DNA from: an uncultured Bacteroidota bacterium
Lineage (GTDB): Bacteria > Bacteroidota > Bacteroidia > Flavobacteriales > BACL11
NCBI GenBank assembly: GCA_902533655.1
Contig: CACAMX010000006.1
Coordinates: forward strand, 1-35,359
Length of the DNA stretch: 35,359 nucleotides
Direction of reading: 5' to 3'
The position numbers were made by a program, and so were the translations under genes. Shown piece after piece: positions 1-35,359 of this stretch. The notes beneath the pieces were generated by a model. The model was not told where the DNA came from, did no database searches, and worked only from the letters and a program-made list of their open reading frames with translations. The number at the start of each line of letters is the position of its first letter. Position 1 is the stretch's first letter.

Positions 1-813
1 TGTACTATTACAGATTCCTGTAACTGGATCATAACCTGTTGGTGAACCCATATTCTTCTGACTCCAAGCAGTTGTACCCAATTCACGATACTTAATACGT
101 AATTGGTCTACTCTACAGGTTGAACTACTCATGTCATCGAACGTAAACGTAGCTCTGTTATGAATAACATCACCAACACCTAAGTTCGTGATAGGTGACG
201 CCGTACATACTGTACTGTATGTACAACTTCCATTATCAACATTAGCACCAGCATAGTAATTTGTAGCTGTAGAATCTGTACAGCCGCTGATTACCCATGA
301 GCTAATTGCATTATTTAAATCATTTTCTATTGAAAAACTTGTACTTGTTGTAACACAATAAAGAGGGCAAATTGTTGTATATGAAGTATCAGGATATATT
401 ACATAGTAGCTAGGTGTATAATATAATTGATAATTAATATTAGCTGGAACTATATTATTAGCTATTGGAAATGTAATACCATATGTTGATGCAAAATTTG
501 AGACCATTGAATTTGTTGTATTAGAGTTTGTTTCAAGACCGATAAATCTTGCAGAGTTATTACCACCAGGGCCATAAAGATTGTAAGAATTTTCAGTACC
601 AAATGCATAGGCAGCACATGTAGCACAAGATGCACTGACAAGTTCAAGTACAACAACATAACCACTATCTAAATATTCATATAAATCATGAGTCACGCCA
701 TTAATATCTACAACAGTTACGTTTGGGGCATAGCCAGTACCATCAAGCATACCATATTGTGCAGATGTATTAGTGAAAATAAAGAAAGAAAGTATAATCA
801 GTAGCTGTTTCAT
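1..813 (-). CDS. Secreted thioredoxin-like protein, C-terminus cut by window edge
   Basis: The start at 813 opens onto a signal peptide (MKQLLIILSFFIFTNTSA, residues 1-18), so the product is exported. Residues about 28-130 resemble a TlpA/AhpC-type thioredoxin fold, with a hydrophobic beta strand (VVVLEL) leading into a CATC motif at 63-66 that would be the redox-active cysteine pair. A cysteine-bracketed repeat follows at about residues 177-199, beginning GCTDSTATNY and ending NGSC, of the kind frequent in marine flavobacterial surface proteins. The last visible part (from about 200) looks like a fibronectin-III-type beta domain. The reading frame is open for 271 codons to base 1, so the gene continues outside the window and a T9SS sorting domain may lie there. 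It is divergent from dapD. The exact function is unknown; a disulfide or redox role in the periplasm or at the surface is inferred from CxxC only. Confidence 0.8.
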   Translation of the reverse strand, partial: MKQLLIILSFFIFTNTSAQYGMLDGTGYAPNVTVVDINGVTHDLYEYLDSGYVVVLELVSASCATCAAYAFGTENSYNLYGPGGNNSARFIGLETNSNTTNSMVSNFASTYGITFPIANNIVPANINYQLYYTPSYYVIYPDTSYTTICPLYCVTTSTSFSIENDLNNAISSWVISGCTDSTATNYYAGANVDNGSCTYSTVCTASPITNLGVGDVIHNRATFTFDDMSSSTCRVDQLRIKYRELGTTAWSQKNMGSPTGYDPVTGICNST

Positions 814-854
814 AATAGACATTTATAGTAATTTAAAATTAGTGATTTTTAATT

Positions 855-862
855 TATATTTG
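855..862 (+). promoter_or_regulatory. Putative -7 promoter element (TATATTTG) of dapD
   Basis: TATATTTG matches the Bacteroidota -7 consensus TAnnTTTG. Its last base lies only four bases before the dapD ATG at 867, so transcription would begin at or next to the start codon. I see no clear -33 TTG element upstream. Confidence 0.5.
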
Positions 863-866
863 TTTT

Positions 867-1682
867 ATGTCTGAACTTAAAAATCTTATTGAGAAATGTT
901 GGAAAGAAAGAGAGCTATTAAACAACATTAAGTACCAAGATGCAATAAAATCTGTTATCGAAAAATTAGATGATGGTGACATTCGAGTTGCTGAACTGAT
1001 TGATCAAAAGTGGATAACTAACGAATGGGTAAAAAAAGCTGTTGTAATGTACTTTCCAATACAAAAGATGGAAGTTAAAGAAGTAGGTATTTTTGAATTT
1101 CATGATAAAATGAAATTAAAAAAAGGTTATGCCAAAAAAGGTGTGAGAGTTGTTCCTCATGCAATTGCTCGATATGGCTCATACTTGGCCAGGGGTGTGA
1201 TAATGATGCCATCATATGTTAACATTGGAGCTTACGTTGATAAAAATACAATGATTGATACCTGGGCTACAGTTGGTTCATGTGCACAAATTGGAAAAAA
1301 TGTTCATATCTCAGGAGGAGTAGGAATAGGTGGTGTATTAGAGCCTTTACAAGCAACTCCTGTAGTTGTTGAGGACAATGTATTTATTGGCTCAAGATGT
1401 GTAATTGTTGAAGGAGTTCAAATCAAGAAAGAGGCTGTTCTAGGTGCAAATGTTATAATTACAAGTTCAACAAAAATTTTAGATGTTAGTGGTCCAAAAA
1501 CTGTTGAACATAAAGGAATTATTCCTGAGAGATCAGTAGTTATACCTGGCTCGTACAAAAAGAATTTTAGTTCTGGTGAATTTTATGTTTCCTGCGCGTT
1601 AATTATTGGAAAGCGAAAGGAAAGCACGGACAAAAAAACATCATTAAATGATGCTCTAAGAACACATAATGTCTCTGTTTAA
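867..1682 (+). CDS. dapD: 2,3,4,5-tetrahydropyridine-2,6-dicarboxylate N-succinyltransferase
   Basis: DapD transfers succinyl from succinyl-CoA to tetrahydrodipicolinate in the succinylase branch of diaminopimelate/lysine synthesis, supplying peptidoglycan and protein synthesis in the cytoplasm. The 271 residues match the usual length (about 274). The alpha-helical N-terminal domain (1-100) is followed by a left-handed beta-helix of hexapeptide repeats (about 100-205). That helix includes the family-typical stretches ARYGSYLARGVIMMPSYVN (101-119), IDTWATVGSCAQIG (130-143) and GGVLEPLQATPV (155-166). The C-terminal segment closes the acyl-CoA site. The gene heads a plus-strand run, and its TAA is followed directly by the ATG of the next gene. 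There is no Shine-Dalgarno sequence; a -7 promoter element sits almost on the start codon. Confidence 0.96.
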   Translation: MSELKNLIEKCWKERELLNNIKYQDAIKSVIEKLDDGDIRVAELIDQKWITNEWVKKAVVMYFPIQKMEVKEVGIFEFHDKMKLKKGYAKKGVRVVPHAIARYGSYLARGVIMMPSYVNIGAYVDKNTMIDTWATVGSCAQIGKNVHISGGVGIGGVLEPLQATPVVVEDNVFIGSRCVIVEGVQIKKEAVLGANVIITSSTKILDVSGPKTVEHKGIIPERSVVIPGSYKKNFSSGEFYVSCALIIGKRKESTDKKTSLNDALRTHNVSV

Positions 1683-2810
1683 ATGAAAATTGGATATGAT
1701 GCAAAAAGAGCATTTGAAAATCAGACTGGACTAGGGAACTATTCTAGAGATTTAATTAACACCTGTAGTTTATTAAATCCAAAATTTCAAATTTTATTGT
1801 TCGCATCTAAAATTTTTCAAAACAAAAGATTGGATTTTCTAAAATCTAGAGATAATATTAAAATAGTTAAGCCAAAAAATTTGTTCTATAGATTTTTTCA
1901 ATCAACATGGAGATCGTTTGGTATTTTAATAGATCTAAAAAAAGAAAAAGTAGATATTTTCCATGGACTTAGTCATGAAATTCCGTTTGGGATAAACAAA
2001 ACTAAAATCAAAACAGTTGTTACAATACATGATTTAATTTTTTTAAGATTACCTCAATATTTTAATATTTTTGATCGACTAGTTTATTATTACAAAGTAA
2101 AATATGCTTGCAAGAGGTCCGATAAAATAATTGCAATTAGTAATCAAACAAAATCGGACATTATGGAGTATTTTAAAATTGATTCCAAGAAAATTGAAGT
2201 GGTATATCAATCATGCAACTCTGTCTTCAAAAGTCAAAAAAAAAATATAATTAATAAGGACTTGGGATTACCAAAAAATTATATTCTTTATGTTAGTTCA
2301 ATAGAAGAAAGAAAAAATTTATTACCATTAATAAAAGTACTTAAGATAATGAAATCTAAAAAATTGGTTGTGATTGGAGATGGCAAAGATTACAAAAAAA
2401 AATGTTTGGACTATATCAAAAATAATAATCTTCAAAAAAGAATTTTTTTTAAGCATAATCTACATTTAGAAGAAATTGCCATTGCTTACAGAAATGCTTC
2501 TATACTTGTCTATCCCTCAATATATGAAGGATTTGGAATTCCAATTTTAGAAGCCTTATATTCAAAAATTCCAGTTATCACAACTAAGGGTGGTTGTTTT
2601 GAAGAAGCTGGTGGGACTCACACAAAATATATTGACACAAAAAATACTGAAGAAATAGTGAGTGCAATTAAAGAAATCGAAGATAATCCAGATATTAGAA
2701 AAGAAATGATTGATAATGGTTATGCTCATGCCAAAACATTTTGTGATAAATCAGTAAATGAAAAACTAAATAATATATACTCAGATTTAGTAAATGAAAT
2801 TAGAAGTTAA
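1683..2810 (+). CDS. GT4-family glycosyltransferase
   Basis: This is a retaining GT-B glycosyltransferase of the GT4 (group 1) type, 375 residues. The N-terminal domain begins with a strand and glycine-rich loop (MKIGYDAKRAF, then TGLGNYSRDL at 15-24), the acceptor side of the fold. The C-terminal donor-binding domain starts near residue 198 (YILYVSSIEERKN) and carries the GT4 E-x7-E signature, E282 and E290 in EGFGIPILE, followed by PVITT. The sugar donor and acceptor cannot be read from the sequence; cell-surface polysaccharide or glycolipid synthesis is the usual role. It has no membrane segment. It begins on the base after the dapD stop and its 3' end overlaps the next gene by 17 bases, so it is surely co-transcribed. 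Confidence 0.88.
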   Translation: MKIGYDAKRAFENQTGLGNYSRDLINTCSLLNPKFQILLFASKIFQNKRLDFLKSRDNIKIVKPKNLFYRFFQSTWRSFGILIDLKKEKVDIFHGLSHEIPFGINKTKIKTVVTIHDLIFLRLPQYFNIFDRLVYYYKVKYACKRSDKIIAISNQTKSDIMEYFKIDSKKIEVVYQSCNSVFKSQKKNIINKDLGLPKNYILYVSSIEERKNLLPLIKVLKIMKSKKLVVIGDGKDYKKKCLDYIKNNNLQKRIFFKHNLHLEEIAIAYRNASILVYPSIYEGFGIPILEALYSKIPVITTKGGCFEEAGGTHTKYIDTKNTEEIVSAIKEIEDNPDIRKEMIDNGYAHAKTFCDKSVNEKLNNIYSDLVNEIRS

Positions 2811-3336
2811 TAAATGTCTTGAGATTTTGAGAAAAGGAGGTTTAATTTTATATCCTACTGATACTGTCTGGGGAATTGGTTGTGATGCCACCGTTGATAG
2901 TGCAATCAAAAAAGTATTTAAGCTAAAGCAAAGAAGCGACTCAAAAGCACTAATATCAATTGTTTCCAGCTATGACCAACTTAAAAAAATAACCAATATT
3001 ACTAAAGAAATTTCTTTTGAAAAACCAACTACAGTTATTTACAATAATGTTAAAGGTATTTCAAATCTAGCTATATCTGAAGATGGTACTGCAGCTGTAA
3101 GAATTGTAAATGATAATTTTTGTCAGCAACTTTTGAGTCGATTTAATAAGCCTATTATTTCTACCTCTGCTAATATTAGTAAAGAAGATACTCCCTCCTG
3201 TTTTAATGACATTAATCAGAAAATTATTGATGGAGTAGACTACGTAGTTAATCTTAGAAAAGATGAAATAATGAATAAAAGTTCAAGTATTATTAAATTT
3301 GAAAAATCTGGAAACATTACAATAATAAGAAAATGA
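2794..3336 (+). CDS. tsaC: L-threonylcarbamoyladenylate synthase (TsaC/Sua5/YrdC family)
   Basis: The enzyme makes threonylcarbamoyl-AMP from threonine, bicarbonate and ATP, the first step of the t6A37 modification of ANN-decoding tRNAs. The 180 residues contain only the YrdC domain, so it is the short TsaC-like form without the Sua5 C-terminal domain. Visible family features are PTDTVWGIGCDA (21-32), the KxR motif with K45 and R47 plus K51 in the nucleotide-binding cleft, and STSAN (123-127) near the C-terminal side. The ATG lies inside the end of the glycosyltransferase gene, and the 3' end overlaps cca by an ATGA. With cca and miaA nearby it forms a tRNA-maturation cluster. Confidence 0.9.
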   Translation: MKLEVNKCLEILRKGGLILYPTDTVWGIGCDATVDSAIKKVFKLKQRSDSKALISIVSSYDQLKKITNITKEISFEKPTTVIYNNVKGISNLAISEDGTAAVRIVNDNFCQQLLSRFNKPIISTSANISKEDTPSCFNDINQKIIDGVDYVVNLRKDEIMNKSSSIIKFEKSGNITIIRK

Positions 3337-4724
3337 ATCTCAAAAAAGAATTGGACAATAAAATTTTTGACATTGTAAAAAATGTATCAGAAAAACTTGG
3401 CTATGAGAGCTTTGTTGTTGGTGGTTGGGTGAGAGATCTTCTTTTGAACAATAAAAACAAAAAAGACATTGATTTTGTATGCATTGGAAGTGGAATTAAA
3501 TTGGCTAGAGAGGTTCATAATTTAATTCCAAATAGTAAAATCTCAACTTACTCTAACTTTGGAACCGCGCTAGTTTCATGTGAAGATATTAATTATGAAT
3601 TTATTGGAGCAAGAAAAGAATCTTACAGAGAAAATTCAAGAAATCCTATTATTGAAAATGGAAGCTTAGATGATGATCAAAAAAGAAGAGACTTTACAAT
3701 TAACTGTTTATACGTGAAATTGGTTGGCAAAAATTATGGGGAGTTAATTGACCCTTTTAATGGTCTTATTGATTTAAAAAATAAAATAATAAAAACACCT
3801 CTAGAGCCAGATAAAACATTTTCAGATGATCCGCTAAGAATGATAAGAGCGATTCGATTTTCCACTCAACTTAATTTTGAAATTTGTTCTAAAACTTTAC
3901 AATCTATTAGCAAAAATAGTCAAAGAATAAAAATTATTTCAAGTGAAAGAATTACAGAAGAGCTTAATAAAATAATTCTTTCTAGTATGCCTTCAAAGGG
4001 ATTTATTTTACTAAAGGAAACTGGTATTCTTGAAATAATTTTTGAGGAAATGATTAGCCTTGTTGGAGTTGAAACAATAGAAAATTTCACTCATAAAGAT
4101 AACTTTTATCATACTTTGAAGGTTTTAGATAATATTTCTAAAAAAACAGATAATTTATGGCTTAGATGGGCAGCGGTTTTGCATGACATAGCAAAACCAA
4201 TCACAAAAAAGTTTGATAATAAAATTGGCTGGACGTTTCACGCCCATGATTATATTGGCAGTAAAATGGTGCCAAAAATCTTTAAAAAATTAAAACTACC
4301 TCAAAACGAAAAAATGTTGTACGTTAAAAAACTTGTTGCACTACACTTAAGACCAATAGCTCTGGCACAAGATATTGTTACCGATTCTGCTGTGAGAAGA
4401 CTTTTATTTGATGCAGGTGAAGATATCGATGATTTGATGACCTTATGTGATGCGGATATAACGTCTAAGAATCCTAAAAAGGTCAGTAGATATCTTAAAA
4501 ACTTTGAAATAGTTAGAAAAAAGTTAAAAGATGTAGAGGAAAGAGATAAAATTCGAAATTGGCAACCTCCCGTTTCAGGGCATGAAATAATGAAAATTTT
4601 TAATATCAGTGAAGGAAAAAAAGTTGGTCAACTCAAAAAAGTTGTAGAAGAAGCAATCTTGGATGGAAAAATTAAAAATGAAAAGAAAAGTGCAATCATT
4701 TTTCTAAAGAAATTAAAGAAATAA
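3333..4724 (+). CDS. cca: CCA-adding tRNA nucleotidyltransferase with HD domain
   Basis: This is a class II nucleotidyltransferase of the CCA-adding/poly(A) polymerase family; the likely role is to build or repair the CCA end of tRNAs. In order there are GGWVRDLL (30-37), the metal-binding DID (45-47), the RRDFTIN motif (118-124) of the head/neck domain, the ERITEELNKI helix (205-214) of the RNA-binding body, and a C-terminal HD phosphohydrolase domain with HD at 284-285 and HAHD at 303-306. At 463 residues the length suits Bacteroidota members with an HD domain. Poly(A) polymerase activity cannot be excluded by sequence alone, but the tRNA gene context favours CCA addition. It overlaps tsaC by four bases (ATGA). 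Confidence 0.88.
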   Translation: MNLKKELDNKIFDIVKNVSEKLGYESFVVGGWVRDLLLNNKNKKDIDFVCIGSGIKLAREVHNLIPNSKISTYSNFGTALVSCEDINYEFIGARKESYRENSRNPIIENGSLDDDQKRRDFTINCLYVKLVGKNYGELIDPFNGLIDLKNKIIKTPLEPDKTFSDDPLRMIRAIRFSTQLNFEICSKTLQSISKNSQRIKIISSERITEELNKIILSSMPSKGFILLKETGILEIIFEEMISLVGVETIENFTHKDNFYHTLKVLDNISKKTDNLWLRWAAVLHDIAKPITKKFDNKIGWTFHAHDYIGSKMVPKIFKKLKLPQNEKMLYVKKLVALHLRPIALAQDIVTDSAVRRLLFDAGEDIDDLMTLCDADITSKNPKKVSRYLKNFEIVRKKLKDVEERDKIRNWQPPVSGHEIMKIFNISEGKKVGQLKKVVEEAILDGKIKNEKKSAIIFLKKLKK

Positions 4725-4829
4725 ATTGTTTTAATAAAACTACATACAAGTCTGGAAAAAATGTTTCAAGAATATTATTGCATAGTAATACCTTTTATTC
4801 ATGAAGCAAGTAAACTTAAAAAAATTTGA
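4725..4829 (+). other. cca-miaA spacer with a possible 22-residue ORF
   Basis: After the cca TAA (4722-4724) the same frame stays open for 34 codons to a TGA at 4827-4829. An internal ATG at 4761 would give a 22-residue peptide (MFQEYYCIVIPFIHEASKLK, then KI). That TGA overlaps the TTG start of miaA (TTGA), an arrangement suited to translational coupling. No recognised family, terminator or consensus promoter is visible; it may be chance. Confidence 0.2.
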
Positions 4830-5737
4830 AGAATAAAAAGCTAATTATCATTTGTGGTCCAACTGGAGTTGGAAAAACAAAGCTTTCAATCAAACTAGCT
4901 AAGTCTTTGAATTGTGAAATAATCTCTGCAGACTCTAGACAATTCTATAAGGAAATGTTAATTGGAACGTGTCCTCCTAATAAAAGTCAATTATTAGAAG
5001 TTAAGCATCATTTTGTTCACAATATATCAATTCAAAATGATTACAGTGCAGGACTTTATCAAAAAGATGTTCTGAAAATTATTAATAAACTTTTTGAAAA
5101 ATACAATTTTATTATTGCTGTTGGTGGGTCTGGTATGTATATTGACGCAATCTGCAATAAGTTGGACGACGTTCCAGCATCTTGCAAAAAAACAAGGTCT
5201 AAAATTATTTCAATATTTGAAAAAAAAGGTATTGAATGGCTTAGAAATGAAATAAAAAAAATCGATCAAAGTATTTATAAAAAAGTTGATTTGAATAATC
5301 ATCAAAGGATGATAAGGGCTTTAGAAGTATATGAAATTTCAGGAAAACCAATTTCATATTTTCACAATGAAAAGAATATAAAAAATGATTATCAAATATT
5401 AAAATTTGGTTTAAGAACTGAAAGGGATGCCCTCTACAGTCAAATTAATAAAAGAGTTGATCTAATGGTTGAACAAGGACTTATTGAGGAAGCCAAAAAA
5501 TTATATGATTACAAATACTTGAATGCTCTTGATACTGTAGGTTATAAAGAATTATTTAATTACATAGAAGGTAGCATTTCAAAGAAAGATGCTATTAATT
5601 TAATCAAAAGAAATTCAAGAAGATATGCTAAAAGACAAATAACTTGGTTTAAAAAATTCAAAGACATTCATTGGATTGAAAAAACTGATGATACAAAAAT
5701 GCTTGAAATTATCTTACAATCGTTACAGTCCCTTTGA
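4826..5737 (+). CDS. miaA: tRNA dimethylallyltransferase
   Basis: MiaA transfers a dimethylallyl group to N6 of A37 in tRNAs reading UNN codons (i6A). The P-loop GPTGVGKT is at 11-18, the catalytic/tRNA-contacting SADSRQFY at 34-41, GTCPP at 47-51, the HHF segment at 61-63, and GGSGMYID at 100-107. The C-terminal part has the family's YAKRQITWFK motif. The 303 residues are close to the usual length (about 310). The start must be TTG at 4826: an in-frame TAA lies three codons upstream and no ATG lies between it and the P-loop. The 3' end overlaps by 29 bases the convergent gene on the other strand. Confidence 0.94.
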   Translation: MKNKKLIIICGPTGVGKTKLSIKLAKSLNCEIISADSRQFYKEMLIGTCPPNKSQLLEVKHHFVHNISIQNDYSAGLYQKDVLKIINKLFEKYNFIIAVGGSGMYIDAICNKLDDVPASCKKTRSKIISIFEKKGIEWLRNEIKKIDQSIYKKVDLNNHQRMIRALEVYEISGKPISYFHNEKNIKNDYQILKFGLRTERDALYSQINKRVDLMVEQGLIEEAKKLYDYKYLNALDTVGYKELFNYIEGSISKKDAINLIKRNSRRYAKRQITWFKKFKDIHWIEKTDDTKMLEIILQSLQSL

Positions 5738-8669
5738 TAGGTTCTGTGTCTTTATCAATTTCTATGTAATAAAAATAACAACCTGCAGAAAGATCAATTC
5801 CATCTTCATTAGTCCCGTCCCATGCTTTATCATATCCGCTTGATTCAAATACTAACTTTCCATATCTGTTGTAAACCTTAATAATCGAATTTGAAAAAAG
5901 ATATGAATCCTCAAGCACCCATGTATCATTAACTTGGTCATTGTTGGGAGAAAAAACATTAGGTATGCACTCGCTTGTCAGTGTTGAAATTTTAAACAAT
6001 GTATCAACAGAACAATTATTATTATCAGTTATGGTTACTCCTTGAATACCAGGCGATAATCCAACACTTATTGGATTAGTTGATGTTCCATCTGACCATG
6101 AAATTTTATATGGTGGAATACCTCCTTCAGCAATTACTTCTAGCTCCAAATCTGTATTTGAAATGTCGCATTCAATCAGAAGATCAGAGGGTGTTAAAGA
6201 TAGTTCAATGTCATCAATTATAAAATCCTGTCTTACAGTACATCCATTAATATCTGTAACCTCAACCCAGTGGTTACCAGGACATAAATCTGCGTGCTGT
6301 TTATTGCTTCCATCATCCCAAAAGTAAGTATATGGAGCATAACCCCATAAACTAAAATCTGGAAAAACTGTGGTTGTGTTCAAATCTACAATTCCATTTG
6401 GTATATAAAAGTCTGCTATTAAAGTGTCCGTAATTTCGCAATTATTTGACAAATCTGTTACTGTGATAAAGTAGATCCCCTCACACAAAGGCCCCGCCTG
6501 ATAGTTAGAACTAATAATATTTGAATTAATATCATACCATGAATAAGTAAAAGGACCTGAGGAATTAGTAAAGTCAATTTCTATGCTTGAGTAATGAGTA
6601 ATGTTATCATAATATAACGATGTTTTTAACTCATATTGATCGAAGTTGAAAAACATTGAATCAGTGCTTTCGCAATAATCACTTACAACAACCCATGCAC
6701 TATTGCTTTGTATGTTGTTTACACTGTTTGAACTAGCTCCATTACTCCAAATATAATTGTAGGGTTTTGTTCCACCAACTAATGAAACACTTGCTTTGGC
6801 TGCTGAATCACAAGTAGCATCTACTGTTACAAATGAATTAATTGAAAAAGGGTCAGGTTCCGTGATTTTAACAGAAGTTAACAAATTACAGCCTTTATTA
6901 TCAGTTATACTACAATAATATGTTCCTGCACCAACGATAGTTTGAAATGATGTATCGTTATTTGACCAATTATAAGAATATGGTGGTGTTCCTCCATAAG
7001 CAATTGCGTCTATTGAAGTTAGCTCACCTCTACACAAAAGTGTGTTATTGTAATTAGCAAATGTTAATACCAATGAATCAGGTTCACTTAGTATTAATTG
7101 TTCTCTAAAAACACACCCAGATGAATCTATAACATGCAGTTCATAAGTTCCGTGCGAGAGCCCATAAAGAGAATCAATATTACCAGTTCCATTAGTCCAA
7201 TTAATTGAATAAGGATAACTACCACCGGAAATATATATGGAAATGCTACCATCACTATATCCAAAACAAGATGGTTGATATAATAGTGCGTTAGATTTAA
7301 TAGGTTGATTTTGTGAAATCTCAATATCGATGTCTATAAAGCAGTTATTTGAATCAAATACAGAAACAGTGTAAAGACCCGCAATTAAATCTGTAAAACT
7401 GTTGTTTGATATACTGAAGTTATATGGAGCAAATCCTCCGAAAATAGAATCAATAGAAATTTCACCAGTGCTATCTCCAAAGCATAATACATCAGTAGTT
7501 GAGTACAAAACATTCAAGTTTGTCAAAGGCTGAAAACTATAACTAAAGGTGTCTTGACAATTATTAATGGTATCAGAAATTGTTAATGTATATGTGTTAG
7601 GAGTACAAAACAAAGAATCATTGTTGTTTGAAATCCAACTAAAATTTAGAGGATTAACAATTCCAGAAATACTATCAATTATTATTAAAACAGTATCATC
7701 AGAGCATATCGCATCTCCTATTTGTGTAATATTAGGATTGTAGGGTCCAGGCTCATTTACTAAAATTGTTGAATCAAAAATACAACCATTTGAATCAGAA
7801 ACAGTTAAGTTATAGCTTCCATTATAAAGATTTATAATATTAATTGTATCGGAACTAAGAAATATAATATTGTTTGATATAGATGAAAAATTTATATGAG
7901 CAATTGAATCGTTATTTTGATCAGTTAACAAAAGGTTGTATCCATGGCTATAAGCTTTTCCTCCAGAGACTTTAAACGTAAAAATGCCGTTATTATTTCC
8001 AATACAATCAACATGTTTAACTTCACCTTTCACATTTATTGGTTGAACAGGTTGAGATATCATAATTTCTGGAGATGTTACTAAGCAGCTGTCCTGATCT
8101 ACAACACTAATATAATATTTAGCTGATGGTAAATTACTAAAGATTGAATCCGTTCCAGAAATTAATATAGAGGATGTCGAATCTAAGAAATAATATGTGT
8201 ATGGCGGATTGCCTGAATGTCCTAAAGCCTTTAAAGAGCCAGTTGAATCACCATGACAACTAACATTTATATGACAACAAAGCTTCAGACCTAGTGGATA
8301 TCTTATGAACCATGTTGTGTCATCAATTATTGTTCCTGAAATATCAAGAATTTCTAATTTAAATGTTCCTCCTATAGTTGTAGAAAGACTATCTGATGAC
8401 AACCCTAGATAGTTTGAATTGTTTAATTTCACTAGTCCACTGGTAACGTATGGTGATGTTTGATTTAATTGATTCCAATTTCCAGTTAATGTGTCTAGAT
8501 AATGCCACTCCGTTATATTTGTTCCACCAGTTGTAAAAATACCACTAAGCGTTGTGTGCACAAAACCATCATAATTGCAATTAACTCCCCTAACAGTATC
8601 GGAAAGAATTTGAGAATGTGATGTAATTTGTGAGATAAAAAATAAAAAGAGGATTAATATCTTTTTCAT
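5709..8669 (-). CDS. Large secreted SprB-repeat protein with T9SS type B sorting domain
   Basis: This is a 986-residue surface or secreted protein. A signal peptide occupies about residues 1-19 (MKKILILFLFFISQITSHS). The body is about ten tandem beta-rich SprB-type repeats of roughly 65-100 residues, typically opening with a cysteine segment such as SCHGDSTG, LCFGDSTG or SCFGYSDG, then GGxxPYxYxW, then GxYxxxVxDxxGC. The last 86 residues (901-986) begin CIPNVFSPNNDQVND and include VYNRYGKLVF, AWDGT and SAGCYFYY. They form the gliding-motility-associated (CHU_C) C-terminal domain recognised by the T9SS. Ligand and role are unknown; adhesin or gliding-related functions are known for relatives. 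The gene lies 37 bases downstream of rnz on the same strand, and its 3' end overlaps miaA. Confidence 0.9.
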   Translation of the reverse strand: MKKILILFLFFISQITSHSQILSDTVRGVNCNYDGFVHTTLSGIFTTGGTNITEWHYLDTLTGNWNQLNQTSPYVTSGLVKLNNSNYLGLSSDSLSTTIGGTFKLEILDISGTIIDDTTWFIRYPLGLKLCCHINVSCHGDSTGSLKALGHSGNPPYTYYFLDSTSSILISGTDSIFSNLPSAKYYISVVDQDSCLVTSPEIMISQPVQPINVKGEVKHVDCIGNNNGIFTFKVSGGKAYSHGYNLLLTDQNNDSIAHINFSSISNNIIFLSSDTINIINLYNGSYNLTVSDSNGCIFDSTILVNEPGPYNPNITQIGDAICSDDTVLIIIDSISGIVNPLNFSWISNNNDSLFCTPNTYTLTISDTINNCQDTFSYSFQPLTNLNVLYSTTDVLCFGDSTGEISIDSIFGGFAPYNFSISNNSFTDLIAGLYTVSVFDSNNCFIDIDIEISQNQPIKSNALLYQPSCFGYSDGSISIYISGGSYPYSINWTNGTGNIDSLYGLSHGTYELHVIDSSGCVFREQLILSEPDSLVLTFANYNNTLLCRGELTSIDAIAYGGTPPYSYNWSNNDTSFQTIVGAGTYYCSITDNKGCNLLTSVKITEPDPFSINSFVTVDATCDSAAKASVSLVGGTKPYNYIWSNGASSNSVNNIQSNSAWVVVSDYCESTDSMFFNFDQYELKTSLYYDNITHYSSIEIDFTNSSGPFTYSWYDINSNIISSNYQAGPLCEGIYFITVTDLSNNCEITDTLIADFYIPNGIVDLNTTTVFPDFSLWGYAPYTYFWDDGSNKQHADLCPGNHWVEVTDINGCTVRQDFIIDDIELSLTPSDLLIECDISNTDLELEVIAEGGIPPYKISWSDGTSTNPISVGLSPGIQGVTITDNNNCSVDTLFKISTLTSECIPNVFSPNNDQVNDTWVLEDSYLFSNSIIKVYNRYGKLVFESSGYDKAWDGTNEDGIDLSAGCYFYYIEIDKDTEPIKGTVTIVR

Positions 8670-8706
8670 TCTATAAATTTAATCAAATATTTAGTAAAAC
8701 AATAAA

Positions 8707-9639
8707 TTATTTGTTTTGAATAAGTGTCTTAAAATTTAAATGCATACCGCTCTTTGCAATTATTACATTATTAAAGACATTTTGAGCTTCATTTTTTAAC
8801 AAATCTAAATTCTTGTATCTCTTTGAAAAATGACCTAGCAAAAGATGTTTAACATCAGCCTTCTTTGCGATCATAGCAGCTTGAAGTGCAGTTGAATGTC
8901 CTGTCTTTTCTGCAAGATTCTTATGCTTTTCAAGAAATGTTGCTTCATGATAAAGCAAATCAATTTCCTCAATTTTTTTTGAGATTGATTTTTTATATAT
9001 CGTATCTGAAAAATAAGCATATGAATTAGCTAGTTTTGCTTTTTTTGTAAGTTGCTTATTTTTAATTATTTCACCTTTCAAATTTATGAAGTCATCACCT
9101 GACCTTATATTATTTAAATAAAAATCTGGCACATTATATTTTACAATTGCATCTTTATCAATTTTTCTTTTAAATTTTTTTTCACGAAAAATAAAACCAC
9201 TGCAATTAATTCGATGCTCCAACAAAATATTTTCAATTGAAATATCTTCATTTTCAAAAAGAATTTCCTCTGAATCTTTAGAAATTTCATGAAAAAAAAG
9301 TGGATAATTTAGAACTGTATTTGAAACTTGTAGTTGAGAATTAATTATTTTTTTTAATTCAATATGAGAATATATATGTAATTCTTTTTTTCTAGCTAGT
9401 AAGTGCATTGAATTAATCAATCCAATTAATCCATAAAAATGATCACCATGTAAATGAGAAATAAAAACATGACTGATTCTTTGAAAATTTATATTATTTT
9501 CTTTTAATCTTAGTTGAGTACCCTCTCCACAATCTATTAAGAAAAAATTTTCATTAGAATTTAATAATTGAGAAGATGGATGCTTATCTATTTCAGGAAC
9601 TGCAGAACTGCATCCCAAAATTGTTAATTTAAAAGACAT
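8707..9639 (-). CDS. rnz: Ribonuclease Z (tRNase Z)
   Basis: RNase Z is a zinc-dependent endonuclease of the metallo-beta-lactamase fold that removes the 3' trailer of tRNA precursors. The protein has 310 residues, the usual length of the short bacterial form. Visible features are the N-terminal LTILGCSSAVP, the LIDCGEGTQ strand-turn (34-42), the metal-binding SHLHGDH (61-67, ligands H62, H64, D66, H67), the later zinc ligand region YFSDT, the EKTGHST motif, and the C-terminal LLLGHFSKRY with another histidine ligand. Its ATG lies immediately after the stop codon of the upstream T9SS cargo gene, so the two are likely read from one transcript starting at pyrR. Confidence 0.95.
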   Translation of the reverse strand: MSFKLTILGCSSAVPEIDKHPSSQLLNSNENFFLIDCGEGTQLRLKENNINFQRISHVFISHLHGDHFYGLIGLINSMHLLARKKELHIYSHIELKKIINSQLQVSNTVLNYPLFFHEISKDSEEILFENEDISIENILLEHRINCSGFIFREKKFKRKIDKDAIVKYNVPDFYLNNIRSGDDFINLKGEIIKNKQLTKKAKLANSYAYFSDTIYKKSISKKIEEIDLLYHEATFLEKHKNLAEKTGHSTALQAAMIAKKADVKHLLLGHFSKRYKNLDLLKNEAQNVFNNVIIAKSGMHLNFKTLIQNK

Positions 9640-10479
9640 TTATCTAGAGATTATAAACTTTTTACTAGATTGGAAATTATTTGAAACTAAATTAAATATA
9701 TAAACCCCATTATTAAGTTCATTATCAATTTTAAACATACTATTTGCTGGTAAAGAATTAATTTCTTTTGAATAGATTAATTTTCCAGAAATATCATATA
9801 TTCTTAAATCACAACTTGAATTTAAAAAGTTTGGATCATTAATGACTATGTATTTATTTGAACCTATTGTAGAAAGGAGTATGTTATTATTTGTTTTAAT
9901 TTTGATATTGTTACTAGAGATGTTAGACACTTCAATTTCATAGCCAGTTATATATTGATAGGCCCCAGTAGCAGAATATAAATCAGTAGTTACAGGTACT
10001 GTTATTGGAAAAGGTCCTAAATAATATACAATATCCCCGTGAGTATTAACATTAACAGCAATTTCAATTGGGTATATACCCAATGGATCGTTTGTTGTAC
10101 CAGAAAAGGTTGCACAACTTAAAGCATTACCAAGAATTATACAATTCGGATCATAGCAATCAAGACTTATTCCGCTTGGTAGACCTGTAACTGAAACAAT
10201 TTCAAAATCATCAACAACCCAATCGCCAACATAAAAAGTTTGTCCTAGTGTATCAAATGAAGTAAGTGCTGAATCGCCTCCTGAAGCCTCAATTAATGTA
10301 GTTGGTGTTTTAATATCAATGACTGATAAATATGGTTGTCCTTGTATTGCCTGAGGAAGATTAATATCAACAGTGGGCCAAATACCGAAGCTAGAATCCT
10401 GGTAAACAGGATTTAGCGTACATTGAGAAAATGTATTTAAGCTATAAAAGATTGAAGTAATAAGTAAAATTTTTTTCAT
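9640..10479 (-). CDS. Secreted protein with T9SS type A sorting domain
   Basis: This 279-residue protein has a signal peptide (about residues 1-18, MKKILLITSIFYSLNTFS). The central part has no motif I recognise beyond a cysteine-containing beta-rich region (LDCYDPNCIILGNALSC, near 104-120) that may form disulfides. The C-terminal 75-80 residues fit the T9SS type A sorting domain: DLRIYDISGKLIYSKEI, then NGVYIFNLVSN and a terminal KKFIISR. The protein should therefore cross the outer membrane through the T9SS and be released or anchored after cleavage of that domain. It sits between a pyrimidine operon and rnz, separated from both by five bases or fewer, which suggests co-transcription without a functional link being evident. 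Confidence 0.85.
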   Translation of the reverse strand: MKKILLITSIFYSLNTFSQCTLNPVYQDSSFGIWPTVDINLPQAIQGQPYLSVIDIKTPTTLIEASGGDSALTSFDTLGQTFYVGDWVVDDFEIVSVTGLPSGISLDCYDPNCIILGNALSCATFSGTTNDPLGIYPIEIAVNVNTHGDIVYYLGPFPITVPVTTDLYSATGAYQYITGYEIEVSNISSNNIKIKTNNNILLSTIGSNKYIVINDPNFLNSSCDLRIYDISGKLIYSKEINSLPANSMFKIDNELNNGVYIFNLVSNNFQSSKKFIISR

Positions 10480-10484
10480 TTAAT

Positions 10485-10787
10485 TTAATTTTTTAATAGA
10501 TCTCTTTCAATTTCTTCTAATTCTATGATGTCATGTGCTTCTTCCAAAGTTCGTACAACATTTAAATCAATTATTTTAAGAAAATTAGAAACTATTGCAA
10601 AAGAACATTTTTTCTTAACAAGTATTTTTCCAAATGTAATTAATTTTTCTTTAATCAAATTTTGTGATTTTTCATCCAAATTAGAAATGTCAAAAATGTA
10701 GTTAGAATATGTATCATTTATTTTTATACCGTTAGATTTAACAAAATCTTTTGAAATTTTAATTATTTGTGTGTTTTTTGATTTCAT
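10485..10787 (-). CDS. Small STAS-like protein found next to rnz
   Basis: This 100-residue cytoplasmic protein has no signal peptide or membrane segment. Alternating predicted strands and helices (IIKISKDFV, then YIFDISNLDEKSQNLIKEKL, then CSFAIVSNFL) resemble a STAS/anti-sigma-antagonist fold, and the tail EEAHDIIELEEIERDLL is strongly acidic. From memory, flavobacterial genomes carry a similar short protein next to rnz with the same EAHDIIExEEIERDL ending, sometimes labelled ribonuclease Z although it has no metallo-beta-lactamase motif. Its start overlaps the end of pyrB by four bases (ATGA). The STAS assignment is an impression from secondary-structure pattern, and the function is unknown. 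Confidence 0.7.
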   Translation of the reverse strand: MKSKNTQIIKISKDFVKSNGIKINDTYSNYIFDISNLDEKSQNLIKEKLITFGKILVKKKCSFAIVSNFLKIIDLNVVRTLEEAHDIIELEEIERDLLKN

Positions 10788-11713
10788 TTTTTGATTTTTT
10801 TAGCCAATAAGTATAAGACTGCCATTCGAACTGCTACACCATTCTCAACTTGATCCAAAATTATAGATTGATCACTGTCGGCTACATCAGAGGTTATTTC
10901 AACTCCTCTATTAATGGGTCCCGGGTGCATTATAATAATTTTCTTTTTTATACTATTTAGAATTTTTTTATTTACACCAAATCTTAAACTATATTCTCTT
11001 AAACTTGGAAAATATTTTAAATTTTGTCTTTCAAGTTGAATTCTAAGAACATTTGCAACATCACACCAAGATAATGCAGATCTTAAATCTTTAAAATATT
11101 CAACATTTAATGATTTTAAAAATTTAGGCATGAGTGTCGAAGGTCCACATACACCAACATTTGCCCCAAGTTTTTGCAGACAAAAAATATTTGACAGAGC
11201 AACTCTTGAATGTATTATGTCTCCTATAATCAAAACATTGATAGATTTGAAATCTGAAAAGCTTTGTCTGATTGAGAATGAATCCAATAACGCTTGTGTA
11301 GGATGTTCGTGTGAACCATCTCCGGCGTTAATAATTTTTGCATCAATGTTTCTAGACAAAAAAATTGATGCTCCTGGACTAGCGTGCCTTAAAACTATCA
11401 TATCAACTTTCATTGATAAAATATTTTGTACAGTATCTAGTAAAGTTTCTCCTTTTTTCAAAGATGAATTAGATGATGAAAAGTTGATAACATCAGCTGA
11501 TAATCTCTTTTCTGCTAACTCAAAAGACAGCTTTGTTCTTGTAGAACTTTCAAAAAAAAGATTTGCAATAGTAATATCTCTTAGAGAAGGGACTTTTTTA
11601 ATAGGTTGATTTAAAATTTTTTTAAAATTATCAGCTAATTTAAATATGAGATTAATATCATTTTTACTAAGATCTTTTATGGCTAGCAAATTATCAACTG
11701 ATAAATCTTTCAT
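10784..11713 (-). CDS. pyrB: Aspartate carbamoyltransferase catalytic subunit
   Basis: PyrB condenses carbamoyl phosphate and aspartate to N-carbamoylaspartate, the committed step of pyrimidine synthesis. The 309 residues match the catalytic chain. Motifs visible are ESSTRTKLSFE (55-65, carbamoyl-phosphate site), SSLKKGET (83-90, the loop carrying an active-site lysine), RHASPG (109-114), HPTQALLD (137-144), and the aspartate-binding HPGPINRGVEI near the C-terminus. No pyrI regulatory chain is seen, so it probably works without it, as in PyrR-controlled systems. It begins one base after the pyrR stop codon region and its end overlaps the STAS-like gene, fixing it in a pyrR-pyrB operon. Confidence 0.97.
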   Translation of the reverse strand: MKDLSVDNLLAIKDLSKNDINLIFKLADNFKKILNQPIKKVPSLRDITIANLFFESSTRTKLSFELAEKRLSADVINFSSSNSSLKKGETLLDTVQNILSMKVDMIVLRHASPGASIFLSRNIDAKIINAGDGSHEHPTQALLDSFSIRQSFSDFKSINVLIIGDIIHSRVALSNIFCLQKLGANVGVCGPSTLMPKFLKSLNVEYFKDLRSALSWCDVANVLRIQLERQNLKYFPSLREYSLRFGVNKKILNSIKKKIIIMHPGPINRGVEITSDVADSDQSIILDQVENGVAVRMAVLYLLAKKIKK

Positions 11714-11714
11714 T

Positions 11715-12242
11715 TTAGTTAGTTAAATAAACACTATTTTTTGACTCACTTATATTTACGATTACCTTTTCATCATCTAATGTATCAACTTGTATTCCAA
11801 TATAATCCGCCTGAATAGGTAACTCTCTACAAAATCTCCTATCAACAAAAACTAATAACTCAATTTTTTTTGGTCGTCCAAATGATAATAAGGCATCAAA
11901 CGCTGATCTGACTGTTCTACCAGTATACAAGACATCATCTACTAAAATTACATTTTTATTTTCCAGACTTATATTTAAATCCATGTGTGATGGTGTGATT
12001 ATCTTATCTGATCTTCTAAAGTCATCTCTAAAAAAAGAAATATCTAGTTTTCCTTTTTTAATATCATTATTTAGTTTTTTTAAATTTTTATATAATCTTT
12101 CACAAAGTTCAATACCCCTAGGCTGAACTCCAATAAGCACTGAGTTCTCAATTTCAACATGATTTTCTAAGATCTCATTGGTTAATCTTTCTAAAATTAT
12201 ATTAACCTTTTTTTCATTTAAAATCTTTCTTTTCATCATCAA
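11715..12242 (-). CDS. pyrR: PyrR, pyrimidine operon regulator / uracil phosphoribosyltransferase
   Basis: PyrR is a phosphoribosyltransferase-fold protein; relatives bind pyr mRNA in response to UMP/UTP and can also convert uracil and PRPP to UMP. The 175 residues match the family. The PRPP loop VILVDDVLYTGRTVRSA spans 98-114, and VQPRG (39-43), FFRDDFRR (70-77) and LVFVDRRFCRELPI (130-143) are typical. Three successive ATG codons start the frame, so the true first methionine is uncertain by two residues. It lies directly upstream of pyrB. A hairpin with T-tract ends only eight bases before the start codon, leaving no obvious place for a separate promoter. Confidence 0.95.
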   Translation of the reverse strand: MMMKRKILNEKKVNIILERLTNEILENHVEIENSVLIGVQPRGIELCERLYKNLKKLNNDIKKGKLDISFFRDDFRRSDKIITPSHMDLNISLENKNVILVDDVLYTGRTVRSAFDALLSFGRPKKIELLVFVDRRFCRELPIQADYIGIQVDTLDDEKVIVNISESKNSVYLTN

Positions 12243-12250
12243 ACTAAAAT

Positions 12251-12280
12251 TAAAAAAAAACCTCGATAAATCGAGGTTTT
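12251..12280 (-). terminator. Intrinsic terminator or attenuator between rpsA and pyrR
   Basis: On the minus strand AAAACCTCGA and TCGAGGTTTT form a perfect ten-base-pair stem around a four-base loop (TTTA), followed by an uninterrupted run of T. The stem core is the GC-richest element of any spacer here. It starts four bases after the rpsA stop codon and ends eight bases before the pyrR start. The plus strand also has a short T-run, but no gene on that strand needs it. Confidence 0.85.
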
Positions 12281-12284
12281 AACT

Positions 12285-14228
12285 TTAACTAATATCATTT
12301 TTAAGTTTGTTTAAATCTTCAAGATCACCTAAAGTAGTTTGCTTTTGTGATTTTTGAATTTTTTTCAAATTAATATTAGTTTGTTTCTTAGATTTTTTTT
12401 TCTCATTATTATCCTTATCACTATGTATGGATGTGTGAGATACTAAAATCTTTTTGTTTTCTTTAGAAAATTCAATTACTTTGAATTGAATATTCTCCCC
12501 AACTTTAGCTCTAGAATCATCCTTCTTAACTAAATATTTTTTTGGACAAAATGCTTCAACTTCATCTAACTGAATGACTGCCCCTTTATCATACATTTCT
12601 TTTACTGTACCTTCATGAATACTATTAAGTTTAAATCTCTCAGAGTATAAATCCCAAGGATTTTCTAGCAGTTGTTTGTGTCCAAGACTTATTTTTCTCG
12701 ACTGCTTATCAACGTCTAAAACAACAACATCTACTAAACTATCTACTGAAGTAAATTCTGATGGGTGTTTAATTTTTTTAGTCCATGAAAGATCAGAAAT
12801 ATGTATTAATCCATCAACTCCCTCCTCTATTTCAACAAATATTCCAAAATTTGTAAAATTCCTAACTTTGACCTTTAGTTTAGTGCCTGCAGGATAATCT
12901 TTATCAATTTTGCTCCAAGGATCAGGGAGCATTTGTTTGACACCTAACGACATCTTTCTATCCTCTCTATCAAGGGTAAGTATCTGAGCTTTGACGTTAT
13001 CACCTACTTTGTAAAAATCTCCAGCACTTCTAAGGTGTGATGACCACGACATTTCAGAAACATGTAATAATGCCTCTACTCCTGCTTGAACCTCAACAAA
13101 TACACCATAATCAGCAAGAACTACTACTTTACCCTCAATTTCGTCACCAACTTTTAGACTAGGATCTAAAGATTCCCAGGGATGACTTCCTAATTGTTTT
13201 AACCCAAGCTGGATTCTACTCTTATCTTCATCAAAGTCTAGAATAACAACCTTTATGGTTTCGTCAAGATTTACTATTTCTTCAGGATGAGTTATTCTGC
13301 CCCAAGATAAGTCTGTAATGTGTATTAAGCCGTCAATACCTCCTAAATCAACAAAAACACCATATGAAGTGATATTTTTAACTGTTCCTTCTAACACCTG
13401 TCCTTTTTCAAGTTTTGACATTATTTCCTTGGTTTGTAAAACCAAGTCTGCTTCTATTAAAGCTTTGTGAGATACAACAACATTTCTGAACGATTCATTA
13501 ACTTTAACAACTTTAAATTGCATTTCTTTTCCAACATACTCTTCATAATCTCTTATTGGTTTGACATCAATTTGTGAGCCAGGTAAAAAACACTCAATAC
13601 CAAAAACATCAACAATCATACCTCCTTTTGTTCTACTTTTTATTTGGCCATTTACAACTTCACCTGTTTCTTGTGCAATATTTACCTTTTTCCAAGCTTG
13701 TAATATTCTTGCTCTTCGATGAGAGAGTTTAAGCTGACCCAATTTATCTTCTTGTTGTTCAACTAACACTTCAACTAAATCTCCAATTTTGAGATCTTTG
13801 TTATATTTAAATTCTGATGAATTGATTACACCATCAGATTTAAAATTAATATCAACGACAACGACTTTTTCAGTAATTCTAACGACAGTACCATTTAAAA
13901 CTTGTTTGTCTTCTATAACAGGTAAAGTTTCACTGTACATCTTTGAAAGTGTTTCAAATTCATCAGCAGTGTAGTTATCTTCCTGTTCAAGTTGTAATTC
14001 GATATTATTTTGTGGAATTTTTTCTAATTTCTCTAAAGATTTATCATCTTCAACTGAATCTTCAACTTTCTTAGATCCTTTACTCGCTGTTTGCTTGCTG
14101 GCAGATGTTTCTAGCGTTTCAACAACTGGTGATTGTTTTTCATTAATTTCATTGTCTTTATGTTGTACCGAATTGTCGATTGTGGACAGTGAGTTATCTG
14201 TATCGACATTTTGTGATTTCTTTGCCAT
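12285..14228 (-). CDS. rpsA: 30S ribosomal protein S1
   Basis: S1 binds mRNA on the small subunit and assists initiation. At 647 residues it is longer than the E. coli protein (557). Six S1 (OB-fold) domains can be traced at about 109-173, 190-256, 278-346, 363-432, 449-520 and 536-602; domains three to five show the GVFVDL/GVFVEV, GLIHI and LSW signatures most clearly. The first roughly 100 residues are a low-complexity, acidic and polar extension, and the last 45 are lysine-rich. The start at 14228 is supported by an A-rich upstream run and by the absence of conserved sequence earlier. A promoter and an inverted repeat lie in the 106-base spacer to ispH, and a strong terminator follows the stop codon. 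Confidence 0.96.
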   Translation of the reverse strand: MAKKSQNVDTDNSLSTIDNSVQHKDNEINEKQSPVVETLETSASKQTASKGSKKVEDSVEDDKSLEKLEKIPQNNIELQLEQEDNYTADEFETLSKMYSETLPVIEDKQVLNGTVVRITEKVVVVDINFKSDGVINSSEFKYNKDLKIGDLVEVLVEQQEDKLGQLKLSHRRARILQAWKKVNIAQETGEVVNGQIKSRTKGGMIVDVFGIECFLPGSQIDVKPIRDYEEYVGKEMQFKVVKVNESFRNVVVSHKALIEADLVLQTKEIMSKLEKGQVLEGTVKNITSYGVFVDLGGIDGLIHITDLSWGRITHPEEIVNLDETIKVVILDFDEDKSRIQLGLKQLGSHPWESLDPSLKVGDEIEGKVVVLADYGVFVEVQAGVEALLHVSEMSWSSHLRSAGDFYKVGDNVKAQILTLDREDRKMSLGVKQMLPDPWSKIDKDYPAGTKLKVKVRNFTNFGIFVEIEEGVDGLIHISDLSWTKKIKHPSEFTSVDSLVDVVVLDVDKQSRKISLGHKQLLENPWDLYSERFKLNSIHEGTVKEMYDKGAVIQLDEVEAFCPKKYLVKKDDSRAKVGENIQFKVIEFSKENKKILVSHTSIHSDKDNNEKKKSKKQTNINLKKIQKSQKQTTLGDLEDLNKLKNDIS

Positions 14229-14244
14229 TGGTTTTTTTTTGTAT

Positions 14245-14277
14245 CTTTTGGTTATAAGGATTTACTGAATCCAAAAG
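14245..14277 (-). promoter_or_regulatory. Inverted repeat in the rpsA leader
   Basis: In the rpsA leader the minus strand has CTTTTGG and CCAAAAG arms (14277-14271 and 14251-14245) separated by 19 bases. An overlapping alternative stem, GGATT with AATCC, lies inside it. These two foldings exclude each other in part. The element ends 16 bases before the rpsA ATG, a position suited to control of S1 translation; function is inferred only from position. Confidence 0.4.
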
Positions 14278-14321
14278 AGAAATTTTACATATATATTTCC
14301 TTAACAAACAGTTTTGCGGTG

Positions 14322-14329
14322 CAAATTTA
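14322..14329 (-). promoter_or_regulatory. Putative -7 promoter element (TAAATTTG) of rpsA
   Basis: TAAATTTG on the minus strand matches TAnnTTTG. Transcription would begin near 14317 and give a leader of about 90 bases, the longest among the promoters I place in this window. No -33 element is obvious. Confidence 0.45.
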
Positions 14330-14334
14330 TTAAA

Positions 14335-15198
14335 TTATGTAGATATATCTGAAATTTTTCTAGCAACTTTTTCCATCAACCATAAAGGAGTTGATGTAGC
14401 TCCACAAATACCAACTGAGGACTTTTGTTTGAACCATTTTGGGTTTAGTTCATTAGTGTCAGAAATGAAATATGAATTAGGATTTTCTTTTTTGCATGAA
14501 TTATATAACATTTTACCATTAGAGCTTTTTTTCCCGCTAACAAAAATTATTACTTGGTTTTCATTTGAAAACTTTTGTAATTGTGGCTCTCTGCTGGAAA
14601 CTTGTCTACACAAAGTATCTTTTACAATAAATTTTAATTCTAAATTTGATCTTTTTCTTATTTCACTAACGATCTCAGAATATGCTTTTGGGCTTTTTGT
14701 AGTTTGAGAATATATTGATATGGGTTTTGTGAAATCGATCTTATCTATATCATTGTAATTTTCAACAATAATTGCGTTTCCGTTAGTTTGTCCTATTAGG
14801 CCTGTGACCTCAGCATGACCTTTCTTACCATAAATAACAATTTGGCCGTCTATTTCTTTAATTTCTTTGTATCCATTTTTTATTTGGTTTTGCAATTTTA
14901 AAACTACAGGACATGATGCATCAATTAATTTAATGTTATTTTTAAGAGCAAGTTCATATGTTTCAGGTGGTTCACCATGAGCTCTAATTAATACACTTGC
15001 ATTTTTTATTTCTTTTAACATGTTGTGATTAATTATTTCTAAACCTAATTTTTTAAGTCTCTTAACTTCCATATCGTTGTGAACAATGTCTCCTAAACAA
15101 AATAATTTATCTCCTTTTTTTAAAATATTTTCTGCCATTTCAATTGCATACACTACGCCAAAGCAAAATCCAGAATTTTCATCAATTGTGATTTTCAA
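14335..15198 (-). CDS. ispH: 4-hydroxy-3-methylbut-2-enyl diphosphate reductase
   Basis: IspH is the iron-sulfur enzyme that produces IPP and DMAPP in the last step of the non-mevalonate (MEP) isoprenoid pathway. The 287 residues keep the three cluster cysteines C12, C96 and C197 at the numbering of the E. coli enzyme. They also keep H40, H74 (AHGEPPE), the GHAE segment with H128 and E130, and the SSN triad at 225-227 that holds the diphosphate. The C-terminal GICGATSTP has a cysteine where many relatives have threonine-alanine; I do not know whether this matters. The start overlaps the end of cmk by 17 bases, so the gene is translated from the lon-porQ-cmk transcript. Confidence 0.96.
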   Translation of the reverse strand: MKITIDENSGFCFGVVYAIEMAENILKKGDKLFCLGDIVHNDMEVKRLKKLGLEIINHNMLKEIKNASVLIRAHGEPPETYELALKNNIKLIDASCPVVLKLQNQIKNGYKEIKEIDGQIVIYGKKGHAEVTGLIGQTNGNAIIVENYNDIDKIDFTKPISIYSQTTKSPKAYSEIVSEIRKRSNLELKFIVKDTLCRQVSSREPQLQKFSNENQVIIFVSGKKSSNGKMLYNSCKKENPNSYFISDTNELNPKWFKQKSSVGICGATSTPLWLMEKVARKISDIST

Positions 15199-15880
15199 AA
15201 CAGTTTTTTTTGATTATTGTAAATACTTGCCTTTTTAGTTCTTCAAAATTAATATTTGTATTATTTATAACTATAGAGTCTTTTGCTTTTTTTAATGGTG
15301 AGTTTAGTCTTTGACTGTCATGATTATCTCTAAATTTTAAATTTTCAATAATATCATCCAATGTTTGTGACTCATCATTCTGTTGTTTAAATCTTCTTTT
15401 TGCTCTAACATAAAGATCTGCATAAACAAAAAACTTTAACTCTGCATTTTTTATAACAACTGTTCCAATATCTCTTCCATCCATAACAACATTTTTATCA
15501 AATGCAATTTGTTTTTGTTTTTTTATCATGAAATCTCTTATTTTTTTTGATTTACTTACAATGCTAACGAATTCAGAGACACTCTTTTTTCTGATTTCAT
15601 CATCACACATTTTACCATTGAGAATAGTTTTAGACATACTACTTTCAACATCATAACTGTATTCAATATTGCAATTTTTGATTAATTCATTTATTTTATC
15701 ATTACTTGTCTCAAAGTTAAAACTATCAACAGAGTTTTCTAAAAGAAAATATGTTATTGACCTATACATTGCTCCTGTGTCAATGTATTTCATATCGTAC
15801 TCTTTTGCTATTGCCTTTGCTAAGCTACTCTTACCTGAAGATGAATATCCATCAATTGCTATATTAATTTTTTTTGCCAC
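15182..15880 (-). CDS. cmk: Cytidylate kinase
   Basis: Cmk phosphorylates CMP and dCMP with ATP, recycling pyrimidine nucleotides in the cytoplasm. The 232 residues carry the P-loop GYSSSGKSS (11-19) near the N-terminus, DTGAMYRS in the NMP-binding entry, MDGRDIGTVV (the CMP-contacting segment), the lid arginines in VRAKRRF, and a C-terminal NNTN segment (often DTS-x-(L/M) in relatives) before the last helix. Length and motif order fit the family. It overlaps the porQ end by 17 bases and the ispH start by 17 bases. The porQ-cmk pairing recurs in Bacteroidota from memory. Confidence 0.95.
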   Translation of the reverse strand: MAKKINIAIDGYSSSGKSSLAKAIAKEYDMKYIDTGAMYRSITYFLLENSVDSFNFETSNDKINELIKNCNIEYSYDVESSMSKTILNGKMCDDEIRKKSVSEFVSIVSKSKKIRDFMIKKQKQIAFDKNVVMDGRDIGTVVIKNAELKFFVYADLYVRAKRRFKQQNDESQTLDDIIENLKFRDNHDSQRLNSPLKKAKDSIVINNTNINFEELKRQVFTIIKKNCFENHN

Positions 15881-16865
15881 TAATCACAAAACTACTCAAA
15901 TTCATTTTAAGACTAAAACTATTTGAAAATGAAGATAAATGATTGGAAATAATTGCATAATCGAGTGTGAATTGAGAAATTTTAATACCAACTCCAGTTG
16001 AGAAACCAATAAGTTGAGGTCTATTTCTAATTATCATTTGATACCTTTTTTGGAAATTAAAACCAAATCTTAAGAAAAAATTTTTTTTAAGTGGGTTTAA
16101 TTCCCCTCCAATATTTACATGATAAAACATTTTTTTTAGTATTGTTTCATCATTTCGGTAACTCTGAGTGGCTTGTACCGGACCACTAATGTCAAATTTT
16201 TGCATATCGTGTATTGACAAATAATAAGTGAATGGTAAGTGTTTTAAAGATTTACTAATTCCAAAATTTAGAGACAATGGAATTCTATCTTTGTTATTTG
16301 TATAGCTATCAATTTGTTTTCCAAAATTATTTAATGACATTGAAATAATTAATTTTTTCTTTATGTTATTGTAAGAAAGTGAAGTATTTGATACGATAGC
16401 TGTTGCATCATAAATTTCATAATTTGAATTTAATAATTCTAAGTTAACACCAATGGTAATATTTTTGAAAATCATCTTATTTAGACCAGTAAAAAATATA
16501 ATATCATTTGGTTGAAATTCCTGTGTTTGAAAACCATTTATATCAAAGCCTTGGAAATTTCCATAACTCATATTCTTTAGACCAATGTTGTACATGCCAA
16601 AATTTTTGAACTCATTTGCGTAAATAAATGAAAATAATTGAATTTGGTTTGAATAATTAACATAGTCAAACCCAATACTATTTTTGTGAGATTGATTTAA
16701 AAGTGATGGTGTCTTATAAGTTAAGGAGACATCATCTAGTTTAGTAATTATATCACCTCCGAGACTTAATGATGTAGTTGAATGTTCAGTTTCAAAAAAT
16801 GAAAACACTTGAGAATATGAAAAAAAAATACATAAAAGAAAAATTAGGATGAATATGATTCTCAT
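15864..16865 (-). CDS. porQ: Type IX secretion system protein PorQ
   Basis: PorQ is an outer-membrane beta-barrel of the FadL-like type associated with the T9SS attachment complex, which processes and anchors cargo after outer-membrane passage. The 333 residues start with a signal peptide (about 1-18). Family features are the N-terminal STTSLSLGGDIITKLDDVSLTYKTPSLL (here split: STTSLSLGG, then DVSLTYKTPSLLN) and alternating amphipathic strands throughout. The C-terminal barrel strands end in FSLKMNLSSFVISGKKN. The assignment rests on this pattern, on length, and on the neighbouring cmk. It agrees with the T9SS cargo proteins encoded in this window; the other T9SS genes are elsewhere. Confidence 0.85.
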   Translation of the reverse strand: MRIIFILIFLLCIFFSYSQVFSFFETEHSTTSLSLGGDIITKLDDVSLTYKTPSLLNQSHKNSIGFDYVNYSNQIQLFSFIYANEFKNFGMYNIGLKNMSYGNFQGFDINGFQTQEFQPNDIIFFTGLNKMIFKNITIGVNLELLNSNYEIYDATAIVSNTSLSYNNIKKKLIISMSLNNFGKQIDSYTNNKDRIPLSLNFGISKSLKHLPFTYYLSIHDMQKFDISGPVQATQSYRNDETILKKMFYHVNIGGELNPLKKNFFLRFGFNFQKRYQMIIRNRPQLIGFSTGVGIKISQFTLDYAIISNHLSSFSNSFSLKMNLSSFVISGKKN

Positions 16866-16872
16866 TTATTGA

Positions 16873-19308
16873 TTAAAGATCAATATAGTTTTTATACTTC
16901 TTCTTCTCTAAACATAAATCAAAAATTTCATTCATATTAGAAATGAAATGAAAATTTAAGCCTTTTAAGTAATCAGATTTGATTTCATGAACATCTTTTT
17001 TGTTTTGATCTGACAAAACAATATTTTTGTATCCAGATCTCTTTGCTGCTAATATCTTTTCTTTAATTCCACCTACTGCAGTAACTCTACCTCTTAATGT
17101 AATTTCTCCAGTCAAAGCAAAACTTTTTTTTATTTTTCTTTGTGAAAAGACTGATAGTAAAGAGGTGAAGATAGTTATCCCAGCGGATGGTCCATCCTTA
17201 GGAGTTGCCCCTTCTGGAACATGTATATGAATATCCCAATTCTCAAAAACTGAAAAATTAAGTTTAAATCTTATGAAATTTGATTTAAGATATTGTAAAG
17301 CAATTGTTGCACTTTCTTTCATAACTTTGCCTAAATTTCCAGTTAACGTCATCTTTCCTTTCCCTTTACTTAATGTCGACTCAATGAATAGAATATCTCC
17401 TCCTACTTTTGTCCACGCTAATCCAGTGACTACACCTGGAATTATAAAGCTGTCAGACTTACTTCTGACATGTTTTGGTGAACCAAGAATTATCTCTAAT
17501 TCATTCAAATTAGGCGAGTCAATATATGATTCTTTTGTTGCTATTGATTTTGCAACATATCTTGTGACTTTGGCAATAACTTTTTCTAAAGTTCTTACAC
17601 CTGATTCTTTTGTGTAGTTGTCTATTATTTTCTCTATAACTTTAACATTTAAGTTTAAATCAGTTTTTTTTATTCCATGATTTAAAATTTGTTTTGGAAT
17701 TAAGTGTCTCTTGGCTATTTGTATCTTTTCCTCAACAGTATATCCGTTAATTTCAATGATTTCCATTCTGTCTCTGAGTGCAGGGTGTACTTCAACTAAT
17801 GAGTTGGCAGTTGCGATAAATAAAACTTTAGATAAATCATAACCGATTTCAAGATAATTGTCATAGAAGCTTTCATTTTGTTCCGGATCAAGTACTTCTA
17901 ATAATGCTGAGGAAGGGTCACCATGCATGTCTCTGTTTAACTTATCAATTTCATCTAACACAAAAACAGGGTTAGATGAATTAGTTTTTTTGATTGATTT
18001 TATAATTCTTCCTGGCATTGCACCAATATATGTTTTTCTATGACCTCTGATTTCTGCCTCATCCCTCAAACCACCTAACGAAATCCTTGCATATTTTCTG
18101 TTTAAAGATCTTGCAATTGACTTTCCCAATGATGTTTTCCCAACACCCGGTGGGCCATACAAACAAATTATTGGAGATTTCATATTTTTTTTAAGTTTCA
18201 AAACTGCTAAATATTCAATAATTCTTTCTTTAACTTCTTCAAGCCCAAAGTGATCACTATCAAGAGTTTCTTGCGATTTTTTTATATCAAAATTATCATC
18301 AGTGAATTCGTTCCAAGGTAAATCAAGAATTAGTTCTAAGTAACTTCTTTGTATAGAATAGTCCGTCATTGATGGGTTCATTCTTTTCAATTTCTTTAAT
18401 TCTTTATCGAACAAATCTTTAACCTCGATAGACCATTTTTTATCTATTGATAGTCTAGCCAGTTCCTCGATTTCTTTTATGGAACTACTCTCTCCAAGCT
18501 CTTCTTTAATAGCTTTTAATTGTTGATTTAATAAGTATTCTTTTTGTTGTTTATCTAGATCAATTTTGACTTTGGATTGAATCTTATTTTTCATTTCCAA
18601 AATCTGTAATTCATTTGTTAGGTGTTCAAGAATAGAATTAGCTCTTTTGTCAAAATCAATTTCTTCTAATAAGCTTTGTTTTTTTTCTAAGTCAATATTC
18701 ATATTTGAGGAGACAAAATTTATTAAAAAGGAGGAACTTTTAATATTTTTAAGTGCAATATTGGCTTCTGTCGGAATGTTTGGAGATTCTTCAATTATTT
18801 TTAAAGCTAGGTCTCTAATAGAAGAGACTAATGCGTCTGAATTTTTATTTTTTTGATATTTTTTATCATTAATTTCAACTACACCTGCAGTGAGGTATGG
18901 TTCTTCTTTCAAAATATTTTGAACTCTAAATCTCTTTCTACCTTGTATTATAGCAGTTATGTTTCCATCAGGCATTTTTAAAGTTTTTAATATCTGAGCA
19001 ACTGTTCCAATCTGATTTAAATCTTTTATGTTTGGAACTTCGATATTAGGATCCTTTTGGGACAATACGCCTATTTTACTATTTAATTTTTCAGAGTCTC
19101 TTATTAGTTTGACTGATTTATCTCTGCCAATTGTAATTGGAATAATTACTCCAGGAAATAAAACTGTATTTTTTAATGGAAGTATTGGTAGTGTGTTTGG
19201 GGTTGATTCTTTACCAATTTTTTCTTCATCCTCATTACTCATTAAAGGAAAGAAATCACCCTTTGATTCTTTAGAGTTTTGTACAAAAAAGTTGTTATAG
19301 TCAATCAT
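16873..19308 (-). CDS. lon: ATP-dependent protease Lon
   Basis: Lon degrades damaged and regulatory proteins as a cytoplasmic hexamer. The 811 residues comprise the N-terminal substrate domain (about 40-240), a coiled-coil linker, the AAA+ module with Walker A GPPGVGKT (385-392) and Walker B VFVLDEIDK (448-456), and the C-terminal protease domain. The serine-lysine dyad is visible as S708 in DGPSAG and K751 in GGIKEK, spaced 43 residues as in E. coli Lon (S679, K722). An N-terminal extension of about 38 mostly polar residues precedes the LPILPLKNTVLFPG motif. Five bases separate it from the upstream 95-residue gene; seven bases separate it from porQ downstream. Confidence 0.97.
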   Translation of the reverse strand: MIDYNNFFVQNSKESKGDFFPLMSNEDEEKIGKESTPNTLPILPLKNTVLFPGVIIPITIGRDKSVKLIRDSEKLNSKIGVLSQKDPNIEVPNIKDLNQIGTVAQILKTLKMPDGNITAIIQGRKRFRVQNILKEEPYLTAGVVEINDKKYQKNKNSDALVSSIRDLALKIIEESPNIPTEANIALKNIKSSSFLINFVSSNMNIDLEKKQSLLEEIDFDKRANSILEHLTNELQILEMKNKIQSKVKIDLDKQQKEYLLNQQLKAIKEELGESSSIKEIEELARLSIDKKWSIEVKDLFDKELKKLKRMNPSMTDYSIQRSYLELILDLPWNEFTDDNFDIKKSQETLDSDHFGLEEVKERIIEYLAVLKLKKNMKSPIICLYGPPGVGKTSLGKSIARSLNRKYARISLGGLRDEAEIRGHRKTYIGAMPGRIIKSIKKTNSSNPVFVLDEIDKLNRDMHGDPSSALLEVLDPEQNESFYDNYLEIGYDLSKVLFIATANSLVEVHPALRDRMEIIEINGYTVEEKIQIAKRHLIPKQILNHGIKKTDLNLNVKVIEKIIDNYTKESGVRTLEKVIAKVTRYVAKSIATKESYIDSPNLNELEIILGSPKHVRSKSDSFIIPGVVTGLAWTKVGGDILFIESTLSKGKGKMTLTGNLGKVMKESATIALQYLKSNFIRFKLNFSVFENWDIHIHVPEGATPKDGPSAGITIFTSLLSVFSQRKIKKSFALTGEITLRGRVTAVGGIKEKILAAKRSGYKNIVLSDQNKKDVHEIKSDYLKGLNFHFISNMNEIFDLCLEKKKYKNYIDL

Positions 19309-19313
19309 TTTGG

Positions 19314-19601
19314 TTAGTGATTACTATTTTTAAATGCATTGAAAAGTCTATTTTTCATTTCTTCCTCAATTTTTGTTTTGGCATCATTATATCCAAATGA
19401 ATATCCACACAAAACACCTAGCAATGTTGCTTCTCTCACATTTGCACCTTTTTGTAAAATTTTCATAATTTTTTGATAGACTGTTTTTGATGATTCATTT
19501 ATTTTTTTTGAATCATCAAGTAAATTCTTGAGTTCTGCATGATCACACTCAAGTAAATGACATATCTTTTCGAATTCTTGATTATTTAAAATATCGTTCA
19601 T
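19314..19601 (-). CDS. Hypothetical 95-residue protein upstream of lon
   Basis: I do not recognise this family. The protein is soluble, rich in lysine, asparagine and glutamate, and probably mostly helical: a first helical part (about 5-50), a hydrophobic turn with small residues near ATLLGVLCGYSFGYNDA (58-74), and a charged C-terminal helix. There are three cysteines (14, 18, 66); the first pair is CHLLEC, without other metal-site features. It has its own putative promoter and a typical A-rich start region, and it ends five bases before lon, so expression is tied to lon. Any role as an adaptor or partner of Lon would be pure inference from position. Confidence 0.7.
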   Translation of the reverse strand: MNDILNNQEFEKICHLLECDHAELKNLLDDSKKINESSKTVYQKIMKILQKGANVREATLLGVLCGYSFGYNDAKTKIEEEMKNRLFNAFKNSNH

Positions 19602-19626
19602 TTTAACTATTTATATTAATACTACA

Positions 19627-19634
19627 CAAAAATA
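19627..19634 (-). promoter_or_regulatory. Putative -7 promoter element (TATTTTTG) of the lon operon
   Basis: TATTTTTG on the minus strand matches TAnnTTTG and lies 25 bases before the start of the 95-residue gene, giving a leader of about 20 bases. The lon-porQ-cmk-ispH run would follow. Confidence 0.45.
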
Positions 19635-19671
19635 ATGCCATCATTAAAAAAAAGAAATATTGACAGTTGTA

Positions 19672-20832
19672 CTAATTATTTCTATAGCGTTTTGTCATGT
19701 CAAAGATTGTTTCATATAGTCTAAATTGTTTTTCATCTAAATTTTTATTTCTCCTTTTCATAACTCTAGCAGATGTTTCGATAAACATATTAAAATTATG
19801 TTCAATGAAACCTTTGCTACCTCCCCAACTAAAAGAAGGGATGAAATTTCTTGTAAATCCTGCACCAAACAAGTTTACACCCACTCCTATAGATGTTCCA
19901 GTATTTATCATTGTATTAATAGCTGTTTTAGAATGATCTCCCATGATCATTCCACAAAATTGAAGTCGTGTGTTTATGAAACTATCTTTCTCATAATTCC
20001 ATAATTTAACATTAGTATAGTTATTTTTTAAGTTAGAATTATTTGTATCAGCCCCAAGATTGCACCACTCTCCAATAACTGAATTTCCAATAAAACCATC
20101 ATGAGACTTAGATGAGTAACCAAAAAAAACACTATTGTTTAACTCACCTCCAATTTTACAAAAAGGTCCTATAGAGCATCCCTCATATATTTTAGCACCC
20201 ATTTTTACAACAGATGATTTGTTAATAGAAAAAGGTCCTCTAATATTAACACTTTCCATTATTTCACAGTCCTTGTCAATAAAAATAGGTCCATTTTCAC
20301 AATTTAAAGTCGCGTTTCTAACTTTAGCTTCGGGATGAATATAAATATTTTTTTTATCTCCATAAATATCAAGCATTTTTCTTTCCATTACAGAGTTTTC
20401 CTTTTTTTTAACAAAATTAAAATCACTAATAATTTCACTAGAGTTTAGTAAAAAAATATCTGATAAATAATTGAGCTTTTGTATATCTAATGAGGTTTTT
20501 CTGTGATATAATTTTTCTAATGTAAATTTTTCAGAGTTAAATCCAATTAGAGTACTGTCTTTAAAAAGTGCTTCTCCATTTTTAAGTGAATTTAATTCAA
20601 TTATCAGATTTTCATTCGGTAATATGGTTGAGTCTACCCAAAGATTATTTTTTTCAGTTTTTTTTGCAAAGATTTCATTTAAGAAATCTTCACTTAAATA
20701 ACTGACATTATCATAAAACCTACTCCATTTTTGTTTTATGGTTAATATACCTACTCTGAATTCAGAAATCGGCCTCGTAAAACTTAAAGGATAGAAATTT
20801 TTGGGATTTTTGTCAAAAAGAATTAAATTCAT
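19672..20832 (-). CDS. GlmU-like sugar-phosphate nucleotidyltransferase/acyltransferase
   Basis: This 386-residue protein belongs to the Bacteroidota GlmU-like family, thought to supply UDP-GlcNAc for peptidoglycan and outer-membrane glycans. The N-terminal part (1-150) begins MNLILFDKNPKNFYPLSFTR, the divergent nucleotidyltransferase-like segment typical of this group and lacking the classical GlmU pyrophosphorylase signature LAAGxGTRM. From about 160 to 345 a left-handed beta-helix of hexapeptide repeats is visible (HPEAKVRNATL, GPIFIDKDCEI, KMGAKIYEGCSIGPFCKIGG, then GVGVNLFGAG), the acetyltransferase half. Exact substrate is not shown by sequence. It lies 36 bases downstream of rpmE, the arrangement I remember from other Bacteroidota. 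Confidence 0.82.
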   Translation of the reverse strand: MNLILFDKNPKNFYPLSFTRPISEFRVGILTIKQKWSRFYDNVSYLSEDFLNEIFAKKTEKNNLWVDSTILPNENLIIELNSLKNGEALFKDSTLIGFNSEKFTLEKLYHRKTSLDIQKLNYLSDIFLLNSSEIISDFNFVKKKENSVMERKMLDIYGDKKNIYIHPEAKVRNATLNCENGPIFIDKDCEIMESVNIRGPFSINKSSVVKMGAKIYEGCSIGPFCKIGGELNNSVFFGYSSKSHDGFIGNSVIGEWCNLGADTNNSNLKNNYTNVKLWNYEKDSFINTRLQFCGMIMGDHSKTAINTMINTGTSIGVGVNLFGAGFTRNFIPSFSWGGSKGFIEHNFNMFIETSARVMKRRNKNLDEKQFRLYETIFDMTKRYRNN

Positions 20833-20868
20833 TTGAAAAAATTGATTGACACTAAATTACCAATAAGA

Positions 20869-21123
20869 TTATTTTTTAAAATTTTGATATTTAGTTTTAA
20901 ATTTATCAATCCTTCCAGCAGTATCTACTAGCTTTGTTTTACCTGTGTAAAAAGGATGTGAGTCGGATGATATTTCCATCTTTATTAAGGGATAGTCTTG
21001 TCCGTCTTCCCATTTAATCGTCTCATTACTTTCGGCACATGATCTTGTCAAAATTGCAAAATCTGTAGATACGTCTTTAAAAACGCACATTCTATAATTT
21101 TCTGGATGGGTGTTTTTTTTCAT
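20869..21123 (-). CDS. rpmE2: 50S ribosomal protein L31 type B
   Basis: This 84-residue L31 is of the type B (zinc-free) form. It starts [10 protein letters not shown], has the [10 protein letters not shown] motif near 53-62, and ends with a basic [15 protein letters not shown] tail. The CxxC zinc-binding pairs of type A L31 are absent; only two lone cysteines (13 and 29) are present. In Bacteroidota the type B protein is commonly the ordinary L31 rather than a zinc-starvation substitute. A -7 element and a short leader with a weak AAAGAG run precede the start. Confidence 0.95.
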
Positions 21124-21139
21124 AATCTCTTTAAAAAAA

Positions 21140-21147
21140 CAAAAATA
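21140..21147 (-). promoter_or_regulatory. Putative -7 promoter element (TATTTTTG) of rpmE2
   Basis: TATTTTTG on the minus strand matches TAnnTTTG, in the 32-base spacer between mdh and rpmE2. The leader would be about 12 bases. A TTTG further upstream is too close to serve as a standard -33 element. Confidence 0.45.
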
Positions 21148-21155
21148 AATAATTT

Positions 21156-22091
21156 TTACAAATTAATCGTATCTAACAATTTATTAGTTGATAACACTGC
21201 TTCAGCAGAATTCAATAATAATTTTTTTTCAGTGTGATCTAATTCTAAATTTATAATCTTTTCAATACCATTTGATCCAATAATTACAGGAACGCCTATA
21301 CATAGGTTACTTAAACTATACTCACCATTCAAATAAGCAGAGCAAGTAAATAATTTATGTTGATTACATATTATTGATTGAACAATAGATGAAACAGCTG
21401 CACCAGGTGCATACCATGCAGATGTTCCAAGTAATCCTGTTAAGGTTGCACCGCCAACTTTAGTTTCATTAACTAAGTTTTTTAATGAATCTACACTTAA
21501 CAATTCTCTAACTGATACACCTTTGTATGTTGCTATTCTATCCAATGGTATCATTCCTACATCTGAATGTGCTCCAATCACTAACCCTTCAACGTCAGAT
21601 GCAGGACAATTTAATGCTTCAGATAATCTGTATTTGAATCTAGCAGAATCTAAAGCTCCTCCCATTCCAATAACTTTATTTTTATTTATTTTAAATTCTT
21701 TGTGCAATAGATACGTCATGGTATCCATAGGATTACTTACTACAATAATTATACAATTAGGAGAGTACTTAAGTAAGTTTTCAGTCACTTTTTTGACAAT
21801 ACTAGCGTTTATTCCTATTAGCTCTTCTCTGGTCATTCCTGGTTTTCTTGGAATTCCTGATGTTATAACAGCAACTCTACTATCCTTTGAATATGAATAA
21901 TCATTGGTAGTACCAATAATTCTTGTATCAAAATTATTTAATGATGCTGTCTGCATTAAATCCATTGATTTTCCTTCAGCGAAGCCGTCTTTAATATCAA
22001 TTAAAACGACTTCAGAGCAAAAATTTTTAAGTGCAATGTATTCTGCGCAGCTTGCTCCTACTGCGCCAGCACCTACAATAGTAACTTTCAT
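21156..22091 (-). CDS. mdh: Malate dehydrogenase
   Basis: Mdh interconverts malate and oxaloacetate with NAD in the TCA cycle. The 311 residues show the Rossmann motif GAGAVGAS (7-14), the NAD-ribose aspartate in LIDIKDG (30-36), the substrate loop [12 protein letters not shown] (80-91) with the arginines R82 and R88 that mark malate rather than lactate dehydrogenase, VSNPMD (118-123), DSARFKYR (148-155) and the catalytic histidine H175. The histidine segment reads [11 protein letters not shown] where GGHGDTMVPL-like sequence is usual, so it is one residue longer and altered; the histidine and aspartate remain. Nine bases separate it from gyrB, so it is probably co-transcribed. Confidence 0.95.
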
Positions 22092-22100
22092 TTTTCTTTA

Positions 22101-24095
<1,995 letters not shown>

Positions 24096-24157
24096 CTAGA
24101 GCATTTTTTATGCAAAAAAAAGAGTAGAGTTTATTAACAATATATTTAACAAAAACA

Positions 24158-25753
24158 CTAAAATTTGTACTTGAATCCTAATGACATGTTAAAACCAATT
24201 TGTTTAATATTTCTAAACACTTCGGTCTTAGAGTTCAAAATATTATTCAATTTGATGTTAAAATCAATTTGATTGTTTAATGAATAAAATGAATGAATAT
24301 TGATATTCATAATTTCTTCTAGTTCATACTCACTATTAGCAATGAAAGATTTTTTCGGAGATTGATAATTTACTATTGGACTAACTATTATTTTATTTTT
24401 TAGGTTTATTTCTGAATAGAGATTAGCCTGAACATTAGAAATATTTGAAAGATTTTGAATTGTTCGGTACTGGTATGACAAATCAAAATTCAGTTTTGTA
24501 AAATGATTAATCATATTTGAATATTTTATCGTTGAACTAGATTGCCATAAGTCAGTGTAGTTATACTCAAAAGTAGTGTTTGGGGCGGTTAGAATATTTT
24601 CATAGTTCATAAAATTTTCGTAGTATCCAAAATCCGAGTAAATGTTAATGAACTGACCTTTTGATAGTTTATTAAAAAATTCGAGATATATAAGCTTTGA
24701 TTCTGAATTTTTAATGTGGGTATCATCAATATCTAAAAGTGGGTTAATAAGATAGTTATTAATTAAGTAATTTCTATGATAATCATTTTTAGTTCCAAAA
24801 CTAACTTCTGATATTTTTGGAACTAAAACTTTACTTATTTCAATTATTGGAAAAACATCAAAAATCTTTTCATTTTGAAAATAATCAAATCCAACACCAA
24901 TGTTAGCGTCAAAAGAAAAGATTTCAACATTTACAGATGGAGTAAATGTAATAACTAGCTCATCAGATGATGAGTATTTACCAAACCTATAATCATCTAA
25001 AGTCATATCAAAGTAACTGTCCAGCTGATATATTTTTGTTGAAAGCTGTGATTCAAATTTTAAAATATTCTCATCTGATTCGTAATTATTAATTTCAGAA
25101 AATAATGACTCATATGAAAAACTTGTAATATGACTTATTGATTTGCGGTACAAAAATTTATCTTGGACTTTTACATCAAAAACAGCGTGATTAAAATTAA
25201 ATTCTGATTTTTCGTTATAAGCACTAGTTATTGATTCATCAGTGGTATTCATATTACTGAAAAAATGAAAATTAACAGTTATGTCATTTTTCTTAATCTC
25301 AGAATTTGCGAAAGCGTTAAAGAAAAAATTATTTTTTTTAATATTTGTGTCATCAATAATTTTGTATCTAGTTCTGTTATTTGATGATGCAATTCCAAAG
25401 AACAGTTTTTCTCTTATTTTTTTTGAAAAATTAAGCTTAGCATCAGAAAAAAATTTATTTCCTAATGAAAGTTCAATTTTATTAAAATTATTATACGAAA
25501 ACTTCTGGTTTTTTACTAGTGCTGGCTTGAGTGGTCTTATAATAGGCTTAGTTTTAATTTGCATGCTTATGAAGTCATAGTCAAAGGTATTTTTGATTTT
25601 GATTGTATCCACATAAACAGCCTGATCATCTAATCTATTAGCATCAGTTACGCTAGGGTTATATTTCTTACTAACATTAATTTTAGTGTCTTTCAGATTT
25701 TGACCAAAAACTATATTGGAGAGAAGCAAAAAAATTAAAGTGTTTCTAATCAT
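24158..25753 (-). CDS. Predicted outer-membrane beta-barrel protein (TonB-receptor-like)
   Basis: This 531-residue protein starts with a signal peptide (about 1-17, ending FGQ). Residues about 25-80 form a polar segment with proline-rich motifs (KYNPSVTDANRLDD, then TKPIIRPLKPALV). The rest is a long series of alternating amphipathic strands with frequent aromatic residues, ending in the outer-membrane type signature SLGFKYKF with a terminal phenylalanine. No plug domain or TonB box is clear, so the TonB-receptor resemblance is limited to the barrel. It begins 11 bases after the 1002-residue TPR gene. From memory, Flavobacteriia often carry this pair; the job of the pair is not known to me. 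Confidence 0.75.
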   Translation of the reverse strand: MIRNTLIFLLLSNIVFGQNLKDTKINVSKKYNPSVTDANRLDDQAVYVDTIKIKNTFDYDFISMQIKTKPIIRPLKPALVKNQKFSYNNFNKIELSLGNKFFSDAKLNFSKKIREKLFFGIASSNNRTRYKIIDDTNIKKNNFFFNAFANSEIKKNDITVNFHFFSNMNTTDESITSAYNEKSEFNFNHAVFDVKVQDKFLYRKSISHITSFSYESLFSEINNYESDENILKFESQLSTKIYQLDSYFDMTLDDYRFGKYSSSDELVITFTPSVNVEIFSFDANIGVGFDYFQNEKIFDVFPIIEISKVLVPKISEVSFGTKNDYHRNYLINNYLINPLLDIDDTHIKNSESKLIYLEFFNKLSKGQFINIYSDFGYYENFMNYENILTAPNTTFEYNYTDLWQSSSTIKYSNMINHFTKLNFDLSYQYRTIQNLSNISNVQANLYSEINLKNKIIVSPIVNYQSPKKSFIANSEYELEEIMNINIHSFYSLNNQIDFNIKLNNILNSKTEVFRNIKQIGFNMSLGFKYKF

Positions 25754-25764
25754 TAATTTTATTA

Positions 25765-28700
25765 TTATTCAATTTCAAATAATTTATCATAATCATAGCT
25801 TTCAATATCTAACAAGAACCTATACTCTGAACTATTTTCAGTTTTTGTTTTCAGTTCAATTTCGTTACTAATCACGTCCTCCAGTTTTTTACTTGCTAAA
25901 ATATAAATATCGCTATTTGGTTCAAAATTGTTCAATATACTTTCAAGAGTTGCTTTTGATTGAAAAACGTTTCCTTGATTAACTAAAATATCTGAAAGTA
26001 ATATGAATGATTTAGCGATGTAATAATCATCAAGATAATTTTCGCTAAAGTCATAAATCATACTTTCACATTTCTGAAAATTTTCATCTAAAAATTCATA
26101 GAAAATGAGCATATATTTTGCCTCAGATGCCTCAGTTTTGTTTAATAATGAATCAGCATTAGTATAAAATATACGAGCTTTGTTATAATTTGAATTGCTA
26201 TTACTGTATCTTGCAATCATCATACTTGCTTTTCCTTTGACCCAAGTATCTGTTTTTTTTATTTTTAAAACCTCTTCTGCATATTTCATAGATTTTAAAT
26301 TTATTGAGTCTTTATATATCAACATTAGCCTAATTTTAGATTCTCTTTCAGTTGAATTGTCATTGGCTATATTGGCTAGTTCAATGTAAAACTTTTCTGA
26401 TCTCTTGTATTGTTTTTTTGAATAATAATTTCTGGCAAGAAATTTACAAGACTCTTCTAAATAAGCTTCATTTCTTTTGTCGAAAATTCTTAAAAAATAT
26501 TTTTCTGCACTTAACGTGTCATTCGTTGATAGAAAACATTGACTGAGGTTGAAAATAACATCATCAACAAAGAAACCGTTTTCATTGATCTTTAAATAAC
26601 TTTTAAATGCTGATATTGCAGATTGATAATCTCTATCATTATATTTAATCATAGCAGCACTGTATGATAAAGAATCTTGCTCACTTTTGCTGATAACAAT
26701 ACTCGAGATAGTACTTATGTATTTTAGATAATTATCAATATTTCCTGTCAAAAGATATGAAGATTTAAGTGCACTAATTGAGTTTAAAAGACTACTAGTT
26801 TGGTCATAATTTTCTATAACTAATTTAAACGTTTGCATGGCTTTATCAATCATACCTTCATTAAACTCAATATTTCCTTTGAGAAGTATTGACTTGGCTA
26901 CTATTTCATTATTAGCTTGACTTTCAATAATTTTTTGAAGGGTTTCTTTTGCTTTATCAGAACTTTGATTTTGATAATCTAATTTAGCATCATCAAACAG
27001 ACTTTGGAAGTAATATCTAGAATTAGGAAAATTTTGTATGATTTGTTGAAGTGATTCTCTTTGCTTTTCAAAATCACTTAGAAGAGAAAAGCAAAGAGAG
27101 TTTTGATATAATGCATAATCTACGTCAAAGTCACTTGTTGATGAAAAATTAGAATAGTACGAAGATGCTAGGCTATATTTTTTTTGCATGAACATTGCAT
27201 CGGCAAGTCTTAATGTTGCATCAACTTTTCTTTTTTCATCTCTTGATTTAGTAATAAAGAGTTTAAATTCTTTTTCTGAGTTTACGAAGTCTCTTAGTTT
27301 AGTGTAATTATAGCCTAGATTATAGTATGTTTTTTCATGAAATTCTTCAAACCCCGTAAAGCTGAGCATTTTTATTTCATTAAAATGATAAATACTTTGT
27401 TTAAAATTATTAATCTGATAATAGCTATCAGCCAGCCAATATTTTGAAAGATAACTTATGATAATATCTTCCGAACTTTTCGATTCTTCTAAAAAAACTA
27501 TTGCTTTTTTAAAATCCTTTGTATTATATGATTGAATTGCTAATTGGAGTGCAGATTTATAAAATTGTTTTCTCTCATAATCACTTAAATTATTCTTGGC
27601 TAATAAATTTTCATAAATTTTTTTATAATTCTTTGAATTAAAATAAAATTTCAAAGTTAAATCTTCAATTTCTTTATAATAAATTGAGTTAGGAAATTTT
27701 TGAAGAAAATCTGAAAGAATTTTTAATACATCATCATTTTTTGAATTTACTTCAAATGCTAGCTTAGTTAAGTTGTAATATGATTCCTCATATATTTTTT
27801 TATCAACATCACTTTTGACACATTGTCTAAATGCATTTAGCGCATATTTTTTTTTGTCTACTTTGATATAGGACTGTGCTAAAAAATAATTTGATTTTTG
27901 TGATATTGTATCATTAGCAACAATGATTTTTTCCAAATATTTAATCGCATTCATGTAATCTGACAGTTCAAAATACAAGTGGCCAACTTGTAACAGTTCT
28001 AGACTATTATTGATATCTTCATACTCCATATATTTTTGATAATAAACTGCTGAATTTTGATAATCTTTAAGTTGATAATATGATTCTGCCATTATTCTAT
28101 AAACCTCTGATTTTCTTGTTGGGATAATATCATTCAAATTGATTGAAATGTAGTCTAGTAGTCTTTCAAATTTTTCTTGTTTAAATAGAATTTGAACAAT
28201 ATAATATGGAGATATTGCTGAGAATTTTTCTTCACTGGCTAAGGACTCAAATCCATTTAGTGCTGATTCATAAAGAGATTTTTTATATTGAATATGTGAA
28301 AAATAGTAAGTTGAGCTAGGCTTGTAAACAGATTTTTCACTCATTAATTTTTTAAATATTAATGATGACTTATCATATTCTTGCAGAACAAAAAAAGCGT
28401 ATGCCAGCTGAAATCTTTCTTTTTGGGTGAGTTCTCTTGAAATTTTTAAATAATTATCAATACAACTGGAGTGCTCTAAACTATTGTATTGAATATTTGC
28501 TAAGGAAGAGTGAATATCATCAATAAAAATTGAATTTTTAAAATTTTCAATGAAATAAATTTTTAAATCCCTTGACTTTTCTAATGAAATATTTTCATAA
28601 CATTTAGATAAATAAAATAATTGTTTATCACTCTCCTCTAAATGTTCTAAAATATTTATTGCTTGGATGTAGTTTTGGCTTTGATAAAGCTCCATTGCAA

Positions 28701-28773
28701 TTTGCAATTGTTGGCTTTTTGAGGAAAAATTCAACAAAAGGAACAGAACTAAAAGTAAGTAAGCTTTTTTCAA
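25765..28773 (-). CDS. Large periplasmic TPR-repeat protein
   Basis: This 1002-residue protein starts with a signal peptide (about 1-20, MKKAYLLLVLFLLLNFSSKS), so it should be in the periplasm or attached to the outer membrane. Nearly the entire chain is tandem TPR/SEL-like helical hairpins, visible as recurring A-x-x-x-Y/F and YYxxA patterns such as YQNSAVYYQKYMEY, YALNAFRQCV and ASSYYSNF. There are no enzymatic motifs. The start is TTG at 28773: an in-frame TAA lies two codons upstream and the TTG opens exactly onto the signal peptide. The downstream barrel gene follows after 11 bases. A scaffold for envelope assembly or a partner of the barrel protein is likely but not shown. Confidence 0.85.
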   Translation of the reverse strand: MKKAYLLLVLFLLLNFSSKSQQLQIAMELYQSQNYIQAINILEHLEESDKQLFYLSKCYENISLEKSRDLKIYFIENFKNSIFIDDIHSSLANIQYNSLEHSSCIDNYLKISRELTQKERFQLAYAFFVLQEYDKSSLIFKKLMSEKSVYKPSSTYYFSHIQYKKSLYESALNGFESLASEEKFSAISPYYIVQILFKQEKFERLLDYISINLNDIIPTRKSEVYRIMAESYYQLKDYQNSAVYYQKYMEYEDINNSLELLQVGHLYFELSDYMNAIKYLEKIIVANDTISQKSNYFLAQSYIKVDKKKYALNAFRQCVKSDVDKKIYEESYYNLTKLAFEVNSKNDDVLKILSDFLQKFPNSIYYKEIEDLTLKFYFNSKNYKKIYENLLAKNNLSDYERKQFYKSALQLAIQSYNTKDFKKAIVFLEESKSSEDIIISYLSKYWLADSYYQINNFKQSIYHFNEIKMLSFTGFEEFHEKTYYNLGYNYTKLRDFVNSEKEFKLFITKSRDEKRKVDATLRLADAMFMQKKYSLASSYYSNFSSTSDFDVDYALYQNSLCFSLLSDFEKQRESLQQIIQNFPNSRYYFQSLFDDAKLDYQNQSSDKAKETLQKIIESQANNEIVAKSILLKGNIEFNEGMIDKAMQTFKLVIENYDQTSSLLNSISALKSSYLLTGNIDNYLKYISTISSIVISKSEQDSLSYSAAMIKYNDRDYQSAISAFKSYLKINENGFFVDDVIFNLSQCFLSTNDTLSAEKYFLRIFDKRNEAYLEESCKFLARNYYSKKQYKRSEKFYIELANIANDNSTERESKIRLMLIYKDSINLKSMKYAEEVLKIKKTDTWVKGKASMMIARYSNSNSNYNKARIFYTNADSLLNKTEASEAKYMLIFYEFLDENFQKCESMIYDFSENYLDDYYIAKSFILLSDILVNQGNVFQSKATLESILNNFEPNSDIYILASKKLEDVISNEIELKTKTENSSEYRFLLDIESYDYDKLFEIE

Positions 28774-28909
28774 ACTTTAAATAAAACTAAAAATAAATAT
28801 AATGTAGTTTTATAAAAAAAACTCTTTTTTTAGTTTTCAACATCATTTTTTAACAATTAGAAGTGTTAGCATAAAATTTAAGAACTTATTTTTTTTTATT
28901 TGTAATGAA

Positions 28910-29107
28910 ATGTATCTATTAAAAATAAAAGGCACTGAAAAAATTCCAGATTTTGTCCAAATCAGAGATAAAAAAATGACTTTAATAGCTTATTTCAGAC
29001 TCTCTCAAGTTGAAAAAGGTATAGAAAAAAATAATCTAATAAAATACAAACAAAAGATTATTGATGGCATCAATAAAACCTCATTTGGTAAAATCTATAA
29101 ATTATAA
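28910..29107 (+). CDS. Conserved 65-residue protein next to ftsE
   Basis: This small soluble protein begins MYLLKIKGTEKIPDFVQIRD and ends FGKIYKL, and is rich in lysine and isoleucine. No known catalytic or binding motif is visible. From memory, flavobacteria have a similar small protein (KIPDYxQxRD ... TLIAYFR ... PFGKI) next to ftsE, sometimes given misleading enzyme names; its function is unknown to me. An ATG five bases earlier is in another frame and stops after five codons, so 28910 is the start. It ends five bases before ftsE, and the 136-base spacer to the divergent TPR gene must hold promoters for both sides; I see only near-matches to TAnnTTTG there (TTTATTTG). Confidence 0.75.
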   Translation: MYLLKIKGTEKIPDFVQIRDKKMTLIAYFRLSQVEKGIEKNNLIKYKQKIIDGINKTSFGKIYKL

Positions 29108-29112
29108 TACAT

Positions 29113-29796
29113 ATGAGTGAAAATATTATTGAAATTAAAGGGGCTTCAATTTCAATTAATGAGATTAAAGTTTTAGAGAATTTTAACTTTGAAATGAAAA
29201 AAGGAGAATTTGTTTACATCATAGGTGAAACTGGAAGTGGAAAAAGTACTTTTTTAAGATGTTTATACTGTTCACAAAAATTTTTAGAGGGAACAGCAAA
29301 AGTGGATAATTTCAATTTGAATAATATCAACAAACCAAAAATTCAGGAACTTCGAAGAAATTTAGGTATAATTTTTCAAGACTTTAAACTTCTTGAAGAC
29401 AGAAATATACATGAAAATTTAAAATTTATATTAAAATCAATTGGTTGGAAAAATAATAATGAAATAGATGAAAGGATAAGAGACACCTTAATGAAAGTAG
29501 GTTTGGAAGAAAAAGCAAAAAAAATACCTTATGAACTGTCTGGAGGGGAACAACAAAGAGCTAGCATTGCTAGAGCAATTGTAAACAATCCGAGCTTGAT
29601 AATAGCGGATGAACCAACAGGTAATTTAGATCCAAAAAAATCAATTGAAATTGTAAACTTGCTTAAGAAAATTAATATTAACGGCTCTTCTGTAATTATA
29701 GCTACTCATGACTATGACATTATAAAATCTCAATCGGGAACAATATATGAATGCTGCAACAAAAAATTGAAGAAAATAGAAAATTTGAGTCAATGA
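29113..29796 (+). CDS. ftsE: Cell division ATP-binding protein FtsE
   Basis: FtsE is the cytoplasmic ATPase that with the membrane protein FtsX controls peptidoglycan hydrolases during cell division. The 227 residues are a single ABC domain: Walker A GETGSGKST (38-46), the Q-loop FQD (88-90) followed by FKLLEDRNIHEN, the ABC signature LSGGEQQR (142-149), Walker B LIIADEPTGNLDP (162-174) and the switch histidine in IATHD (H200). The FQDFKLL segment and short length separate FtsE from LolD/MacB-type ABC proteins, which are the main alternatives. No ftsX lies next to it; murB follows with a four-base overlap. Confidence 0.88.
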   Translation: MSENIIEIKGASISINEIKVLENFNFEMKKGEFVYIIGETGSGKSTFLRCLYCSQKFLEGTAKVDNFNLNNINKPKIQELRRNLGIIFQDFKLLEDRNIHENLKFILKSIGWKNNNEIDERIRDTLMKVGLEEKAKKIPYELSGGEQQRASIARAIVNNPSLIIADEPTGNLDPKKSIEIVNLLKKININGSSVIIATHDYDIIKSQSGTIYECCNKKLKKIENLSQ

Positions 29797-30803
29797 TTTT
29801 AAAAAATTATAATCTTAAGGCTTTAAACTCCTTTGGTGTTGATGTGAAAACAAAATACTATTATGCTCTTAAAAAAATCGATGACATAAATTTTTTATTC
29901 AACCAAAAAAAACAATTTTTAAAAAAAATATTAGTCTTAGGTGGAGGAAGTAACATTTTATTTACCAAAGATTATGACGGGTTAATCATTCACAACCAAA
30001 TAAAAGGAATTGAAAAAGTTGAAGATAATAAAGATTTTTTAACGTTAAGAGTAGGTGCAGGTGAAAATTGGCACAAATTTGTTTTGTACACATTGAAAAT
30101 AGGTCTCTCTGGTATTGAAAACTTATCATTGATTCCAGGCTGTGTTGGTGCAGCTCCCATACAAAATATAGGAGCATATGGGGTTGAAGTAAAAGACTTT
30201 ATATCAAAAGTTGAATTTTATCACATAAAAGAAAGAAAGATTGATAAGAAAAATAAAATTGAATGTAATTTTGGCTACAGAGATTCTATTTTTAAAAAAT
30301 CTTTAAAAAATGAAGTAATCATAACTCATGTTTATTTTAAGCTGAATAAGAAATTTAATAAAATTATAAGCTATGGTACTTTGAAAGAATTAGTACAAAA
30401 AAAATCAACTGAGCTTAAGGCTGAGGATATTTCAAATTTTATAATTGAAATCCGAAACAGCAAATTACCTAACCCAGAAAATATTGGCAACGCAGGAAGT
30501 TTTTTTAAAAATCCAATTGTAAGCTCAAGTAAAATTGATAAACTAACCAAAGATTATCCTGACATAATCTACTTTAAAATTGATAATAATAATTATAAAA
30601 TATCTGCAGGATGGTTAATTGAAAATATTGGGTTGAAAGGTTATAGAAAAGGAGATGCTGGTACCTATGAAAAACAAGCGCTAGTGATAATTAATCACTC
30701 TAATGCTTCTGGAAAAGAATTGCTTTTATTTTCAAATTTTATTTCAGAAAAAGTACTTAATACTTATGATATCAAATTAGAAAATGAGGTCAATATTTAT
30801 TAA
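29793..30803 (+). CDS. murB: UDP-N-acetylenolpyruvoylglucosamine reductase
   Basis: MurB uses NADPH and FAD to reduce the enolpyruvyl group, forming UDP-MurNAc for peptidoglycan. I place the start at 29793 (ATGA overlap with the ftsE stop) rather than the ATG at 29751, because the protein then begins [16 protein letters not shown], matching the usual MurB N-terminus, and has 336 residues like the E. coli type (342). FAD-binding motifs are GGGSNILF (50-57) and [16 protein letters not shown] (115-130). Catalytic residues are R163 (GYRDS), S236 (NAGSFFKNP) and E332 near the C-terminus, the type I arrangement. Its last four bases overlap the end of the convergent icd gene. Confidence 0.95.
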
Positions 30804-32029
30804 GACTTCATTTTTTTAATTAAATTTTCATCTAATTTTTGTAAAAATTCTTCTGTGTTAACATAATGCGATTGGTTCAAATTCTTCCCATGTATGCAAA
30901 GAGCTAAATCTTTTGTCATAACTCCAGATTCAACTGTTTCAATGCAAACATCTTCTAATTTTTTACAAAAAACAATAAGGTCATTATTATTGTCTAATTT
31001 ACCTCTAAACTCTAAGCCTCTTGTCCACGCAAAAATAGAAGCTATTGGATTAGTGGAGGTTTTTTTTCCAGCCATATGTTGCCTGTAGTGTCTTGTAACA
31101 GTTCCATGAGCAGCTTCTGATTCCATTATTTTACCATTAGGAGTAAGAAGTGTTGATGTCATCAAGCCTAAAGATCCAAAACCTTGAGCTACAGTATCAG
31201 ATTGAACATCTCCATCATAGTTTTTACATGCCCAAACAAAATTTCCATTCCATTTCAATGCTGCTGCAACCATATCATCAATCAATCTATGCTCGTATGT
31301 AATACTAAGTTCTTGAAACTTAGATTTAAATTCACTTTCAAAAACTTCATGAAAAATATCTTTAAATCTACCATCATATGCTTTTAAAATTGTGTTTTTT
31401 GTGGATAAATATAATGGCCATTTTTTATCGATTGCTCTGTTAAAGCATGATCTAGCAAAACCATAAATTGATTCATCCGTATTATACATACACATTGCTA
31501 CACCGCCACTTTCATCAAAATTGAAAACATCCCAACTTTTTGTTTCTCCATCAGTACTTGTGAATGTCATCTTTAATTTTCCTTTTCCACTTATAACTTT
31601 ATCAGTTGCTTTGTATTGGTCCCCATAAGCATGTCTTCCAATACAAATTGGATATTTCCAATTTGGCACCAATCTTGGAACATTAGAGCAAATAATCGGT
31701 TCTCTGAAAACGGTACCACCAACGATGTTTCTTATAGTTCCATTAGGTGATCTCCACATTTCTTTAAGTTGAAATTCCTCAACTCTTTGTTCATCAGGAG
31801 TTATTGTTGCACATTTAATACCAACTTGATACTTCTTTATCGCCTCAGCAGCATCAACTGTAATTTGGTCACTTGTTTTATCTCTACTTTGAATGCCAAG
31901 ATCAAAATACTTGATATCGACTTCGATATATGGCAATATTAACTTGTCTTTAATAAATTTCCATATTATTCTTGTCATTTCATCTCCATCAAGCTCAACG
32001 ATTGGATTCTCTACTTTTATTTTTTTCAT
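30800..32029 (-). CDS. icd: NADP-dependent isocitrate dehydrogenase
   Basis: Icd oxidatively decarboxylates isocitrate to 2-oxoglutarate in the TCA cycle, producing NADPH. The 409 residues belong to the dimeric, eukaryote-like subfamily: the start [19 protein letters not shown], the substrate-binding [17 protein letters not shown], and the metal and cofactor segments with YDGDVQSD and [14 protein letters not shown] are characteristic of that group rather than of the E. coli-type enzyme. The start at 32029 gives the usual N-terminus. It lies 12 bases downstream of the M16 peptidase gene and converges on murB with a four-base overlap. Confidence 0.96.
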
Positions 32030-32041
32030 GATACAGTTTGT

Positions 32042-34984
32042 TTAATAGCCAAAAACTTTTTCCAAAGTTAAAAATTCCACTTTACCATATTTGGAAAGTA
32101 ATTCAAAATTAATTGACTTCTTGTCAGCAAGAACTAAATAAGTATAATTCTGATTTGATATTTTTTCATTGTGAAAATTTTCCACATCACCCATTGAAAA
32201 GTTTTCAATATTTTCAAAAATATTTTTTCGTGAATCAGAACTAAGCCCCATCTTTTTGGCTCTTTCAATATAATTCATAATGGCTGACTTAGTTATTCTT
32301 TCAGTTCTTATCTTTTGAACAATACCTTCCTTAGCAGCATTTAAATTTCCCTCAGATTTAGGCATTTCCTTTAATAAGTTCATCATTCCCATCATTGCCT
32401 CCTCTAATTTATCGGCCTGTGTACCGATATATGAAAGCTGAAAATGAGAATCATTTATTTTTCTTGGAGTTGTAAATGTACTATAAACTGAGTATGCAAG
32501 AGCTTGTGATTCTCTAAGTTCTTGAAACATAACTGAACTCATCCCACCTCCAAAATACTCATTGTGAAGTCTTGATATTGGGATCAAAGTCGTATTTAAC
32601 TTCTCATTTTTTGAAATCACAATAACCTCTGCTTGCTTCATGTCATAATCTAAAAAGTAGACAGTTGGAGTTTTTCTTTCAATCTCCGTAAAAATTTTTG
32701 CATCTACAATATCATTAAGGTTAGATTTGTTTTTGTGTAATATTAATAATTGCTTCTCTACGTCAGAAATATCTCGGGGTCCATAATACTTTACTATATG
32801 TTTGGAAGCACAAACATCTCTAACTTTGTTAACTAAATCAATTGATTGAATATTATTAATAAATTCATTTGTTAATTTGTTAGTAAAAGGGGAATTTTCA
32901 CCGTACTTAGCAAAATTTACCATTGCATTAAACAAAATTGTTTGTTTGTTGAGCTTTGCGTCACTTCTTTTTTTCAAAATATCTTCTTTGAGCTTTTGCA
33001 ATGCTTCTTCATCTGACTTAAAATTGCTAAGAAAACTTTCCAAAAATTTAACAGTCTCTTCAAAATTTTCGTCAAGCCCTGAGATATTGATTTTAACTTG
33101 ATCGTCACTACAGTTGAATGACATCTCAGAACCTAACTTATATAAAATCTCTTGCTTTTGCTTAGAAGTTATTGAATCAGTTCCCAAGAACTGAAGATAT
33201 TCAAATGCAATTTTATTTACTGGATTAACATTTGTTCCAGCCTCAAATACATACGTCAGTTCAAATCTTTGATTCTCAAAATTCTTCATGTAATGAAATG
33301 GGACCTCGTCTATTTTACCATAGTTAATATCGTTTTCAAAATCAATAAAGACTGGCTCAATCTCATTTACTTCTTCAGATAATAAACTGTTTAGAAAATC
33401 TGTTTTGCTTTCTCTATTTACACTAACTGGAGTAATGTTAGGCTTAGTAACTTTTTCAACTATATCCTCACCTTGCTCTTTGTAAACTACAGCATAGTTG
33501 TCTTTGTAGTATTGATTTGCAAAATCAATAATGTCCTGCTTAGTTAATTTTGACATTTCATCAATCATTTGGATATATTCACTCCATTCAATACCAAGAG
33601 TAAATGCTTCAACATACTCATTGGCTCTCCCTTGATTATTTTCATACTTTTTAATTTGCTCTAGCTTCAAATCTGAAATAATCGCTTTCATGAGCCAGTC
33701 AGGAAATTTTCCATTTTTTAACTCCTCAATTTGACTTATTAATAAGTCTCTAACTTCATTCAAATTTTGATTTTGCTTGGGGCTACCATAAAAAACATGA
33801 GTTGAATAATCTTCTAAAATAAATGGAAATGATCCTCCCCCAATAATTTTTTGACTTTGGTTTAAGTTTAAGTCTATTAAACCAGCGGTTCTGTTGGACA
33901 TAATCATATCAGCCATTCTGAGCTTATGAATATCTTTTGATGATGCACCTGGAAATCTAAATGCAATGTATAATCTTTCAGCTTGTGGACCTACAACAGA
34001 TCTTTCAATAATTTTTTTGATTGGTCTTTCTTTAATGACCTCAAAATTCGGAACTTCTTTCGATTCAAATCCTCCAAAATATTTATCAATTAATCTAATC
34101 ATACTCTCAGATTCGAAATCTCCAGAAATACAAATAGCCATATTATTTGGCACATAGTATTTGTCATAGTATTTCTGGATCTCTTTTAAGGAGGGGTTTT
34201 TTAAATGCTTAATTGTTCCAATTGTTGTCTGCTGTCCGTATTGATGGTTTGGAAAAACAGCATCAAGCATTTCGTAAAAAAGTTTTCTTCCATCATCATC
34301 TAAACCTCTATTTTTCTCTTCATATACAGTCTCAAGTTCCGTGTGAAATAATCTAAAAATTGGGTTTCTAAATCTCTCTGACTCTAATTTCAACCACTTT
34401 TCAATTTGATTTGAAGGTATGTCATTAATATAAACTGTCTTCTCATTTGAGGTGTAAGCATTTGTTCCTTTGGCTCCAATTCCACTTACCATTTTATCAT
34501 ACTCATTAGCTATTGCAAATTTTGCTGCTTCATTTGATAATGAATCGATCTTATTCCAAATTTCTTCTCTTTCGCTGATATTTGACATCGGAACTTTTCT
34601 GTATTCCTCATACAAATCTTCAATATTGTCAAGTAAAGGTTTTTCTTCAGTAAAATTGATTGTTCCATATTTGTCAGTTCCTTTAAACAGCATATGTTCT
34701 AAATAATGTGCTAAGCCTGTTGCATCTGATGGATCATGCTTACTGCCAGCTCTCACAGCAATTGATGTTTGTAGCCTTGGCGCATTTTTATACTCAGTTA
34801 AAAAAACTTTAAGACCATTTTCAAGTGTGTAAATTTTTGTTTTTAATGGATCTTGCTCCAAGTTAAATGATTGTAGTTTATATTTTGAGTTCATTTTAAA
34901 AAAATTATTATTGGTGGATTTAATTAGAAATATTGAAAGCAATGCAATAACTAAAATTGTTGTTAAAATGTTCTTATTTTTCAT
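32042..34984 (-). CDS. M16-family zinc metallopeptidase (two-module insulinase-like)
   Basis: This 980-residue exported or membrane-anchored peptidase starts with a hydrophobic segment (7-22) that acts as signal or anchor; no lipobox cysteine is present. The first M16 module carries the inverted zinc motif HYLEH (93-97), and the third ligand is in TVYEEKNRGLDD (near E222). About 50 extra residues, mostly helical and charged (115-165), lie between those two parts compared with compact M16 enzymes. The second module lacks HxxEH but keeps GGGMSSVMFQELRE followed by ALAYSV, the usual inactive substrate-binding half. It probably degrades peptides in the periplasm. It follows dnaX by 12 bases and precedes icd by 12. 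Confidence 0.93.
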   Translation of the reverse strand: MKNKNILTTILVIALLSIFLIKSTNNNFFKMNSKYKLQSFNLEQDPLKTKIYTLENGLKVFLTEYKNAPRLQTSIAVRAGSKHDPSDATGLAHYLEHMLFKGTDKYGTINFTEEKPLLDNIEDLYEEYRKVPMSNISEREEIWNKIDSLSNEAAKFAIANEYDKMVSGIGAKGTNAYTSNEKTVYINDIPSNQIEKWLKLESERFRNPIFRLFHTELETVYEEKNRGLDDDGRKLFYEMLDAVFPNHQYGQQTTIGTIKHLKNPSLKEIQKYYDKYYVPNNMAICISGDFESESMIRLIDKYFGGFESKEVPNFEVIKERPIKKIIERSVVGPQAERLYIAFRFPGASSKDIHKLRMADMIMSNRTAGLIDLNLNQSQKIIGGGSFPFILEDYSTHVFYGSPKQNQNLNEVRDLLISQIEELKNGKFPDWLMKAIISDLKLEQIKKYENNQGRANEYVEAFTLGIEWSEYIQMIDEMSKLTKQDIIDFANQYYKDNYAVVYKEQGEDIVEKVTKPNITPVSVNRESKTDFLNSLLSEEVNEIEPVFIDFENDINYGKIDEVPFHYMKNFENQRFELTYVFEAGTNVNPVNKIAFEYLQFLGTDSITSKQKQEILYKLGSEMSFNCSDDQVKINISGLDENFEETVKFLESFLSNFKSDEEALQKLKEDILKKRSDAKLNKQTILFNAMVNFAKYGENSPFTNKLTNEFINNIQSIDLVNKVRDVCASKHIVKYYGPRDISDVEKQLLILHKNKSNLNDIVDAKIFTEIERKTPTVYFLDYDMKQAEVIVISKNEKLNTTLIPISRLHNEYFGGGMSSVMFQELRESQALAYSVYSTFTTPRKINDSHFQLSYIGTQADKLEEAMMGMMNLLKEMPKSEGNLNAAKEGIVQKIRTERITKSAIMNYIERAKKMGLSSDSRKNIFENIENFSMGDVENFHNEKISNQNYTYLVLADKKSINFELLSKYGKVEFLTLEKVFGY

Positions 34985-34996
34985 AATTGTAAATTT

Positions 34997-35359
34997 TTAA
35001 TACTCATAATCTAAGTCAAATTTTGACCTCAATTCTTCTAAGTTAGGATTTTGATTGACCATTTCTTTAAATTTTTCAGAATTCGTGTATGGTTTTTTAT
35101 TTTTATCATCTAGTTCAGTAACTTCAAAATTGATTTGAATTTTATCATTATTTAGTTTCTTACTCAAATAGGTTTTAATAAAGTTTAATCTACTAATGGC
35201 TATCTCTTTCTGGGATGTATTTGAAACATAAACTTCTATAATATGATTTTCTTTTAATTTAGGAGCAAAGTTTGAAAGTGCAATCATTAAATTAGTGTCT
35301 TTATCTTCCTCCAGCTTTTTAATAAATTCTGACCATTCTGATTGCAGAATTTCCTGAGA
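34997..35359 (-). CDS. dnaX: C-terminal part of DNA polymerase III subunit gamma/tau (start outside window)
   Basis: Only the last 120 codons are visible; the frame is open to the right edge, and an ATG at 35287 is internal. The visible part begins SQEILQSEWSEFIKKLEEDK and continues with SNFAPKLKENHIIEVYVSNT and a C-terminal segment KPYTNSEKFKEMVNQNPNLE ending DLDYEY. This pattern (W-x-E/K-F, then a short beta-rich domain, then pYT-x-EK-F-x-M-x-x-x-NP-x-L) is, from memory, that of the C-terminal domain of DnaX in Bacteroidota. The ATPase domain is outside, so the assignment rests on this tail alone. Confidence 0.72.
   Translation of the reverse strand, partial: SQEILQSEWSEFIKKLEEDKDTNLMIALSNFAPKLKENHIIEVYVSNTSQKEIAISRLNFIKTYLSKKLNNDKIQINFEVTELDDKNKKPYTNSEKFKEMVNQNPNLEELRSKFDLDYEY

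Follow-up and report, generated by a model that had tools for sequence, protein, structure and literature searches.

A giant TPR protein and an outer-membrane barrel as candidate parts of a Tol/Ton-type machine in Bacteroidota

The described systems closest to the genes analyzed here are Tol-Pal, the Ton system with its TonB-dependent transporters, Slam, the PorE tether and the vWA force transducers. In the parts considered here, the article by Williams-Jones et al. (2025; PMC12204202) states that tol-pal loci are not identifiable in Bacteroidetes, proposes PorE as a tether between the outer membrane and the peptidoglycan, and expects further similar systems to be revealed. A contrary count is given in the portion of another study that we used, in which Tol-Pal was found by HMM to be almost complete in Bacteroidetes (PMC8871954). 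The background on CpoB, TolA and PBP1B comes from a section of PMC7391070. The subject of the present work is a pair of genes, one for a giant TPR protein and the other for a putative outer-membrane barrel, located in a window of 35,359 nucleotides (the whole stretch of DNA that was analyzed) from an uncultured bacterium of the order Flavobacteriales, class Bacteroidia.

With Tol-Pal, the pair and its associated genes share a motor of the TolQ/ExbB-TolR/ExbD type, a TonB_C/TolA-like transducer, a CpoB/YbgF-like TPR protein and their clustering, together with division-related company (SPOR, FtsE and FtsK); they differ in that no TolB or Pal could be recognised among the operon genes, in that an integral barrel forms the outer-membrane end, and in the size of the TPR protein, which has around 1000 residues as against about 260. 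The likeness to the Ton system and TonB-dependent transporters extends to the TonB_C transducer, the motor, related C-terminal strands of the barrel and a TonB-box-like motif in half of the barrels examined from outside the class, whereas the barrel of 530-600 residues differs by the absence of a detected plug and the presence of a constant giant TPR partner. Slam also combines a TPR part with an outer-membrane barrel; here, the parts are two separate, motor-linked proteins that show no sequence match to it and are missing from a SusD-rich genome. PorE has been proposed as an answer to the same question of the missing Tol-Pal but, as a CpoB-TolB-CPE-Pal fusion lipoprotein, it is another protein than those of our pair (PMC12204202, in the parts considered). 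The vWA force transducers, which the same parts of that article describe for the PVC group, likewise have a TPR gene adjoining tolQ/tolR-like motor genes, whereas the genes considered here combine a TonB_C transducer with a barrel.

The gene pair and its distribution

The initial annotation had singled out two ORFs of 1002 and 531 residues lying 11 bases apart, and both were recovered exactly where it had placed them, with the TPR gene upstream and a gap at 25754-25764. It had also assigned a signal peptide to each product, in agreement with the signal-peptide-like hydrophobic stretches that we recognised by eye at the two N-termini, one ending in SKSQ and the other in VFGQ. The features are as follows.

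25765..28773, minus strand: TPR protein of 1002 aa with YbgF/CpoB-like repeats (ORF with TTG start; Pfam TPR and NCBIfam tol_pal_ybgF matches)
28711..28773, minus strand: signal-peptide-like N-terminus of the TPR protein (translation read by eye)
26791..27081, minus strand: residues 565-661 of the TPR protein, its best YbgF/CpoB match (best stretch for TIGR02795)
24158..25753, minus strand: barrel protein of 531 aa, plug domain not detected, with a remote resemblance to TonB-dependent transporters in their C-terminal part (ORF with ATG start; profile A6 against PDB)
25703..25753, minus strand: signal-peptide-like N-terminus of the barrel (read by eye)
25514..25699, minus strand: residues 19-80 of the mature barrel, a conserved proline-containing N-terminal segment (alignments A1 and A2)
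29113..29796, plus strand: divergent neighbour, presumably an FtsE-type ABC ATPase (blastp similarity between regions)
22101..24056, minus strand: downstream neighbour, outside the proposed machine, which from its sequence we take to be gyrB (directly downstream of the barrel gene in 27 of the 30 distinct same-family loci)

Scans for promoters, terminators and inverted repeats around the pair gave no usable signal. The genome to which the window belongs is 55% complete. Searches with its single barrel sequence found matches in 36 of 60 relatives, among them 33 of the 37 genomes of its own family, itself included; the corresponding loci (L001-L033) represent 30 distinct genomes, the other three being duplicate contigs. 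The TPR gene lies directly upstream of the barrel gene in 29 of these 30, and the exception starts at a contig end. Barrel profile A1 recovered 182 of 296 genomes of the order and proved too narrow, missing three (G041, G075 and G107) that all have the pair. Profile A2 recovered 287 of 296 Bacteroidia genomes, a sample restricted to those at least 95% complete plus the less complete window genome, and the broadest profile, A6, matched 257 of 296 genomes across the phylum, with weaker scores outside the class. By these counts, the barrel is one of the widely conserved predicted outer-membrane proteins of the phylum, and one that has no Pfam family model. Being found far beyond the window genome, the pair is not a chance arrangement.

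The linkage of the two genes was then evaluated with one rule for all regions, namely a TPR gene directly upstream on the same strand, which held in 73 of 90: 20/20 in the order, 42/50 in other Bacteroidia families and 11/20 outside the class, the last two being non-random samples (regions were taken from the better-scoring matches listed, with at most a few per family). Among the 17 non-adjacent regions, three (L116, L132 and L133) are no more than 2.5 kb away from the end of their contig and one (L249) has a single ORF between the two genes. The remaining 13 genomes carry the TPR gene elsewhere, nearly full length in 12 of them, with matches of 1e-147 or better in G474, G351, G429 and G361 and of about 1e-135 or better in G636, G697, G709, G660, G778, G671, G633 and G769; in G389 the match is partial (7e-19). 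The gene-neighbourhood survey that had been suggested as a check of co-occurrence hence bears it out, also where the genes are unlinked.

Both genes are absent from G013, G010, G046, G051, G533 and G458 according to barrel and TPR profiles, and from G063 according to profile A1 and a TPR search. Among these genomes, G458 consists of one contig, is 99% complete and lacks TPR and barrel by two profiles; three genomes from its sister genera have both genes, and G478, of the same genus (g192), has no TPR gene and a weak, unlocated barrel match (7e-6). The sole case of a TPR gene for which no barrel was found is G385. (G472 and its relatives also seemed to be barrel-less, until locus L192 of G543 revealed a diverged barrel beside the TPR gene.) The absences in G345, G362, G352 and G386, assemblies of 70-460 contigs, may reflect assembly gaps.

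Similarities of the two proteins

The window TPR protein shows the repeats claimed for it throughout its length in Pfam searches (TPR_6, 9.3e-15; TPR_2, 8.3e-14; TPR_19, 3.7e-11). The nearest named model in NCBIfam is tol_pal_ybgF (TIGR02795), where its score of 88.7 bits lies below the cut-off (90.1); the orthologue of locus L248 reaches 432 bits, and all 29 family members tested match this model (E ≤ 0.001). Positions 593-702 of the family profile align with CpoB (6g5s, 7.6e-20) and YbgF (2xev, 6.5e-18), CpoB being the best natural match among solved proteins, although engineered TPRs score higher. Part of this likeness to CpoB may thus be generic TPR similarity. The same 29 members also match the models of YfiO/BamD and PorW/SprE; the window protein scores 25 against a cut-off of 81 for the former and 26 bits against a cut-off of 250 for the latter (NF052312), for which the L248 protein also stays below with 191.7 bits. 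An AlphaFold model computed from three near-identical sequences is all-helical and of low confidence (pLDDT 51). Our guess is that proteins of this kind might have been among those recovered by the ybgF profile behind the contrary count of Tol-Pal mentioned above (PMC8871954).

The single barrel sequence of the window has no match in Pfam, NCBIfam or PDB. Searching 54 members of its family against Pfam (E ≤ 0.1) produced just sporadic weak matches and no family model: the barrel of TonB-dependent receptors (PF00593) was hit by one of the 54 (0.038), no plug family appeared among the matches, and the Slam barrel family, which we take to be DUF560, was absent as well. Single weak matches to Alginate_exp (0.046) and LptD (0.022) emerged in searches with the family and its profiles. 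When compared with PDB, profile A6 matched best the C-terminal strands of TonB-dependent transporters, with PhuR at 3.6e-5 and the rest at 0.0055 or weaker. The C-terminal residue is aromatic in most members of the family, and it is on this feature and the match of the profile to transporter strands that the earlier assignment of a barrel can be sustained. AlphaFold, again with three near-identical sequences, gave a pLDDT of 27 for this protein.

The proline-rich N-terminal segment that had been noted as conserved is indeed retained in alignments A1 and A2, with Q18, D49, Y59 and A78 invariant in the former and Q18, D49 and Y59 nearly invariant in the latter. A strict TonB-box-like motif of the form LPEFVITG was found within the first 140 residues of 10 of the 20 barrels from outside the class versus none of 254 other ORFs, with a pattern that was written after the sequences had been seen; the motif does not occur further along the barrels, nor in the other 10 outside-class barrels or the window barrel. 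Residues 22-27 of the latter (DTKINV) lie about where other members carry the motif, and the Bacteroidia barrels, including that of the window, have a loose equivalent only, for example TETVNVV or TTEVNVV. Of note, the position of the LPEFVITG-type motif near the start of the barrel is that in which a TonB box would be situated.

Gene company of the pair

Clustering of neighbouring genes retrieved an order common to distant Bacteroidia families, namely TPR protein, barrel, HU-CCDC81/SPOR protein, ExbB, ExbD, TonB-like protein and folC, which is kept in six to eight such families. TPR, ExbB, ExbD and TonB-like genes all accompany the barrel gene in L107, L114, L115 and L120; the operon lacks the TPR gene alone at that place in L102 and L109, and ExbB and ExbD in L117. 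Outside the class, the SPOR/HU gene usually lies between the barrel gene and those of TolQ/ExbB and TolR/ExbD type. There the common order predominates, with ExbB and ExbD genes downstream of the barrel gene in 15/20 regions, as against 6/50 within the class and 0/20 in the order of the window, and a TonB/TolA-like gene is associated with the barrel in 18/20 outside-class and 8/50 class regions.

The domain identities of the operon proteins are clear in Pfam for MotA_ExbB (1.3e-28), ExbD (2.5e-23) and HU-CCDC81 (4e-20), and SPOR was found in the four outside-class partners tested (up to 7.4e-15). TonB_C is above its cut-off in all four outside-class proteins tested (2.3e-9 to 8.6e-6) and below it or absent in the four class proteins tested. 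The motor proteins tested score higher with TolQ than with ExbB models (97.1 vs. 64.2 and 58.8 vs. 39.2 bits) and, in one case, with TolR than with ExbD models (51.8 vs. 42.0 bits), all far below the TolQ and TolR equivalog cut-offs of 221 and 127.3. The motif [ST]xxxH, presumably the motor-contact motif of TonB and TolA, is present in the first 60 residues of only 11 of 26 TonB-like proteins. Six TonB-like genes have no ExbB or ExbD gene alongside. The parts of PMC12204202 considered here report an SHLS motif whose His binds the motor.

Genes connected with division are also found in this company. A divergent FtsE-like gene flanks the pair in 16 of 20 regions of the order (blastp), and an FtsK gene belongs to the same gene string in six outside-class regions (1.6e-59 for the one tested); another gene of these FtsK strings has a sub-threshold match to LolA in one of its members. 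Reading of the gene arrangements, with family libraries run on selected neighbours, revealed no recognisable Pal or TolB next to the pair. In the order of the window, the HU-CCDC81 gene lies away from the pair and, in L170, L174 and L176, close to genes for TatD, asparaginase (both assigned by eye) and ExbB. The genes for TatD and asparaginase immediately follow folC of the complete operon in L107, and from these gene orders the pair and the HU-CCDC81/TatD/asparaginase/ExbB group look like the two halves of a single ancestral cluster that has been split.

A different situation is found in f91, a Bacteroidota family with Pal and YbgF genes at one locus (147.8 and 139.7 bits with Pal_lipo, 118.9 and 99.6 with ybgF, in two loci tested of six read). 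The giant TPR gene is absent from all nine f91 genomes tested, and so the weak matches of these genomes to barrel profile A6 are probably non-orthologues.

A putative Tol/Ton-type machine and its rivals

Conservation, pairing, operon order and domain identities are established from the sequences, and on this basis the pair probably belongs to a machine of the Tol/Ton type, the existence of which is well supported at the same level. The initial annotation had likened the pair to scaffold-plus-pore systems. The likeness holds in part; rather than to a passive pore, the gene company points to a motor-driven machine of the Tol/Ton type. Our best overall explanation, to which we give about as much belief as doubt, is that the two proteins form the periplasmic and outer-membrane ends of a proton-driven Tol/Ton-type machine of most Bacteroidota, probably acting at division. 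Taken separately, a role in division or outer-membrane integrity draws slightly more doubt than belief; what speaks for it is the likeness of the scaffold to CpoB, together with the SPOR domain, the FtsE and FtsK neighbours and the pattern of family f91. Still more tentative is the broader proposal that a phylum-wide, proton-driven trans-envelope machine, composed of the giant CpoB-like TPR protein, the plug-less TonB-box barrel, the SPOR/HU protein, TolQ, TolR and a TonB/TolA protein, might replace TolB-Pal in Bacteroidota, exerting force onto an integral barrel rather than a lipoprotein-releasing propeller.

We infer the contacts between the proteins, the use of the TonB-box-like segment, the site of action and the function along the following lines. 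Proton flow through the inner-membrane TolQ/ExbB-TolR/ExbD motor would move the transducer rod bearing TonB_C, which would span the periplasm, grip the N-terminal TonB-box-like segment of the barrel, the TPR protein or both, and so pull on the outer membrane. The giant TPR protein would act as an enlarged CpoB-like scaffold bridging the barrel, the transducer and the peptidoglycan synthases, so that pulling and cell-wall synthesis are coordinated. The SPOR partner, often provided with an HU-like N-terminal domain, would tie the machine to septal peptidoglycan. Its likely job would be the coupling of outer-membrane invagination to peptidoglycan remodelling at division, as Tol-Pal does elsewhere.

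The joint absence of both genes from several genomes counts in favour of this explanation. Against it count the lack of a motor beside the pair in the order of the window (0/20), with the motor link coming from other families, the TolQ and TolR scores far below equivalog cut-offs, the limited occurrence of [ST]xxxH (11/26), the six TonB-like genes without ExbB/ExbD, the failure to recognise Pal or TolB, and the absence of the strict TonB-box-like motif from half of the outside-class barrels and from the window barrel. Moreover, the machine cannot be indispensable, as neither gene is left in G458, whose bearer presumably continues to divide.

Several features of the pair would also suit other functions. 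The relation of the barrel to TonB-dependent transporters, the TonB_C protein and motor of the operon and the TonB-box-like motif would all be expected of a plug-less transporter importing one essential nutrient without any role in division; however, the plug is a defining part of such transporters and was not found, the giant TPR protein and the SPOR partner would have no place in nutrient uptake, and the distribution resembles that of housekeeping genes, so that we regard this possibility as unlikely. A general surface-lipoprotein exporter was our initial favourite and was made unlikely by G458. In its specific form, a split Slam-like exporter in which lipoproteins are received by the TPR protein and delivered through the barrel to the cell surface, it would account for a TPR-plus-barrel architecture like that of Slam, for the near-universality of the pair (287/296) in a phylum that has many surface lipoproteins and for the LolA-like, sub-threshold gene in some outside-class gene strings. 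The flipping of surface lipoproteins is, moreover, little understood (PMC12578637, in the part considered). Yet G458 has 32 SusD-type matches and neither gene, both of which are present in three genomes of its sister genera, G385, G351 and G361 keep the TPR gene without any SusD match, and the operon with motor and SPOR would be left unexplained; we thus consider this alternative quite unlikely.

AlgK-AlgE, PgaA and BcsC have a TPR-porin architecture, which the pair shares, and energised transport of a polysaccharide across the outer membrane could also accommodate the lone weak matches to Alginate_exp and LptD. Nevertheless, no gene for glycan synthesis or modification is a conserved partner in the neighbour clusters or the outside-class arrangements; the family that we take to be glycosyltransferase-like is present in 20 of 70 regions and has no constant place in the arrangements read. 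Near-universality is ill-suited to an optional polymer, and polymer transport is therefore very unlikely. BamD and PorW/SprE are TPR proteins too, and the match of all 29 TPR members to their models could suggest an accessory of BAM-mediated insertion of outer-membrane proteins or of type IX secretion and gliding. Such a function appears highly improbable, given that the window protein scores far under the cut-offs (25 vs. 81 and 26 vs. 250) and that no type IX secretion or BAM genes were recognised as neighbours in the arrangements read. The BAM complex of F. johnsoniae, moreover, is described as BamA, D, G, H, M and P, with a FadL-like BamG and without mention of tetratricopeptides in the part of PMC12611786 considered here. 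Membership of the pair in BAM was rejected on the parts used of PMC12611786 and PMC12578637.

No description of the TPR/barrel operon was found in the literature searched, which was mostly open-access and excluded preprints; the operon is not described in the parts of PMC12204202 considered, and those of PMC12045153 contain nothing on the pair. This agrees with the lack of an assigned role that had been claimed, and the idea of an under-described envelope system is upheld: of the two outcomes named beforehand as speaking against it, families that do not co-occur and a known homologue with a defined separate role, neither was encountered.

Our finding names a concrete and nearly universal gene set for the question, raised in the parts of PMC12204202 considered here, of how the outer membrane is attached and constricted without an identifiable tol-pal locus, a question that becomes directly testable in F. 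johnsoniae and B. thetaiotaomicron. If the proposal is true, a barrel of the Ton-type transporters can take on the role of a mechanical anchor, and the machine may stand in for the usual system that holds the outer membrane together at division.

Genes neighboring the barrel and motor genes

The run of genes for barrel, HU/SPOR protein, ExbB, ExbD and TonB is preceded in six regions of Bacteroidota outside Bacteroidia (L238, L239, L243, L244, L245 and L255) by a string of constant order, namely the gene that we take to be gcvT, one for a family of 240-aa proteins, ftsK, a LolA-like gene and one encoding a membrane protein (the ftsK and LolA-like labels derive from one member each, the LolA match being sub-threshold).

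At loci L117, L129, L246, L249, L250 and L251 the barrel adjoins a TonB-like gene, with ExbB/ExbD not found in the locus. The motor-contact motif [ST]xxxH was not found within the first 60 residues of any of these six TonB-like proteins. Their transducer may work with another motor or may have no coupling to one.

Classical tol-pal operons begin with a thioesterase gene, ybgC. A thioesterase-like ORF adjoins the HU-CCDC81 gene in several regions of the window's order (e.g., L165, L172-L176 and L178-L180); that of L178, the only one scored, reached 60 bits with the YciA model against a cut-off of 162, the others being assigned by eye.

A putative adhesin elsewhere in the window

5709-8669, minus strand: SprB-repeat protein of 986 aa that ends in a T9SS type B sorting domain at its C-terminus

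From this domain composition, the protein is likely a type IX secreted adhesin.

Divergence and loss of the TPR-barrel pair

L192-L194, which belong to one genus, carry a strongly diverged barrel adjoining a TPR orthologue that is matched only across its C-terminal two thirds. The otherwise near-universal pair is lost in genus g192 (genomes G458 and G478), G478 retaining a weak barrel match whose position was not located. Both genomes retain HU-CCDC81 despite this loss, and the genus represents a natural knock-out of the TPR-barrel pair.
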